64,000 nucleotides of DNA from Arachidicoccus sp. (lineage in GTDB: Bacteria > Bacteroidota > Bacteroidia > Chitinophagales > Chitinophagaceae): positions 1 to 64,000 of the forward strand of contig JAPWKH010000031.1 in assembly GCA_028283605.1 (NCBI GenBank), written 5' to 3'. The translations under genes and the position numbers were made by a program. Each line of letters starts with the position of its first letter. The first letter of the stretch is position 1. Under the pieces are notes generated by a model. It saw nothing but the letters and a program-made list of their open reading frames with translations, searched no databases and had not been told where the DNA came from. Below are positions 1-64,000 of this stretch, piece by piece.

Positions 1-2663
1 TTATTGACTTCACTGAGCTCATCGATGCGGTTGTTGCCGTCAATGGTTACGATAATGTCGTTGTTGCCTGCATCGGTAGCGGCATTTATGGGTACATCCA
101 CCTGAACGGAATCCATAAATGCAATAGCGGCAATATTCTTGCTGACAAGCGTAACGATATTGCCGGAAGGCAGCTTTCTTTGTACCTGAACAAGTACCGA
201 ATCTTTAACGGCTTTACCAATATTATACAAATAAGCTTTGACGGAGAATTTGGCTTGCGTGGCAGATACAGACTGAGGCGCTATGATCTTTGCCGCCTCC
301 ACAGCAAAATCAGCCTTCGCAAAATGATACAACGATAACGACGGATCCCCAAAATATAATGTCTGTGCGGCATCTGCTAAGTAACTAATGTAATTTGTAG
401 AGGAAGATGTTCCATAATTAACCATCAATTGCTGGCTGGGAACCATACTGATGGTTATTGGCATTCCATAAAATTGACTTGCAAGTTTTTTATAAAAGAG
501 AGCATCATATAAATTTAAATATCCGTCAACGCCTAAAGCTGATTGAGACACAAAGGCTACACTACCCTTATCGGCACTAAAAATATATCTTTCTGTAATT
601 GTTTCTGAAGGGATATAATCAAAGCAATTTCCCAGGTTACATCCACTGGTAAATATTACGGGATATTTTCCCCCATTATCAAAATTATCCGGATCGGCTA
701 ATACAGTATATCCAATAGTGGTAGGAGCCCCGTGACCAAAATAACTGAGAAAGCTAAGCCCTTTTGTAAAAAGATCGTTTAAAGCACTATTGGGTGTCGT
801 ATTAAAAGAAGATGATGTATTTGAAAAATAATAACCAATGCCACCAAAGGCAGTATCGCTCATTGTTTTTTTGTAATTGTTTAAAAAACTGCCGAATGTA
901 GCGTCTTCAGATGTATTTGATGCCCCGCATACAAATACCATATTCTTTTTCCATAAGTTATTGTCAATGGTATAATCATTTGTATTCTGAGCTTGCTCAT
1001 AAGCTTTTACCTTAGCCAGATAAGTTCCTACTTGTTCGGAATTTACCGCAGGATATCGTCCGATAGGAGTTGTCATTATAGGAGAAAAATCATTTGATGC
1101 CAGCAACACATCTGATGCGGGATATCCGTAAGTGGGTATCAGTGCCTGTGCCTGATAATCTGCATTAGCGCCGGCAGCGCCGAAAGTATTATTAAACGTA
1201 AGGCCGTGCCCTATCAGAAAAGCAAATTTGGGCTTTACAGAAAAATTATTCCTTGCATAGCGTAAAAAGTTTTTGATGCTCAGAGGATGATTACGAATAC
1301 CGAAAGCAAACTGATCTTCCAAATCTTCGATATCGCATATTTTAGCATTGTAGCTGCCGCCGGCAGAGGAATTACGATATTGTTGATATTGCTGCACATA
1401 TCCGCCGCTGCCGTTAATAATAATTTTATGAGAGATAATTAAAAAATCGCCCTGGTTGGCACTGCTTCCATAATTTGTGAAGTTGCGCTGCGTTATTTGC
1501 GATGGATTAATAGAAGTATATGAATTTACAGATTGTGCGGCCATTACAAAGCTCGCAGAATCTTGAGAAGGCAGTAAAAATTCATAAGTACTGCCATTTA
1601 CTGCCGCAATATATCTTTGCCGGTGCGTAATATCATAAAGCACAGGCGTACTTCCATTTGCATTAAAATTAGTAATCTGCAAGCGCCGTTGAATGGCGCT
1701 TGATTTTAAATTAAAAGCAAAAGCGTTCTGCCCTCCGAAGTTAAATGTTCTCGGATAAGTCAGTGAAGCAAAAGAAACAATAGCTCTGTCATCAGAACTT
1801 GGAGCATTCGTTTCGCTGATTGTCGCACTCACATCTCCGGTTACCTTAAAATTATTGGCATTAAAAACCAATCCTTGAAACGCTCCTAATGATTGACTAT
1901 TGACAACAGTTCCGCCCGGATTAAGGCTTATCGTGATTTGTCTTTGAGTGCCTACATTAGCGTTGCCGGCAATACCCACAGATATTGTACTATTTATATT
2001 GCCTGCGGCGGTATAAGGAAATAAATTACTAAATGTTGTGGAAGTACTTGCGCCGGGAGAAATGGTAATACCATATGTTTTATACTGATAATCGGACATA
2101 TACACATATTCAGCTCCATTGTACGCATCTGCCGGGCCCATATTAAAAGTATTGCCTAAATTATTTTGAATAGTATAGAAAAAATAAGGCTCCGGCGCTA
2201 ATCCGTTCGGAATATTTGGCGCAGCATTATTATTATAAATGGCATTCGCGCCCATATTGGTATTAACTGTAAGAAAATAAGTAGCGCTATCTGTCTCAAG
2301 GCTTTGCAATTTATTAATCTGGTCATCCGGCTTCTGAAATAATTCAGCATCAGGAGAGCCGTCATTTTGTTGTCCCCAAAATTCTATATAATCATCGTTG
2401 CCTAAGGTTCCCAAGTTGTTTGCATATACAGGAACCTGTTGCCCGTTGTGCCAAAGCTGCAATTGCGAACCTTGTGCATTTATTCCAACGGAAGATAAAG
2501 TTTGTGCAGTGATTCTGTACAAGCCGTTGTTTAATATTTTAAACTTATAATAAGGCTTACCATAAACGATCCATTCGTTGTTATACGATTGAGCATACGC
2601 ACATGTTGCGGCTGTCAATAATAAAAACATCAGATAAATCGTATGGAATATTTTTCTTATCAT
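1..2663 (-). CDS. porU2: PorU2-like T9SS sortase, C25 gingipain family (3' end cut by window edge)
   Basis: The frame is open from the ATG at 2663 to base 1 (887 codons, no stop), so the C-terminus lies outside the window. A signal peptide ends near residue 24 (AYA-Q). A long beta-rich N-terminal part is followed by a peptidase C25 region. It has the expected catalytic pair: His644 in SYFGHGAP and Cys675 in FTSGCNLGN. The last visible 90 residues look like a CARDB-type domain ending in DGNNRIDELSEVN. PorU family members remove the C-terminal sorting signal of T9SS cargo at the cell surface. The CARDB domain after C25 and the PorV2-like neighbour 16 bp upstream favour the PorU2 branch over classical PorU; this is inference. 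The missing 3' part should show further repeats or a sorting domain. Confidence 0.75.
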   Translation of the reverse strand, partial: MIRKIFHTIYLMFLLLTAATCAYAQSYNNEWIVYGKPYYKFKILNNGLYRITAQTLSSVGINAQGSQLQLWHNGQQVPVYANNLGTLGNDDYIEFWGQQNDGSPDAELFQKPDDQINKLQSLETDSATYFLTVNTNMGANAIYNNNAAPNIPNGLAPEPYFFYTIQNNLGNTFNMGPADAYNGAEYVYMSDYQYKTYGITISPGASTSTTFSNLFPYTAAGNINSTISVGIAGNANVGTQRQITISLNPGGTVVNSQSLGAFQGLVFNANNFKVTGDVSATISETNAPSSDDRAIVSFASLTYPRTFNFGGQNAFAFNLKSSAIQRRLQITNFNANGSTPVLYDITHRQRYIAAVNGSTYEFLLPSQDSASFVMAAQSVNSYTSINPSQITQRNFTNYGSSANQGDFLIISHKIIINGSGGYVQQYQQYRNSSAGGSYNAKICDIEDLEDQFAFGIRNHPLSIKNFLRYARNNFSVKPKFAFLIGHGLTFNNTFGAAGANADYQAQALIPTYGYPASDVLLASNDFSPIMTTPIGRYPAVNSEQVGTYLAKVKAYEQAQNTNDYTIDNNLWKKNMVFVCGASNTSEDATFGSFLNNYKKTMSDTAFGGIGYYFSNTSSSFNTTPNSALNDLFTKGLSFLSYFGHGAPTTIGYTVLADPDNFDNGGKYPVIFTSGCNLGNCFDYIPSETITERYIFSADKGSVAFVSQSALGVDGYLNLYDALFYKKLASQFYGMPITISMVPSQQLMVNYGTSSSTNYISYLADAAQTLYFGDPSLSLYHFAKADFAVEAAKIIAPQSVSATQAKFSVKAYLYNIGKAVKDSVLVQVQRKLPSGNIVTLVSKNIAAIAFMDSVQVDVPINAATDAGNNDIIVTIDGNNRIDELSEVN

Positions 2664-2679
2664 GAAACGGTTCAATACA

Positions 2680-3807
2680 TTATTTTATAAAAGACAGTTT
2701 TTTAGATTTCTTTTCCAAATCCAAACGCAGCGAAAATACATGTGTATATAAAGAATTTGATTGATTGGCAAGATTTACGAATGCATAATCTATTATTACA
2801 TTTCCTATATGAAACCCCGCACCTATACTCGGCTGAAATATCCACTTCTTTTTTTGATTGGTAGAATCCGCATCCGAAATACCTTGTTGGAAATTGGAAA
2901 TGCCTCCACGGATAAATACTTTATCGGCAATGTTTGCTTCAAGACCGAGATTTGGGTCAATGCTTATGGGCTTGCTGCTGATAAGCGTATTTCTTTTTCC
3001 ATCAAAAGTTACGTGCAGGTTACTTTCTGCAAGCAAACTGAATTTTGGACTAAAAACAAAATTATATCCACCGCCGATAATCAGTCCCGGCTGTGTAATT
3101 TCCGTATGGCTTGATGGCACAATGTTACCTGCCAAAAGCAATTCTTCTTTTTCATCATCAGAGAAACTGTAACTCCAGCTATTGTATGTGGTGGTAATAT
3201 CTCTCGCCGTAACACCTACGCGCCATGTGGGCGTTACAGCCTGAAAACCGGCGTCAATGCCCAAGCCCCACGCGTGGCCAAAAGATCCGACACTCCTGTA
3301 AATAATTTTTACGTTGCCGCCAAAAGACATTTGTATGTCTTCAGTATTTTTCAATACTTGTCCGTATGACAAAAGAAAAGCATAATCGCTTGCGCTGAAA
3401 GATGAAATGTTGTTCCAGTTAAACTGGCCGCTTTGCGGGTCTACCAACGTCAATGTATTCGGAATATTATCCACACCAAAACGTAGTGCGGTAATCCCGA
3501 TCGTGCGTTTATCATCCTGCATGGGAATGGCTGCGGCAAAAAAATCATAACCCGCAATCCCGGAAAAATAATCGGCATGCATGACGGAAAATGTGGGCAC
3601 GTTTCTTATAAATGCAAGCCCGGCAGGATTCCAATATCCGGCAGTTGCATCGTTTACGGATGCAACCGTAGCATTCCCCATACTCATAGCACGCGCACCT
3701 GCGCCAATGTTTAAAAATTCATTGGTATAGGTATAAAATTGCGCCTCTATTTTTTGACAGAAACTAATGCTGAAGAAGAGTAAAAGGAATAATTTGTTTC
3801 GGTTCAT
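2680..3807 (-). CDS. porV2: PorV2-like outer membrane protein (PorV/PorQ family)
   Basis: A 375-residue protein with a signal peptide (cleavage near IEAQ, residue 22). The N-terminal pattern NEFLNIGAGARAMSMGNA, followed by ATAGYWNPAGL, is typical of the PorV/PorQ/UPF0164 beta-barrel family, which is related to FadL. In the T9SS, PorV binds cargo at the outer membrane and delivers it to the PorU sortase. This gene is the first of a two-gene minus-strand unit, with the PorU2-like gene starting 16 bp downstream, so the pair is likely co-transcribed. I favour PorV2 over PorV because of the partner; the distinction needs a family model. The barrel continues to the C-terminus, ending with a lysine-rich tail. 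Confidence 0.72.
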   Translation of the reverse strand: MNRNKLFLLLFFSISFCQKIEAQFYTYTNEFLNIGAGARAMSMGNATVASVNDATAGYWNPAGLAFIRNVPTFSVMHADYFSGIAGYDFFAAAIPMQDDKRTIGITALRFGVDNIPNTLTLVDPQSGQFNWNNISSFSASDYAFLLSYGQVLKNTEDIQMSFGGNVKIIYRSVGSFGHAWGLGIDAGFQAVTPTWRVGVTARDITTTYNSWSYSFSDDEKEELLLAGNIVPSSHTEITQPGLIIGGGYNFVFSPKFSLLAESNLHVTFDGKRNTLISSKPISIDPNLGLEANIADKVFIRGGISNFQQGISDADSTNQKKKWIFQPSIGAGFHIGNVIIDYAFVNLANQSNSLYTHVFSLRLDLEKKSKKLSFIK

Positions 3808-4161
3808 CCGGTTAAATCAAGGTAATTTTTTATCGAAATATCCTTATTCCTAATTAAACGCTGATGATAGCAAAATATTATGACAACGCAAGCCTGATAT
3901 TATAAAAATACTATTCTTATTCATAAAAATCATAAAGAAGAAAGATGTATTTCTTCAATTCAGTAAGCAAAATGGAATTTTTTAAACAGAAAAATAAGTA
4001 AGCTTTTTAGCTATAACGATTTTACAATATCCACAGTATAAATGTATAAAAAAATGCTAAAATATGTTTAATAAAAAAATTCCCCCTTAATTTCGCCCCG
4101 AATAAACACTTTGTTATTACAAAGTAAAAAATAACTTTTTAACACCTAAAAACACCTAACC
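3808..4161. other. Divergent AT-rich intergenic region between porV2 and T9SS cargo gene
   Basis: This 354-bp gap separates divergent genes and should hold both promoters. It is very AT-rich and has no convincing ORF or RNA gene. At 4088-4095 the sequence TAATTTCG differs in one base from the Bacteroidota -7 consensus TAnnTTTG. It would give a leader of about 60 nt for the plus-strand cargo gene. A short direct repeat (AACACCTAA) lies just before that ATG. No clear -7 box was seen for porV2. Confidence 0.5.
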
Positions 4162-5388
4162 ATGAAAAGAATTTTTACATTCTTTGTATTTGTTTTATCA
4201 TTAATCAATGGCTTTAGTTTCTCACAAAATTATTATCCCATAACCTTTAGCAGCGGAATAAATAAAAATGTTATATGCCAGGGATCGGCAGCATCTACTA
4301 CACTTTTTGATAATAATATTTGTTCATTTTTTTATAATGGATATAAGGGTTTATCTAACGGATTGCCAACTTCGGGAAAATTAACAAGCAGTTCTTTTCC
4401 TTCTACCGACGGCTATTATCAGTTAATTACTACATTAAATGCGAATAATGCTTTGTGGATAAATGGCACAGCAACAAGTACGCTCGTTTTTAACACAGCC
4501 AATCAAGTTTCTTATAATAGTATATTCGTGCTCGCTGCTTATGCAAATGCGAATGGAAATAACGCAAGCTTTAGTTACCAAATCAATTACACAGACGGCA
4601 CATCAGAAGCTGCTGTGACAAAAACAATTTCAGACTGGACAATCGCCAATTCAACAAAAATAAAAGAAACGATTCACCGCGTTTGGGTGTCGAGCAATTC
4701 AGACGGAGGGCAAGTTTATATGTTTGACTATGCTATTGTTCCCAACAGTGCCGCAAAGAAAATAAAATCCGTCACTTTTAAAAATATTTCTGATGCTACA
4801 GGTTATTTCCCGGGGCAATTTGGCGTATTTGCCATTACAGGTTATATATCGTCTAACACAACTTTACCGGTAAAATACGGGGAAAAATTGTCTTGTACTT
4901 ATACCAATAAACAAATAAAATTAGAATGGACGACTACTTCAGAAATTAATAATAATTATTTTGATATCCAAAAGTTTGTCAATAATCAATGGGTGCCCAT
5001 CGGAAAAGTTAAGTCTGATATTACTTCCGGCAACGGCAGCAATTATTCTTTTACCGATCAAAATCCTGTAAATGGCAATAATCTTTATCGCTTAGTGCAG
5101 TTCGATTTAGACGGCAATTCAGAGATAAGCCCGACTGCTGCAATAAATGTAATCGGATTGACTGAAACCGTAAGTGTATATCCCAACCCTGCAAGCAATT
5201 ATTTATCCCTGTCTAATGTAAGCGCCGGCTCCATTATAAAAATCATTAATCTAAACGGAAGATCCGTATTAAATACCTTATACAATTCCGCAGCAATCAA
5301 TATCTGCTCGCTTCCTTCAGGCATTTATTTTATCCAGATTTCTGATAATAATCGTAAGATTAATACATTCAAATTTATAAAACAATAA
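4162..5388 (+). CDS. Secreted protein with type A T9SS C-terminal sorting domain
   Basis: A 408-residue protein with a signal peptide (GFSFSQ, residues 1-22). Its middle part is rich in Asn, Ser, Thr and Gly and I recognise no enzyme domain in it. Residues about 240-330 look like a fibronectin-like linker (NNYFDIQK, NLYRLVQFD) often found before the sorting domain. The last 75 residues are a type A sorting signal: VYPNPASNYLSL, then LNGR, LPSGIYFIQI and a basic end. The protein is therefore predicted to cross the outer membrane by the T9SS and be attached at the surface or released. It lies opposite the porV2/porU2 pair. The function of the passenger part is unknown. Confidence 0.85.
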   Translation: MKRIFTFFVFVLSLINGFSFSQNYYPITFSSGINKNVICQGSAASTTLFDNNICSFFYNGYKGLSNGLPTSGKLTSSSFPSTDGYYQLITTLNANNALWINGTATSTLVFNTANQVSYNSIFVLAAYANANGNNASFSYQINYTDGTSEAAVTKTISDWTIANSTKIKETIHRVWVSSNSDGGQVYMFDYAIVPNSAAKKIKSVTFKNISDATGYFPGQFGVFAITGYISSNTTLPVKYGEKLSCTYTNKQIKLEWTTTSEINNNYFDIQKFVNNQWVPIGKVKSDITSGNGSNYSFTDQNPVNGNNLYRLVQFDLDGNSEISPTAAINVIGLTETVSVYPNPASNYLSLSNVSAGSIIKIINLNGRSVLNTLYNSAAINICSLPSGIYFIQISDNNRKINTFKFIKQ

Positions 5389-5413
5389 TGTGCATGCATG
5401 CATAAAAATTATA

Positions 5414-5448
5414 TTGCACCAATCCAAAAGTTGGTGCAATTTTATATA
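5414..5448 (+). terminator. Rho-independent terminator after T9SS cargo gene
   Basis: A perfect 9-bp stem, TTGCACCAA/TTGGTGCAA (5414-5422 and 5431-5439), with an 8-nt loop is followed by a T-rich tail (TTTTATATATA). It lies 26 bp after the stop codon. Confidence 0.65.
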
Positions 5449-5505
5449 TATATAACAGAAAAAATTATAGCGAGCAGAATTAACTGCCTTATTATCATTA
5501 AATAG

Positions 5506-5513
5506 TACTTTTG
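5506..5513 (+). promoter_or_regulatory. -7 box of radical SAM gene
   Basis: TACTTTTG matches the Bacteroidota TAnnTTTG exactly. It ends only 5 nt before the ATG at 5519, so transcription would start at or next to the start codon. No clear -33 element is visible. Confidence 0.5.
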
Positions 5514-5518
5514 TAATT

Positions 5519-6547
5519 ATGTATTTTAATCTTAATGACAGCATTAACCTGTTGCGAAAGTTTACATTCCGCCGATTTTGGAATGCAGCTAAAGTTGTAG
5601 GCAGTTATCAGCTAAGTAAAATATTGAAAAAACCTATTCAATGGGGAATGCCTATTTCCATATCGTTCGAGCCTACTACTTCCTGCAATCTTCGTTGCCC
5701 GGAATGCCCGAGCGGCCTTCGTTCTTTCACGCGCGGGAGAGGGATGCTGAAAAATAATTTTTTTACCGATACAATCGATGATATCTATAAAGACATACTT
5801 TACCTGATCTTCTACTTTCAGGGCGAGCCCTTTTTAAATACCGATTTTTTAAAAATGGTAAAGTATGCTCATGACAAAGGAATCTATACTGCCACATCTA
5901 CCAATGCGCATTATCTGACAGATGCCAAATCAAAAGAAGCCGTAGAAAGCGGATTGGACAGATTGATTATTTCCATCGACGGCACCACGCAAGATGTTTA
6001 CGAACAATATCGCGTAGGCGGAAAACTGGAAAAAGTATTGCAGGGAGCACGCAATATCGTAAAATGGAAAAAAGAATTGAAAAGCAAAACACCTTTCGTT
6101 TTTTTCCAGTTTCTCGTAGTAAAGCCCAATGAGCATCAAATAGAAGATATAAAAAAATTGGCAAAGGAAATAGGTGTGGATCAGGTGCGTTTCAAAACAG
6201 CGCAGGTTTACGATTACGAAAACGATCCGCACGATCTTATTCCTACTATTGATAAATACAGCCGCTACCGCAAAGATAAAAACGGGAAAATGCAAGTTAA
6301 GAGCGGCATGAAAAATCATTGCTGGAAATTATGGCATTCCAATGTAATTACCTGGGACGGACTCGTAGTGCCTTGCTGCTTTGATAAAGATGCCATGCAC
6401 AGGTTGGGAAATCTTAAAACACAATCGTTCAAAGAAGTTTGGCACAATGATAATTACAAGCAATTCCGTAAAGAATTAATGACAAGCCGGCAAAACATTG
6501 ACATTTGCGCCAACTGCTCCGAAGGCTTAACGGTTTGGGAAGATTAA
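5519..6547 (+). CDS. Radical SAM/SPASM domain protein
   Basis: A 342-residue protein. The 4Fe-4S/SAM site is C-x3-C-x2-C at Cys56, Cys60 and Cys63 (TTSCNLRCPEC). The C-terminal SPASM region carries further cysteines: NHCW near residue 267, VVPCCFD near 282, and DICANC near 330. Together these would bind one or two extra iron-sulfur clusters, as in MoaA/PqqE-type enzymes that modify peptides or small molecules. The substrate is unknown and no short precursor peptide gene was seen next to it. The next gene, a MarR regulator, starts 14 bp after the stop codon and an open frame for it reaches back into this gene. An ATG five bases after a perfect -7 box suggests a leaderless or very short-leader mRNA. 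Confidence 0.85.
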   Translation: MYFNLNDSINLLRKFTFRRFWNAAKVVGSYQLSKILKKPIQWGMPISISFEPTTSCNLRCPECPSGLRSFTRGRGMLKNNFFTDTIDDIYKDILYLIFYFQGEPFLNTDFLKMVKYAHDKGIYTATSTNAHYLTDAKSKEAVESGLDRLIISIDGTTQDVYEQYRVGGKLEKVLQGARNIVKWKKELKSKTPFVFFQFLVVKPNEHQIEDIKKLAKEIGVDQVRFKTAQVYDYENDPHDLIPTIDKYSRYRKDKNGKMQVKSGMKNHCWKLWHSNVITWDGLVVPCCFDKDAMHRLGNLKTQSFKEVWHNDNYKQFRKELMTSRQNIDICANCSEGLTVWED

Positions 6548-6561
6548 CTTACGAAAACTAT

Positions 6562-7035
6562 ATGGAAAAAATGAAAGAATTGACCGCAGACGGAAAATTT
6601 AGAAGTACCTATCATCGTACAAGAATAAATATTCTCTATACGGCAATATGGCTAAACCAATACGTTCGGGATTTTATACATCAATTCGATCTCACACCGC
6701 AGCAATATAACATCTTAAAAATTGTAGCCAACAGTGAAAAGCCTATGAATGTATTACAAATCCGCGACAGAATGTTTGAAAAACTCAGCGACTCCAGCCG
6801 TTTGATCAACCGATTGGAATTAAAAGGATTATTGTCCAAGAAAAAATGCTGGGAAGATAAAAGATTAGTAGAAATTACCATTACCACAGCGGGCTTAGCA
6901 GTCATTGAAAAAGTATCTGAACATATATTTCAATTAGACGAGCCATTAAAAGGCCTTGGTGAAGAAGATGCTGAAAAAATTTCAGAATTATTGCTGCAAA
7001 TGCGTAAAACAAGTTCGAAAAAATCAGAATATTAA
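6562..7035 (+). CDS. MarR family transcriptional regulator
   Basis: 157 residues from the ATG at 6562. The frame is open back to 6505, inside the radical SAM gene, but the extra 19 residues match nothing in the family, and MarR proteins usually have 140-160 residues. The winged helix is visible: LTPQQYNILKIV, then LQIRDRMFEKLSDSSRLINRLE as the recognition region and KLCWEDKR-like wing residues (KKCWEDKRLVEITIT). MarR proteins are dimeric repressors or activators, often released by small phenolic ligands. It follows the radical SAM gene by 14 bp and precedes the glycosidase gene by 4 bp, so all three probably share a transcript. The ligand and targets are unknown. Confidence 0.85.
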   Translation: MEKMKELTADGKFRSTYHRTRINILYTAIWLNQYVRDFIHQFDLTPQQYNILKIVANSEKPMNVLQIRDRMFEKLSDSSRLINRLELKGLLSKKKCWEDKRLVEITITTAGLAVIEKVSEHIFQLDEPLKGLGEEDAEKISELLLQMRKTSSKKSEY

Positions 7036-7039
7036 TTGA

Positions 7040-8605
7040 ATGAAGATCTGTAAAATTTCTCTGTCTATTTTATTGGTTATATTTTTTCATAATGCACAGT
7101 CTCAATCTTATTCTCCCAAATACGAAATGCGCGGGGCTTGGATAGCCACCGTTGTCAATCTCGATTGGCCTTCCAAGCCGGGATTAAGCGTAACACAGCA
7201 AAAACAAGAGTTTATCGATATATTGAATAAAGATAAACAAACAGGCATCAACGCAGTATTTGTACAAATCCGCCCTTCAGGCGATGCATTTTATCCTTCC
7301 CAGTACGATCCCTGGAGCGAATATTTAACCGGACGGCAAGGGCAAGCGCCCGTTCCATTTTACGATCCTTTAAAATTCATGATCGATGAAGCGCACAAAA
7401 GAGGAATAGAATTTCATGCATGGATCAATCCATACAGAATGGTTTTTAATACCGCAACTTCTTCCGTAGCAGCAAATAATATTACAAGATTGCATCCTGA
7501 ATGGTTTGTTACATACGACCATAAAAAAATATTTAATCCGGGATTGCCTCAATCTGTCGATTATCTGGTTGGCGTAGTGTCAGACATTGCATTGCGGTAT
7601 GATATTGACGGGATACATTTCGATGATTATTTTTATCCCTATCCTACTGCAGGGCATTTTAATGACGATGCGGCATACAGGCAATATGGCCGCGGAATGG
7701 ATTTGGACGATTGGCGCAGATCCAATTGTGATTCTGCCATTAAAAAAGTTCACGATGCCATTCTTCGCATCAACCCGATGATTAAATTCGGCGTAAGTCC
7801 GTTTGGCATTTATCAAAACAAGTATCAAGACTCTGAAGGAAGCGATACGCGCGGCACAACCAATTATCACGATTTATATGCTAATATTTTATTATGGCTG
7901 AAAAAAGGATGGATAGACTATGTGGCACCTCAACTGTATTGGCCAATCGGTAAACAAGGCCAGGATTATCGGATATTGCTCGATTGGTGGGCTAAACATA
8001 CTTATGGCAAAGATTTGTACATCGGCCATCCAATTGCCTATGGCATTCGGCAAAATACTGACGAATATGTTACAGCCTTTTCAAACCCAAATGAGTATCC
8101 CGACGAAATAAAATTGCTTCGTCAATATCCTCAAGCCAAAGGAAGTGTTTTCTGGAATAATAAATCGCTGCTTTTAAATCCAAGCGGCATAAGAGATTCA
8201 CTTATAAACAATTATTTCAAATATCCTGCATTGGTTCCCCCTATGAAATGGATTGATAATAATCCTCCGCAAGCTCCTGAAATATGGCTGTCATCAAATG
8301 GTTCCTCACAGGTTCAGGGATCGTTGGACGAAATTTCACAATCGGAGATTGTAAATAAATATGTCTTGTACATTTCGCAAGATGCTGCAACGCTCGGGCG
8401 GCAACCTATACAAATAACCGGCGGCGATAATGGCATTAACAAATTTGCATTTACCATCTTACAGCAAAACATTCCGCAAGGAACAGATCAGTTTTTTGCA
8501 GCGGTAACGAGTGTAGATAAAGAAAATAACGAAAGCGGACTGAGCAATATTATACGCTTCCGGAAAATGCCCAACGGCCAATGGCGCGGATTTTCAGGGC
8601 ATTAA
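7040..8605 (+). CDS. GHL10/DUF187-type family 10 glycosylhydrolase-like secreted protein
   Basis: A 521-residue protein with a signal peptide (HNAQSQ, about residue 22). The start EMRGAWIATVVNLDWPS and the later NAVFVQIRPSGDAFYPS, EFHAWINPYRM and GIHFDDYFYPYP mark the GHL10 (YngK-like) TIM barrel. Acidic residues in DGIHFDDYF and WIDYVAPQLYW are candidate catalytic positions. Members act on peptidoglycan or other envelope glycans in the periplasm or at the surface. The last 120 residues, from about NNPPQAPEIW, resemble a fibronectin-III-like module. It is 4 bp after the MarR gene, which suggests co-expression. The exact substrate is not known. Confidence 0.85.
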   Translation: MKICKISLSILLVIFFHNAQSQSYSPKYEMRGAWIATVVNLDWPSKPGLSVTQQKQEFIDILNKDKQTGINAVFVQIRPSGDAFYPSQYDPWSEYLTGRQGQAPVPFYDPLKFMIDEAHKRGIEFHAWINPYRMVFNTATSSVAANNITRLHPEWFVTYDHKKIFNPGLPQSVDYLVGVVSDIALRYDIDGIHFDDYFYPYPTAGHFNDDAAYRQYGRGMDLDDWRRSNCDSAIKKVHDAILRINPMIKFGVSPFGIYQNKYQDSEGSDTRGTTNYHDLYANILLWLKKGWIDYVAPQLYWPIGKQGQDYRILLDWWAKHTYGKDLYIGHPIAYGIRQNTDEYVTAFSNPNEYPDEIKLLRQYPQAKGSVFWNNKSLLLNPSGIRDSLINNYFKYPALVPPMKWIDNNPPQAPEIWLSSNGSSQVQGSLDEISQSEIVNKYVLYISQDAATLGRQPIQITGGDNGINKFAFTILQQNIPQGTDQFFAAVTSVDKENNESGLSNIIRFRKMPNGQWRGFSGH

Positions 8606-8680
8606 GAATGCGTTTCAACAAGCTTGCGGCATCCTTTAAAATAAATAACATACACTTCTTTATTTACGGTACGATTTTTT

Positions 8681-8688
8681 TATTTTTG
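8681..8688 (+). promoter_or_regulatory. -7 box of bifunctional nuclease/ispE operon
   Basis: TATTTTTG is an exact TAnnTTTG match, 28 nt before the ATG at 8717. No clear -33 box. Confidence 0.5.
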
Positions 8689-8716
8689 CAGCTAATCCAA
8701 AAGCAGAATCAGGAGA

Positions 8717-9310
8717 ATGAAAAAAATTGAATTGGAGATAATAGCCTTGTCACACAGCATGTCGGGAACACAATCTTATGCAATAGTTCTCGGTGAAGTA
8801 AACGGCTTAAGAAGGCTACCGATAGTGATTGGCGGTTTTGAAGCACAAGCTATTGCAGTGGCTTTGGAACGGATGAAGCCATCCCGCCCTTTAACACACG
8901 ATTTGATAAAAAATTTTACGGCTGCTTTTAATATCGAATTAGTGGAAGTCATCATCAATGATTTGCAGGAAGGTGTATTTTACTCCACTTTGGTATGCAT
9001 CAATGATAAACAAACTGCAGAGATTGACAGCCGCACAAGCGATGCTATTGCATTAGCCGTAAGATTTGGCTGCCCGATTTATACTTACGAAAATATTTTG
9101 GAAAGTGCAAGCATTGTAATGGATGAAGCAAATGCTTCGGAACCTCACATACAAAGTACGCCTTCCGCGCCCATTCCCGGGTTTGGCAATGAAGCCCTTT
9201 CGGCAAAATCTATTGAAGAATTACAAAATTTACTGGATCAGGTGTTGGAATCCGAAGACTATATAAAAGCCGCAGCTATCCGTGACGAAATCAATCGCAG
9301 AAAAAGATAA
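8717..9310 (+). CDS. Bifunctional nuclease family protein (DUF151) with UVR motif
   Basis: A 197-residue protein. Residues 1-135 form the BFN/DUF151 domain (LPIVIGGFEAQAIAVALE, SRTSDAIALAVRFGCPIY), named after a plant nuclease active on RNA and DNA; the bacterial role is poorly known. The last 35 residues (SIEELQNLLDQVLESEDYI.KAAAIRDEI) form a UvrB/UvrC-type helical pair motif, a common add-on in Bacteroidota members. The stop codon overlaps the ispE start by one base (TAATG), so translation of the two is probably coupled. A perfect -7 box precedes it. Confidence 0.88.
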   Translation: MKKIELEIIALSHSMSGTQSYAIVLGEVNGLRRLPIVIGGFEAQAIAVALERMKPSRPLTHDLIKNFTAAFNIELVEVIINDLQEGVFYSTLVCINDKQTAEIDSRTSDAIALAVRFGCPIYTYENILESASIVMDEANASEPHIQSTPSAPIPGFGNEALSAKSIEELQNLLDQVLESEDYIKAAAIRDEINRRKR

Positions 9311-10128
9311 TGGTTGTTTTTCCCAATGCAAAAATCAATATAGGATTATTTATCACAAATAAACGTGATGACGGTTTTCACGATCTTGAAACTGTTTTTT
9401 ATCCTATACCGTTTTGTGATGCTTTGGAAGTAATGCCGAATAAGAAAAATGAATTTAATTTTACATGCTCCGGATTGCCGGTGGAAAATACATCTGAAAA
9501 TCTTTGTATAAAAGCATACAAACTTATCAGAAATGATTATCCGTTTATTCCGGAATTGCAAATGTGGCTGCATAAAGCCATTCCTACAGGTGCAGGATTA
9601 GGCGGAGGCAGCGCAGATGCTTCTTTTACACTGAAATTGCTGAACGAAGAATTTCAATTAAACATTTCCGAAGAAAAATTATTGCAATATGCGCTTTCGC
9701 TGGGAAGCGACTGCCCTTTTTTTATTCAAAACAAAGCCTGCATTGCCAAAGGTCGCGGCGAAATCATGGAACCGGTAAATGTTGATTTGCGCAACTATTA
9801 TATCATTGTTGTTCACCCAGGAATTCATATCAACACAGGCTGGGCTTTCAAACAGCTGCAACCAAAACCTGTAGGTTTTTCCCTGAAAAAAATTGCAGAG
9901 GAAAAGATTGAAACCTGGCGGGATTTTGTAAGAAATGATTTTGAAAAACCTGTTTTTGAACTTTATCCGGAAATTAAAAAAATTAAAGAAGAGCTTTATA
10001 AGAAAGGCGCTTTGTTTGCATCTATGACGGGATCGGGAAGCAGCGTTTACGGATTGTTTTCAGAAGATCCGGCAAATATTGAATTTGAATTTAAAGCAAA
10101 GTATCTTCGGTTTATTTCTGTATTGTAG
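9310..10128 (+). CDS. ispE: 4-diphosphocytidyl-2-C-methyl-D-erythritol kinase
   Basis: A 272-residue GHMP kinase. It has the N-terminal FPNAKINIGL with the catalytic lysine, the ATP loop PTGAGLGGGSADAS near residues 96-109, the LGSDCPFF motif with the catalytic Asp, and a C-terminal MTGSGSSVYG. It phosphorylates CDP-methylerythritol in the non-mevalonate isoprenoid pathway, a soluble cytoplasmic step. Length and motifs are normal for the family. The start overlaps the upstream stop by one base, and the 3' end overlaps the convergent cdd gene by 17 bp. Confidence 0.95.
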   Translation: MVVFPNAKINIGLFITNKRDDGFHDLETVFYPIPFCDALEVMPNKKNEFNFTCSGLPVENTSENLCIKAYKLIRNDYPFIPELQMWLHKAIPTGAGLGGGSADASFTLKLLNEEFQLNISEEKLLQYALSLGSDCPFFIQNKACIAKGRGEIMEPVNVDLRNYYIIVVHPGIHINTGWAFKQLQPKPVGFSLKKIAEEKIETWRDFVRNDFEKPVFELYPEIKKIKEELYKKGALFASMTGSGSSVYGLFSEDPANIEFEFKAKYLRFISVL

Positions 10129-10612
10129 CCACTTTCATATCATCGGAAGAAAAACTGAATGGCAATAACTGATGCGCATTTTCTACTACCAACACCTCTC
10201 CTTCCAATCCGCTCATAATGATTTTTATATTTTGCTGAAACCTGTTTTCATATTCCACCAATGATTGCCTGCAAATGCCGCAAGGCGTAATCGGTTTGAT
10301 GCTTTCCCCGTTTTTATTATCATAACTTATGGCAATCGTTTTAATTAATTTATCCGGTTGCAGCGAAGATACTGCGCCAAGCAACGTTCTTTCCGCGCAG
10401 ATAGCTACGGGATAGCTTGCATTCTCCTGATTGGTAGCCGACACGGTTTCTCCATTATCCAATAAAGCTACAGCAGATACGTGAAAATTCGAATATGGCG
10501 CATAAGCGCTTTTTGTATTTATCCTTGCCTTTTCCAGAAGATCTTTATCTTCCTTGTTTAATTCATTGATACCTGCAAAAACTTCATATTTAAAAGAAAA
10601 ATCTTTTTGCAT
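10112..10612 (-). CDS. cdd: Cytidine deaminase
   Basis: A 166-residue protein. The zinc site is complete: CAERTLLGA with Cys and the proton-shuttling Glu, and PCGICRQSL with the two other cysteines. SAYAPYSNFHVSAVAL is the N-terminal substrate loop. It deaminates cytidine and deoxycytidine to uridines in pyrimidine salvage. The 3' end overlaps ispE (convergent) by 17 bp. The lepB terminator lies 22 bp upstream of the start, so cdd probably has its own promoter, although I saw no exact -7 box. Confidence 0.95.
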   Translation of the reverse strand: MQKDFSFKYEVFAGINELNKEDKDLLEKARINTKSAYAPYSNFHVSAVALLDNGETVSATNQENASYPVAICAERTLLGAVSSLQPDKLIKTIAISYDNKNGESIKPITPCGICRQSLVEYENRFQQNIKIIMSGLEGEVLVVENAHQLLPFSFSSDDMKVATIQK

Positions 10613-10633
10613 ATTAATAGTTATTTAAATAAA

Positions 10634-10660
10634 AATGTCAAAACCATTTGTCTTGACATT
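10634..10660 (-). terminator. Rho-independent terminator after lepB
   Basis: Read on the minus strand, an 11-bp stem (AATGTCAAGAC paired with GTTTTGACATT, one G-T pair) has a 5-nt loop and is followed by TTTATTTAAAT. It lies 26 bp beyond the lepB stop and before cdd. Confidence 0.7.
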
Positions 10661-10686
10661 ATTATTGTTATAAAAATACAACTTTA

Positions 10687-12207
10687 TTATTTTATAGCTT
10701 TAAATATTCGTTTCCAGCGAGGGCCGTTTTGCCAGCTGAACCATATCAAAGACGCTTTTCCCACAATCGCCGATTCCGGTACGAAACCCCAATAGCGGCT
10801 ATCCTGGCTGCGATGGCGATTATCTCCCATCATCCAGTAATAATTATATTCAAATGTGTACTGGTTGGTGGTTTTGCCGTCTATGATAAATTGATTTCCT
10901 TTTTGTTCAAAAGAATGATGCTCGTATGTATGAATAATCCTTTGATACAATGGAATATTTTCCGGTGTAAGTGTTACGGTAACTCCTTTTTTGGGAATCC
11001 ATATCGGCCCGTAATTATCTGCCGTCCAAGTATGCGGCGTATTTTCAAAATAAGGGAATAATGCGCTGCTCGGCAAGAAGTTTACTTCGAACTTTACTAT
11101 GTTCGGCAATTTTTTAAATGCTGCAGTATCTTCTGCGCGCATGTCTACAATATATTGATTATTGCTGCCATTGACAGGAGATAATTCCGGTTCATCAGTT
11201 TCGTTTACGGGATCTATTTTTATTTGTAAATTTTTAGATAGATAATCATCGTCAAATGCTTGCCCGTTTGTTGTAACCAAATATTCCATTTGCGATTCGG
11301 CAGGTACATAAGCAGGCTTGCCATTTACATACAATGAAGAATTTATTAATTGAATGGTATCTCCCGAAATGCCTGTGCATCGTTTAATATAGTTATCCGT
11401 TTTATCCAATGGATGAACCAAAATTTTATGTTCAGCCATTAATGCATCACGATCGCCATGATATACTTCTCGCAACACGTCGTAATACGGAACTGCGGAA
11501 AGATATTCAGGCTCATTGATAATGGTATCGCCGGCAGGAAAATTGAAAACAACCACATCGTTTCTTTTTATTTCTCCTAAAGCAGGTAATCGTTTATATG
11601 GCCATTGAACCAATTTGGTATAAGAAGGCGTAGTTGTAGAAAATGGCATCGTGTTGTGAACGAAAGGAAAGCTAATCGGCGTCATAGGAATACGCGGGCC
11701 ATAACTCATTTTATTTACAAAAAGAAAATCGTTTATCAACAGCGTTTTTTCCATACTTCCTGTAGGAATTACGTATGCTTCAAAAATAAAAGTGCGGATA
11801 ATTGTTGCTGCCACAGTAGCGAAAACCAATGCATCTATCCATTCGCGGGCTGTTGATTTTTTATATTTCTTTACAGCGTCTCGGCCGAGATATTTTATCT
11901 TATCTGAAAAGCCCACATAAGGCAAAAATATAAAAGGCGCAACGGCTGTAAGCGCATGATCGATTAATGAAAAACGCCCGAACTGCATTACGAAAATAAT
12001 CGTAATCCATATAGTGATAAACTGTCCGGCAATAGGGATTAATTGCAACCAGAACCAAATTTTTCCGATACCGCAAAGGTCGCATATAATCCATGTGTTA
12101 TAGAAAGGAACAAAGGCTTTCCACGGCGCAATGCCTGCTTTTTTGAACATTCCGTACACGCCCACAGGCCAACCTATCAAATACAAAATAACGTATAACC
12201 AACCCAT
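10687..12207 (-). CDS. lepB: Signal peptidase I with extra N-terminal membrane segments
   Basis: A 506-residue S26A peptidase. Residues 1-100 contain about four hydrophobic segments (a DUF5684-like module). The classical anchor follows near residues 122-145, and the catalytic Ser151 sits in IPTGSMEKTL. The Lys box is YIKRCTGISGDTI and box E is MMGDNRHRSQDSRYWGFV. The product cleaves Sec signal peptides at the outer face of the inner membrane. It is much longer than the 320-residue E. coli enzyme, both in the N-terminal module and in a roughly 150-residue insertion between the Ser and Lys/box E regions. The long form is usual in Bacteroidota. An exact -7 box lies 29 bp upstream. Confidence 0.93.
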   Translation of the reverse strand: MGWLYVILYLIGWPVGVYGMFKKAGIAPWKAFVPFYNTWIICDLCGIGKIWFWLQLIPIAGQFITIWITIIFVMQFGRFSLIDHALTAVAPFIFLPYVGFSDKIKYLGRDAVKKYKKSTAREWIDALVFATVAATIIRTFIFEAYVIPTGSMEKTLLINDFLFVNKMSYGPRIPMTPISFPFVHNTMPFSTTTPSYTKLVQWPYKRLPALGEIKRNDVVVFNFPAGDTIINEPEYLSAVPYYDVLREVYHGDRDALMAEHKILVHPLDKTDNYIKRCTGISGDTIQLINSSLYVNGKPAYVPAESQMEYLVTTNGQAFDDDYLSKNLQIKIDPVNETDEPELSPVNGSNNQYIVDMRAEDTAAFKKLPNIVKFEVNFLPSSALFPYFENTPHTWTADNYGPIWIPKKGVTVTLTPENIPLYQRIIHTYEHHSFEQKGNQFIIDGKTTNQYTFEYNYYWMMGDNRHRSQDSRYWGFVPESAIVGKASLIWFSWQNGPRWKRIFKAIK

Positions 12208-12236
12208 TATAACTATGTTTAATTATTGATTGAAAG

Positions 12237-12244
12237 CAAATGTA
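12237..12244 (-). promoter_or_regulatory. -7 box of lepB
   Basis: On the minus strand TACATTTG matches TAnnTTTG exactly and would give a leader of about 23 nt. No clear -33 box. Confidence 0.5.
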
Positions 12245-12338
12245 AAGGAATTATCGGTTGTCGTAACTGCTAATTTTGATAAGAAGACGATAAACAGGAT
12301 GAATGGAATCCATTCAAATTAAAATCGTTAAATAAATA

Positions 12339-12377
12339 TAACTGCTTGGCTTATCTTAAAGACAACCCAAGCAGTTA
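12339..12377 (-). terminator. Probable terminator of the sigma/SusCD/TlpA operon
   Basis: An 11-bp perfect stem (TAACTGCTTGG/CCAAGCAGTTA) with a 17-nt loop lies 27 bp after the last TlpA gene. On the minus strand it is followed by TATTTATTTAACG. The tail is weak and the loop long, so the call is moderate. Confidence 0.5.
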
Positions 12378-12404
12378 TTATGCCGACCGCTATAGTGGGG
12401 GGTA

Positions 12405-13542
12405 TTAATGAATAAATTCAGCTAATTTATCGTACACATCCGCGCCTCGTAAATTATTATCGATTATTATTCCCTCAGGGTCGATTAATACATTTTGCGG
12501 AATAGCGTCGATTCCGTATTGTACAGCCACCTCGTTCTTAAAGCCTTTCAAATCGCTGACCTGCGTCCAAGGCAAACTATCGTGGTGTACCGCACCCAAC
12601 CATGCCGCTTTGCTCTCGTCAAGAGACACACTGATGATTTGAAGATCTTTATTGTTTTTTTTCAGTTTTTTATAAGCGGCAACAAGATTTGGATTCTCTG
12701 CACGGCAAGGACCGCACCAGCTTGCCCAAAAATCTACCAGTACATATTTGCCGCGATAATCCGATAATTTTATTGGATTGCCGCTCGTATCGTTTTGCGT
12801 AAAGTCCATGACTTTTCTGCCCGGATTTCTTTTTTGAGCAATAGATATTTTATTCTGAATTGCTTTACCCAATAGAGTATTTTTCAAATCGGGAGAGAAT
12901 GCAGCAAAATGCTGTTGCGCAGTATCAGGATTAAATGAATATCCCAAATCCGTTAACTGAAATGCTTCTAAAGCGATATAAGAATCTTTGTTAGAATCTA
13001 TAAACGATTTCCTTATTTGCATTGCATTGGCATACGCAGCTTTACAACTGTCTCTTGCCCTTAGAAATCCGGGGTCGGTCGTGTCGGATGAATGACCGTA
13101 TTTCGCAATATAAAAATTAAGAATTTGATTGTAAGGCTTAAGACGGGATTCAAGCAACGCCTTATCATCATTTATTTTTGAATTCAAAATTTTTGCACGC
13201 TTAACTGAATCTTTAACCGCTATTTGCACAGGCTTATTATTTTCGATATAGAAACTTAATTCATCGCCTGAATACCATCTTATTGCCGTATCTCCTTCAT
13301 GTCTCATTCGAAGGCTTGCGTTTAATGGAGACGAAAAAAGTTTTCCTTTAAATTCGAATTTCCCGTTTTTGAGGTTTGATGGAATCTATTTGAATTTCTT
13401 TTACATTCAAGGGGTAACTCAAATACAATATTATTGGCAATTCTTTCGATTGTATAGTTCCTTTGATTACAAAACCGTTTTCCTGTGCAAAAATTGTTGC
13501 CGTAATTATTATTCCTAATATAGCTAAGAGTGTTTTTTTCAT
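12405..13542 (-). pseudogene. DUF4369-TlpA thioredoxin-like protein, broken by a one-base frameshift
   Basis: The start at 13542 opens a signal peptide and the beginning of a DUF4369 domain (ENGFVIKGTIQSKE), but the frame stops after 64 residues. The rest, DUF4369 end plus TlpA domain with WASWCGPCRAENP, continues in another frame from about 13350 to 12405. Removing one A from the run of five at 13366-13370 (T on the plus strand) joins the frames as PQNGKFEFKGK. This gives a 378-residue protein, close to its intact 379-residue upstream paralogue. Such proteins are exported thiol-disulfide oxidoreductases. The lesion may be a sequencing error or a real inactivating change. It is the last gene of the SusCD operon, 33 bp after the paralogue. 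Confidence 0.85.
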
Positions 13543-13575
13543 TTGTATAATTTTAATATTCTTTCGATTACATTT

Positions 13576-14715
13576 TTATTTTTTACCGAAAAGCGTTTCT
13601 AATTTCTCGTCTAATTCATTTCCGCGTAGGTTTCTGGCGATGATTTTGCCATTCGGATCTATTAAGAAATTAGAAGGTATCGCTTCTATGCCATATAATT
13701 GGGCGGCACTGCTTTTGAAGCCTTTCAATTCGGATATTTGTATCCAGGGCAAACCATCATAGCGAACTGCATTTACCCAAGCAGAGCGGATTTTAGCCTC
13801 ATCAAGCGATACGCTAAGTATAGTAAAATTGTTGCCCTTATATTTTTTAAAAGCCGCTACAAGATTTGGATTTTCCGCCCGGCAGGGATGGCACCACGAT
13901 GCCCAGAAATCGAGTAACACATAATGCCCTCGAAAATCGGAGAGCTTTACAAGATTTCCGAGCGTATCTTTTTCTGCAAAATCTGGAGCAATTCTGCCCA
14001 TCATTGTTGCTTTGTTCTTATTAATAAAGGTCTGAATTTCCTTCCCTAAAGAAGATTCTTTAAGAGTAGTAGAAAATTTGTCGAATTTCGGTTGCGCTGT
14101 GTCGGGATTAAAATTATAAGCAAGCTCTACTTCTTTAAAAGCTTCAAGAGATACATAGGAATTTAGATGCGTATAAATAAAGCTTTTTGTAACGCTGTCG
14201 TAATCATGCTGGGTGGATGTCATTATTTTCCTTGCAGGAATTAAAAATGAACTGTCTATACGTTGTTCGGGTGTAAGCGAGTAATATACCTTAGTTAAAG
14301 AATCTGCACTTCGGCTATATGGCATTTGAATTTTATGAAGCGCTATGTCATCATCATTTGTTCGAGATCCCTTTACAATTGCGTTTTTCAATGAATCGGG
14401 AAATACAATATTAATATCTGAATTCTCTAAATAAAAATACAGCCTGTCTTTTTGTTTATATAAAGGCTCGTTCGGATTATTTTGAACCGTTAATGTTACT
14501 CCGGCGGGAGAAGATAAATGTCCTTTAAATATAAAATTACCCTTATCCAAAACTGTTGAATCTAAAACATTAGTCGTATCGTCTATATAATTAAGAAAAA
14601 TTTTTGTCGGTTGTTTTAAAACGTACGGTATTTTCCCTTGAATAATATAACCATTTTGGGTAAATCCGCTAAAGGGAATGAGCAAAAGAATGAGTATTAC
14701 ATTTTTTGTTTTCAT
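13576..14715 (-). CDS. DUF4369 domain TlpA-like disulfide reductase
   Basis: A 379-residue protein with a signal peptide (FSGFTQ, about residue 19). Residues 20-120 form a DUF4369 domain (GYIIQGKIP, GNFIFKGHL). A helical middle region follows, then a thioredoxin/TlpA domain from about residue 240 with WASWCHPCRAENP. The active-site dipeptide is HP, whereas its two paralogues in this window have GP; HP is typical of more oxidising DsbA-like sites. A cis-proline region follows (EAIPSNFLI). It acts in the periplasm or is tied to the envelope. It is 35 bp downstream of the DUF1735 gene in the SusCD operon, a frequent arrangement in Bacteroidota. Its partner protein is unknown. Confidence 0.85.
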   Translation of the reverse strand: MKTKNVILILLLIPFSGFTQNGYIIQGKIPYVLKQPTKIFLNYIDDTTNVLDSTVLDKGNFIFKGHLSSPAGVTLTVQNNPNEPLYKQKDRLYFYLENSDINIVFPDSLKNAIVKGSRTNDDDIALHKIQMPYSRSADSLTKVYYSLTPEQRIDSSFLIPARKIMTSTQHDYDSVTKSFIYTHLNSYVSLEAFKEVELAYNFNPDTAQPKFDKFSTTLKESSLGKEIQTFINKNKATMMGRIAPDFAEKDTLGNLVKLSDFRGHYVLLDFWASWCHPCRAENPNLVAAFKKYKGNNFTILSVSLDEAKIRSAWVNAVRYDGLPWIQISELKGFKSSAAQLYGIEAIPSNFLIDPNGKIIARNLRGNELDEKLETLFGKK

Positions 14716-14750
14716 AATTCGTATAATTTGTTTTTTTACAGATTTAAATT

Positions 14751-15683
14751 TTACGGCACCAATCCAATTTCACTAATAAATATTGCATTATATGCGCTTA
14801 CATATGGTACACAAGACAAGGATGTAAAGCGCAAATATTTTGCAGTAACCTCTCCTGTATTGAGTGTTTGCATATTATTGCTAATGTCTCCTGCAAACGT
14901 TCCATTATCTGTCCAATTGGTTCCGTCCATACTTGTTTCAATTTTTATAGAAGTAGAATAGCCGCCATAGGTTGGATAATGTAAATTTGCAGGTAAATTA
15001 TATGTAACAGCGCTAAATGAAATTTCCTGATTGAAATTGATGGCAATCCATTGAGGCATTGATTGTGTTATATTAGATACCCAATAGGTAGCCGTGTTGT
15101 TGTCCAAAATATTGGTTGCTACAAAGGAGCTATAAATTGAAGATACTCCGGCAATAGTCCATTTGGTTTTACGAATAAATGTAGGTTTACCTGCTTTAAA
15201 CACTACATAAAACACTTGCTCTTTTGCTATATCTTGTACGTTGCCGTCAATAGACTGAATTACTATCGGAACTACATAATCGATATAGCCGTCTAACTTC
15301 GATTCTTGTATTATATTAATTTGTACAGAATCCGACATATCGGAGCCAGCAACAATATGACACGTAGGTTTATAAAATAAGTATGCATTTGAAGGCAATA
15401 GAGTACCGTTCCCGTAAGCTGAATTGTAGTCATCGATTTTAGTTGTATCTACGGCAAAAGTAACCCAATGCTCTCCGGTGGAGGCGCCTCCGGATAATTT
15501 AGCCTTCAATCCTACAACGATGACAGAATCTTTCAAAACCGGCATAGCTGTTACAAGTGTATCGGTTCCCGAACTTGCTTGTATAGAAATATTGTCCGCC
15601 GGCAAAACGGATTTTATATTGTCTTTAGAACATGCCGAAAACAGAATGAGAAAACAAAATAAAAGCCTATATTGTAATTTCAT
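14751..15683 (-). CDS. DUF1735 plus discoidin-like (F5/8 C) SusE-type lipoprotein
   Basis: I chose the ATG at 15683 (310 residues). The open frame reaches back to 15932, but its first 83 residues overlap the SusD gene and look non-coding. From 15683 the protein starts with a lipoprotein signal, LILFSACSKD. Residues about 40-140 resemble DUF1735 (VGLKAKLSGGASTGEHWVTFAVD). Residues about 170-310 resemble an F5/8 type C galactose-binding fold (NILDNNTATYWVS, PQWIAINFNQ, KYLRFT). Proteins of this kind are surface glycan-binding partners of SusC/SusD. It follows susD by 43 bp. The ligand cannot be read from the sequence. Confidence 0.8.
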   Translation of the reverse strand: MKLQYRLLFCFLILFSACSKDNIKSVLPADNISIQASSGTDTLVTAMPVLKDSVIVVGLKAKLSGGASTGEHWVTFAVDTTKIDDYNSAYGNGTLLPSNAYLFYKPTCHIVAGSDMSDSVQINIIQESKLDGYIDYVVPIVIQSIDGNVQDIAKEQVFYVVFKAGKPTFIRKTKWTIAGVSSIYSSFVATNILDNNTATYWVSNITQSMPQWIAINFNQEISFSAVTYNLPANLHYPTYGGYSTSIKIETSMDGTNWTDNGTFAGDISNNMQTLNTGEVTAKYLRFTSLSCVPYVSAYNAIFISEIGLVP

Positions 15684-15726
15684 TTTAATAATATTTAGAT
15701 TGAATTTTTTTAGCAAATGCTTACCA

Positions 15727-17097
15727 TTAGGGGTTTTGTTGCATGTCCGGATTGAATTGTAGTACCTGCACCGGTATTTGTAAAGTATATTTTGTACTAT
15801 GTGGCGGCAATGTAGCGATAACATTTTCTTGTGCGTCGTATCGATACACCGTATCCATTCTACCCTCTTTATTGAGCCTGCGCATATCAAACCATCGCAA
15901 TCCGCTAAATGGCAATTCATGTTTTCTTTCAATCAAAACGTTTTTCAATACGCTGTCTTTATTATCCGATTGATAGGGTTCATAGTTGCTTGCCGAAAAT
16001 CGGTCTTTACGTATATCGTCTAATTGTTGCAAAGCGGTAGATAAATCATTGGAACGTGCTGCCGCTTCGGCTATTATTAATTTCATTTCTTGTACGGATG
16101 TACCTGTGTTTACGTATTGCAAAGAAGGTGTTCTACCGGCAGGATAGTATAATGTAGCCCCTCTTATCGCATAGGTATAAGCATCGGTGCTGTAATAAAG
16201 CTCACTGACACGTAAATCATTTGTAGCAAACGACCGCATAAAATCTAAGGTGACGGTATTGTAACCAATGATCATTCTTCCATAAATAACATCGGGCTGA
16301 ATGCTGATGTTAGCCGTAGCGGGGGGCGCTCCGTTAAAATCAAGCATGGTTGCCGAGCTTTTTTCTAAAGCCAGCTCTGCATTTTTTCGCGCATCGGTGT
16401 AATCACCGGCATAAAAATAAATTCTTGCCAAAACACTATACGCTGCTGCAATAGAACCGCGAAAACGATTGTTGCTGTTATCAACCGGTAAATCGGGAAT
16501 AGCTGCGTTTAAATCGGAAATAATTTGAGTATAAATTTCTTGTATTGTACTTCGTGCCGGAGTTGTTTGACTTACATCGTTTGATATAACAAATGGAACA
16601 CCAAGGTCTTTATCAGCAGTAGATGAATCGTACTCATTTCCGTATTCATTTACCAAATAAAAATATTCAAATGCACGCCCTAAGAGAGCTTCTGCGTTGA
16701 GACTTCTTTTTTGTTCATCAGTAGCACTTGTTGCTTTGTCTATCCCCAATAATACCGTATTGTATTTATTTATATTGGCATAATGTTGTCCCCATAAGGG
16801 CGGGGAGATGCTTAAATCGGTTGAGAATTGGGGTGCCCATGTAAACATAAGTTCACTGACTGCCGATGGAGGAACAGTTATGGTAGGATAATCAGTATAA
16901 TCTGAAAAAATATCCAAATAAGATCCGACAGTACCGATACCATAATCCAGTGAGACATCATTCAGCCACAAATCATAATCATTGGCAGTTTTCAGTAAGG
17001 TATATCCTTTTGGCTGTACATTAAGATATTTATCGCATCCGGAAATTGAGACACAGCAAATAACCAAAGCGTTTATAATATATTTAGAATATTTCAT
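15727..17097 (-). CDS. RagB/SusD family nutrient-uptake lipoprotein
   Basis: A 456-residue lipoprotein (VSISGCDKYLNVQP). The TPR-like SusD fold is supported by LGRAFEYFYLVNEYG, the SVLARIYFYAGDYTDARKNAELAL repeat and the C-terminal ERKHELPFSGLRWFDMRRL. SusD proteins form a lid over SusC at the outer membrane and capture the substrate. It is 12 bp after the susC-like gene, in the same operon. It is somewhat shorter than typical glycan SusDs (500-600 residues). The substrate is unknown. Confidence 0.93.
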   Translation of the reverse strand: MKYSKYIINALVICCVSISGCDKYLNVQPKGYTLLKTANDYDLWLNDVSLDYGIGTVGSYLDIFSDYTDYPTITVPPSAVSELMFTWAPQFSTDLSISPPLWGQHYANINKYNTVLLGIDKATSATDEQKRSLNAEALLGRAFEYFYLVNEYGNEYDSSTADKDLGVPFVISNDVSQTTPARSTIQEIYTQIISDLNAAIPDLPVDNSNNRFRGSIAAAYSVLARIYFYAGDYTDARKNAELALEKSSATMLDFNGAPPATANISIQPDVIYGRMIIGYNTVTLDFMRSFATNDLRVSELYYSTDAYTYAIRGATLYYPAGRTPSLQYVNTGTSVQEMKLIIAEAAARSNDLSTALQQLDDIRKDRFSASNYEPYQSDNKDSVLKNVLIERKHELPFSGLRWFDMRRLNKEGRMDTVYRYDAQENVIATLPPHSTKYTLQIPVQVLQFNPDMQQNP

Positions 17098-17109
17098 TGT
17101 TATTTGAAT

Positions 17110-20100
17110 TTAAAAATTGGTAAATATCCCGAAGGTATAGGTGGGTGTTACATACGATTTTTGATACCCGCCTGTTGCCGCACTATAATTATACTTGTTC
17201 AGCCCGACTGTCCATATATTAGATGCTTGCAACTTTATCTCAAGATGCGAGAATCCAAGTTTCCTGATAAATTTGTTCTTATCCATGCTGTAAGAAAGAA
17301 CTATATCTCCCAGCGTTATATAATCCGCGTTTACTATATATTTGTCTGCATAGTTGTACACACCGTTTGCATAATAATTGCTGTAAGCACTCAACGCCAT
17401 TACATCTGTCTTGGTTTCATCACCGGCTTGTTTCCAATAATCGCCGGCTCCTTTCAGCGGTCTTGTTGCAGCAGGATTCGGACGTGGCACAAATACTTTG
17501 AACCCGCCGTAATAATTGAACATGCAATAAATGTAAAAGCTGCCTATATCCCATCGATTGCTTATGCCCGCATTAATGGTAGGAATTGAAGACCCTGCGT
17601 ATTGGATAATATTAGAAGTATCGTTACTGAATGTATAATAAGTTGAGGAACCCGTTGTATTATCTTCTGTATGATATATTGTTCCTTTTGTATTTTTTAC
17701 GGTCGGATATCCTAAACTATCCAAGCCTGCATAACGGTAAGCAAATAATGCTCCGACAGGTGCTCCTTGCACAAAGCCCAGATTATTGATTTCCATAGGA
17801 GAATACTCCTTTCTGTTGAGACCTGAAATTAAATAATCCTGATATACTTTCTGCACTTTACTGGTATTGTGTGCCAAAATAAATCCTGTGTTCCAGTTGA
17901 ATTTTTTATTGCTTATCCAATCGGCATGTAAACTTATTTCTATGCCTTTATTGGTAATGTCTGCACTGTTTATCAACGAAGGGCTGGTGCCAATGGTTGG
18001 GTCAATCTGTGCACTACTCATAACATCGGTAGTTTTTTTATTGTAATAATCTATACTACCATAAATATGTTTAAACAAAGCATAGTCCAAGCCTATATTG
18101 AAATTGTTCGTTTTCTCCCAACGCAAACTGCTGTTGGCATTGGATTTCAATATTAAGGAAGAAGTATATGGAGAGGTATAAAAATTTGTTTGAGACTCTG
18201 CAATTACCTCAGGCAGCGATGATTTTGCCACATTCCCATTGAAGCCATCGGCTATGCGCAGCTTCAGCATTTTTATCCATGAAACATTTTCCATAAATTT
18301 TTCTTTATTAATGTTCCATGCTGCACCAACCGACCACAAAGGTTTATATTTATATTTAGGATTTGTGCCGAAAAGATTGGACTGGTCTATACGCATACTT
18401 CCTGTAACGGAATAAGTATTTCTAAATGAATAAACAATATTGGTATAGCCAGATAAATATCTGTCTTTTGAATAGGACTGGTCGAAAAAATCAGAATAAT
18501 TGGATGAATTAAATAAGGAACCAAAAAACGCACCTGTTACATTTCCACTAAAAAGGCTGCCGTAATCAACAGGCTGCTGTAACAATGTTTGATCATCGTA
18601 ACCGAAATAGGAAGCTATATTTCCCTCATCTATCACCTGTCTTACCTCCGTTCCCAATATTGCATTAAAAGAATGTTGAGAACCGATAACTTTATTATAA
18701 TTCAATTGAGCCCTGAGTGTATAACTTGAAAGATTGTCGTGCTGTTGTTTAAGAAAACCACCTTCCGGAATATTGAATGTAAGGTTTCCTGTATTATCTT
18801 GTGTAACTGCACTATTAATATATTGTCTTGCCTCAGATGAATTTCCGGAAGCATAATGTTTTATATCTGTAACGGATCTTTCATATATACCACCGAAAGA
18901 CAAATCAAAACCGCTGCCAATAATATAATCAAAATTGGCAGTAACGCTATTGTTGATAGTATGTGTTCTATCGGTTACTTCGTTAATTTCACTTAATGGA
19001 TAATAACGCGCGTCTTCCAATCCTAAAGACATTATGTAATTATTATAAAACGGATTCGCATTTGATCCCTGAGAAACGGACAATGGATTTCCGTTTACAT
19101 CTTTTAAATGTTCATAAGGATATAGAGAGGTAATATCGGGTACCGGAGCACCATTGATATATGATTCCTGATAATTGGTTGTCAGTTCCAACGAAAGTTT
19201 TTTGGAGAACTTTAAGGTTGTTCGTCCGGTCAGCAAAAGCTTGTAATCATTGTTCTTAATTTGTTCTGCTCTATCGCCTGTATAGTTTGCAGTAAAATAA
19301 TAAAGCGCATTAGGACCTCCTCCCGAAACATCTACATTGTATGTTTGCGTTACGGCTGCGCGCAAAAAATACTTTCCATAATCTTTGATGTTGTTATAAT
19401 CTTCAAGCGCCGCATACGACTGTTGCGCCTGATAAGGTGTAATCACATTTGCCATCTGCTGCGCCAAAATATAATATACAGGAGAAATAGAAGAACTAAG
19501 CGTTTTCGTAGAAAGTTGCCCCCATGTGTCAGCATTAACTACGTAATTATTTTTCTGATAATTTGTAACAATGGCGGAAGCGTCATCTGCCCAACGGTAT
19601 CGCGTATAATTTTCTTTAGGTGTAATCCCTAGTGTAGCACGAAACGAAATCAGTGGTTTTCCAACCTTCGCTTGTTTTCTTTCTATCACAATCACACCAT
19701 TTGAAGCACGTACTCCGTAAATGGCTGCAGCTGCGGCATCTTTTAATATGGTAACAGATTTGATTTCGTTAGGATCAATCATGTCCATCGTAAGTTCCGT
19801 AGGATAGCCATCCACCACAATCAATGGTTGCGAATTTGCAGAGATAGTAGAAATGCCGCGAATATTGAAAAGGCTGTGGGAGGATGGATTCCCATTCGCG
19901 TCCTGAAAATTAAATTGCACATTAGGGTTAATCATCAATCCGGGCAATTTATTTACCAACCCGTCCAGAAAATTTGTACTTATTCTTGACTCATATTCTT
20001 TAGTCGTTATCTGCGAAACGGCACCTGTGCTTTGTTCCGGGCGAATTTTTTGATATCCTGTATTTACAGCGTTTAAAGAAAAAGAATCCAATTCATGTAC

Positions 20101-20751
20101 CAGAGCTTCCAGTCTCACATTAATTGCCGTTTCATCACCAACCGTTATTTCTTTTTGCTTATATCCAACATAAGCGAATATGAGCTTCTCTCCTTTTTGT
20201 GCAGCAATTTCAAAATCTCCTTTTTCATTGGTAATGGTATATGTAACGGTTTCAAAATGCCCTTTTCTATCAAGCACAATGCTTACGTTTGGCAATGGAT
20301 TGCCGTCTGTATCCGTTACATGACCATGGATTTTTGTTTGATCGGATTTTTGAACCACAACAGATTGTGCAGCTGCAACATTTTCTTCTTTAGACTGTAT
20401 TACAATATTCTTATTTACGATTTTATATTGCAACGGCTGTTCTCTGAAACATTCATCCAATGCTTTTTGCAGGGAAACATTTTTCAAATTCAATGTTACC
20501 GGCATTGCTTTATTCAATAAAGCATAATTATAAAAAAATACATAGCCACTTTGATCTTCTATTTTTTTGAAAACATCGATCAGTAAAGTTTTTTTTACTG
20601 ATAAAGTAATTGTTTGCGACAACCCTTTAGCACTTAGCTGCAAGCATCCTACGATTAATAAAGTCGCAATAATTTTCATAGTACATATCAAGATTTTTTT
20701 AAGCAGTAATCTTCGCCGTATGGCAAAGAATTTTGTTGCATTTAATTGCAT
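17110..20751 (-). CDS. SusC/RagA family TonB-linked outer membrane transporter with STN domain
   Basis: A 1213-residue protein. After an N-terminal basic stretch and signal peptide (AKGLSQ, about residue 46) comes a secretin/TonB N-terminal (STN) domain at about 50-120 (LLIDVFKKIEDQSGYVFFYN). Then follow a carboxypeptidase-like beta sandwich (HGHVTDTDGNPLPNVSIVL), the plug with AAAAIYGVRASNGVIVI, and a beta barrel ending in TYTFGIFTNF. The STN domain is the part that signals to an anti-sigma factor. That fits the FecR and ECF sigma genes just upstream. It imports an oligomer, peptide or glycan with its SusD partner using TonB energy. No degrading enzyme is linked, so the substrate is open. 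Confidence 0.95.
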   Translation of the reverse strand: MQLNATKFFAIRRRLLLKKILICTMKIIATLLIVGCLQLSAKGLSQTITLSVKKTLLIDVFKKIEDQSGYVFFYNYALLNKAMPVTLNLKNVSLQKALDECFREQPLQYKIVNKNIVIQSKEENVAAAQSVVVQKSDQTKIHGHVTDTDGNPLPNVSIVLDRKGHFETVTYTITNEKGDFEIAAQKGEKLIFAYVGYKQKEITVGDETAINVRLEALVHELDSFSLNAVNTGYQKIRPEQSTGAVSQITTKEYESRISTNFLDGLVNKLPGLMINPNVQFNFQDANGNPSSHSLFNIRGISTISANSQPLIVVDGYPTELTMDMIDPNEIKSVTILKDAAAAAIYGVRASNGVIVIERKQAKVGKPLISFRATLGITPKENYTRYRWADDASAIVTNYQKNNYVVNADTWGQLSTKTLSSSISPVYYILAQQMANVITPYQAQQSYAALEDYNNIKDYGKYFLRAAVTQTYNVDVSGGGPNALYYFTANYTGDRAEQIKNNDYKLLLTGRTTLKFSKKLSLELTTNYQESYINGAPVPDITSLYPYEHLKDVNGNPLSVSQGSNANPFYNNYIMSLGLEDARYYPLSEINEVTDRTHTINNSVTANFDYIIGSGFDLSFGGIYERSVTDIKHYASGNSSEARQYINSAVTQDNTGNLTFNIPEGGFLKQQHDNLSSYTLRAQLNYNKVIGSQHSFNAILGTEVRQVIDEGNIASYFGYDDQTLLQQPVDYGSLFSGNVTGAFFGSLFNSSNYSDFFDQSYSKDRYLSGYTNIVYSFRNTYSVTGSMRIDQSNLFGTNPKYKYKPLWSVGAAWNINKEKFMENVSWIKMLKLRIADGFNGNVAKSSLPEVIAESQTNFYTSPYTSSLILKSNANSSLRWEKTNNFNIGLDYALFKHIYGSIDYYNKKTTDVMSSAQIDPTIGTSPSLINSADITNKGIEISLHADWISNKKFNWNTGFILAHNTSKVQKVYQDYLISGLNRKEYSPMEINNLGFVQGAPVGALFAYRYAGLDSLGYPTVKNTKGTIYHTEDNTTGSSTYYTFSNDTSNIIQYAGSSIPTINAGISNRWDIGSFYIYCMFNYYGGFKVFVPRPNPAATRPLKGAGDYWKQAGDETKTDVMALSAYSNYYANGVYNYADKYIVNADYITLGDIVLSYSMDKNKFIRKLGFSHLEIKLQASNIWTVGLNKYNYSAATGGYQKSYVTPTYTFGIFTNF

Positions 20752-20825
20752 AGTTTTGCAAAGTTTGAGTGATGATAATAAACATTCCGTGACGGTTTGT
20801 ATTTTTAGTTATTCAAACATATTCT

Positions 20826-20851
20826 CCGCTCTGCCTCTCACTGCAGGGCGG
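20826..20851 (-). other. Conserved-looking hairpin between fecR and susC
   Basis: A 9-bp stem (CCGCTCTGC/GCAGGGCGG on the plus strand, one G-T pair) with an 8-nt loop lies midway between the FecR stop and the SusC start. A T-run follows it on the plus side, not the operon side, so it is not a plain terminator of fecR. It could be an mRNA processing or stability element separating the regulator from the transporter. Confidence 0.45.
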
Positions 20852-20878
20852 TTTTGTTTTGAACGACCATCTATATTT

Positions 20879-22033
20879 TTATTTCATAATAATCAGATTT
20901 TTATTTTCGATTCGATAATGGATATTACTGAAAGACAATATTTTCAATACTTCAGACAAGTTACAATCCCGTGTAATTTTTCCTCCGAAATGCATATCGG
21001 AAATGCCCCCTTCGTATTCAACATTCACATCGTACCATCTGCTAATCTGGCGCATAATACCTTGTAAATTTTCTCCGTCTTCAAAATCAAAATATCCGTT
21101 TTTCCAAGCTATAGAAGCCCCTATATTTTTATCAACTTCTATTTTGATATTACCTGTACTGTTAATCTGTCCTTGTTGCCCCGGGATTAATACCGTACCT
21201 TCTGTTTTATCGGTATTTATTTTCACTTTCCCCTCAAGCAGCGACACTTTGGTACTCGGTTCGTCCTCATAAGCATTTATATTAAAGTGTGTTCCTATAT
21301 CTTCTATAACATTCCTTCCTGTTTTTACACGAAACGGCATATTCTCAATATGAATAACCTCAAAATACGCTTCACCAGTCACTTCCACTACTCTTTCCTT
21401 TCCGGCAAACGCAACCGGATAGCGTATAGATGAAGCTGCATTCAGCCAGACTTTTGTTCCGTCAGGTAATACCAATCTATATTGTCCGCTACGCGGTGTG
21501 GATAATGTATTATATCTGGCAGAAACATTATCGTTTTTATTATTCTGATAGATTAATAATCCATCATCGCTTTTTATAATATTGCTTTGCCCTTGATTAA
21601 AGACTTGTCCCTTTTGCACGCTGTCCAATACAACTTCACTTCCATCCGCTAAAGTCAATATTGCTTTGTTACCTCCTGGTAAAATATCTTTTGAAATATT
21701 CGCAGTTTCCGCAATGATTTGTTTTTTTATAGATTTTTCTTTCCAATAATAAACCGCAATTCCTGCACTTATTAATAGGATGATCGCGGCGGCGGCACTA
21801 AATCTAAATTTTATCTTTGTCGGAGTTTTGACAGAAATATTATCAAATCCTAACATCTCATCAAGCTTAGCTTTAATCCTCATACGGATTTCATCATTTT
21901 CGCTTTTCGCTTCTAATTGTGTATCATCTACATTCTTATTGTACCAATTCTCTATTGCCTCCCGCTCTTCATTGCTACAGGTATTAGAAAAATAACGGTC
22001 CAATACATTTTTTATCTGTTCATCACTAAGCAT
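20879..22033 (-). CDS. FecR family anti-sigma/transducer protein (DUF4974)
   Basis: A 384-residue protein. The N-terminal 70 residues are the cytoplasmic anti-sigma part (NTCSNEEREAIENWYN). One membrane segment follows near 72-92 (SAAAAIILLISAGIAVYYW). The periplasmic FecR domain has LPDGTKVWLNAASSIRYP and VEVTGEAYFEV. The end is a DUF4974 STN-like domain (ENLQGIMRQISRWYDVNVEYEGG). It receives the signal from the STN domain of the SusC-like receptor and controls the ECF sigma factor. It lies 76 bp downstream of the sigma gene and 127 bp before susC. Confidence 0.95.
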   Translation of the reverse strand: MLSDEQIKNVLDRYFSNTCSNEEREAIENWYNKNVDDTQLEAKSENDEIRMRIKAKLDEMLGFDNISVKTPTKIKFRFSAAAAIILLISAGIAVYYWKEKSIKKQIIAETANISKDILPGGNKAILTLADGSEVVLDSVQKGQVFNQGQSNIIKSDDGLLIYQNNKNDNVSARYNTLSTPRSGQYRLVLPDGTKVWLNAASSIRYPVAFAGKERVVEVTGEAYFEVIHIENMPFRVKTGRNVIEDIGTHFNINAYEDEPSTKVSLLEGKVKINTDKTEGTVLIPGQQGQINSTGNIKIEVDKNIGASIAWKNGYFDFEDGENLQGIMRQISRWYDVNVEYEGGISDMHFGGKITRDCNLSEVLKILSFSNIHYRIENKNLIIMK

Positions 22034-22109
22034 AACAATACTTTCTTAATATTAGAGTGTATAAATCAAAAAGGAGGTGGTAGAAAAAGGAAAGATTTTT
22101 CAAAAAAAA

Positions 22110-22709
22110 TTAAAGCGTAATAGCATAGATACAACTGACTATGCAACCCAAAGAAACAGTGCTACCTAAAGTCTGGCGAATAACTTTTAAGGCATTATAA
22201 ATTTGTTTTTTTACGGTCTCCTCCGAAATATTCATTTTTTCTGCAATTTCTTTGTGAGACAGATGTTCTTTCCGGCTTAGAAGAAATACTTCTTTCATTT
22301 TTTCGGGAAGTGTATTTACAATATTGTCGATAGTAATTTCCAAATTATTAGCGTCTAACTGAGATTCAACCACTGGATTAAACACTGGGTCCAATGCTTG
22401 GGAAAGCGATTCCTTATAAGAATATTTTTGAATATTTTTTTGGATAATACGCAAGCTGATATATTTAGCAGAAGTATATAAATAAGCAGACAATGCACTA
22501 TTAATCATGATCGATTTTCTGCGTTCCCACAACGAAGCAAAAAGCTCCTGCACAACATCTTCGGCGTCGTCGGCAGAGCCAAGTATCTTAAATGCATTAC
22601 GATATATTGTCGCCCAGTAACGATTGTAAATTTCGTTGAACGATGCGGTGTCATTTTCTCTTAATAAGTCCAAGAGCTGATTATCAGTATATTGCAATAA
22701 AAGAGACAT
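22110..22709 (-). CDS. ECF RNA polymerase sigma-70 factor (Bacteroidetes family)
   Basis: A 199-residue protein. Region 2 has FNEIYNRYWATIYRNAFKILGSADDAEDVVQELFASLWERR. Region 4 has LPEKMKEVFLLSRKEHLSHKEIAEKMNISEETVKKQIYNAL split as usual by a helix-turn-helix. It should direct transcription of the downstream FecR/SusC/SusD operon when released by FecR. The last 17 residues (SLGCIVSCIYAITL) are unusually hydrophobic for a soluble factor and could hold it near the membrane. It is the first gene of the minus-strand unit. Confidence 0.95.
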   Translation of the reverse strand: MSLLLQYTDNQLLDLLRENDTASFNEIYNRYWATIYRNAFKILGSADDAEDVVQELFASLWERRKSIMINSALSAYLYTSAKYISLRIIQKNIQKYSYKESLSQALDPVFNPVVESQLDANNLEITIDNIVNTLPEKMKEVFLLSRKEHLSHKEIAEKMNISEETVKKQIYNALKVIRQTLGSTVSLGCIVSCIYAITL

Positions 22710-22829
22710 TAAGCATTCTGCTATTTTAGAATAGACCTAAAATTAAGAGAATTTTCACAACAAAATAATAATTCTTAAACATACAGATGTACGCTTTTGC
22801 GGTAATAAAAGGAAGGAAGGAATTTTTTA

Positions 22830-23693
22830 TTAAACAATCGGCTGTAAATAACTCATACATTCTTTCAAACTATCTTTCCAGTCTCTTAATTGAATGCCAT
22901 AATCTTCTACAATTTTTGATTTATCCAATACGGAATAGTGCGGGCGTTTTGCGGGCGTAGGAAATTTAGATGTGGGAATAGCATTAACTTTACAATTCAG
23001 GTTTGCAAGATTTTTTATTTCCACCGCAAAATCAAACCATGAAATAATACCCGAATTGGTAAAATGATAAATACCATATTCTTTTTTATCGGATGAAATA
23101 ATTTCACAAATAGCAATCGCTAAATCTCTCGCATAAGTTGGTGTTCCCACCTGATCATTCACAACGCTTATTTCTTCTTTTTCGTTCATCAGGCGAAGCA
23201 TTGTTTTTACAAAGTTTTTCCCGAAACTGCTGTACACCCAAGCTGTACGGATGATGATTGTTTTATCATTCTTTGCTAATGCGGCTTGTTCGCCCTGCAG
23301 TTTTGTTTGTCCGTAAAAGTTTACCGGATTGGTTTTATCGTCCGTTTTATAAGGGCTTTTATTATTGCCGTCAAATACATAGTCTGTTGAAATATGTATG
23401 AGCGTTGCGTTTAACCCTTTGCATAATTCCGCAATATAACCTACATTTTCGCCATTTATTTTTTCAGACAAATCCTTTTCAGTTTCTGCTTTATCTACCA
23501 AAGTATAGGCTCCGCAATTGATGAAATAATCGGGATTATATTTATCAAATGCTTGTGCAATGGAAGTTTGTGACGATAAATCCATCTCTTCCCTGTCAAG
23601 AAAAATAAATTTAAATTGCGGATATGAAACATGAGCATTTAATAATTCGCTTCCTAACTGGCCGTTTTTTCCTGAAACCAAAACTGTTTGCAT
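22830..23693 (-). CDS. rfbD: dTDP-4-dehydrorhamnose reductase
   Basis: A 287-residue extended short-chain dehydrogenase. It has the nucleotide site VSGKNGQLGSEL, the INCGAYTLVDKAE motif, the STDYVFDG loop, and the catalytic YGQTKLQGE (Tyr-x3-Lys). It makes dTDP-L-rhamnose with NADPH, the last step of the rhamnose nucleotide pathway for surface polysaccharide. The rfbA, rfbB and rfbC genes are not in the window. A near-consensus -7 word (TATTTTCG) lies about 30 bp upstream on the minus strand. Confidence 0.93.
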   Translation of the reverse strand: MQTVLVSGKNGQLGSELLNAHVSYPQFKFIFLDREEMDLSSQTSIAQAFDKYNPDYFINCGAYTLVDKAETEKDLSEKINGENVGYIAELCKGLNATLIHISTDYVFDGNNKSPYKTDDKTNPVNFYGQTKLQGEQAALAKNDKTIIIRTAWVYSSFGKNFVKTMLRLMNEKEEISVVNDQVGTPTYARDLAIAICEIISSDKKEYGIYHFTNSGIISWFDFAVEIKNLANLNCKVNAIPTSKFPTPAKRPHYSVLDKSKIVEDYGIQLRDWKDSLKECMSYLQPIV

Positions 23694-23805
23694 AACTAAA
23701 ATGATTGTTTTAAGTGGCGAAAATAGTTAAAACAATAAAATGTTAGGATGTTTGTAATAATCTTGCAGATTATTCACATTCACAGCGTTTTGAATTATTA
23801 ATAAT

Positions 23806-23813
23806 TATTTTTG
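23806..23813 (+). promoter_or_regulatory. -7 box of TPR protein gene
   Basis: TATTTTTG matches TAnnTTTG exactly, 21 nt before the ATG at 23835. It overlaps the upstream TTG at 23811 and so supports the later start. Confidence 0.5.
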
Positions 23814-23834
23814 AAAAAGAACAAATATTTCCGC

Positions 23835-24848
23835 ATGAAGAAATTAATAATTATACCGGCAATTTTCTTTTTTGCTACGGCAGCATTTTCTCAGGCAGGC
23901 GTAGCTGACGCGCACGCTCAGGCTATGGATAATGCAAAGAATGGCAATTTTGATAAAGCGCTTGCTATCATAAAAAATGCAGAAGCGAATTATCCTGATA
24001 ACGCCATTTTACTAAAAGATGATGCCGTAATCAATACTTTTAAAAAGGATTACATCAATGCCATAGCTTCCGGACAAAAATTGGTTTCGCTTCCTGACGC
24101 GGATGAACAAGCTTATCAAATTTTAGGATCGGCTTATACTGCAAGTTCTAAGTATCAAGAAGCCTTACATGTTTATCAACAAGGTATACGTCATTTTCCC
24201 AAAAGCAGTTTGTTGTATTCAGAATTGGGATCAACTTTGATGGACAATAATCAGCCGGGAAAAGCAGCTTATGCCTGGGAAAAAGGAATCCAGATTAATC
24301 CATCTATCAGCAGCAATTATTATTTTCTTGCAAAGTATTATGCAATAAATCATAATCCTCTGTGGAGTGTTTTGTATGGAGAAATTTTTATTAATATAGA
24401 AACTTTTTCTGCAAGAACAAGAGAAATAAAAGATACTTTATTTCTGCAATACAATGCTTTATTTGCAACCGATAATATATTGCAGCAATATATCAGTAAC
24501 GGGCAACCATTCGAAAAAGCCGTAGCTTCTACATTACAGCAGTTTAAAGATATTGTTTCTGGAGGTGTAAACCCGGAAAGTTTATATGCACTGCGCGGAC
24601 AATTTTTGGTAAGTTGGTTTAATAGCGATAACGCAAAAACATATCCGTATAAACTATTCGACAGATTATTACAACTATCTAAAGCCGGCGTATTTGAAGC
24701 GTATAATCAATGGCTGTTTTCAAGCTATAATCAAAGCCAGTTTGTAACATGGGCACAAATGAATAATGGCGAAATTCAAGAATTTTCTAAGTTTCAGAAA
24801 TCCTCTGTATTCAAAGTGCCGGACGAACAATATTATCAGCATAATTAA
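23835..24848 (+). CDS. Exported tetratricopeptide repeat protein
   Basis: 337 residues from the ATG at 23835. An in-frame TTG at 23811 lies inside the predicted promoter and was rejected. The signal peptide ends near FSQA (residue 18). TPR-like helical pairs run from about 20 to 200 (NGNFDKALAIIKNAEANYP, YQEALHVYQQGIRHFP, PGKAAYAWEKGIQINP). The C-terminal 130 residues show no family I recognise. It is presumably a periplasmic scaffold. It is monocistronic, with a strong terminator at its 3' end. Confidence 0.8.
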   Translation: MKKLIIIPAIFFFATAAFSQAGVADAHAQAMDNAKNGNFDKALAIIKNAEANYPDNAILLKDDAVINTFKKDYINAIASGQKLVSLPDADEQAYQILGSAYTASSKYQEALHVYQQGIRHFPKSSLLYSELGSTLMDNNQPGKAAYAWEKGIQINPSISSNYYFLAKYYAINHNPLWSVLYGEIFINIETFSARTREIKDTLFLQYNALFATDNILQQYISNGQPFEKAVASTLQQFKDIVSGGVNPESLYALRGQFLVSWFNSDNAKTYPYKLFDRLLQLSKAGVFEAYNQWLFSSYNQSQFVTWAQMNNGEIQEFSKFQKSSVFKVPDEQYYQHN

Positions 24849-24890
24849 AATAAAAATGGAGAACACTAAATAAGTTCTCCATTTTTATTT
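24848..24890. terminator. Bidirectional terminator between TPR gene and metZ
   Basis: A perfect 17-bp inverted repeat (24848-24864 and 24874-24890) has a 9-nt loop, with A-rich and T-rich outer arms. It serves both convergent genes and overlaps their stop codons. Confidence 0.85.
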
Positions 24891-26064
24891 AGCTTTTATC
24901 CAACGCTTGTTTAATATCATCAATCACATCTCCTGCATATTCAAGACCAACTGAAACTCGTATTAATCCCGGCGTAATACCGACCGCCAACCTTTCTTTT
25001 TCGGAAAGTTTGGAATGCGTAGTGCTTGCAGGATGAGAAGCAATGCTGCGCGAATCGCCGAGGTTTGGCGTAAGTGAAAGTATTTCTAAAGCATCCATGA
25101 ATTTTCTGCCTGCTTCAACACCGCCTTCCAGTTCAAAACATACGATGCCTCCACCGCCTTTCATTTGTTTTTTAGCAATTGCATATTGCGGGTGACTCGG
25201 CAGAAAAGGATATTTCAACCATTTTATTTTAGGGTGTTTTTCCAATTCTTCCGCTACTTTCAAAGCATTTTCGCAATGGCGCCAAATTCGCACATCAAGC
25301 GTTTCCAAGCTCTTGCTTAAGACCCATGCGTTGAATGCAGAAAGTGTAGGCCCGGAATTGCGGCAGAATAAATATATTTCATGAATCAGTTCTTTTTTTC
25401 CCGCAACTGCACCGCCTAACACACGCCCTTGTCCGTCCATCCACTTAGTAGCGGAATGAATAACCAAATCTGCTCCAAAATCAATTGGATTTTGTAATAC
25501 TGGTGTAGCGAAGCAATTATCTACAGCGTAGATCAAATTACGTTTCTTCGCCAGCTTTCCTACTTCTCCCAAATCCACCAGCTCCAATTGCGGATTGGTG
25601 GGCGTTTCAAGATAAACCATTTTGGTATTGGGCTTTATTTCTTTCTCCCAAACACTTGTATCATCAGCAGGAACAAAAGTATATTCTATACCGAATTTGT
25701 CTAAAAATTTTGTAACAACCGTAACCGTACCGCCAAAAATAGAACGGCAACAAAGCAAATGATCGCCTGTTTTCATCAACGCCATAAATGTACTGAACAC
25801 AGCAGCCATACCACTTGCCACAGCAAAACCTGCTTCGGCTTTTTCGAGGATCGCTACCTTGTTTGCAAATTCATCTACACTCGGATTGCTGTAACGGCTA
25901 TAAATATTATCATCGTTTTCATCGGCAAAAGCTGCGCGCATATTCTCGGCGGTTTCAAACACGAAACTGCTTGTTAAATATAACGGGGTGGAATGTTCCA
26001 TTTGGTAAGTGTGCGGCATTTGTGAGCGCACTGCCAGTGTTTGCGGATGAAGTTGTTTAGTCAT
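24889..26064 (-). CDS. metZ: O-succinylhomoserine sulfhydrylase / trans-sulfuration enzyme
   Basis: A 391-residue Cys/Met metabolism PLP enzyme. YSRYSNPSVDEF, the substrate-pocket SGMAAVFS, AVDNCFATPVLQNP and Lys207 in SATKWMDGQGR (Schiff base) are visible. The GQGRVLGGAV stretch is characteristic of O-succinylhomoserine sulfhydrylases, which make homocysteine directly from sulfide. Cystathionine gamma-synthase (metB) is the main alternative. I saw no SAM riboswitch upstream; that gap holds CTTTG-type repeats instead. The gene is convergent with the TPR gene. Confidence 0.85.
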   Translation of the reverse strand: MTKQLHPQTLAVRSQMPHTYQMEHSTPLYLTSSFVFETAENMRAAFADENDDNIYSRYSNPSVDEFANKVAILEKAEAGFAVASGMAAVFSTFMALMKTGDHLLCCRSIFGGTVTVVTKFLDKFGIEYTFVPADDTSVWEKEIKPNTKMVYLETPTNPQLELVDLGEVGKLAKKRNLIYAVDNCFATPVLQNPIDFGADLVIHSATKWMDGQGRVLGGAVAGKKELIHEIYLFCRNSGPTLSAFNAWVLSKSLETLDVRIWRHCENALKVAEELEKHPKIKWLKYPFLPSHPQYAIAKKQMKGGGGIVCFELEGGVEAGRKFMDALEILSLTPNLGDSRSIASHPASTTHSKLSEKERLAVGITPGLIRVSVGLEYAGDVIDDIKQALDKS

Positions 26065-26093
26065 TTATTAAAAGAATTTTTACGAATTAAGTT

Positions 26094-26200
26094 TCAACGC
26101 AAAGGCACAAAGATTATGCAAAGTGCGCGAAAATTTTTGTTCAATTAAATATTGATTATTGGATATTGATTGTTGATTATTCTTTCCTGATACTCAAAAA
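26094..26200. repeat. Intergenic short-word repeats upstream of metZ
   Basis: On the minus strand three CTTTG words occur in 26 nt (ACTTTGCA, TCTTTGTG, CCTTTGCG). Next to them lies a run of TTGATTATT/ATATTGATT copies at about 26145-26180. Both are simple near-repeats. Similar CTTTGCG words are common between genes in Bacteroidota; their role is not known to me. Confidence 0.5.
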
Positions 26201-26223
26201 ATCATTCCAAATCATCGTGCAGG

Positions 26224-26649
26224 TTATTTCCCGTTCAATACCAATTCATATTTTATCACGGCTCCGGCGGCTTTGAGCGTTGCAGCAACAGAGCAATATT
26301 TGTCCAAAGATAATTCAATGGCTTTGTGCGCTGCATCATCAGACACTTCCCCGTCTATAATAAAAGTGATGAATATTTCTTTCCACAAAGAAGGTTCTTT
26401 ATCAGCCTCACGCTCGCCGGATACACGTACTTTGTAATTGGTAACGTTTTGGCGTTTCTTTTCCAAAATACTCAGTACATCAATACTGCTGCAACCGGCC
26501 AATGCATTCAGCAAAAGTTGCATCGGCCTTGCCCCGTAATTTTGCCCGCCCATTTCAGGCTTAGTATCCATCTTTGTAATGATTCCGTTTTCATCTTTAG
26601 AATCAAAAGCATACTGTTCGTTGGCCCGAATTAATTCTATTACCGCCAT
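26224..26649 (-). CDS. OsmC family peroxiredoxin-like protein
   Basis: A 141-residue protein. GGQNYGARPMQLLLNALAGCSSIDVLSIL carries the first redox cysteine and LSLDKYCSVAATLKAAG the second, in the usual OsmC/YhfA spacing. OsmC proteins reduce organic hydroperoxides in the cytoplasm. Length is normal. An exact -7 box is found 18-25 bp upstream, so it is probably transcribed alone, divergent from trxA. Confidence 0.9.
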   Translation of the reverse strand: MAVIELIRANEQYAFDSKDENGIITKMDTKPEMGGQNYGARPMQLLLNALAGCSSIDVLSILEKKRQNVTNYKVRVSGEREADKEPSLWKEIFITFIIDGEVSDDAAHKAIELSLDKYCSVAATLKAAGAVIKYELVLNGK

Positions 26650-26666
26650 ATATTTAAATTAGTTTG

Positions 26667-26674
26667 CAAAATTA
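26667..26674 (-). promoter_or_regulatory. -7 box of osmC-like gene
   Basis: On the minus strand TAATTTTG is an exact TAnnTTTG match, 17 nt before the ATG at 26649. Confidence 0.5.
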
Positions 26675-26778
26675 ATCATAAAAACTAAAATCATCGGTTA
26701 AATTACGCCGCATTGTCATCAAATTGTTATAATAACATGCGTGGATAAGTCAAAATATCGTAGAATGAAGAATGGACT

Positions 26779-26786
26779 TATCTTTG
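26779..26786 (+). promoter_or_regulatory. -7 box of trxA
   Basis: TATCTTTG matches TAnnTTTG exactly. A start of transcription near 26793 leaves a leader of about 35 nt to the ATG at 26828 and excludes the open frame beginning at 26741. Confidence 0.55.
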
Positions 26787-26827
26787 CAGAACCTTATATA
26801 AATTATTCAAATTTTAAAATAAATACT

Positions 26828-27145
26828 ATGGCATTAGAATTTACAGACACCAACTTCGATACCGAAGTTTTGGAAAGCGATAAATTAACTGTTGTTGATT
26901 TTTGGGCAGAATGGTGCGGACCTTGCCGCGCAATCGGGCCTGTTGTTGAAGAACTGGCAAAAGATTACGACGGACAAGTAAAAGTAGGCAAATTGAATGT
27001 GGACAACAATCCGAATGTAAGCGTTAAATACGGCATTACTTCGATCCCTGCAATTTTATTTTTGAAAAACGGAGAAGTAGTTGATAAACAAATCGGCGCG
27101 GTTCCTCGTTCTATTTTAGAAAACAAAATTAAAGCGCATCTTTAA
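26828..27145 (+). CDS. trxA: Thioredoxin
   Basis: 105 residues from the ATG at 26828. The frame is open from 26741, but that start is upstream of the predicted promoter and adds a non-family extension. The fold is standard: TVVDFWAEWCGPCRAIGP with the CGPC site near residues 31-34, the cis-proline in SIPAILFLKNGE, and GAVPRSILENKI at the end. It reduces disulfides in the cytoplasm with thioredoxin reductase. A strong terminator follows, so the gene is probably monocistronic. Confidence 0.96.
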   Translation: MALEFTDTNFDTEVLESDKLTVVDFWAEWCGPCRAIGPVVEELAKDYDGQVKVGKLNVDNNPNVSVKYGITSIPAILFLKNGEVVDKQIGAVPRSILENKIKAHL

Positions 27146-27170
27146 TAATCCCTTTAAAAGATGTAATAGC

Positions 27171-27209
27171 AACGTGCGATAATTTTAAATTATTGCACGT
27201 TCTTTTTTT
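27171..27209 (+). terminator. Rho-independent terminator after trxA
   Basis: A 14-bp stem (27171-27184 with 27188-27201, one G-T pair) has a 3-nt loop and is followed by CTTTTTTT. Confidence 0.9.
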
Positions 27210-27264
27210 AAGATTACATTACAATATTGTTTTCTCTTAAAAATACTTTGTATCCATTTGATTG

Positions 27265-28482
27265 ATGAAAACTTTAATCGTTATAGGCGGAGGTGCGGCT
27301 GGTTTCTTTTGCGCGGTAAATGCGGCGCGGATTGCGCGCGATTTGAAAGTTGTGATTCTTGAAAAATCTTCCAAAGTTTTATCCAAAGTAAAAGTCAGCG
27401 GCGGCGGCCGTTGCAACGTTACACATCATTGTTTTGACGTAAATGAGTTGATTAAAAATTATCCGCGTGGGAAAAATTTTCTCAAAAAAGAATTTTTTAA
27501 TTTCTCGCCTAAAAATACCGTTGAATGGTTTGAAGAGCGTGGCGTGAAACTAAAAACAGAAACAGATGGAAGAATGTTTCCCATAACCGATTCTTCACAA
27601 ACGATTATTGATTGTTTGTTGAATGAAGCTAAAAAATATAATGTTGAAATTCGACTGAACGCCAATGTTCACGAGCTTTTCAGAGAAAATGAAACCTGGA
27701 TAATTGATTTGGGAAATGAAAAATTACCGGCAGATTTTGTTTGTGTTGCCTGCGGTGGTTTTCCTAAATTGGAACAATTCAATTGGCTGAAAAATTTGAA
27801 CCATACGATTGAAAAACCTGTTCCTTCATTATTTACATTCAATATTCCGGAAAGTAATATTATCAAGTTGCAAGGCATCAGCTCCATTGCGCAACTAAAA
27901 ATTCTTGGAACAAAACTAATTGAAGATGGCCCGTTACTGATAACGCATTGGGGTTTGAGCGGCCCGGCAATTCTGCGTCTATCTGCTTGGGGCGCGAGAG
28001 TTTTAGCGGAAAAGAATTATTCGTTTACCATTCACATCAATTGGCTGCCGCAATACAACGAACAAAGTTTGCGGAATGATTGGAACGATATTCGTAATAA
28101 AATTGCCGCCAAAAAAATGAGCGATAAAAATCCGTTTGATTTACCGAAAAGATTATGGCAATATTTTTTATCCCAAGCAGAAATCGATGAAGAAATGTAT
28201 TGGTCTAAACTTCCTGCCAAGCAGCAAAACAAATTAATTCAAATCTTAGTTGCAGACGAATACCAAATCAATGGGAAGACAACTTTTAAAGAAGAATTTG
28301 TAACCTGCGGCGGTCTTTCGTTGAGCGAGATTGATGCGCAAACCATGCAAAGCCGGCTGCATAAAAATTTATTTTTTTCGGGCGAAATACTTGATGTGGA
28401 CGGCGTTACAGGCGGTTTCAATTTTCAGCATGCTTGGTCGAGCGGTTGGATTGCAGCGAAGACGGTGGCTGAGAATGTTTGA
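27265..28482 (+). CDS. BaiN/YhiN (HI0933) family flavoprotein
   Basis: 405 residues from the ATG at 27265 (a TTG precedes it directly). The Rossmann motif is VIGGGAAGFFCAVNAAR. SGGGRCNVTHHC is the family signature near residue 45. FFSGEILDVDGVTGGFNFQHAWSSG binds FAD at the C-terminus. Members are NAD(P)/FAD-dependent oxidoreductases; a few reduce bile-acid intermediates, but for most the substrate is unknown. No linked gene points to one here. Confidence 0.9.
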   Translation: MKTLIVIGGGAAGFFCAVNAARIARDLKVVILEKSSKVLSKVKVSGGGRCNVTHHCFDVNELIKNYPRGKNFLKKEFFNFSPKNTVEWFEERGVKLKTETDGRMFPITDSSQTIIDCLLNEAKKYNVEIRLNANVHELFRENETWIIDLGNEKLPADFVCVACGGFPKLEQFNWLKNLNHTIEKPVPSLFTFNIPESNIIKLQGISSIAQLKILGTKLIEDGPLLITHWGLSGPAILRLSAWGARVLAEKNYSFTIHINWLPQYNEQSLRNDWNDIRNKIAAKKMSDKNPFDLPKRLWQYFLSQAEIDEEMYWSKLPAKQQNKLIQILVADEYQINGKTTFKEEFVTCGGLSLSEIDAQTMQSRLHKNLFFSGEILDVDGVTGGFNFQHAWSSGWIAAKTVAENV

Positions 28483-28580
28483 TGAAATCTTTTCCTACAT
28501 GAAGAAAAACCATTAGCAGAGATTTCGACTCGGTGCGTGTTCCCAGACAACTTGCTGGTGGCTGCCGTTTTTGTCGCTTG

Positions 28581-28958
28581 TTAGTTTGGTTGTTCGGTTA
28601 GCGAAAGAACGTTTCCGTCCGGGTCTTTAAACCAAGCAACTTTTGAACCGTTTGGTGATGTCCAAATTCCCAAGTCGTCCTGCTCAAAAAATCCGTAACG
28701 TTCACAAAATATATTTTTGCCGTTGAGTTGTTTTATTACAGAAACAATGTCGTCAACGTTCCAACCTAATACTGTAAACTGTTGTGGCGTCAAGTCTTGA
28801 ACAATTATAACACGCAATAATGTGCCGTTTGCGTCAAATTCCAAAGCAAAGTTGTCTTCGGACAATAATTTCAATCCTAAAATGTCTTGATAAAACAATT
28901 TGGCTTCACTCGGTTTTACGGTCGGCACAAACGCTTTAAGTTTTTTGTCAGCAAGCAT
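28581..28958 (-). CDS. VOC (glyoxalase/bleomycin-resistance) family protein
   Basis: A 125-residue protein with the two beta-alpha-beta-beta-beta units of the VOC fold: FVPTVKPSEAKLFYQDILGLKLL at the start and WTSPNGSKVAWFKDPDGNVLSLTE at the end. The KDPDGNV loop is the usual VOC ending, and its glutamate (SLTEQ) could bind a metal. The typical function ranges from glyoxalase to antibiotic binding; nothing here decides it. The gene and its flanks (28540-29100) use more GTC and TCG words than their neighbours, which may hint at recent transfer. Confidence 0.8.
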   Translation of the reverse strand: MLADKKLKAFVPTVKPSEAKLFYQDILGLKLLSEDNFALEFDANGTLLRVIIVQDLTPQQFTVLGWNVDDIVSVIKQLNGKNIFCERYGFFEQDDLGIWTSPNGSKVAWFKDPDGNVLSLTEQPN

Positions 28959-29126
28959 ATTTAAAAATATTTATATTCTGCGTTTATTCTTTGTCTTTTC
29001 AAATCGTAGATGTCAGTCGTGTGAATTGCCGTTCTGTCGTTCACAAAGTTCATAATACACTGAATTACTGTACCCCGAAACTGTTGTAAAATAGTAGTAC
29101 CAAACTTATAATTTTTTGTTATTTGA

Positions 29127-30155
29127 TTATACTCCTAACTCTTTCAAGTCCCCTACAAATTCATCCACCATATTTTCATCAGTTGCCCAAGACGTAATCA
29201 ATCTCACGGCTGAAAAATCTTTGTCAATTTTTTCCCACACATAGAACGAATATTGTTGCGATAATTTTTCAATCAGCGTATTCGGCAATATCGGAAATGC
29301 TTGATTGGTCGAGGTTTCAGCCAAAAAAGAATAACCTTTTTCTTTTGCTGCATTAATTATTTTCGCGACCAAATCATTTGCTTTTTTTGCTAAAGAAAAA
29401 TACAAATCGTCTTTAAACAATTCGAGAAACTGAATGCCTAAGATTCTTCCTTTTGACAGCAACGCGCCTTTTTGCTTTACTATGTAATCGAAGTCCGTTG
29501 CGAGTTCGGAAGTATTGAAGACGACAGCTTCGCCCAACAATGCGCCGTTTTTTGTGCCGCCGATATAGAACACGTCTGTCAATGTTGAAATGTCCGAAAA
29601 CCTTAAGTCATTGTCGTGTGCCGTTAAAGCATTACCGAGTCTTGCGCCATCCATGAACAAGTATAAATTATTGGATTTGCAAAATTCAAACAATGCCGAT
29701 AGTTCGCTTTTTGAATAAATCGTACCCAACTCCGTTGCGTTGGAAATATACACCAGCTTGGGTTTTACGGTATTTAGCGAATTGTATACTTTCAGAATAC
29801 ATGCAATATCTTCGGGTTTTATTTTTCCGTTTTTCACAGGAATAGGAATTATTTTATGCCCCGAAGATTCGATTGCACCCGCTTCATTGGTAAAAATATG
29901 CCCGGTGTCTGCACTTATCACAGCTTCATGCGGACGTAGCAGTGCAGCGATTACGAGAAAATTAGTTTGCGTGCCGCCCGACACGAAATATATTTTTGCA
30001 TCAGGATTATTCAGCTTTTGTTTCAGTATATTTTTAGCTTCTGTTGAATATTCATCTTCGCCGTAGCCTGCTTGTTGAACGAGATTGGTTTCAATTAATT
30101 TGTTGAGTATTGCAGGATGCGCTCCTTCGGAATAATCGTTTTTAAAGCTGTACAT
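29127..30155 (-). CDS. ltaE: Low-specificity L-threonine aldolase
   Basis: A 342-residue fold-type I PLP enzyme. SFKNDYSEGAHPAIL opens it, YFVSGGTQTNF is the cofactor loop, LYLFMDGARLGNAL holds the Asp that binds the pyridine nitrogen, and YIGGTKNGALLGEAVVF carries the Schiff-base lysine. It splits threonine or allo-threonine into glycine and acetaldehyde. An exact -7 box lies 31-38 bp upstream. Other beta-eliminating lyases are possible but less likely. Confidence 0.9.
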   Translation of the reverse strand: MYSFKNDYSEGAHPAILNKLIETNLVQQAGYGEDEYSTEAKNILKQKLNNPDAKIYFVSGGTQTNFLVIAALLRPHEAVISADTGHIFTNEAGAIESSGHKIIPIPVKNGKIKPEDIACILKVYNSLNTVKPKLVYISNATELGTIYSKSELSALFEFCKSNNLYLFMDGARLGNALTAHDNDLRFSDISTLTDVFYIGGTKNGALLGEAVVFNTSELATDFDYIVKQKGALLSKGRILGIQFLELFKDDLYFSLAKKANDLVAKIINAAKEKGYSFLAETSTNQAFPILPNTLIEKLSQQYSFYVWEKIDKDFSAVRLITSWATDENMVDEFVGDLKELGV

Positions 30156-30185
30156 ATGATTGGTTTAATCAGCAGATGAATGCCT

Positions 30186-30193
30186 CAAATATA
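30186..30193 (-). promoter_or_regulatory. -7 box of ltaE
   Basis: On the minus strand TATATTTG matches TAnnTTTG exactly, giving a leader of about 24 nt. Confidence 0.5.
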
Positions 30194-30278
30194 CTCAATA
30201 GTTGATTGTATTTTCCTTCAAAAATTGTTTGAATGTTTAGCGATTCAATATTATCTTTAAGCTTCATCGTTCACTTTT

Positions 30279-31715
30279 ATGAAAAAATATTTTCTCTTTT
30301 TATTTTCTGTAATACTGATAAGCACTGCATTTGCACAGCAGCACAATAAATCCGAAACTTATGAATATCCGACGGATACGTTGGTTCTGAAAAAATTGCA
30401 TCACTGGCAAAATCAAAAATTCGGATTGATGATGCATTGGGGAACGTACAGCGAATGGGGCATTGTGGAAAGCTGGAGCATTTGTCCCGAAGATGAAGGC
30501 TGGACGCAACGTAAAGGGCCTTATGCAAATAGCTATAATGATTATGTAAAGGCTTATGAAAATTTGCAAACGACCTTTAATCCCGTAAAATTCAGTCCCG
30601 ACAAATGGGCTTCGGCGGCGAAAGATGCGGGCATGAAATACGTGGTGTTTACAACAAAGCATCACGATGGTTTTTGTATGTTTGACACGCATCAAACCGA
30701 TTATAAAGTTACATCTTCCGAAACGCCTTTTTCTTCTAATCCGAAAAGCAACATCGCGAAAGAAGTGTTCAACAGCTTTCGCAAAGACAGCTTTATGATT
30801 GGTGCGTATTTTTCTAAGCCCGACTGGCATAGCAACGATTATTGGTGGCATTATTTTCCGCCGAAAGACAGAAACGTAAATTACGACCCTGAGAAATATC
30901 CGCAGCGCTGGAACGATTTTAAGAATTTTGTTTACAATCAAATCAATGAACTGACGACAGGTTACGGTTCCGTTGATATTTTATGGTTGGACGGCGGTTG
31001 GGTTCGCCCGCTTGCGAGTGTGGATAAAAGCGTTGACTGGCAAAAAAATATTCCTTATAATCAGGATATTGATATGCCACGTATAGCAACGATGGCAAGA
31101 AAAAATCAACCGGGAATTCTGATCGTGGACAGAACCGTTCCCGGCGAATACGAAAACTATGAAACGCCGGAACAAACAGTTCCCGACAAACCATTAAACA
31201 ATCCGTGGGAAAGCTGCATTACGCTTGGGAATTCCTGGAGTTATGCGCCGAACGATAATTATAAAACGGCAAATTATGTGGTGCATTTGTTGGTAAAAAT
31301 TGTTTCGCGCGGCGGTAATTTATTATTGAATATCGGGCCTTCTCCCGAAGGCGATTGGAGCGATACAGCTTATGAGCGTTTAAAAGACATTGGCGGGTGG
31401 ATGAAAGTATATGGCAATGTAATTTATGATTCAAAACCTTTGGCGCCTTACGAGGAAAACAATGTACTCTATACACAATCTGAAGACGGAAAAGCAAAAT
31501 ATATCATCATTCTTTCCGATGAAAAAAATGATGATGTTGTATTACCGAAAACCTTGCATTTGCCCGAAGGATTTATATCGAAACAAAATCGAATTTCAAT
31601 TATCGGAACAAAAGAAAAATTGAAATTTAATAAGTCGAGTAATGAAATTTCTTTCCCCGAAAAATTATCCAAAACGGTTTTCGGGAAATATGCTGTTGTG
31701 TTAAAGGTGGAATAA
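30279..31715 (+). CDS. Secreted alpha-L-fucosidase, GH29
   Basis: A 478-residue protein with a signal peptide (STAFAQ, residue 20). GH29 marks are KFGLMMHWGTYSEWG (residues 48-62), KYVVFTTKHHDGFCMFDT, and Asp238 in DILWLDGGW as the catalytic nucleophile. NLLLNIGPSPEGDW closes the barrel, and a short beta domain follows. It releases L-fucose from glycans in the periplasm or outside. It is not in a recognisable polysaccharide locus; it faces the GNAT gene, whose 3' end is 8 bp away. Linkage specificity cannot be read from the sequence. Confidence 0.93.
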   Translation: MKKYFLFLFSVILISTAFAQQHNKSETYEYPTDTLVLKKLHHWQNQKFGLMMHWGTYSEWGIVESWSICPEDEGWTQRKGPYANSYNDYVKAYENLQTTFNPVKFSPDKWASAAKDAGMKYVVFTTKHHDGFCMFDTHQTDYKVTSSETPFSSNPKSNIAKEVFNSFRKDSFMIGAYFSKPDWHSNDYWWHYFPPKDRNVNYDPEKYPQRWNDFKNFVYNQINELTTGYGSVDILWLDGGWVRPLASVDKSVDWQKNIPYNQDIDMPRIATMARKNQPGILIVDRTVPGEYENYETPEQTVPDKPLNNPWESCITLGNSWSYAPNDNYKTANYVVHLLVKIVSRGGNLLLNIGPSPEGDWSDTAYERLKDIGGWMKVYGNVIYDSKPLAPYEENNVLYTQSEDGKAKYIIILSDEKNDDVVLPKTLHLPEGFISKQNRISIIGTKEKLKFNKSSNEISFPEKLSKTVFGKYAVVLKVE

Positions 31716-31723
31716 GATAATGC

Positions 31724-32284
31724 CTAGCTATTCTCTTTCCAATCCCACAATACAATTACCCATTCTGTATTATCGGCCGTAAAGGTTTTAATTTCTTTAA
31801 ATCCTTTTCGTTTGTGCGCTTGCAGAGACCGGGCATTTATTTTTACAATATCAGTAATGGCGAAATCATATTTTTTATGATAAGTATTTCTGTACGCATC
31901 ATAGCATTTATCAAAAATGCCTTGTCCCCGAAATTCTTTATCCACACAGGTTTGACCCACAACGATGTAATCATAATCTTTTATCAAATTATTTTTATAA
32001 TTAATTTTATTGAATTCATTAAACATTGGAACAAGAACAGGAATATCTGAACTTGCTGCTTGTGTCATCGCTAAAATATACGCGATTACTTTATCGCCGG
32101 ATTTTGCGATGATATGTTTCTCTACATTATTCAATTTTGAAAGTTGTTCGAAAGTATGAATAACGGTTACAAAACCCTGACTCTGAATTTCTTCCGGAGA
32201 CAAATTAGAAGAAAGATTAGCTTTTTGTAATTCGAGAATACCGTATAAATCGGCTGGAGAATTTGCTGCTGTATAAGTTATCAT
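31724..32284 (-). CDS. GNAT family N-acetyltransferase
   Basis: A 186-residue protein. The acetyl-CoA site is visible in QTCVDKEFRGQGIFDKCYDAY (near residues 113-133, motif RGQG). KINARSLQAHKRKGFKEI is the usual C-terminal part. The substrate is unknown. It is convergent with the fucosidase gene, 8 bp apart. Confidence 0.85.
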   Translation of the reverse strand: MITYTAANSPADLYGILELQKANLSSNLSPEEIQSQGFVTVIHTFEQLSKLNNVEKHIIAKSGDKVIAYILAMTQAASSDIPVLVPMFNEFNKINYKNNLIKDYDYIVVGQTCVDKEFRGQGIFDKCYDAYRNTYHKKYDFAITDIVKINARSLQAHKRKGFKEIKTFTADNTEWVIVLWDWKENS

Positions 32285-32464
32285 AGATCAATAAGTTTAG
32301 ATAAAAATACATTGATTTGTGAATAACTTTTCGTGCATTTCTCTATTTTTCCCCAAACGCACGCTTTAACGTAAGCTCTGTATATCATACTTTAACTTTA
32401 GGCAGTTTTTCTTTTTGTAAAAGAAGAGAAACTTGCGCGTTTTTCTTCGTTATAAAATTTTAAT

Positions 32465-35400
32465 ATGGATTTCCCACATAAGACTTTCGGCATTGCTTTG
32501 CTGATGGTTGCTTCGCAGCAACTGCATGCGCAGGCAACATTTGTAAACAACGATCCTGATGCGGAGTTTAAAACCGCAAAAGATATGTATGTGAAAGGTC
32601 AATACAGTTTGGCTTATCCTATTTTTAAAACATTGGATTATGCCAAGCCTTATGTGCACAGCAATACGCCAGACACTAAAGTTGCCGAAGCTGAATTTTA
32701 TAAACTGTCTTGCAGTTTGATGCTGAACGATGTATCCGCTGTTGCGGAAGCAAAAGATTTTATCAATGATGAACATAGTGCGCCGTTGGCTCAAAAGTTG
32801 AGTTATCAGTTAGGCGAATATTATTTCAGGAAAGAAAATTTTACCGACGCATTAAAGTATTATGAACTTGCCGGCACTGGCAATCTTACCAATGAAGAAG
32901 TGTCTAAACTCAAGTTCCACGAAGGCTATGCTTATTTTACAATGAAGCAATTCGACCAAGCCGAGCCCTTGTTAGACGCCATAAGGCAGATGCCTGACGA
33001 TGCGAATTATGTGGATGCAAATTACTATTATGGTTTCATAGAATTTTATAAAAAGAGTTATAACGAAGCATTGAGCGCGTTGAAAATTGCAGAACCTGAT
33101 GCACATTACAAAAATGTCGTCCCTTATTACATCGCGGAAATTTATTACTTCAAAGGCGATAAAGAGCAAGCACTGTCTTACGGCGAAAATGCTTTGCAAC
33201 AAGGGAATCAATATTATGCAACGGAGTTTAAACAACTGCTTGGCCACATTTATTTTGAGAAAGGAAATTATACAAAAGCGTTGTTTTATCTGGAAGATTA
33301 TATCACAAAAAGCCCGAAGATAAACCGCGAGGATTTGTATGAACTTTCTTATTGCTATTATGCGCAAGCCCAATGGCAGAAAGCGATTGATGGCTTTAAA
33401 GAATTAAGTGGCGGACAAGATTCTCTGGCGCAAAACAGTATGTATCTATTGGCGGATGCATATCTGAAAACAGATCAAAAAACAAGCGCACGCAATGCTT
33501 TTCTGTTCTGTTCACTGAACAGCAGTAATGCACAACAGAAAGAAATTTCATCATTCAATTATGCAAAATTGTCTTATGAATTAGGTTATCAGGATGTTGC
33601 TTTAAATGAATTAAAAAAGTTTATCAATACTTACCCCAATTCATCATATAACAATGAAGCAAAAGAATTATTGGTAAATGTGTTGGCGAATACAAATAAT
33701 TATGCGGAGGCATTGAGGCTGATAAATTCTGTAGGTACGCAAAGCGCTGCTGTTCAAAGCGTGTATCCACGCATATTGTATGGAAGAAGTGTTGAATTGA
33801 TTAACGATCAAAACCTTGTTGAAGCAAATCAATTGTTGAGTAAAATCTTTACGCTGCCAAATAATGAAGAAGAAGTACAGCCCGCATATTTCTGGAAAGG
33901 AGAAATTGCTTATCGACAAAACCGTTATAACGACGCGATTGCTTCATTAAATAATTACTTACAAAATCCACAAGTGTACGGAGATGTTAATTCGACAGAT
34001 GCGTATTACACACTGGGCTACGCCTATTTGCGCACAGCCGCATACAATAAGGCCTTGAGCGCATTTCAACATGTAACAATACATCCTAACAGCGATGCTA
34101 TGAATGTTGAGAAAGATGCGTATCTGCGGGAAGCCGATTGCTATTTTATGCAGAAAAATTATGCACAGGCATCTAAAATTTATGATGATGTAATTAATAA
34201 TAACTGGCCGTCTGCAGATTATGCATATTATCAAAAAGCAGTGATAGCAGGCGCTTACGGAAGGGTGAACGATAAAGTAGCTTTGCTGCAGGCATTTGAT
34301 AATAAATATCAAAACTCTTCATTAACACAGGAAGCAAATTTGCAAATGGCTAATTCATACATGGCAAGTGAAAATTTTTCACAAGCCATTGCGCCATTAA
34401 CCCAAATTGTCAATTCAAATGATAATGCGCTGAAACCAGCAGCCTACTTGAATTTGGGCGTTTCTTATTTTAATATGAATAATAATGACGCTTCACTAAA
34501 TAATTTCCAAAAGCTCATTTCCGCATATCCGAATTCACCGCAAAGCAATGAAGCATTAGATTATGTAAAAAATATTTTCGTAAATGAAAATCAGCCGGAT
34601 AAATATGTTGCTTTTATGCAACAGAACGGAAAGAATGTAAGCTATTCAGAACAGGATTCTTTAACGTATTATGCAGCGTTCAGAATGTATGGCAATAGCG
34701 ATGTAAACGGTGCGCAGCAAGGTTTTCAGAATTATATCAGCAAGTTTCCGCAAGGAGAAAATATTATTAATGCCAATTATTATTTAGCGGAGATTTATAA
34801 CAATCAAAAAGATTATACAAATGCCGTAAAATATTATGAAGCCGTAGCACAAAAAGCGCCGAACGAAAACGCAGAGAATGCAACTTTACAAGCAGCGCGG
34901 ATTAATTATTTTCAATTGAATAATTATGATACTGCTGCAATTTATTACCAGCAATTAAAAGCGATTGCTTCCTCATCAGATAATCGTTTGGAAAGCATGC
35001 GCGGCTTGCTTCGCTGTCAATATAAACTGCAGCAATGGTCTGCCGCAGTTCCAAATGCACAAGAGCTCTTGCAGCAAAAAGGCGCTGCTGACGATGACAG
35101 GCAAATTGCAAATTTGATTATTGCAAAAGACCAGCAATTGAAAGGAAATAATGACGATGCAACTATTGCTTACAAAAAAGTGTATGCCATAGGCAATTCG
35201 GAATATGCAGCAGAAGCGCGTTACAGAGTTGCAGAAATTTTGTATAACGAAGGTGAATTTAAACAGGCAGAGAAAGCATCTTTCGAAGCAATTAATAAAG
35301 CCGGCTCTTATGATTACTGGATTACGAGCAGTTATATTTTGCTGGGCGATATTTATTTTAAAGAAAACGATTTGTTCAATGCGGAAGCTACTTTGAAAAG

Positions 35401-35503
35401 TGTTGTAGAAAATACAAGTGATGCTGTGTTAAAACAGCAAGCGCAGCAGAAATTAGAAGCGGTAGAAGCCGCAAAATCAAAGAACGGAAAAATATCGAAT
35501 TAA
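32465..35503 (+). CDS. Large exported TPR-repeat protein
   Basis: A 1012-residue protein with a signal peptide (QQLHAQA, about residue 24). TPR and Sel1-like helical pairs fill the chain from about 30 to 1000. Many follow the outer-membrane-lipoprotein pattern, for example LSYQLGEYYFRKENFTDALKYY, QEANLQMANSYMASENFSQAI and NANYYLAEIYNNQKDYTNAVKYY. No catalytic domain is visible. It is probably a periplasmic scaffold. The next two genes follow after 9 and 6 bp and encode an outer-membrane barrel and an HU-CCDC81-like membrane protein, so the three are probably made together and may span the envelope. Confidence 0.85.
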   Translation: MDFPHKTFGIALLMVASQQLHAQATFVNNDPDAEFKTAKDMYVKGQYSLAYPIFKTLDYAKPYVHSNTPDTKVAEAEFYKLSCSLMLNDVSAVAEAKDFINDEHSAPLAQKLSYQLGEYYFRKENFTDALKYYELAGTGNLTNEEVSKLKFHEGYAYFTMKQFDQAEPLLDAIRQMPDDANYVDANYYYGFIEFYKKSYNEALSALKIAEPDAHYKNVVPYYIAEIYYFKGDKEQALSYGENALQQGNQYYATEFKQLLGHIYFEKGNYTKALFYLEDYITKSPKINREDLYELSYCYYAQAQWQKAIDGFKELSGGQDSLAQNSMYLLADAYLKTDQKTSARNAFLFCSLNSSNAQQKEISSFNYAKLSYELGYQDVALNELKKFINTYPNSSYNNEAKELLVNVLANTNNYAEALRLINSVGTQSAAVQSVYPRILYGRSVELINDQNLVEANQLLSKIFTLPNNEEEVQPAYFWKGEIAYRQNRYNDAIASLNNYLQNPQVYGDVNSTDAYYTLGYAYLRTAAYNKALSAFQHVTIHPNSDAMNVEKDAYLREADCYFMQKNYAQASKIYDDVINNNWPSADYAYYQKAVIAGAYGRVNDKVALLQAFDNKYQNSSLTQEANLQMANSYMASENFSQAIAPLTQIVNSNDNALKPAAYLNLGVSYFNMNNNDASLNNFQKLISAYPNSPQSNEALDYVKNIFVNENQPDKYVAFMQQNGKNVSYSEQDSLTYYAAFRMYGNSDVNGAQQGFQNYISKFPQGENIINANYYLAEIYNNQKDYTNAVKYYEAVAQKAPNENAENATLQAARINYFQLNNYDTAAIYYQQLKAIASSSDNRLESMRGLLRCQYKLQQWSAAVPNAQELLQQKGAADDDRQIANLIIAKDQQLKGNNDDATIAYKKVYAIGNSEYAAEARYRVAEILYNEGEFKQAEKASFEAINKAGSYDYWITSSYILLGDIYFKENDLFNAEATLKSVVENTSDAVLKQQAQQKLEAVEAAKSKNGKISN

Positions 35504-35512
35504 TAATTTGAA

Positions 35513-37351
35513 ATGCTGATGAATAAAAAGATTATGGAACGTATAAACAAGTTTTTTCGCATTCTGCAAATAAGTATAATTATTATTTTGCTTATTGGAA
35601 CCGGTACAGTAAATGCGCAAGTAAAACGCAAACACAAAACAGTACAACATACAATACAGAAGCATAAAAAGATAATTAGAAGTAAAAAAACAGCTCCAAA
35701 AAAATCGCCGACTAAAAAAACTGTAACAAAAAATATTACAGTTAATAAAAAGCCAGGTGTAATTCAAGACACAACTACATTGCCGGAAGATATAAACGGC
35801 AAGAACTTTACGGTTACTTCTTCTTTTACACCTACATTAAGAGCATCTTCAAAAATAAATTTCAGTAATTCCGCTGCATTACCGGCTGTTGAAAAAATCC
35901 CGTTATCATACCAAATTCCTGCACAGAATCTGACTTTTACTTATCGGCCTGCCCCATTAAGCCCATTAGCCGCAAATATTGATACAGCAATAGTTTGGCG
36001 CAATAGTGATTTCGTAAAATTGGGTTATGGTAATTATTCCTCGCCATATTTAGAAGGCGGTTTTTCTTTTGGAGACGGTACTAATTCCGCAGTCACTTTA
36101 TATGCAAAACATACACAGTCAAAAGGAAATTTACCATTGCAGCAATTTGCAAAAACCGATGTGGATGTAAGCGGCACTTTTGCTGCCGGACAAAACAATC
36201 AAATAGATGCGAGAGTATATTTTAATAATAATATTCAATATCAATACGCCAATCTTTTACCGGGTGTTGCTTATAACAAAGACAGTCTGCGCCGTCGTTA
36301 CAACGATTTCGGCATAAAGGTTGGGCTGGCAAATAAAAACACCGACGACGATGAATTAAATTATCATCCCACTGTTGCAGCAGATATTTTTGCCGGGAAC
36401 AGAGGAGAAAAAGAAACATCGTTTATTATAGATGCGCCTTTCTCCAAAAACTTAGACGAATCATTTAAAGCAAAGCTTGGCATTACTGCAGATTTAACGC
36501 GTTACAAAACAGATACTCTTTCTACTGTAAACAATAATCTGTTTTATATCAGTCCGGCTATACAATATAATATTTCCAACTTTAAACTGAATATTGGCGT
36601 AACGCCTTCGATTGATAATTCTGACTTTCATTTATTGCCCGATTTAAGTTTAGAAGCAAAACTCAAAGACGAACGATTTATTTTTCAGGCAGGCTGGAAA
36701 GGATATTACAACAAGAATACCTATCGTTCCATTACAGCGTTTAATCCTTGGGTAATTGCGCCAAACGATTTATACAATACACGCGCAAATGAAGTGTATG
36801 GCAGCTTCAAAGGTTCTGCGGGCGATCATTTTACTTATGATGCAAAACTTTCTTACGTAAAATATACAAATGCATTATTATATCTGAATAATGATATTAA
36901 TTCAAGCGAATTTGACATCATAAAAGATACAATGAACGATTTTAAACTGCACGGTGAAGTTGGATATAACACCAATAATTTTTCCCTATTTGCAGGCATT
37001 ACGGCAAACAGTTACAGCAATATAAAAAACAATGACAAAGCATGGGGATTGCCAAAGATGGATATTACAGGTTCTTTGCGCTGGAACATCATTAAAAATG
37101 TACTCGTAAAAAGTGATATTGATTTGATGGATGGTATTTATTACAAAAATATAACCGGCGAAACAAAACAGCTTAAGAGCTCTGCTGATTGGAATGCAGG
37201 CGCAGAATGGAGTATTATAAAATATGTGAGCTTGTGGGCGCAGGTAAATAATCTGTTAAACAATAAATATCAACGCTGGAATGGTTATCCCGTAATCGGC
37301 ACTCAATTTTTAGGCGGAATAATTATTAACTTCGGGCAGTTTGAAAAATAA
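35513..37351 (+). CDS. Outer-membrane beta-barrel protein with basic N-terminal linker
   Basis: A 612-residue protein with a signal peptide (TGTVNAQ, about residue 36). A Lys/Thr-rich linker follows at about 37-85 (many KK and KT pairs). From about 150 the sequence alternates as in TonB-dependent receptor barrels and ends in QFLGGIIINFGQFEK with WAQVNNLLNNKYQRWNGYP before it, the usual C-terminal strand pattern of TonB receptors. No plug domain or TonB box is visible, so it may be a receptor-derived porin or anchor. A second in-frame ATG at 35519 is possible. It sits in the TPR/HU-CCDC81 unit. Confidence 0.8.
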   Translation: MLMNKKIMERINKFFRILQISIIIILLIGTGTVNAQVKRKHKTVQHTIQKHKKIIRSKKTAPKKSPTKKTVTKNITVNKKPGVIQDTTTLPEDINGKNFTVTSSFTPTLRASSKINFSNSAALPAVEKIPLSYQIPAQNLTFTYRPAPLSPLAANIDTAIVWRNSDFVKLGYGNYSSPYLEGGFSFGDGTNSAVTLYAKHTQSKGNLPLQQFAKTDVDVSGTFAAGQNNQIDARVYFNNNIQYQYANLLPGVAYNKDSLRRRYNDFGIKVGLANKNTDDDELNYHPTVAADIFAGNRGEKETSFIIDAPFSKNLDESFKAKLGITADLTRYKTDTLSTVNNNLFYISPAIQYNISNFKLNIGVTPSIDNSDFHLLPDLSLEAKLKDERFIFQAGWKGYYNKNTYRSITAFNPWVIAPNDLYNTRANEVYGSFKGSAGDHFTYDAKLSYVKYTNALLYLNNDINSSEFDIIKDTMNDFKLHGEVGYNTNNFSLFAGITANSYSNIKNNDKAWGLPKMDITGSLRWNIIKNVLVKSDIDLMDGIYYKNITGETKQLKSSADWNAGAEWSIIKYVSLWAQVNNLLNNKYQRWNGYPVIGTQFLGGIIINFGQFEK

Positions 37352-37357
37352 AATAGT

Positions 37358-37918
37358 ATGTTCAAGATATTGCTCGAATTTTTTTCCGTCAATAAAAAAA
37401 TATCTGTTCCCGAAGTAGGAACATTGTCAATAGAAAATACCGCTGCTGAAGATAATTTCGGAAATAAAACCATTATTCCCGCAAAACCGGTTATTAATTT
37501 TTATGCCAAAGAAGACAGCATAGCTACAACACTATTTGAAAAATTTGCGCAGAATAATTATAACAAATCGATTGAAGAACTAACTAAATTTTATAAAGCA
37601 ATTGCTTATACTTTACAAAAGGAAAAGCAATTGAATATAGATGGATTGGGCATTCTTACAAAAGAAGAGGATAAAATTTCTTTTCGGCAATCTTTTTCTG
37701 CAGAGCAATATTTCCCATCAATCAGTGTAGAAAAAGTTATCAGACAAGATGCAGAACATACGCTTACTGTTGGCGAACATCAAAAAACAAGCTCGCAAAT
37801 GCGCGAAGTTTTGGCAAAAAACGAATCCAAAAAATATTGGTGGGTGTATGTGCTGATTGCATTATTAATATGCGGCGCAGGATATTTTTTTTACAAATTT
37901 TATTTTCTCAGCAACTAA
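37358..37918 (+). CDS. HU-CCDC81-like protein with C-terminal membrane anchor
   Basis: A 186-residue protein. Two HU-like units are suggested: KKISVPEVGTLSIEN near residues 14-30 and LNIDGLGILTKEEDKISF near residues 98-116, the pattern of the bacterial HU-CCDC81 domains. One membrane segment lies at about 161-178 (YVLIALLICGAGYFFY). Many Bacteroidota relatives carry a peptidoglycan-binding SPOR domain after the anchor; this one stops after about five residues. A cytoplasmic HU part with a membrane anchor could link DNA or polymers to the envelope, but this is inference. It is the third gene of the TPR/barrel unit. Confidence 0.65.
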   Translation: MFKILLEFFSVNKKISVPEVGTLSIENTAAEDNFGNKTIIPAKPVINFYAKEDSIATTLFEKFAQNNYNKSIEELTKFYKAIAYTLQKEKQLNIDGLGILTKEEDKISFRQSFSAEQYFPSISVEKVIRQDAEHTLTVGEHQKTSSQMREVLAKNESKKYWWVYVLIALLICGAGYFFYKFYFLSN

Positions 37919-38018
37919 TATCATTCAGACATCTTAATTGAGATTGCTTCATTGGCCTTGCAATGAATATAAAGTATTTATCTTTCATTAGCAAAGCAAT
38001 CTATAATAATAATCGCAT

Positions 38019-38026
38019 TACCTTTG
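38019..38026 (+). promoter_or_regulatory. -7 box of ilvA
   Basis: TACCTTTG matches TAnnTTTG exactly, 111 nt before the ATG at 38138. Confidence 0.4.
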
Positions 38027-38137
38027 CAAGCGAATTAATGGAATTATTGTAGATATAAAACAGCGCATAATATTTTTCACATAGAGGAATTGATGCACGT
38101 AGTTCCATTCCGCAATTTGAAAAAACAATATATACCA

Positions 38138-39370
38138 ATGAATATAAATTTTGAGCAGGCGGCAGAAAGATTAAAAGGCATCTCGAACCGTACGCCTTTA
38201 CAGTTAAATACAAATTTATCTAAAAAATACAATGCAAATATTTATCTGAAACGTGAAGATTTGCAAACAGTACGCTCTTATAAAATACGTGGTGCGTACA
38301 ATATGATCAGTACTTTACCAAAAGAAAAAACAGCAAATGGCGTTGTATGCGCCAGTGCGGGCAATCATGCGCAGGGCTTCGCTTTCAGTTGCAAGATGCT
38401 ACATATTAAAGGAGTAGTTTTTATGCCGAGCATCACGCCCAAACAGAAGATAAACCAGACAAAAATGTTTGGCGGCGACAGTATAGAAATAAAACTGGTA
38501 GGCGATACTTTTGATGACTGTGCAATAGCAGCTAAAGAATATACCGCTCAGTATAATATGACTTTTATACCACCCTTTGACGATGAAAAAATTATTGAAG
38601 GTCAGGGAACAATTGCCATAGAGATATTGGAAGATTTACCTCAGGTAGATTACCTGTTTATTCCTGTTGGCGGCGGCGGTTTATCATCAGGCGTAAGTTT
38701 ATACTTTACGCAACATTCCCCTAAAACTAAATTAATAGGTGTAGAGCCGTCAGGAGCGCCCTCGCTGACAGAAGCCTTAAAAGCCGGTCATCCTGTAACG
38801 TTAAACGAAATCAATCGTTTTGTAGATGGCGCGGCAGTAAAGCGAATTGGAGATTTGAATTTCAAAATCATTTTACAATGTCGCGGCAAATGCCACCTCG
38901 TAGATGAAGGCAAAGTTTGCTCTACTATTCTTCAGTTATACAATAACGATGCAATTGTTGTAGAGCCCGCCGGCGCATTATCTATCGCGGCTTTGGACGA
39001 TTTTAAGGACGAAATCAAAGGCAAAAATGTGGTCTGCATTCTTAGCGGCAGTAATAATGATATAGATCGTATGCCTGAAATTAAAGAGCTTTCACTACAA
39101 TACGAAGGTTTAAAGCACTATTTTCTTATACGCTTTGCACAGCGCCCCGGCGCATTAAGAGAATTCCTCAATATGGTTTTAGGACCAAATGATGATATTT
39201 CACGTTTTGAATATGTACATAAAACCAATAAAGAAAACGGACCGGCATTGGTTGGAATAGAACTCTTATCCAAAGAAGATTATACGCCGCTTACGGAAAG
39301 AATGAAAAAGTATAATATAGATTTTACAGAATTGAATAAGGACGATATTTTATTCAGCTATCTGGTATAA
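38138..39370 (+). CDS. ilvA: Threonine ammonia-lyase (threonine dehydratase)
   Basis: 410 residues from the ATG at 38138. The open frame starts at 38090, but the extra residues are not family-like. YLKREDLQTVRSYKIRGAYN holds the PLP lysine, SAGNHAQGFAFSC binds the substrate, VGGGGLSSG is the phosphate loop, and a single ACT-like domain follows at about 330-410 (HYFLIRFAQRPGALREFL). It deaminates threonine to 2-oxobutanoate, the first step to isoleucine. The ACT-like domain suggests allosteric control. It is the shorter Bacillus-type form. The DUF1543 gene follows after 41 bp. Confidence 0.93.
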   Translation: MNINFEQAAERLKGISNRTPLQLNTNLSKKYNANIYLKREDLQTVRSYKIRGAYNMISTLPKEKTANGVVCASAGNHAQGFAFSCKMLHIKGVVFMPSITPKQKINQTKMFGGDSIEIKLVGDTFDDCAIAAKEYTAQYNMTFIPPFDDEKIIEGQGTIAIEILEDLPQVDYLFIPVGGGGLSSGVSLYFTQHSPKTKLIGVEPSGAPSLTEALKAGHPVTLNEINRFVDGAAVKRIGDLNFKIILQCRGKCHLVDEGKVCSTILQLYNNDAIVVEPAGALSIAALDDFKDEIKGKNVVCILSGSNNDIDRMPEIKELSLQYEGLKHYFLIRFAQRPGALREFLNMVLGPNDDISRFEYVHKTNKENGPALVGIELLSKEDYTPLTERMKKYNIDFTELNKDDILFSYLV

Positions 39371-39411
39371 TAATTTGTATGCTTCAATAAGTGAAAAATA
39401 ATAATTTCCGT

Positions 39412-39969
39412 ATGGAAAACGTATATCTTCATATGCTTTTATTAGGCTGTAAACCGCAAGGCAGACATACAGAACAGCACGATATTTTATTTACCATCAG
39501 TAATTCATTGAAAGATGCAATACCGCATATAGAAAAATTTTGGCCTGAAGCAAAAGATAATATCCATATAGATGCATGGCGAAAAGTAAGTATTGTAGAT
39601 AATTTCGCTGTTTCAATCGTCGAGAAAAAAAGAGAACCATTCATTGCGCCCGACAAGTTATTTTTTATTAATCTCGGCGGATACAAACGCGGCAAATTTG
39701 AAGAATACCATTACAAGATTTTACTGGTAAGCAAGAACAAATCGGACGCGATTAAAAAAGCAAAAGAAACCTTGTTTTTTAAAGAAAATATTTCCGCACA
39801 TATAGATGATAAATATGGCGTGGATGTTGATGACATCTACGATGTAGAAGATATTCTTCCCTTGGATATAAAGGAAAAATATAGTTTGCAAATCATTCCC
39901 CAATCAGGTTATGATCATATTGCCGATGAGCTTAATATCGGTTATTTTAAATTAAGCAGCTTTAAATAA
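39412..39969 (+). CDS. DUF1543 domain protein
   Basis: 185 residues from the ATG at 39412; an in-frame GTG at 39391 would add seven residues. The start YLHMLLLGCKPQGRHTEQHDILFTI and the later LFFINLGGYKRGKFEEYHYKILLV are the recurring marks of DUF1543. No signal peptide or membrane segment is present. The function is unknown. It lies 41 bp after ilvA and probably shares its transcript. Confidence 0.8.
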   Translation: MENVYLHMLLLGCKPQGRHTEQHDILFTISNSLKDAIPHIEKFWPEAKDNIHIDAWRKVSIVDNFAVSIVEKKREPFIAPDKLFFINLGGYKRGKFEEYHYKILLVSKNKSDAIKKAKETLFFKENISAHIDDKYGVDVDDIYDVEDILPLDIKEKYSLQIIPQSGYDHIADELNIGYFKLSSFK

Positions 39970-40003
39970 AAAATGGAAATACAGCATCGCCATATTTCCA
40001 TTT
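39966..40003 (-). terminator. Terminator of the PBCV-adaptor gene
   Basis: An 11-bp perfect inverted repeat (39971-39981 and 39993-40003). Read on the minus strand it is followed by TTTTTTATTTAAA, so it ends the minus-strand gene at 40021. Confidence 0.7.
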
Positions 40004-40020
40004 CCCGATAAAATAACTTC

Positions 40021-40446
40021 TTATGATTTTTTTAGGTATTCTTTGTTTCCGCTTGAAGTAAGAATGTATTTACCGCCTTTTGGTCCTTGATAAATGGTAC
40101 GGCCTTTAGCATCTGTACCTATTGCCTGGTCGGCAGATTTATTTACTGCAGCTTTTACGGTTTTTGTCTTTGCAACTTTTGCAGCCTTAACGGTTGAAGA
40201 AGCAGTAGCAGGCGCAGCAGCAATTGCAGTTGTTGCTTGTGCCGTTTGTGCATTTGCCGAAGTAGTTGCGGCAGCAGCAGCAGCTTTTGCTTTTTTAGCT
40301 GTATACTTTGCTTTTCTCGCAGTCTTTTTTGCTTTAGCTGTATCTTGTGCAATGCTTGTTGCTGCAGCAGACACTTGTGCATGAGACAAATTCGTAAACA
40401 ATACTAATCCGAATACAAACAATACACTGAATATGATTTTTTTCAT
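40021..40446 (-). CDS. Exported Ala/Lys-rich protein with PBCV basic adaptor-type motif
   Basis: A 141-residue protein with a signal peptide (NLSHAQ, about residue 24). Residues 35-105 are low-complexity and rich in Ala, Lys and Thr, similar in composition to histone H1 tails. The last 30 residues (GRTIYQGPKGGKYILTSSGNK) match the PBCV-specific basic adaptor pattern first noted in chlorella viruses, where it is joined to many different domains. Its role in bacteria is unclear; it might bind an acidic polymer in the envelope. The gene lies between a DUF1543 gene and a TlpA gene, with terminators on both sides. Confidence 0.7.
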   Translation of the reverse strand: MKKIIFSVLFVFGLVLFTNLSHAQVSAAATSIAQDTAKAKKTARKAKYTAKKAKAAAAAATTSANAQTAQATTAIAAAPATASSTVKAAKVAKTKTVKAAVNKSADQAIGTDAKGRTIYQGPKGGKYILTSSGNKEYLKKS

Positions 40447-40540
40447 AATTTTTCTTTTTTTAAGATATATTAAAAGTAAGAAGTATTTGAATTATACAAA
40501 TGGTTTTTAAATATAATTTATTGTTAAGCAAAAATCATTG

Positions 40541-40580
40541 CAAAAAATTACAAAGACCGATAATAATGTTACCGGCCTTT
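40541..40580 (-). terminator. Terminator of the DUF4369-TlpA gene
   Basis: A 12-bp stem with two G-T pairs (40552-40563 with 40569-40580) is followed on the minus strand by TAATTTTTTG. It lies 22 bp after the stop codon. Confidence 0.7.
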
Positions 40581-40602
40581 GGATGCCTAAAAGTATTTTA
40601 TG

Positions 40603-41706
40603 TTATTTCAATACTTCGGCTAATTTATTATCAAGATCATCGCCCCTTAGATTATGCCCGATAATAATGCCGTTTGGATCGATAAGAAAATTGGCAGGAA
40701 TTGCCTGTATGCCATATTTTGCAGCTGCTTCATTTTTCCAGTATTTCAAATCGGAAACTTCTGTCCATGTAAGATTATCTTTGGCAATGGCTTCTTTCCA
40801 GCTGTCTGCGCTTTGATCTAAGGACACTCCCAATACAGTAAAGTTTTTGTCTTTATATTTATTGTATGCCTTTACCACGTTTGGATTTTCTGCACGGCAA
40901 GGCCCGCACCAGCTTGCCCAGAAATCTACCAGCACATATTTACCTTTAAAATCAGAAAGGCTTACCGGTTTGCCATTTACATCGTTCTGCGTAAAAGGAA
41001 TAGCAGGGTTACCTTCTGTTATCTTGCCCATAAGTGCTAAATGCTCGGCGTATTTTTTACCTTTTGATGAATTTTTTACTGATGCATCCAAGCTATTAAA
41101 AGAAGTGTTGAGATCATTGTAATTCATACCATAGGCTATTTGCTGCAACAATCCTAAAGACACAAAACTTTTCGGATGGTCTTTGATAAATTGTTTATTA
41201 ATGGCAGTGCTCGCATTATTCAAACTATCGAATTGTTGCTCATATAATTTTTGCGAGGCAGTATCTTTATTACTTTCCGCTTCCTTATATTTTGCATACA
41301 ACTCCTGCTCTTGTTTATTAATATTGGTAGTAGCGCTTTTAAGATCGTCCACGTCTTTTTGTGTTGCAGATCCGGTAATTTTTACACGTCGGAGAGAATC
41401 TGCCTTTCCGGTAACAGTTATATTGCTATTCTCCAGATAAAGCTGAAATCCCTTGCTTTGCTCTTTATTCATGATAACGGCTTGCGTAGGTTCGTTCACG
41501 GATCCTGTAAAAGTAAACTTACCATTAACTACTTTAGCTGAATCTATATGTGCGCTGTCTCCTGCCGGACGGCTCAAATACAGATAAGGTTCATTTAATC
41601 CCTGAATATCCCCATGCACTACATATCCCTTTTGTGCAAACGAAACCGTATAAAAAAAAGCCGACAAACCAGTAACAGCAGATACCATTAAAATTTTGTT
41701 TTTCAT
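40603..41706 (-). CDS. DUF4369 domain TlpA-like disulfide reductase (third paralogue)
   Basis: A 367-residue protein with a signal peptide (YTVSFAQ, about residue 25). The DUF4369 domain is near residues 27-120 (GYVVHGDIQGLNEPYLYLSRPAGDSAHID). A charged helical middle region follows. The TlpA domain starts near residue 225 with WASWCGPCRAENP and the cis-proline in IQAIPANFLI. It is similar in layout to the two copies at 12.4-14.7 kb but stands alone. Its leader contains an 85% identical copy of the element in front of the M16 gene at 42540. Confidence 0.88.
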   Translation of the reverse strand: MKNKILMVSAVTGLSAFFYTVSFAQKGYVVHGDIQGLNEPYLYLSRPAGDSAHIDSAKVVNGKFTFTGSVNEPTQAVIMNKEQSKGFQLYLENSNITVTGKADSLRRVKITGSATQKDVDDLKSATTNINKQEQELYAKYKEAESNKDTASQKLYEQQFDSLNNASTAINKQFIKDHPKSFVSLGLLQQIAYGMNYNDLNTSFNSLDASVKNSSKGKKYAEHLALMGKITEGNPAIPFTQNDVNGKPVSLSDFKGKYVLVDFWASWCGPCRAENPNVVKAYNKYKDKNFTVLGVSLDQSADSWKEAIAKDNLTWTEVSDLKYWKNEAAAKYGIQAIPANFLIDPNGIIIGHNLRGDDLDNKLAEVLK

Positions 41707-41730
41707 CTGTTTGTTTTTTATTTTTTTAAA

Positions 41731-41789
41731 TTGTCAGACGGAATTGGCCAAAATAATTATTGCTTTGGTTATGCAAAATTCTTATGGCT
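41731..41789 (-). repeat. 59-bp leader/promoter repeat, copy A
   Basis: This is 50/59 identical, without gaps, to 43867-43925. It lies 24 bp before the TlpA start codon. On the minus strand it contains TTTG, then 17 nt, then TTATTTTG, one base from the -7 consensus. So it likely includes the promoter. Confidence 0.8.
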
Positions 41790-41847
41790 ATTTCATATTA
41801 AAATATTTTGATAGAATGATAAAGATAAAAATATTTATATAACAGCA

Positions 41848-42414
41848 CTATTTAACAATCAATCTTTGGGGATTTTTAACTATAAATTCATTCCACGATT
41901 TTCCTTTCCCCGACAAACCGGCCAAAGGAGAATTGTTTTGATAATGATGACAAACCGCAACAGCCAAAGCATCGGAAGCATCTAAATAGGCCGGTGTTTC
42001 TTGTATCAAGAACAATTGCTGAAGCATTTTCCATACCTGTTCCTTTGCAGCATTTCCATTGCCTGTAACGGATTGTTTAACTTTCTTCGGAGAATATTCT
42101 GTTACCGGAACGTGGTGTTGCATTGCGGCTGCAATTGCCACGCCTTGCGCTCTGCCGAGCTTCAGCATACTTTGTACATTTTTCCCGAAAAACGGCGCTT
42201 CAATGGCAAATGTATTCGGGTTATGCAACTGAATCAATTCACATACGGTTGCATGGATTTTTTGCAACCTTACATACACATCTTTATGAGAAGATAATAA
42301 TAACGTTCCCATAGAAATAAGGCTCAGTTTGTTTTGCGAACAGGCTATCGTTGCGTAGCCCATTTTAATGGTGCCGGGATCTATTGCTAATATTACTGAA
42401 TCTGAATTTTGCAT
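41848..42414 (-). CDS. ruvC: Crossover junction endodeoxyribonuclease RuvC
   Basis: 188 residues from the ATG at 42414 (an upstream in-frame TTG at 42420 is closer to the promoter). The four acidic residues are visible: LAIDPGTIKMGY, FAIEAPFFGKNVQS, and the pair in YLDASDALAVAVCHH. It cuts Holliday junctions in recombination repair with RuvAB. Length is normal. An exact -7 box sits only 8 bp before the ATG, so its mRNA may be almost leaderless. Confidence 0.95.
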   Translation of the reverse strand: MQNSDSVILAIDPGTIKMGYATIACSQNKLSLISMGTLLLSSHKDVYVRLQKIHATVCELIQLHNPNTFAIEAPFFGKNVQSMLKLGRAQGVAIAAAMQHHVPVTEYSPKKVKQSVTGNGNAAKEQVWKMLQQLFLIQETPAYLDASDALAVAVCHHYQNNSPLAGLSGKGKSWNEFIVKNPQRLIVK

Positions 42415-42422
42415 TATCAAAC

Positions 42423-42430
42423 CAAAATTA
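42423..42430 (-). promoter_or_regulatory. -7 box of ruvC
   Basis: On the minus strand TAATTTTG matches TAnnTTTG exactly, 8 nt before the ATG. Confidence 0.45.
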
Positions 42431-42539
42431 TATAATAGAAAATAAAGTATGCTATAAAAATTGAAATTGAAATTTGGATAAAATAAGAGGGTTACCGAAA
42501 AATTTTAAGCAACTTTTTTTTCGATTTTATTTACACCAT

Positions 42540-43844
42540 TTATTTTACTGGTATATTGAATGCTTCTGCATCCACCAATGATACATTGCCTAAGTAATTC
42601 CATTGAATTCCTCCGGCAGTATATTCATTAAACACTTTTTGTAATTGAGAAAGCGTAACGGAATTAATATCATCAACAAGACGCTCTTGAGAATGCCAAT
42701 CGCCGCGCAATGCCGCAATTCCGTAAGCTGATGCAACTGATCCGGTAGATTCATTTCTCATGAAAAAACTTGTTGTTAACCCTGCCTTAGAATCATGGAG
42801 TTGTTGTTCGGTAAATCCGTTATTTCTTAATTTATTCAACTCATCTGTCATTACGGTAACTGCTTCTTTTGGTTTTGTAGTAGTTACATACATAATTGTA
42901 TAAGGAATAAACCCCGTTGATACATAAGCATAAGGCGCATAAGAAAGATTGCGTTTTGTTCGCACTTCTTCGAACAATTTGTTACTGAAAGTATTCACTG
43001 CGATACGATAAGCAATCATATCTTTAGACGCAGCACTTGGCGCACCTAAAACTCCTTGAATATAATTAGTGGCTAATTTACGGCTTACCGTATCTATTGT
43101 GTTAGGGTCAGCAATTTTTAAATCGGTGGGTGAAGGCAAAGAATTTATTGAACTATGTGGTAATTTTGCAAAAGAGTTTTGTACCAATTCTTTTATTTTT
43201 TCTTCAGAAAAATTGCCAACAATTACCAACAACATTCTATCTGCATTATATATTTTTTGATAGTAATTTTTTAATTGCTCCGGCTTAAAGGATGTAATGC
43301 CGGCAACCGTTCCTTGCGGTTCGTATGCATATCGAGTACCTTTAAAAGAAGTTTGCATTGTCATTTTAGACAGCTTGGAATCAGGGTCGGCAGATTGATT
43401 TTGAATTTCTGCAGCTTTTTTTTGTTGAAGTAGTGCTAATTCAGTTGCATTAAAAATAGGATTGGTAATGGCTTGTGTGAATAAGTCCCATCCTTCATCC
43501 AAATAAGGCTTTACACAACTTAAACTAATAGCACCATAATCGTAAGACGAATAGCCATAAACACTTACACCATATTTATCTGCCAAATCTTTAAAAGCAT
43601 TTTTATTGTATTTTTCTGTACCGCACTCCGCAGTAGCACTCAGCGTTAAATCTTCAATGCCTTGTTGGGAAGAATCATAATTACCGGTACCACCTTTGAA
43701 ATACATAATAGCACTAACAACTTGTTTAGGGCTTTGTTTGAAAATTACTCTTAATCCGTTTACATTAAACTCTGTTGCCTGTTGCGCCAAGGTGGATGTG
43801 CAATACATGAGGGTTATTGTAATATATATTGATAATTTTTTCAT
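42540..43844 (-). CDS. M16 family peptidase-like subunit without zinc site
   Basis: A 434-residue protein with a signal peptide (TSTLAQQ, about residue 21). The M16 fold is clear (GLRVIFKQSPKQVVSAIMYFKGG; NYYQKIYNADRMLLVIVGNFSEE). Where active members have HxxEH it reads GIEDLTLSAT, so no zinc can be bound. Such subunits pair with an active partner. The active M16 gene is 140 bp upstream on the same strand. The C-terminal half keeps the FFMRNESTGSVASAYG region that completes the active site of a partner. It has its own promoter-like leader (copy B). Confidence 0.88.
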   Translation of the reverse strand: MKKLSIYITITLMYCTSTLAQQATEFNVNGLRVIFKQSPKQVVSAIMYFKGGTGNYDSSQQGIEDLTLSATAECGTEKYNKNAFKDLADKYGVSVYGYSSYDYGAISLSCVKPYLDEGWDLFTQAITNPIFNATELALLQQKKAAEIQNQSADPDSKLSKMTMQTSFKGTRYAYEPQGTVAGITSFKPEQLKNYYQKIYNADRMLLVIVGNFSEEKIKELVQNSFAKLPHSSINSLPSPTDLKIADPNTIDTVSRKLATNYIQGVLGAPSAASKDMIAYRIAVNTFSNKLFEEVRTKRNLSYAPYAYVSTGFIPYTIMYVTTTKPKEAVTVMTDELNKLRNNGFTEQQLHDSKAGLTTSFFMRNESTGSVASAYGIAALRGDWHSQERLVDDINSVTLSQLQKVFNEYTAGGIQWNYLGNVSLVDAEAFNIPVK

Positions 43845-43866
43845 CTTTTATTTTTTATTAGTTAAG

Positions 43867-43925
43867 TTGTCAGATGGAGGCTGCCATAATAATCATCGCT
43901 TTGGATATGCAAAATTCTTATGGCT
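43867..43925 (-). repeat. 59-bp leader/promoter repeat, copy B
   Basis: This is 50/59 identical to 41731-41789 and lies 22 bp before the start codon of the inactive M16 gene. The TTTG word is kept; the -7-like word is TTATTATG. The match continues outside the 59 bp after a one-base gap (ATTTCATA). Confidence 0.8.
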
Positions 43926-43984
43926 CATTTCATAATAATTTTTTTAAAAATAATATTTCCGTTATATGCAGAATAATTTGATTT

Positions 43985-45340
43985 TTATGATTTCCAAAAA
44001 GCATTTGTATCAATGGTTTTCGCTTGATCTGAATTTAATAACAGACCGGCGCAATAGTGTTTGTTCAGAATATATTTATCCACGTAATTTTTGATATCTT
44101 CTTTGGTTACTTTCTTAACATTTGAAATATAATTGTACATATAATCCAAATCGGAACTGCACCACCAAAACGCTATGGTGTGTGAATATGAAGAAGTAAT
44201 ATCTTGTTCGCTCAAGTTCTGTATTTCCAAACCGCGTTTTGCATTTTCCAATTGTTCATCGGTAATATAATCGGGCGAATCCCATTGTGCAATTTCTGCT
44301 TTAACCTTTGCTACACATTCCGCAATTTTTGAGGGATTTGGAATTATCTGTAAAGTGATGGGTCCCACATACTTTTGCGTTTGATAATTAATGCCTACTT
44401 GTAAAGCATAGCCACTATCTATCAGGTTTTGTTGCCAACGGCTGCTATTTTGTGATAATATATAAGAAAAGACATCAGCAGTATAAGTTGATTTTTTATC
44501 ATTTCTTGTATCAGGTCCAAACCATTCTACCATTATCATAGGTACTTGTGCATTTGGCGATTTTACTACGAAATATTTATCGGATGTCAGCGGTTTAAAT
44601 TCCGGTATAGGCCATTTTTTAAACGGATCAAAATCCGATGATTTCCAACTGTCGTATATTTCTTTTACTTTCTTAAAAACATAATCATGATTTACATCTC
44701 CCGACACAATCAGCATAGAGTTGTTGGGCCAATAATATTTGTTTTTTATCGTCATCATTTTTTCCGGCGTTGCAGTATTGATAATGTGATGGTCGCCTAT
44801 TACATTTTTTCTGCTGTATAAATCGCCCCACATTTCGTGATTGATAGAATCGTACAAAGCAAAAAACGGATTGGACTCGTTGCGTTGAAATTCTCCATCA
44901 ACAACTACATTTTCTCTCTTTATTTCATCTTGTAAAAAGAGTGGGTAACGAATTGCAGAATTCATAAACAGCAAACCTGAATCAAGATTAGTTTTAGGTA
45001 ATGTAAAAAAATAATTGACCCTTTCTTCTGAAGTAGTACCGTTAAATTCAATACCCAAATCTTTTACCCTTGCCATAAATGCTTCCTGACTTGGGTAGTC
45101 TTTATTGGCTTTGAAAAACATATGTTCATATAAATGACTTAACCCATTATATTCCGGGGGCTCAGTATAAGAACCATTTTTTGTAGTAATTTCCACAGTC
45201 GCAAGCGGCACGCTGTGATCTTCTACAACCGTTACCTGTAACCCGTTTTGCAGTGTAGTAGTAAAAATATTTGATGGCTTTTGTGCATTCAAATAATACG
45301 AAACTGATGCCAAGGCGCATAAGAAAATTATTTTTCTCAT
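43985..45340 (-). CDS. M16 family zinc metallopeptidase (active subunit)
   Basis: A 451-residue protein with a signal peptide (YYLNAQ, about residue 20). The zinc motif HxxEH is complete: His69, Glu72 and His73 in SHLYEHMFF. The downstream glutamate is near VVVDGEFQRNE. M16 proteins of this size act as a clam-shell of two subunits that degrade peptides in the periplasm. The next gene, 140 bp downstream, encodes the metal-less partner. The substrate is unknown. Confidence 0.92.
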   Translation of the reverse strand: MRKIIFLCALASVSYYLNAQKPSNIFTTTLQNGLQVTVVEDHSVPLATVEITTKNGSYTEPPEYNGLSHLYEHMFFKANKDYPSQEAFMARVKDLGIEFNGTTSEERVNYFFTLPKTNLDSGLLFMNSAIRYPLFLQDEIKRENVVVDGEFQRNESNPFFALYDSINHEMWGDLYSRKNVIGDHHIINTATPEKMMTIKNKYYWPNNSMLIVSGDVNHDYVFKKVKEIYDSWKSSDFDPFKKWPIPEFKPLTSDKYFVVKSPNAQVPMIMVEWFGPDTRNDKKSTYTADVFSYILSQNSSRWQQNLIDSGYALQVGINYQTQKYVGPITLQIIPNPSKIAECVAKVKAEIAQWDSPDYITDEQLENAKRGLEIQNLSEQDITSSYSHTIAFWWCSSDLDYMYNYISNVKKVTKEDIKNYVDKYILNKHYCAGLLLNSDQAKTIDTNAFWKS

Positions 45341-45450
45341 AGAGAAGTGTATTTATATGGAATAATTAATATGACTATAAATATAGTAATTAAAGCGATT
45401 GTCTCAAAAAATTTACATAAGCGGTAAAAGAGATATCACACATAAATAAA

Positions 45451-45458
45451 TACATTTG
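45451..45458 (+). promoter_or_regulatory. -7 box of radC
   Basis: TACATTTG matches TAnnTTTG exactly, 29 nt before the ATG at 45488. Confidence 0.5.
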
Positions 45459-45487
45459 AGTTGTTCTTAAAAAAATGCTGTAAGAGA

Positions 45488-46174
45488 ATGAATTTATCTA
45501 TCAAAAACTGGGCTGAGGACGATCGTCCGCGAGAGAAACTTTTATTGAAAGGAGCACATGCATTGAGCAATGCTGAATTGCTTGCGATACTCATTAATCA
45601 CGGTACGAAAGAAGCGTCAGCCGTAGATTTGGCAAAAGATATATTAAGCAAATCAAACAACAGTATTCACCAGCTTTCTAAATTATCCGTAAAAGAAATT
45701 CTTCAATTAAAAGTAAAAGGCATCGGCGAAGTAAAAGCCATTACGCTTGTGGCCGCATTGGAATTATTGAACCGCCGCGAAGCGGAATCCAAAAATAAAA
45801 AGAGCATCACCAACAGCAACGAAATTGCGGAATTTTTAAAAGCCAAATTGCAATATTTACCCAAAGAGGTTTTTGCAGTAGTTTTTCTAAATAACGGCAA
45901 TGTAATTATAGGTTTTGAAATTATCAGTGAAGGCGGCATTACAGGAACGTTGATAGATGTAAGAATAATTTTGAAAAAAGCGCTGCAGCACAATGCTACA
46001 GGAATTATCATAAGCCACAATCATCCGAGCGGAAATTTAACACCGAGCAAGGCAGATCTTGATATTACTCAAAAAATAAAAACGGCATCCGAAACGCTTG
46101 ATGTAAAATTGCTTGATCACATCATTGTTTCGGATACCGGATATTTCAGTTTTGCAGATCAGGAAATTATTTAA
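45488..46174 (+). CDS. radC: RadC family JAB-domain protein
   Basis: 228 residues from the ATG at 45488. The open frame begins at 45461, only three bases after the -7 box, so that start is unlikely. The N-terminal WAEDDRPREKLLLKG and a helix-hairpin-helix region (LKVKGIGEVKAITLVAALEL) are followed by the JAB metal site HNHPSGNLTPSKADLD. Despite the name, a repair role is not established for the family. It is convergent with the S10 peptidase gene, 12 bp apart. Confidence 0.93.
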   Translation: MNLSIKNWAEDDRPREKLLLKGAHALSNAELLAILINHGTKEASAVDLAKDILSKSNNSIHQLSKLSVKEILQLKVKGIGEVKAITLVAALELLNRREAESKNKKSITNSNEIAEFLKAKLQYLPKEVFAVVFLNNGNVIIGFEIISEGGITGTLIDVRIILKKALQHNATGIIISHNHPSGNLTPSKADLDITQKIKTASETLDVKLLDHIIVSDTGYFSFADQEII

Positions 46175-46186
46175 AAGCTTTTTGAA

Positions 46187-47758
46187 TTAATTCGCTGAAT
46201 ATGTTGAATTGATAAATTTTGCCACATTATCATGCAATTGTTTCAAAGACTCCTGATGCAGATAAACCATGTGCCCGGAAAAATATCTGTCATATTCAAT
46301 ATTCTTCTGCAATTCCACAGGCATTGGTAAATGCTTCATTTCATATTCTCCTTCAAAATATGGTGTACCTAAATCAAAGTAACCTGAATTCAGCATTACT
46401 TTTAAAGTAGGATCATAAATCATGGCTTGTGCCAGATCATTCATTACATTTGGAAAACCTACAAAACCGCGTCTTTTAAAATCCCACCGGCCTGTATTAC
46501 CAAAAGTTTTATATTCCAGTCCTTTGCCAAAATGCAAAATATTGCGTACATAACTATTAAAAGTGGCAGTAAATGCGCCATCAATGTACGAATCCATTGG
46601 ATCATATTCTGCGCCTTCACTTAATGGATTCATTGCCGGGCCTGCAAATCGCGAATCTAAGCGTCCGGTAATTTTGCTGCTGTCGCCTAACAATGTTTGC
46701 TCAAATTGAGGGCCATTAATACGCAAATTGCCTTTCTTGATATATGCTACCGGCAAGCCTGTGTATTGATGCAGCTTTTCTGCAATCTGATTAAAAGAAG
46801 CCGGGTCAATTGCCGCACCTTTATTAAGCGCTGTTGCATAATCTGTCAATGCAAAATTTTCAACTTCTCTTAAAAGCGGTTCCAATTGTGCTGTCTGGTT
46901 TGGAAGCTTATGATGATACCAAGCTGTTGCTGTAAAAGATGGTAAAACCAATTGAAAAGGTAAACCGTCTCCGGGATTTTGTCCGGTAGTTTCCGTCATT
47001 AAACCATAGGTTAATAATTGTGATAATAAAATTACTCCGTTTAAGCTTATGCCCGCTTGTTCCAAATTATTGGCAACAACCGCAGACCTGAAAGTGCCAT
47101 AACTTTCTCCGAATAAATATTTCGGGGAATTCCATCTGTCAAAAGTTGAAATAAATTGTTTGATAAAATCAGCAAATGCTTCTCCATCCTGATCTATGCC
47201 GAAAAAATCCTGAGGAGAACCGGCACCTCCTGATTCTTTTGTAATCAATTTTCCAAAACCGGTTCCCGGCGCATCAATAAAAACGAGATCGCTTGCATCA
47301 AGAAGGCTGTAATCATTATTCACCGTTTTATAAGGCGCTTTTGTTCTTCCCGTGTCGTTGATAAAAACTTTTTGCGGCCCCCAGGCTCCAATGTGCAACC
47401 ATATTGTAGAACTTCCCGGCCCTCCGTTGTAGATAAAGGTAACCGGCCGTTTTGAAGGATCAACTCCTTTTTTAAAATAAGCAGTATAGAATATGCTTAT
47501 TCGAGGAATACCCTCATCATTTTTCAACACCAAATTTCCCGCTGTTGCGTTATAATTAATCAGCTTACCTTCCACCGTTACCGATCCTTCTGAATGCGAT
47601 TGGTGTTCTTTTTTAAAATCAAAAACCGCAGTATCATTTTTAGAAAAAGCATTCGACGCGGCGGCAGAAGTGTCTCGTTTTTCTGCATGCGGCCGGTTTT
47701 GCGCAACTGCTGAAGATAAAAAAAGCCATGAAATACCTAATACAAAGAATTGTTTCAT
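46187..47758 (-). CDS. S10 family serine carboxypeptidase-like protein
   Basis: A 523-residue protein with a signal peptide (SSAVAQ, residue 20). FIYNGGPGSSTIWLH is the oxyanion region near 110-122, and Ser219 in FGESYGTF is the nucleophile. The Asp is probably in LNSGYFDLGTP and the His in FSGHMVYLH near the end. S10 enzymes remove C-terminal residues at acidic pH; bacterial forms are exported and poorly studied. Length and motifs are complete. Confidence 0.9.
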   Translation of the reverse strand: MKQFFVLGISWLFLSSAVAQNRPHAEKRDTSAAASNAFSKNDTAVFDFKKEHQSHSEGSVTVEGKLINYNATAGNLVLKNDEGIPRISIFYTAYFKKGVDPSKRPVTFIYNGGPGSSTIWLHIGAWGPQKVFINDTGRTKAPYKTVNNDYSLLDASDLVFIDAPGTGFGKLITKESGGAGSPQDFFGIDQDGEAFADFIKQFISTFDRWNSPKYLFGESYGTFRSAVVANNLEQAGISLNGVILLSQLLTYGLMTETTGQNPGDGLPFQLVLPSFTATAWYHHKLPNQTAQLEPLLREVENFALTDYATALNKGAAIDPASFNQIAEKLHQYTGLPVAYIKKGNLRINGPQFEQTLLGDSSKITGRLDSRFAGPAMNPLSEGAEYDPMDSYIDGAFTATFNSYVRNILHFGKGLEYKTFGNTGRWDFKRRGFVGFPNVMNDLAQAMIYDPTLKVMLNSGYFDLGTPYFEGEYEMKHLPMPVELQKNIEYDRYFSGHMVYLHQESLKQLHDNVAKFINSTYSAN

Positions 47759-47920
47759 ATACGTATTTATAATTTATGAGAGAAGACTATTTCGTAAGTT
47801 AGCTAATATATGAAAACTAAGCAATTCTCTTTACATCATTTTTAACTATTTGTATAAATATTTTAAGACAAACGTTTATCCACAATTAGTTCAGCTAATA
47901 ATAATTCATTAAATTAAAAT

Positions 47921-47928
47921 TATCTTTG
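47921..47928 (+). promoter_or_regulatory. -7 box of gcvP
   Basis: TATCTTTG matches TAnnTTTG exactly, 29 nt before the ATG at 47958. No glycine riboswitch was recognised in the leader. Confidence 0.5.
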
Positions 47929-47957
47929 CGCATCTTTTTACAGTAAGAAAATTTAAA

Positions 47958-50822
47958 ATGGATATCTTTCAAGAACAACATAATGAATTTCAGCAGCGCC
48001 ACATCGGTACATTGGAATCCGGAAGCAAAGAAATGTTAGAAACAATAGGTGTTTCAAGCATCAAAGAGTTGATCGATAAAACAATACCTTCCAACATACA
48101 TTTCGATTATAAACTCGATTTGCCCGGAGCAATCAGTGAGCAAGAATATCTTACCGAAATAAGAAATATCGCTTCGAAAAACAAGCTCTTCAAAACTTAT
48201 ATTGGGCAAGGATATTATAATACATTAACGCCTTCAGTGATATTGCGCAATGTATTTGAAAATCCGGGATGGTACACGCAATACACGCCCTATCAGGCAG
48301 AAATTTCACAAGGCCGCCTGGAAAGTTTGCTGAATTATCAAACCGTAATCAGCGATCTTACCGGCTTGCCGATTGCCAATGCCTCTTTATTGGACGAAGC
48401 TACTTCTGCAGCAGAAGCTATGTCGATGCTTTTTCATCATGTAAATACACGTGGAATTACCCGCTCGAAATTTTTTGTGGATAATGCAGTTTTCTTACAA
48501 ACGAAAAGCGTACTTGAAACGCGCGCCGTACCCGCAGGCATAGAAATTGTTTACGGCGATTATACAACCGCTTCAATCGACGAATCATATTTTGGAGCAT
48601 TGTTACAATATCCGAACAGCAACGGCTCGGTAGAAGATTACCGCACATTTATCCAAAGCGTTCATAATATAGGTGCATTTATAATATTGGCAACTGATCT
48701 GCTGGCATTGACTTTATTGACTTCCCCCGCCGAATTAGATGCAGACGTTGCAGTAGGCTCATCACAAAGATTAGGCGTACCGCTGGGATATGGCGGCCCG
48801 CATGCAGCTTTCTTTTCTACAAAAGATGAATTTAAACGAGCCATTCCAGGAAGAATTATCGGCATAAGTGTGGATGCGCAAAACAATCATGCGCTGCGTA
48901 TGGCTTTGCAAACGCGCGAGCAACATATAAAAAGAGAAAAAGCAACATCCAATATTTGTACGGCGCAAGCGCTGTTGGCGAATATGGCTGCAATGTATGC
49001 CGTTTATCACGGACCAAAAGGTTTAAAACAAATTGCACAACGCATACATATTATTGCACAAACCGTTTCCGATGCATTACAATCATTGGGTTATGAAAAT
49101 ATCAATAAGGCTTATTTCGATACATTAAAAATAAAAGCTGATAAATCAATCCTACAGCCAATAGCCGAAGTTGAAGGAATAAATTTTCATTATTTCCCTG
49201 ACGGAACTATAGGTATTTCCATTGATGAAACAACCACGCAAAAAGATGCTTTGGACATTGTATATGTTTTTGCAAAAGCCAAAGGACAAGATGAAGCAGA
49301 AATAGAATTTAACGCAGAAGAATTTACAGAAACGGTAATACCGGAAACATTACTCCGCACATCGGAATATTTAACACATCCCGTTTTTAATTCACATCAC
49401 AGCGAAAGCCAAATGATGCGTTATATTAAAAAATTGGAAAATAAAGACCTTGCTTTAAATACAAGTATGATCACACTTGGAAGCTGCACCATGAAACTGA
49501 ATGCAGCTACCGAAATGATTCCTGTAAGCTGGCCAGAATTCAGCGCTATTCATCCATTTGCGCCTGCTTCACAAACGCAAGGCTATCAATTTATCATTGA
49601 TGAATTAAGCAAATATTTATCAATCATTACAGGTTTTGATGCTTGCAGCTTACAACCCAACAGTGGCGCGCAAGGCGAATTTGCCGGCTTGAATGCGATA
49701 ATGAATTATCATAAAGCAAATGGCAACGCACATAGAAACGTGGTTTTAATTCCTATTTCCGCTCATGGCACCAATCCTGCTTCTGCGGTAATGGCAGGAA
49801 TGAAAGTAATTGTTGTAAAAAGCGATGAAAAAGGGCAAGTGGATGTTGCGGATTTACAAGCCAAAGCTGAACAATATAAAGATACGCTCGGCGCGCTGAT
49901 GATTACTTATCCTTCTACTTACGGCGTATTTGAAGAAAGCATAACAGAAATTTGCAAAATCATTCACGACAATGGTGGACAAGTTTATATGGATGGCGCG
50001 AATATGAATGCACAGGTCGGGCATACATCTCCGGGCTTTATCGGCGCAGATGTTTGTCATTTAAATTTGCACAAAACATTTGCGATTCCGCACGGCGGCG
50101 GCGGTCCGGGTGTTGGTCCGATTTGTGTGAAAAAACATTTAATTCCATATTTGCCCGGTCATTTCAGTTTAGATTCCAAAAATGCAGTATCTGCAGCAGC
50201 TTATGGCTCTGCATCTATATTGCTAATAAGTTACGCGTATATTAAAATGTTGGGTTTAGATGGACTGAAAAAGGCAACGGAACATGCTATTCTGAATGCT
50301 AATTACATGAAATCGCGCTTACAGAAGTATTTCCCAATTTTATTTGCCGGTGAAAACGGAACCTGCGGACATGAATTTATCGTTGATCTTCGTCCGTTTA
50401 AAACAAGCGCACATATAGAAGCGGAAGATGTTGCCAAGAGACTGATGGATTACGGTTTTCACGCGCCTACAATGAGTTTTCCTGTAGCCGGAACAATTAT
50501 GATTGAACCAACGGAAAGTGAAGATAAAGGGGAATTGGATCGTTTCTGTGATGCATTGATCAATATTTATCACGAGATCAAAGCAGTAGAAAACGGCGAA
50601 GTGGATGCTAATGACAACGTATTGAAAAATGCGCCGCATACACAACAGGTAATTTGTGCGGATGAATGGAATCATTCTTACAGCAGGGAATATGCTGCTT
50701 TCCCGATGGCTTATGTAAAAGAAAATAAATTCTGGCCATCGGTTTCAAGAATTAATAATACTTACGGAGACAGAAATTTAGTATGCACTTGCGAACCTGT
50801 TGAAAATTATGCTGAGGCTTAG
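47958..50822 (+). CDS. gcvP: Glycine dehydrogenase (decarboxylating), P protein
   Basis: A 954-residue single-chain P protein. The N-terminal half starts with [21 protein letters not shown] and contains [16 protein letters not shown] and [14 protein letters not shown]. The C-terminal half has the PLP lysine Lys706 in [17 protein letters not shown]. It decarboxylates glycine and passes the aminomethyl group to the lipoyl H protein. The gcvT and gcvH genes are not in the window. A strong terminator follows. Confidence 0.97.
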
Positions 50823-50839
50823 CGGGCAAGACGAACTAT

Positions 50840-50880
50840 AAAATAAAAGGCTTCTCAATGTTGGGGAGCCTTTTATTTTT
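50840..50880 (+). terminator. Rho-independent terminator after gcvP
   Basis: A 17-bp stem (50840-50856 with 50863-50879, two G-T pairs) has a 6-nt loop and ends in a T-rich arm. Confidence 0.88.
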
Positions 50881-50949
50881 ATGTAATTTTTCAGTTTTTA
50901 CAAAACTATCGCAGGTTAATTATTATCTTTAAGAATAACAATACCGTTA

Positions 50950-51930
50950 ATGCACAATTTTCTGGAAAATATTATCCGAAGAATTATTTACGGAGAAAAA
51001 AAATCCGTTGAAAAGAAAAATGCAGGAACGCTATCTGAATATAAGATGGCAAAGGGTTACCGCCTTCTTTTTTTAAATATCAAACACAACATTCGAAGCA
51101 CACTATTAATTATTGCCGGAATTTTTTCGGCTTCTTTTGGTTTAAAAGGTTTTTTACTTACCAATCATTTTATTGACGGCGGAGTTACCGGTATTTCTTT
51201 ACTTCTTTCGGGTATTACAAAAGCTCCTTTGTACATTTTCCTGATATGTATAAATATACCTTTTGTTTTTATGGGATACAAAACAGTCAGCAAACAATTC
51301 GCCATAAAAACAGGATTGGCAATTACAGGTTTGGCTTTATGTGTAGCGCTCGTGCATTTTCCGGACGTTACAAAAGACAATTTATTGGTTGCCGTATTTG
51401 GCGGATTTTTTTTAGGCGCAGGTATAGGAATGTCTATCCGCGGTGGCGCTGTAATTGACGGAACAGAAGTATTAGCCCTTTATTTAAGTAAAAAATTCGG
51501 GACAACTATTGGCGATATTATTATTATCATCAACATAATTATTTTTTCCAGCGGCGCCTATTTTCTCGGAATAGAACCGGCTTTGTATTCCATGATTACA
51601 TATTTGGCGGCTTCAAAAACATTGGATTTTGTAGTGGAAGGTATTGAAGAATATATTGGCGTAACCATCATTTCTTCGCACAGTAAAGAAATTAGTGAAA
51701 TGATTGTAAACCAATTGGGTCGCGGCATTACGGTTTACAGCGCCAAACGAGGCTATGGCAAACGCGGAGCACGGGAAGAAAGCGATATTTTATACACCGT
51801 AATCACGCGTTTGGAGTTGAATAAACTCAATACCGAAATTCAAAAAATAGATGAATTTGCCTTTGTTGTGATGAGTCCGGTTAAAGATACCAAAGGCGGT
51901 ATGATTAAAAAGCGGCCGCTGAATCATTGA
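50950..51930 (+). CDS. YitT family membrane protein (DUF161/DUF2179)
   Basis: A 326-residue protein. After about 55 mostly polar residues come five hydrophobic segments between about 55 and 225 (FSASFGLKGFLLTNHFIDGGVTGIS, GGFFLGAGIGMSIRGGAVIDGTE). A soluble DUF2179 domain at about 235-315 follows (EISEMIVNQLGRGITVYSAKRGYG, YTVITRLELNKL). The family is suspected to export or sense an unknown solute. The N-terminal extension is longer than in Bacillus YitT. It lies 146 bp before gldK; shared transcription is uncertain. Confidence 0.88.
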   Translation: MHNFLENIIRRIIYGEKKSVEKKNAGTLSEYKMAKGYRLLFLNIKHNIRSTLLIIAGIFSASFGLKGFLLTNHFIDGGVTGISLLLSGITKAPLYIFLICINIPFVFMGYKTVSKQFAIKTGLAITGLALCVALVHFPDVTKDNLLVAVFGGFFLGAGIGMSIRGGAVIDGTEVLALYLSKKFGTTIGDIIIIINIIIFSSGAYFLGIEPALYSMITYLAASKTLDFVVEGIEEYIGVTIISSHSKEISEMIVNQLGRGITVYSAKRGYGKRGAREESDILYTVITRLELNKLNTEIQKIDEFAFVVMSPVKDTKGGMIKKRPLNH

Positions 51931-52076
51931 AAAAAAGGATGTATTTTTTCTCAATACGCTTATCCCATACAATAATCGTTTTCACAATTCGTTTTCATTA
52001 GTGTTGCAGCGTTTTAAAATGGAACCGAATTCATTTTTGAAAGAACAGCCTGTAATGCACATGTTTAGAATAATAT

Positions 52077-53342
52077 ATGAAAATCAAACTCAGATTTTAT
52101 CACTTAATTTTTTGTTCGGCAATTATTGTGTTCATTGGCTGTAAAGCAAAATTGGGCGCCTCCGGCTCTGAAGACGGAATTGTACACGGTGCAAAATATG
52201 GCATTGCACCCAAAGGCATGGATCTGCCGTCAAATATGGTTTATATACCTACCGGTTCGTTTCAATTGGGAGCTAATGAAATCAGCCCGGTTTCCGGCGG
52301 CGGCAGTGTTTCGGTAAATGGTTTTTGGATGGACAAATACGAAGTTACCAATGCACAATACCACCAATTTGTAAATTGGGTACGCGATTCCTTAGCGGCA
52401 TTGCAATTGGGTTTTGTGCATATTACACAAGACGGCGACACTACAATCGATTGGGCTAAGGCCGGTAAAATAAACTACAAAGATTCTGTATTGCTTGGAA
52501 AACTTACCAATATAATGCTGCCTGCGGAAGAATTATTAAACCCGTCACGTCCAGAGATTGATCCCAGAAAATTAGTTTACCGGGCAAAAGGTTATGATTT
52601 TAATGCGGCTGCGCATCATCCAGGTCAACCGAGAAGAAACTTTTTTTATGAGTACACCATTCCTGTTTACCCTGATACGCTGGTATGGATAAAAGATTTC
52701 GATTACTCATATAACATTGCCATGGTTCGTGATTATTTTTCAAATGCATCTTATGCGCAGTATCCTGTAATAGGCGTTAACTGGCGGCAGGCATCGGCAT
52801 TTGCACATTGGCGTACCAATTATCTGAACCAATATTTAGGTAAGAAAAAATTAGCTATTGGAAATACTTACCGATTGCCTACCGAAGCCGAGTGGGAATA
52901 TGCAGCCCGCGGCGGCCATAATAATTTTCTTTATCCATGGGGAAATTATTTAAAAAACAATAAGGGTTGCATTATGGCTAATTTCAAAGAAGGGAAAGGA
53001 AATTATACCGATGATGAAGCATTATATCCGGCGAGGGTAGATTCCTATTTTCCAAATGATTATGGCTTATATAATATGTCCGGCAATGTTGCGGAATGGA
53101 CAGGTACGAATTTTATAAACGGCTATCAGGCGTATGATAATGATTTTAATCCAAACATCACTATAAATGCTACTGATGCAGATGCATTGGATATGAAAAG
53201 AAAAACTGTTCGCGGCGGCAGCTGGAAAGATCCTGCGAAAGATATCCGTGTTAATTCGAGAAATTTTGAATATATGGATTCTGCGCGTTCTTATATCGGA
53301 TTTCGCTGCGTGATAGATATTCCACCGGCAACTAAAAAATAA
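52077..53342 (+). CDS. gldK: T9SS ring lipoprotein GldK/PorK
   Basis: A 421-residue lipoprotein (Cys22 in VFIGCKAKLG). The formylglycine-enzyme (SUMF1) fold is clear: NMVYIPTGSFQLGANE, FWMDKYEVTNAQYHQFVNW, YRLPTEAEWEYAARGG, GNVAEWTG and RGGSWKD. The PDTLVWIKDFDYSYN and YPVIGVNWRQASAFAHWRTN stretches match GldK/PorK better than GldJ. With GldN it forms the large periplasmic ring under the outer membrane in type IX secretion. It is 115 bp before gldN; gldL and gldM are missing between them. Confidence 0.82.
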   Translation: MKIKLRFYHLIFCSAIIVFIGCKAKLGASGSEDGIVHGAKYGIAPKGMDLPSNMVYIPTGSFQLGANEISPVSGGGSVSVNGFWMDKYEVTNAQYHQFVNWVRDSLAALQLGFVHITQDGDTTIDWAKAGKINYKDSVLLGKLTNIMLPAEELLNPSRPEIDPRKLVYRAKGYDFNAAAHHPGQPRRNFFYEYTIPVYPDTLVWIKDFDYSYNIAMVRDYFSNASYAQYPVIGVNWRQASAFAHWRTNYLNQYLGKKKLAIGNTYRLPTEAEWEYAARGGHNNFLYPWGNYLKNNKGCIMANFKEGKGNYTDDEALYPARVDSYFPNDYGLYNMSGNVAEWTGTNFINGYQAYDNDFNPNITINATDADALDMKRKTVRGGSWKDPAKDIRVNSRNFEYMDSARSYIGFRCVIDIPPATKK

Positions 53343-53457
53343 GAAATACAATACCGGGAAAACGCAATACAAATTTTTAAAAACAACGGAAAATATCTAA
53401 TACGTACTCCATTCGCCCGAAAGATTCGCGACAGCCGCAAATGCAAAATTTATACGA

Positions 53458-54495
53458 ATGAAAAAATGGTTTTTATATAAAAAAATATATTTGGTACTGG
53501 CGGGAACGGTTTGTATTTCTTATGCCGATAGCCAAATACGGCATAGGGCTGATTCTGCTAATAATTCGAAGTTGGCCGGCAATTTTTATTCGCAAGGCAA
53601 AGCCGATAGTTTGCCGATTAAATACATTCAGGATAATACAATTTCTCAGGGTAAATTATCCTTACGAAACGATTTCCCCTATGAGCAAGCGCCGTATTAC
53701 CAGCAAAGCAATGCTTTAAATTATCCGCATGTGCGCCAGGAAGATATTGCATACAGCATTCGGATTTGGGAAGATGTAGATACCCGCAAACCCGGCAATC
53801 GAAATATGATGTATGCCATAGACGACAGAGGTAGCAAGTCTTTGATTCAAATCATGCTGGAAGCCATTCGCAACAATCAATTAACCGCTTTCGATGCGCA
53901 GGATGACAGGTTTACGACACCGCTCACACCGCAGCAGGTAAGAGATGCCGTAGGCAGCGGGATGGATACTTCTGCTATTTTGGATTTAGACGGAAATATT
54001 ACCGGCTACCAAGTAAGGAACAAGACTATTGATTTGGATTCTATATATACTTACCGTTTAAAAGAAGACTGGTTTTACGATAAAAATTATGGCCGTATGA
54101 TGGTTCGTATTATCGGTATTGCGCCTGTAATGCCTTTCATACTTTCTACCGGTGACATAATTCCAAACAGCGAACATGCTGTTTTCTGGCTTTATTTCCC
54201 CGATCTACGTTCCATACTTACAAAATACAAAGCATATAATATGCAGGAACCGGGAACAAAAATTCCTTTTGATGAATTATTTGATTTAGGGCAGTTCAAA
54301 GGAAAAATCATAAAATCAAATTATGAAAATCCGGGAGAAATCAATTGGAATAATTTAATGCCGGATCCTGAAGATCAGCAAAAAACCATTGAAGAAATTC
54401 GTAAGCAATTGAGTGAATATGGTAATGACAACTATGATATGATCTCTCAGGAAACGCCTTCCAAACATTCTAAAAAAAGCAAGAAAAGCAAATAG
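53458..54495 (+). CDS. gldN: T9SS ring protein GldN/PorN
   Basis: A 345-residue protein with a probable signal peptide (about residue 25, ISYADSQ). VRQEDIAYSIRIWEDVDTRKPGN is followed by YRLKEDWFYDKNYGRMMVRIIGIAP and AVFWLYFPDLRSIL, which are the recurring marks of GldN/PorN. The C-terminal tail is Lys/Ser-rich (KHSKKSKKSK). GldN binds GldK to form the periplasmic ring and touches GldM of the motor. Here it directly follows gldK. Both genes are probably co-transcribed, and a terminator lies 67 bp after the stop codon. Confidence 0.85.
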   Translation: MKKWFLYKKIYLVLAGTVCISYADSQIRHRADSANNSKLAGNFYSQGKADSLPIKYIQDNTISQGKLSLRNDFPYEQAPYYQQSNALNYPHVRQEDIAYSIRIWEDVDTRKPGNRNMMYAIDDRGSKSLIQIMLEAIRNNQLTAFDAQDDRFTTPLTPQQVRDAVGSGMDTSAILDLDGNITGYQVRNKTIDLDSIYTYRLKEDWFYDKNYGRMMVRIIGIAPVMPFILSTGDIIPNSEHAVFWLYFPDLRSILTKYKAYNMQEPGTKIPFDELFDLGQFKGKIIKSNYENPGEINWNNLMPDPEDQQKTIEEIRKQLSEYGNDNYDMISQETPSKHSKKSKKSK

Positions 54496-54562
54496 TTTTC
54501 TCTGTCTGTTTTAAAGAATATTAACTTCATTGCATAAACTTGTAGAAAAATATCAAGAAATA

Positions 54563-54587
54563 AAAAAAGCGCTTGAGGCGCTTTTTT
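54563..54587. terminator. Bidirectional terminator between gldN and the oxidase operon
   Basis: A 10-bp stem (AAAAAAGCGC/GCGCTTTTTT; 54563-54572 with 54578-54587) with a 5-nt loop works for both convergent units. Confidence 0.85.
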
Positions 54588-54592
54588 ATCAA

Positions 54593-55069
54593 TTATTGTT
54601 GCTGCGGTTGTGCAGGTTTTTCTTCAGGTTTAATTTCTTTCTTTTCTCCTTGCTCTTCGTGTTTTGGCATAGGTAACTGATATAATTCTGTTTTATACGG
54701 ATCGTATTTTTCACGAAGGTGCTTGTATGAACTTCCATCCGCTAAAAATGCAATTATAAACCATATAAAGAAAGTTGCAGGCAGTCCTATTACCAAAATC
54801 ATATTACGCACTTCATGCCTAAGGTGCATAAAATAACCGATAATGTAAAATGCTTTCCAGAACATTAGTATCAAAATGATACCTTTTACAAAATGTCTTT
54901 TGAAACTTTCTTCTTCCCATCCCATCATTACAAAACCTAAAATTAACTCTACAATAGTCAGAATTGTAAGATAGATAGTTACTTTCCAAATTTCTTTACG
55001 TACTGCTTTTGAATCAAACGCATGTGCGTGCGTATGTCCTCCGTTTTCCAATTCATGTAAGTCAGCCAT
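54593..55069 (-). CDS. Cytochrome c oxidase subunit IV family protein
   Basis: A 158-residue protein. A His-rich start (GGHTHAHAF) is followed by three membrane segments between about 28 and 110 (IYLTILTIVELILGFVMM, GIILILMFWKAFYIIGYFMHL, MILVIGLPATFFIWFIIAFLA). The tail is rich in Pro, Glu and Gln. This matches the prokaryotic COX4 subunits that stabilise the oxidase. It is the last gene of the respiratory operon and ends 6 bp from a strong terminator. Confidence 0.88.
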   Translation of the reverse strand: MADLHELENGGHTHAHAFDSKAVRKEIWKVTIYLTILTIVELILGFVMMGWEEESFKRHFVKGIILILMFWKAFYIIGYFMHLRHEVRNMILVIGLPATFFIWFIIAFLADGSSYKHLREKYDPYKTELYQLPMPKHEEQGEKKEIKPEEKPAQPQQQ

Positions 55070-55096
55070 TGAATAATATTTTTAATAAAAATTAAA

Positions 55097-55776
55097 TTAT
55101 ACTAAATAAAATAATGCAAATACAAATACCCAAACCAAGTCTACAAAGTGCCAGTACAAACCGGCTTTTTCGATCATTAAATAATGTCCTCTTTTTTCGA
55201 ATACATTACAAATGCCATTATCAGCATTACGATATTAATAATCACTCCGGAAAATACATGGAATCCGTGAAAACCCGTAATCGTAAAAAAGAAATTGGTA
55301 AAATTGGGAGAAGACAATGATCCGTCGAAATTAGGAAACGGATTTCTTCCCCACCAAGCTCCTTCGCGATACAAATGTGTCCATTCCCATGCCTGACAAC
55401 TTAAAAATAACAATCCGCCTATAATAGTGAATAATGTATATTTTATTACAGCTTTTTTGTTCATTTCTTTTCCGGCTTGTACCGCCAGTACCATCGTAAC
55501 AGAACTGATAATCAAAATAAACGTCATCACGCTCACAAATACCAGCGGAGCGTTTGCAAATTCACTTGCGCCGGGATAGCTTTTGAAAACTTTATTTGGA
55601 TCGGGCCAGCCCATTGTGGCAAAACGGGTAGTCAAATAAGAAATTAATAATGCCCCAAAAGTAAAAGAATCGCTCAAGAGGAAAAACCACATCATCAATT
55701 TGCCATATTCCACTTTAAACGGACTGTAACCGCCTCCCCATGCGCTCCTCTTCTGTTCGCGTACTGCTACTGACAT
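55097..55776 (-). pseudogene. Cytochrome c oxidase subunit III (second copy), one-base frameshift near 3' end
   Basis: The ATG frame at 55776 encodes typical subunit III segments (FGALLISYLTTRFA, CQAWEWTHL, FFFTITGFHGFHVFSGV) but stops at 55177 after MYSKKEDII. The expected ending is in the neighbouring frame down to 55097: [16 protein letters not shown] and FALFYLV. Adding one A to the run of six at 55192-55197 (T on the plus strand) restores [16 protein letters not shown] and gives 226 residues. The lost part is the last membrane helix with the conserved His. Subunit III supports proton uptake by subunit I. Sequencing error and real mutation are both possible. Confidence 0.88.
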
Positions 55777-55803
55777 ATCTATAATTTAGTTTTAAAAAAT
55801 ATT

Positions 55804-56376
55804 TTATCTCGTTAAACTGAAAAAAATAAATAAATAAATCCAAAGCAAATCTACAAAATGCCAATATATGGCAGTGATTTCTATTGGCGTGGCATCGTAT
55901 CTTTTTACTCGCTTTTTATACGCTCTGAAAAACTGAAACAATAATGCCATAACACCTCCCAACACATGCACTACGTGCAATCCGGTAATGACTCCTAAAA
56001 ATGATGCTGAGGGATTGCTTCCCGTACCAAATATTTTAATGCCTTTATCTTCCAGTTGAAAAAATCCAAACAATTGTAATACTGCAAACGCAACACCCAA
56101 AAATGCTGTAATCGTAATCAATATTCTATATCTTTTTCTTTCTCTTGCTTTAAAACTTATTACGGAAAGGTGCATCGTTACACTACTGCACAAGATTACG
56201 AAAGTAGATACCCAAAATATTTTCGGTAAGGGAAAAGTCATCCAGTTTGCGAAAGAATGCTTTACAAGATAAGCACTCGTAAGCCCGGCAAACAGCATCA
56301 CAATACTTGCCATTGCTATCCACAAAACAAATTTATGCGGATGTATCCTTCCCCTATTTTCAATTGCGCTTACCAT
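55804..56376 (-). CDS. Cytochrome c oxidase subunit III (first copy)
   Basis: A 190-residue heme-copper oxidase subunit III with about five membrane helices. VITGLHVVHVLGGVMALLFQF and ITAIYWHFVDLLWIYLFIFF are the characteristic last two segments. It begins immediately before the ctaB stop codon region (no gap to 56377) and precedes a second subunit III gene by 27 bp. Two tandem copies are usual in related Bacteroidota and may assemble together. This copy is intact. Confidence 0.92.
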   Translation of the reverse strand: MVSAIENRGRIHPHKFVLWIAMASIVMLFAGLTSAYLVKHSFANWMTFPLPKIFWVSTFVILCSSVTMHLSVISFKARERKRYRILITITAFLGVAFAVLQLFGFFQLEDKGIKIFGTGSNPSASFLGVITGLHVVHVLGGVMALLFQFFRAYKKRVKRYDATPIEITAIYWHFVDLLWIYLFIFFSLTR

Positions 56377-57318
56377 TCAAAAATTTTTATTCACGGCAAA
56401 TAATAAAGCCAGCAAAACGATGGGTAAATAAATATAGCTGCTGAACATCACTCTTCTTGCTGATTTCACATCCAAATTAATATACAACCTTACGCATTGT
56501 ATCACCATTCCGATATTACAAAGCAGCAATATCACAAAACTTATTTTACCTCCGATCGTTTCTATATCATTTAAAGGTTTGCTCCCCCAGTTTACATAAG
56601 CGAGCATACCCACCGGAATCATCATTACCGAATAAAGAACTGTCTGCAAAGCGGTAGATTTCGTAGGCCCTTTATCCGATGGTAATAATTTAAATCCCGC
56701 TTTTGCATAATCTCCATGTGCTACCCATGCAATTGCCCAAAAATGAGGAAACTGCCATATAAATTGGATAAGAAACAAAACCAATCCGCCAAACCAACTA
56801 TTGTCTCCTCCAGGAACAAAACCGGCAACCCAACCAATCAAACAAGGCAACGCTCCCGGAAAAGCCCCAACCAACACAGCTATTGAACTTACTTTTTTTA
56901 ATGGCGTATATATATAAGCATATAAAAAAAGGCTGAATGCCGAAAGTATTGCCGATTCCCACGTAAAGAGAAACCACATCATCAGCACGCCGGCAATGCC
57001 GGTAACTAAAGCAAAAGCCATTGCATTGTTTTGAGAAATCCTGCCGCTTGCCACAGGCCGGTTGGCCGTTCTTTTCATCAAAGCGTCAGTATCTTTTTCT
57101 ACCGCCTGATTAATTGCGTTGGCAGATCCCGTAACTAACATGCCGGCTGCAAAGAGCTCTATTATTTTTATTATATCCGATACTTGCGTATTGGGCGATA
57201 ATAAATAACTGATAACGCAGGAAAAAACTACAGTGAAACTCAATGTGAATTTCGTGAGTGCCACGTAATCTTTCATAGAAGCAGACACCCGATATGTTGA
57301 AGAATTTTCCTTATCCAA
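56377..57318 (-). CDS. ctaB: Protoheme IX farnesyltransferase (heme O synthase)
   Basis: A 313-residue UbiA-family membrane enzyme. The first prenyl-diphosphate site is NAINQAVEKDTDALMKRTANRP near residues 64-86. The second polar loop is AWVAHGDYAKAGFKLLPSDKG near 200. About nine hydrophobic helices are visible. It farnesylates heme B to heme O for the oxidase active site. It lies between COX1 and the COX3 genes in the operon, which matches its job. Confidence 0.95.
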   Translation of the reverse strand: MDKENSSTYRVSASMKDYVALTKFTLSFTVVFSCVISYLLSPNTQVSDIIKIIELFAAGMLVTGSANAINQAVEKDTDALMKRTANRPVASGRISQNNAMAFALVTGIAGVLMMWFLFTWESAILSAFSLFLYAYIYTPLKKVSSIAVLVGAFPGALPCLIGWVAGFVPGGDNSWFGGLVLFLIQFIWQFPHFWAIAWVAHGDYAKAGFKLLPSDKGPTKSTALQTVLYSVMMIPVGMLAYVNWGSKPLNDIETIGGKISFVILLLCNIGMVIQCVRLYINLDVKSARRVMFSSYIYLPIVLLALLFAVNKNF

Positions 57319-57381
57319 AAACTTTATTTTTCTACTTAAAGATATTATTCTTTAAGGTATTGTCTTTAATTAACCCTAAAA

Positions 57382-59187
57382 TCAATGTACCGATTCATCT
57401 TCGCCAACAGGCGTAGTTTGCGGAATAAAATCTACTCCGTCTTTACCATAATCATAAGGCCATCTGTAAACTTCAGGAATTTCGCCTGGCCAGTTTCCGT
57501 GCAGCGGTTTGATTGGCGTAGTCCATTCCAAAGTATTGGACTGCCATGGATTTTTATTCGTAACTTTTCTTCCTTTAAATATCGAATAAAAGAAATTAAA
57601 TACAAATAAAAACTGTCCGGTAAATGTGATGATTACCACAATAGAAATAAATTTATTCAACGAGATAAATTGTTTGAAACTTTCCCATCCGCTGTAATCG
57701 TAATAACGGCGAGGCATTCCCGCGAATCCTTCATAGTGCATTGGCCAAAAAATAAGATAAGCGCCGATAAGCGTAACCCAAAAATGAATATTTCCTAAAG
57801 TACTGTTCATAAACCTCCCAAACATTTTGGGAAACCAATGATATACACCGCAAAACATACCAAAAAATGCAGCAACACCCATAACCAGATGGAAGTGCGC
57901 AATTACAAAATAAGTGTCGTGAATATGAATATCAATAGCGGAGTTTCCTAAATAAATGCCGGTTAAACCACCGGAAATAAATAAACTTACAAAGCCAATT
58001 GCAAATAACATTCCAGTTGTAAAACGGATATTTCCTCGCCATAAAGTAGTAAGCCAGTTAAAAACTTTAATTGCAGACGGAACGGCGATCAAAAGTGTAA
58101 GCAGCACAAATACCGATCCAAGGAAAGGATTAAGGCCGGTTACAAACATGTGATGCGCCCATACCAAAAATGCAAGTATTACAATTGCAAACATTGACAT
58201 TACCATGGCCGAATATCCAAATATAGGTTTACGTGCATTGGTAGACATTACTTCGGAAACCAAGCCCATAGCAGGAAGTATTACGATATACACTTCCGGA
58301 TGACCAAGGAACCAGAATAAATGCTGGTAAAGAATAGCATTACCACCTTCGTGAGGCAGAATTTGCCCTGCTACAAATATATCTGACAAATAAAAGCTTG
58401 TACCAAAATGGCGATCGAATATCAATAATATAAATCCTGCGAACAAAACCGGGAATGACAATACACCTAATACAGCTTGTAAAAACACGCCCCAAACACT
58501 TAATGGCATACGTGTCATACTCATCCCTTTCGTACGCATATTCAATACAGTAGAAATATAATTTAACCCTCCCAATAACTGCGATACCACAAAAAATACC
58601 AATGCCGTCAGCCACATATCCATCCCTTGTTTTGAACCATCAGAAGCCTGACCCAATGCGCTTAGCGGCGGATATGCCGTCCAACCGCCGGAGAAAGGTC
58701 CTGTTTCTAAAAAGAAAGAAGATAATAATACAACGCTTGCCAATAAGAAGAACCAGTAACTTAACATGTTCATCAGAGGCGAAGCCATGTCACGTGCACC
58801 AATCTGCAAAGGAATCAAAAAGTTTGCAAACGTACCGCTCAAGCCTCCTGTTAAAACAAAGAATACCATAACCGTACCGTGAATGGTAGTCAAAGAATAA
58901 TATGCTTCCTGAGCTATATGGCCGCCTTTACCCCATTTACCCAATACAGTTTCTAACCAAGGAAAAGTAGTATCCGGAAAACCTAACTGTAAACGAAATA
59001 ATACCGACATAAAACCGCCCAAAATGGCCCATATAATACCGGTAATCAAAAATTGCTTTCCGATAATTTTATGATCCTGGCTGAAAACATATTTAGTAAT
59101 GAATGATTGCTTATGATGATGCTCCTCATGATGTGCTGTTCCGTGTACACCCGCAACATCCGCTTGCAAAACTACTTCGTGACTCAT
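57382..59187 (-). CDS. ctaD: Cytochrome c oxidase subunit I
   Basis: A 601-residue heme-copper oxidase core. Heme and copper ligands are visible: TIHGTVMVFFVL, WFLGHPEVYIVILPAMG (CuB His and the cross-linked Tyr), VWAHHMFVTG (the two other CuB histidines) and FVIAHFHLVMG (heme a3 and low-spin heme). A His-rich N-terminal segment (HGTAHHEEHHHKQ) precedes the first helix. The GHPEVY tyrosine and the K-channel pattern place it in the type A family. It reduces oxygen and pumps protons in the inner membrane. Confidence 0.97.
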   Translation of the reverse strand: MSHEVVLQADVAGVHGTAHHEEHHHKQSFITKYVFSQDHKIIGKQFLITGIIWAILGGFMSVLFRLQLGFPDTTFPWLETVLGKWGKGGHIAQEAYYSLTTIHGTVMVFFVLTGGLSGTFANFLIPLQIGARDMASPLMNMLSYWFFLLASVVLLSSFFLETGPFSGGWTAYPPLSALGQASDGSKQGMDMWLTALVFFVVSQLLGGLNYISTVLNMRTKGMSMTRMPLSVWGVFLQAVLGVLSFPVLFAGFILLIFDRHFGTSFYLSDIFVAGQILPHEGGNAILYQHLFWFLGHPEVYIVILPAMGLVSEVMSTNARKPIFGYSAMVMSMFAIVILAFLVWAHHMFVTGLNPFLGSVFVLLTLLIAVPSAIKVFNWLTTLWRGNIRFTTGMLFAIGFVSLFISGGLTGIYLGNSAIDIHIHDTYFVIAHFHLVMGVAAFFGMFCGVYHWFPKMFGRFMNSTLGNIHFWVTLIGAYLIFWPMHYEGFAGMPRRYYDYSGWESFKQFISLNKFISIVVIITFTGQFLFVFNFFYSIFKGRKVTNKNPWQSNTLEWTTPIKPLHGNWPGEIPEVYRWPYDYGKDGVDFIPQTTPVGEDESVH

Positions 59188-59254
59188 GATTATTTTCTTT
59201 AAATAAATTCTTTACAAATTCTTCTTGCTATTTCTGTTTCCGTTTCCGCTTATC

Positions 59255-60346
59255 TTACTTTTTCGTTGTATCGGCGGGCGAGGCAACCTTTACAGGTTTT
59301 GACGAATCTGAAACTGCTGCTGCCGCTTTTATATTGTCCGGATCTTTAGCAGGAAATGCGCTGTAATAAGCCGGTTTCTGTTTTGCCATAAAAGCATCAT
59401 ACTCTGCCTGCGTTACTACATTTATTACCGCTCTCATAGACCAGTGCCCTACACCACAAAGCTGATCGCAAGATAATTCATATACAAAATTAGGATTTCC
59501 TGTACGCTTTTTCATTTCTTCCGTGGTGTATTTCGGAGTAAACCAAAGTGTGGTCGGCGTTCCTGGTACAGCATCCATTTTCATTCTGAATTGAGGCAAT
59601 CCCACATCATGAATTACATCCTGAGAATTGATGATAAATCTTACAGGTTTATCTTTTATCAAATATACAGTACCGCCCATAATAATATCGTCAAATGTTG
59701 CAGGGTCTGCTTTTTGGCTTAATTCAGCGCTGTCTTTCCAAATTAATCCCAACTCATTTGTAGCATTAATATCCTTAAAGTATTTTTTACCAAATACGCC
59801 ATCTTTTCCCGGATAGCGGAATGTCCAGCCAAATTGATGACCTGTAACTTCTATCTGAATTGCATTTTTCGGTGCGTCGCCGGTAAATAAAAACCAACTG
59901 CGCAAACCATAAACAATCAATATCGCCAATACAATGGTGGGAATTGCTGTCCAGATTAATTCAAGTTTGGAACTATGAGAAAAGAAATGAATCTTTTTTT
60001 CTTCTTTATATTGATATTTATATGAGAACCAAAACAGTAATATCTGTGTAGCGAAAAATACGATCCCGGTAAGTAAAATAGTAATTTTAAGTAATTTATC
60101 TACATTCTCTCCTTCCACGCTGGACGAGCCTTGCGGAAACAATGTTTTGGGATATAATTCATGATTGCACCAAAACACTCCGATTAAGCCTAAAATTAAA
60201 AATGCAATCATCAATGCGCCATTAATCTTATTATTTTGCTTAAATGCTCTGTCTTCGCCTTTCAGTACAGATACATATTCGCTCGCTTTAGCAATTTGAA
60301 AAATTACTATCAATATCAATATTATGGCGAGAACAGTAATAAACAT
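59255..60346 (-). CDS. ctaC: Cytochrome c oxidase subunit II
   Basis: A 363-residue protein. Hydrophobic segments are near residues 1-20, 43-60, 88-108 and 130-150, and the CuA cupredoxin domain is in the C-terminal half. Copper ligands are His246 (VIHDVGLP), Cys293, Cys297, His301 and Met304 (CDQLCGVGHWSM). The position usually held by Glu in the CuA loop is Gln here. There is no fused cytochrome c domain, so a separate cytochrome or ActE must deliver electrons. The Ala/Lys-rich tail ends at residue 363. Confidence 0.95.
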   Translation of the reverse strand: MFITVLAIILILIVIFQIAKASEYVSVLKGEDRAFKQNNKINGALMIAFLILGLIGVFWCNHELYPKTLFPQGSSSVEGENVDKLLKITILLTGIVFFATQILLFWFSYKYQYKEEKKIHFFSHSSKLELIWTAIPTIVLAILIVYGLRSWFLFTGDAPKNAIQIEVTGHQFGWTFRYPGKDGVFGKKYFKDINATNELGLIWKDSAELSQKADPATFDDIIMGGTVYLIKDKPVRFIINSQDVIHDVGLPQFRMKMDAVPGTPTTLWFTPKYTTEEMKKRTGNPNFVYELSCDQLCGVGHWSMRAVINVVTQAEYDAFMAKQKPAYYSAFPAKDPDNIKAAAAVSDSSKPVKVASPADTTKK

Positions 60347-60401
60347 AGACTTTAATTATATTAATCTTATAATAATATTTTTTCTTAGCTTCTTTAATTT
60401 A

Positions 60402-61628
60402 TCAGGTATGGTGAACAATACTTTCCTTTAAGAACGGATGATACTTTGGCGTTAATTGTCTTTTTGTCAAAGTTTTTCCCACAGTAAAAATCAATATGCC
60501 TGCAAAGAGAGAAAGTATACCGAAATCTAACCAGCTTAGTGTAATTTTTTCAGGAGAAATACTTCCCATTATCATCTGGTAAAAATCCAGCCAATGTCCA
60601 AATACCAGTAACATTGCCATGAAAGTTACTAAAGTATAGTTTCTTTTTGCCGGCCTTGACATTAAAATCAATATCGGACACACAAAGTTAATAACTAAAT
60701 TAAGGAAAAAGACACCTTTATATTCTCCCTGAACGCGGTGTTTAAAATATAATGTTTCTTCAGGAATATTTGCGTACCAGATCAGCATGTATTGTGCAAA
60801 CCATATATACGTCCAGAAGATAGAAAATGCGAATAAAAACTTTCCCAGATCATGCAAATGCTCTTGCGTGGCCAGTTCTAAATAACCTTTATTCTTTAAG
60901 AAGATGAAAAACAAAGTAATAATGCCTAAGCCCCCTACAAAGCTGCTTGCGAATGTGTACCAACTATACATTGTGCTGTACCAATGCGCATTCAGGCTCA
61001 TTTGCCAAAACCACGGAGTTACACAGCCTGCTGTTAATGCAAACCATGCTACAAACATAGCAGCACTTACCGTATTGCGCCATATAAAACTTTGTCCGTC
61101 GTTTAGCGGCATTTTTTCATTATCGGCTTCTTCAGATAGTTTCCTCATTCTTTTCCCCAACAAAATCCACAAACCGATGGTTGCAACTGTCCATAAAGTA
61201 AAAAACGGAACATTTAAGAAACCATGTTTATGTGCCAAAGCAGCATTAGCATGCACCTCTTCCATATTCGTCCATTCGTATATATGCAAATTGCTGAATA
61301 CAATGGCGATTAATAATATACCTGCAATGGTTCCGAATACAGGCACTGCTGCTGAAATTGCTTCGGGTATTCTACGTAAAGCAATATGCCACCCTGCCAT
61401 TCCTAAAGTAAGCGCGCACAGCCAAAACATTGAGATATTGGTAATCAATAAAAAATAAATGGAATTATACATGATGGTACCCCAAAACACTTTCTGCTCT
61501 TCGTGGTCGGCGCTCATTCCTTTTGTAAAAAAGCCTATGATAAAGGTTAGGATTCCTACTGCCATCAGTATATACGACCAGGTCTTCATTTTAGCAGGAA
61601 TTTCAAAATAAGTTTTTGTGGATGCCAT
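60402..61628 (-). CDS. actF: Alternative complex III quinol:cytochrome c oxidoreductase, ActF-like subunit
   Basis: A 408-residue membrane protein with about ten hydrophobic segments. The pattern WHIALRRIPEAISAAVP and IFWTYIWFAQYMLIWYANIPEET is typical of the ActF (and ActC-related) subunits. ActF is a membrane subunit of alternative complex III, which oxidises menaquinol in place of the bc1 complex. It lies between the cytochrome subunit ActE and COX2, the standard order in Bacteroidota. Confidence 0.92.
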   Translation of the reverse strand: MASTKTYFEIPAKMKTWSYILMAVGILTFIIGFFTKGMSADHEEQKVFWGTIMYNSIYFLLITNISMFWLCALTLGMAGWHIALRRIPEAISAAVPVFGTIAGILLIAIVFSNLHIYEWTNMEEVHANAALAHKHGFLNVPFFTLWTVATIGLWILLGKRMRKLSEEADNEKMPLNDGQSFIWRNTVSAAMFVAWFALTAGCVTPWFWQMSLNAHWYSTMYSWYTFASSFVGGLGIITLFFIFLKNKGYLELATQEHLHDLGKFLFAFSIFWTYIWFAQYMLIWYANIPEETLYFKHRVQGEYKGVFFLNLVINFVCPILILMSRPAKRNYTLVTFMAMLLVFGHWLDFYQMIMGSISPEKITLSWLDFGILSLFAGILIFTVGKTLTKRQLTPKYHPFLKESIVHHT

Positions 61629-61675
61629 TGTAAATATTATTTATTCAATAATCTTTTAAGTAAACTTCTTCTTTA

Positions 61676-62353
61676 TTATAATTTTATATTATCCAAAACT
61701 GTCGAATCCGCAACATCTGCAGGCGATACAGGCAATTTTTTCGTTTTATTCTGTATAGCTTTAATATAATGCACCAATTGCCAACGTTGTTTTCTCGAGA
61801 GTTGTGATGCATAACTTCCCATCATATTTTTTCCATATTGAATGGAATAAAACATTTGTCCTTCAGGCATTACCGAAACTATCGGGTCGCCAAGAAGATT
61901 TTTAGGCGCTGAAGAAAAAGGCCCGTTGCCGCCGTTATATAAAGGCCCGTTGCCATCCATTTTTGCTCCATGGCAAATACCGCAGTTGATCAGATACAAG
62001 CGATGCATTTCTGTAGCTTCTGCAGCGGTTAACGGCGCTTCCGGATTTTCAATCAATTTGGATGCGATATAATTTGTAGTGTCTCCCGGTTTGTCTTGAG
62101 ACAGAGGGAAAGGCAAATCTTCATCTCTTGCAATAGTACCTGCAACCGGCATATTATTGTAAAATATTTTTTCGCCCGCTTTGGAAATATCTGTCGTGAA
62201 TTGAGCAGAATCTCTCTGATCGTAAGTTTCATAAGCGCGGCTAATAAACATATCAGGCATATATAAATGCCCCGGGCTGCGTCTTACATGATCGCAACTT
62301 ACGAGCACGATGCCTGTTACAAAAATTGTTGCTATGACGGATAATGTTTTCAT
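61676..62353 (-). CDS. actE: Alternative complex III monoheme cytochrome c lipoprotein, ActE-like
   Basis: A 225-residue lipoprotein (Cys20 in VLVSCDH). One heme c motif, C124-x2-C127-H128 (NCGICHG), is present. A candidate axial Met lies in the MMGSYASQLS region near residue 175. RWQLVHYIKAIQ closes the class I cytochrome fold. It carries electrons from the complex towards the oxidase on the periplasmic side. It lies between actD and actF. Confidence 0.92.
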   Translation of the reverse strand: MKTLSVIATIFVTGIVLVSCDHVRRSPGHLYMPDMFISRAYETYDQRDSAQFTTDISKAGEKIFYNNMPVAGTIARDEDLPFPLSQDKPGDTTNYIASKLIENPEAPLTAAEATEMHRLYLINCGICHGAKMDGNGPLYNGGNGPFSSAPKNLLGDPIVSVMPEGQMFYSIQYGKNMMGSYASQLSRKQRWQLVHYIKAIQNKTKKLPVSPADVADSTVLDNIKL

Positions 62354-62377
62354 TCCTTAACTATCTTGTTTTTTTAT

Positions 62378-62989
62378 TTACAAAACCTCAACTGCATTTT
62401 CATTTATTATTTGCTGTTCCCTGTCAAACCTGCCCCACCACCAGCCGGCTTCGGCTTCTTGCTGTTCCAGATGAACGGTGCCTTTATCTTTGAAAAAATC
62501 TTTCAATTCTTCTACATTAGTGGACGGCGTACATTCTACAGCCATTACAAACAAATCGTCTGTTTGTCTTGGATGAAAAATATGCTTTTTTACAAAAGGG
62601 GCTAATTGGCAAAGCCAACAAAAAGTCATTACCATTCCTACTGCTGCAAACAAAACGGTTAATTCAAAAGTAATAGGTACAAATGCCGGCAGTGCAAAAT
62701 GCGGCTTCCCGTCATATATCTGAGGCCAGTCGCTGGTAAAAATCCATGTCATACAACCGAGTGCAGTAGATGTTCCTGTAATACCATAAATAAAACCTGC
62801 TGTATGCAAACTTGTTTCGCGTAAACCCAATGCATGATCTAATCCATGAATAGGAAATGGCGTATATACGTCGTGAATTTTATATCCGGCTTTTCGTACA
62901 GCGTGTACTGCAGGAAATAAATTTTCTTCATCGTCAAAGCTTGCTACTACAAATTTCTTTTTTGCCATAAATTTTAAATCAAAAGTCAA
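62378..62989 (-). CDS. actD: Alternative complex III DUF3341 subunit, ActD-like
   Basis: A 203-residue protein. The start KKFVVASFDDEENLFPAVHAVRKAGYKIHDVYTPFPIHG is the DUF3341 signature. Two membrane helices lie near residues 62-80 and 100-128. An in-frame ATG at residue 8 (AKKKF) is an alternative start. ActD is an accessory membrane subunit with no cofactor. It follows actC by 34 bp. Confidence 0.93.
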   Translation of the reverse strand: MTFDLKFMAKKKFVVASFDDEENLFPAVHAVRKAGYKIHDVYTPFPIHGLDHALGLRETSLHTAGFIYGITGTSTALGCMTWIFTSDWPQIYDGKPHFALPAFVPITFELTVLFAAVGMVMTFCWLCQLAPFVKKHIFHPRQTDDLFVMAVECTPSTNVEELKDFFKDKGTVHLEQQEAEAGWWWGRFDREQQIINENAVEVL

Positions 62990-63023
62990 AAATTGAAATC
63001 CTATTTTGTCGTTTCTTTTTTAT

Positions 63024-64000
63024 TTAATGAGCATATTCATGTGCAAATGCCTCAGGTTCCAATTGCTCTATCTCGGTTGTTTTATCAGACCATTTAAAGT
63101 TATCGCCTGAAACCTTGGCAATACTTTTAATTTCTGCAATAGCGATAACCGGGAAATATTTTGAAAATAAAAAGAAACAAGTAAAGAACAATCCAAACGT
63201 ACCGCAATAGAAACCAATTTCCCAAACAGTCGGATGATAATAAACCGACCATGCAGACGGAATATAATCACGGTAAATAGATGCCACGATAATTACAAAG
63301 CGCTCAAACCACATACCTATGTTTACGATGATGCTCATAAAGAAAGTTACAAATAAATTTCTTCTCATTTTTCTAAACCAAAATATCTGCGGGCTCAATA
63401 CATTACAAGCAATCATACCCCAGTAGCTCCAACCTAATGAGCTGTACAAGTTTGCTCTGTTATAGAAAAATTCGTAGCCTTCATAACGGTTATCACTATA
63501 CCATGCTACAAATAATTCAGACAAATAGGCAATACCAACTATGGAACCCGTAAGCACTATTACCTTATTCATGGCTTCTATATGTCCGATTGTAACATAA
63601 TCTTGCAAATTCATCATTTTACGTACAATAATTAATAACGAATTTACCATAGCAAAACCGGAGAATACGGCGCCGGCAACAAAGTATGGCGGGAAGATGG
63701 TTGTATGCCAGCCCGGAATTACAGAGGTTGCAAAGTCGAACGATACAATTGTGTGTACCGAAAGTACCAACGGAGTAGATAACCCTGCCAATACTAAAGA
63801 TAATGCTTCGTGCCTTTGCCAATGCTTGGTAGAACCTGTCCAGCCAAAAGATGCTATACCATATAATAATTTTCTCAGTTTTGTTTTTGCCCTATCGCGA
63901 ATGGTTGCAAAATCCGGCAACAAACCTGTGTACCAGAATAAAACAGAAACCGTAAAATATGTTGAGATTGCAAACACATCCCACAATAATGGCGAATCAA
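63024..64000 (-). CDS. actC: Alternative complex III NrfD-like quinone-binding subunit, ActC-like (5' end outside window)
   Basis: The frame is open to base 64000. The first visible residues are DSPLLWDVFAISTYF, an internal part of ActC rather than a start, so the gene begins beyond the window. About eight membrane helices are visible, with HEALSLVLAGLSTPLVLSVHTIVS and WFERFVIIVASIYRDYIPSAW typical of NrfD/PsrC-like quinol-binding subunits. It oxidises menaquinol in the inner membrane. The larger ActA and ActB genes should lie just outside on the right. Confidence 0.92.
   Translation of the reverse strand, partial: DSPLLWDVFAISTYFTVSVLFWYTGLLPDFATIRDRAKTKLRKLLYGIASFGWTGSTKHWQRHEALSLVLAGLSTPLVLSVHTIVSFDFATSVIPGWHTTIFPPYFVAGAVFSGFAMVNSLLIIVRKMMNLQDYVTIGHIEAMNKVIVLTGSIVGIAYLSELFVAWYSDNRYEGYEFFYNRANLYSSLGWSYWGMIACNVLSPQIFWFRKMRRNLFVTFFMSIIVNIGMWFERFVIIVASIYRDYIPSAWSVYYHPTVWEIGFYCGTFGLFFTCFFLFSKYFPVIAIAEIKSIAKVSGDNFKWSDKTTEIEQLEPEAFAHEYAH

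Follow-up and report, generated by a model that had tools for sequence, protein, structure and literature searches.

A gldK-gldN pair apart from gldL and gldM in Arachidicoccus and the possibility of one motor serving two type IX secretion rings

Introduction

The ring and motor genes of the type IX secretion system (T9SS) usually occur in the order gldK-gldL-gldM-gldN, and the two parts are normally regarded as a single unit. The closest described counterparts of the locus analysed here are the PorKN ring of P. gingivalis and the GldK-GldN ring of F. johnsoniae. PorK Cys356 and GldK Cys343 form a disulfide bond with PorG, and in F. johnsoniae also with SprF; the accessible part of the same report calls this cysteine completely invariant in GldK/PorK (PMC12635249). 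On the motor side, PorM contacts PorN, according to the accessible text of PMC12421860. F. johnsoniae also has GldO, a GldN paralogue encoded beside gldN and described in the available portion of PMC9127263 as partly redundant with it. The Cardinium endosymbiont cSfur has four retained gldKLMN genes, and sprA, sprE and sprT are given as not identified in the part of PMC6147030 that was available. A literature search, mostly at the level of titles and listings, found neither a separate gldK-gldN pair without gldL/gldM nor a GldK without the PorG-bonding ("tether") cysteine. Of 395 records in a plasmid collection, the 20 listed included no Cardinium GldK.

The locus lies in a 64,000-nucleotide stretch of an Arachidicoccus genome (G000), referred to as the window. 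Its separate gldK-gldN pair is designated gldK2-gldN2 or K2N2, and the copies of the gldKLMN operon are designated K1 and N1. Like the PorKN and GldK-GldN rings, K2 and N2 score above the family cut-offs, and K2 conserves the lipobox and the PorG-bonding cysteine; unlike those rings, they are encoded as a separate pair away from gldL/gldM. K2N2 resembles GldO as an additional ring-subunit copy without motor genes of its own; GldO, however, consists of one gene adjoining gldN, and K2N2 of a gldK and a gldN at a locus of their own. The Cardinium operon is comparable to three genomes described below (G116, G022 and G119) in having gldKLMN without SprA, and differs in being reported, in the same part of PMC6147030, as four retained genes.

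The gldK2-gldN2 pair

The gldK2 gene (52077..53342, + strand) is an intact reading frame encoding a predicted ring lipoprotein of 421 aa. The protein scored 463.7 bits against NCBIfam TIGR03525 (cut-off 350) and 174 bits against Pfam PF03781 (FGE-sulfatase), and its closest sequence match in the PDB is PorK (9mzu, E 1.3e-79). The gldN2 gene (53458..54495, + strand) is also intact and encodes a ring subunit of 345 aa that scored 124.6 bits against TIGR03523 (cut-off 85.9) and 188.6 bits against Pfam PF19841 (GldN), with a match to PorN in the PDB at E 3.1e-6. These family models place K2 in GldK/PorK and N2 in GldN/PorN; the earlier note had named assignment to other families as a result that would overturn its reading, and no such assignment emerged. 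The 115-bp interval between the genes (53343..53457) was translated in six frames and, judged by eye, holds no remnant of gldL or gldM. The two complete genes thus lie as close together as first noticed, and with neither gldL nor gldM between them the pair is not a gldKLMN operon. Further window ORFs of at least 60 aa gave no match to our own K, L, M and N profiles.

Two cysteines of GldK2 are relevant to attachment. A pattern rule identifies Cys22, in the motif FIGC (52140..52142, + strand), as the lipobox cysteine, for which lipidation is predicted. Cys298 (52968..52970, + strand) aligns with PorK Cys356 in a phmmer alignment and is the predicted tether cysteine, bonding again being a prediction. 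A structure prediction for GldK2 based on 5 sequences was too poor (mean pLDDT 34.5), and the single-chain model was left unused.

Upstream of gldK2 is an ORF weakly similar to YitT-type families, preceded by gcvP. Downstream of gldN2 are convergent genes, of which the first has no family assignment and the second encodes a cytochrome oxidase subunit III-like protein. A terminator-like hairpin (54563..54587) separates gldN2 from the convergent gene at 54593-55069; the pattern scan reported it on the - strand, as a consensus match only.

Other T9SS genes in the window and its genome

At the left end of the window a PorU-like protein (3..2675, - strand) is cut by the contig end, leaving its N-terminal part up to about residue 888. 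The gene leaves the window contig (C8) and appears to resume on contig C4 after about 290 missing codons; C4 probably carries the C-terminal part, and that the pieces are a single gene is suggested by their complementary residues. The C4 piece (L048, 1-1710) is spread over three frames and is followed by a gene named by eye as RNase R. A second PorU-like ORF, on C30, runs uninterrupted for 1681 aa. The PorU-like assignments on C8/C4 and C30 are by similarity to a protein of the congener G149. In G149 the gldKLMN operon adjoins porU-porV2, from which came the idea that an operon might be hidden in the gap at the window's left edge; it was rejected, as the remainder of porU appears on C4, followed by RNase R.

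Next to the PorU-like gene are a PorV2-type T9SS protein, PorVQ2 (2680..3807, - strand; NF052325, 465.5 bits, cut-off 325), and a predicted T9SS cargo with a type A sorting domain (4162..5388, + strand; TIGR04183, 50.6 bits, cut-off 23). The genome also encodes a PorG (143.2 bits, cut-off 130). PorG, PorU, a PorV-type protein and a cargo with a C-terminal sorting domain, as expected of a T9SS, are thus all found in G000. SprA gave two above-cut-off matches on C14, of 1909.6 and 307.9 bits, in an interrupted reading frame. The gene (L239, C14:26000-40000) runs through several frames, and the interruption that was inspected sits at a homopolymer run, a frequent site of sequencing errors. The interruption may be a sequencing error or decay; SprA is split over two frames also in the single-contig genome G147.

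Congeners and the two loci

The genus sample comprised six genomes, G000 and five congeners. All five congeners (5/6 genus genomes) carry a gldKLMN operon, in the order ade-gldK1-L-M-N1-porG1. An extra gldK-gldN pair is present in four of the five, G116 being the exception, and K2N2 accordingly occurs in 5/6 genus genomes. No gldL/gldM-like ORF was found within the 18 kb read around the extra pair in these four congeners. The window GldK has 73-79% identity to that of the congeners' extra pair and 38-42% to the operon copies; for GldN the corresponding values are 58-71% and 35-42%. Judged by these identities, the window pair is orthologous to the congeners' extra pair and not to the operon copies. 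The GldK values also led to the rejection of K2N2 as the scar of a local gldLM deletion.

The spacing between K and N is short in all five K2N2 pairs; as annotated, the frames overlap slightly in two, where the GldN starts are uncertain. A tatA-like gene lies directly downstream of the extra pair in 4/4 congeners (two confirmed by model), and groEL/groES, named by eye, adjoin it in three of the four.

Outside the genus, each of 79 other genera has at least one GldN, and at the loci inspected in them gldL or gldM lies beside each intact gldK. A split gldK-gldN pair was seen inside this genus only, in congeners always as an additional copy. GldK copies were counted genome-wide in G000 only; a scan of genome contigs for GldK2 with two peptide patterns, of which the best 80 of 121 loci were mostly distant FGE-like proteins, is no census of K2.

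These comparisons bear on several proposals of the earlier note. The idea of a second ring-only cassette finds support at the level of the genus, where four of the five congeners have K2N2 in addition to a complete gldKLMN operon. The suggestion that the pair makes a variant ring has to be reversed, the variant being the operon copy K1 and not the window pair. The note had also held that a single gldK and gldN here, with a split universal among relatives, would speak against its proposal; the pair is single in G000, but the split was seen in no other genus and is an extra copy in the congeners.

Lipid anchor, tether cysteine and PorG

The attachment features were compared in 48 hand-chosen, non-random GldK sequences, with a K1 set of seven (five congeners, G022 and G119). 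The tether cysteine is present in 5/5 K2 and in 32/32 ordinary operon GldK of the family, among which G113 and G014 are near-identical, and in 0/7 K1 and 0/4 second-operon copies. The lipobox, by a strict pattern rule, was found in all five K2, 28 of the 32 ordinary GldK, none of the seven K1 and one of the four second-operon copies. Among the four ordinary GldK without a rule-based lipobox, one is a truncated ORF, and those of G070 and G096 show by eye a Ser-Cys after a hydrophobic stretch. All seven K1 proteins lie above the cut-off of the GldK model (350), at 350.2 to 398.4 bits.

The PorG proteins show a matching distribution of cysteines. In all seven cases the mature C-terminal part of the PorG encoded next to N1 is free of cysteine, and these proteins score 55-90 bits, below the cut-off of 130 for PorG. 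PorG2, which is above the cut-off, has a C-terminal CxC in 5/5 genomes, the window genome included; PorG3, below the cut-off, has it in the four inspected.

Two metagenome-assembled genomes encode a GldK without tether cysteine and lipobox (L054, 7857-9149; L055, 7872-9161); with these counted, the cysteine is present in 32/34 ordinary operon GldK. Both proteins, at 460.5-472 bits, are above the GldK cut-off, and in L055 GldK is followed by GldM (269.6 bits). A quick tree places them beside G087 and apart from K1 (SH-aLRT 97). Second-type gldKLMN operons (L023, L197, L198 and L260) in G050, G062, G089 and G097 have a GldK clade of their own without the tether cysteine. They share the missing cysteine with K1, but fall in a clade apart and come with GldL and GldM of their own. 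G097 also has several GldN-family genes of 219-379 aa (L257, L258 and L259), two in tandem on C16 and that of L258 at a contig end; no gldK, gldL or gldM was found near these extra genes in the stretches read.

Co-occurrence with SprA

SprA matches were found in five of the six genus genomes. G116, which has a single GldN of N1 type, gave none. In the family, 78 of 80 genomes (79 genera) have SprA matches, the exceptions, G022 and G119, being members of the same genus. The GldK of both is of K1 type, without lipobox and tether cysteine; G022 has one GldN match, and G119 was outside the GldN search. Each of the three genomes in which SprA went undetected thus has a K1-type operon, motor included. 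K2N2 co-occurs with SprA and a CxC-ending PorG in 5/5 genomes. Of the 32 cysteine-bearing ordinary GldK, 29 come from genomes searched for SprA, all of them SprA-positive; G032, G046 and G113 were outside that search.

Trees

When the distant second-operon copies are left out of the GldK tree, K1 groups with K2 in a single clade (100/97); the nearest neighbour of this clade is G067, a single-GldN genome (100/99). A topology that joins K2 to G067 alone is disfavoured (p-AU 0.025). The GldM of the K1 operon is placed beside G067 GldM on short branches (SH-aLRT 98) in a quick tree of 6/7 operons. When the distant second-operon copies are included, K1 falls outside K2 and the family; in the GldN tree, N2 groups with G067 (98/94) and N1 is beside them. 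K1, N1 and N2 have long branches. With the GldK tree that includes distant copies and the GldN tree, any order of the duplication is tentative. The GldK tree without distant copies and the GldM tree agree with a duplication of the ring genes specific to this lineage and a motor inherited in the ordinary way.

Search for the motor in the window genome

The G000 assembly is a draft of 3.59 Mb in 35 contigs with an estimated completeness of 98.9%. Whole-genome profile searches found one GldK and one GldN above the cut-offs; the best GldL match reached 11.1 bits (cut-off 68.3), and GldM had no match at E<=10. The GldM model matches 145/147 family genomes and 129/130 of those at least 90% complete, G000 being the sole genome of the 130 without a match. 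The GldL model works in the genus, because GldL proteins of three congeners pass the cut-off at 77-81 bits. A GldL-GldM motor, as expected of a T9SS, was thus absent from G000, a provisional result in a draft assembly. The earlier supposition that the cell keeps its motor genes elsewhere holds for the congeners; it fails for the G000 assembly, where neither gene was found, perhaps owing to an assembly gap.

The gene upstream of the operon gldK in congeners, the adenine deaminase gene ade (a model match in G149, by eye in the other four), had no match in G000 either, in a search without a positive control. No fragment of gldL, gldM, gldN1 or ade was found at 69/70 contig ends, each read for 6 kb or over the whole of a short contig; the survey left out the last 442 bp of C27. 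Its sole K1 match was an FGE-like protein of C17, which was rejected as another GldK (92.4 and 30.2 bits, cut-off 350), and its sole PorG match was PorG3 near an end of C10.

The GC content of contig ends in G000 ranges from about 0.31 to 0.67 among C9, C10, C13, C16, C18, C25 and C31, with 0.62-0.65 in C18, 0.60 and 0.35 in C10, and 0.36 and 0.67 in C31. These differences suggest that contigs are chimeric or contain foreign, contaminating DNA. Contigs also break in or beside gldKLMN/gldN in drafts of other genera: G042 (L263/L265), where one contig ends with GldK-L-M and another begins with GldN, G041 (L269/L270), with GldN split, G097 (L258) and G089 (L261). Single-gene absences in those drafts need caution, because the breaks fall at these genes.

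Discussion

Both loss and assembly omission of the motor operon are possible in G000. It is moderately likely that ade-gldK1-L-M-N1-porG1 is present in the cell and dropped out of the data through an assembly gap or during binning: every congener has the operon, the neighbouring ade is likewise unmatched (the search lacking a positive control), the contig ends of C18, C10 and C31 differ strongly in GC, and contigs break at gldKLMN in G042 and G041. An omission has to be reconciled with the high estimated completeness, with the 69/70 contig ends read, none of which held a fragment of gldK1, gldL, gldM, gldN1 or ade (the PorG-like match of C10 being PorG3), and with a left-edge gap that appears to lie inside porU, RNase R coming next on C4. 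A true loss, with K2N2, SprA, PorG and PorU as remnants of a decaying T9SS, would explain why no gldL or gldM was found and why SprA runs over several frames and the C4 PorU piece over three; it is rather doubtful, given open frames in K2, N2, PorG2, PorG3, the 1681-aa PorU-like ORF and the sorting-domain cargo, an inspected SprA break at a homopolymer run, and a split SprA in single-contig G147 as well.

For the genus, we consider it probable that K2N2 is a ring-only pair that arose by duplication of gldK and gldN, that GldLM drives both rings, and that K2N2 serves SprA while K1N1 is SprA-independent. The pair and its recurrence in the genus, the distribution of cysteine and lipobox, the co-occurrence with SprA and a CxC-ending PorG, and the trees are the sequence observations behind this reading. 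The duplication giving rise to gldK2-gldN2 would have occurred in a lineage comprising Arachidicoccus and a sister genus. K2N2 would form a T9SS ring anchored at the outer membrane, K2 being a predicted lipoprotein with the PorG-bonding cysteine; this ring would bond PorG2/PorG3 and work with the SprA translocon. GldLM, encoded in gldK1-L-M-N1-porG1 of the congeners, would drive it in trans. As PorM contacts PorN, this scheme would require a GldM contact from N1 as well as from N2. K1 is without lipid anchor and tether cysteine, and ring 1 therefore probably no longer serves the SprA translocon; an untethered K1N1 may have some role independent of SprA. Motor sharing is not demonstrable in G000 itself, because no gldL/gldM was found there, and the SprA frame of this genome is interrupted. 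Several observations count against the reading: L054 and L055 are without the cysteine in a seemingly ordinary operon, K2N2 and SprA are jointly absent in two lineages only (G116, and the genus of G022 and G119), and K1 and N2 change place in the GldK tree with distant copies and in the GldN tree.

That some other, unrecognised motor turns K2N2, as the earlier note had allowed, could be drawn from a genome with ring, translocon and PorG and no recognised GldLM. No evidence for such a motor was found, and it is highly improbable: GldL and GldM are encoded in all four congeners with K2N2, and GldL/GldM-like ORFs are absent both from the 18 kb around the pair in these four and from the window. 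A mixed hetero-ring of K1/K2 and N1/N2, or redundant copies as in the partial GldN/GldO redundancy of F. johnsoniae (PMC9127263, in the portion available), is unlikely. In its favour, the pairs are of the same families and four congeners retain the two of them; against it, K1 and K2 are told apart throughout by two attachment features, and in G116 and G022 K1LMN1 persists with no second GldN. The reading with one motor and two rings can be taken further, tentatively, to a motor-driven periplasmic K1N1 machine without SprA beside K2N2 as the secretion ring, one GldLM for both, with the cysteine as the mark of secretion rings and L054/L055 as a second, independent case. Depending on whether SprA is present in their genomes, L054/L055 may support or oppose the two-ring model.

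Classed as a GldK by the model of NCBI itself, K1 is a counter-example to the complete invariance of the PorG-bonding cysteine stated in the accessible part of PMC12635249. The two SprA-less lineages keep the motor operon and no cysteine-bearing ring was found in them; a function of GldKLMN apart from secretion therefore becomes testable. A genus with duplicated ring genes, and the motor once in the congeners' read loci, amounts to a natural separation of two roles, and ring genes standing separate from motor genes suggest that one motor may serve two rings.
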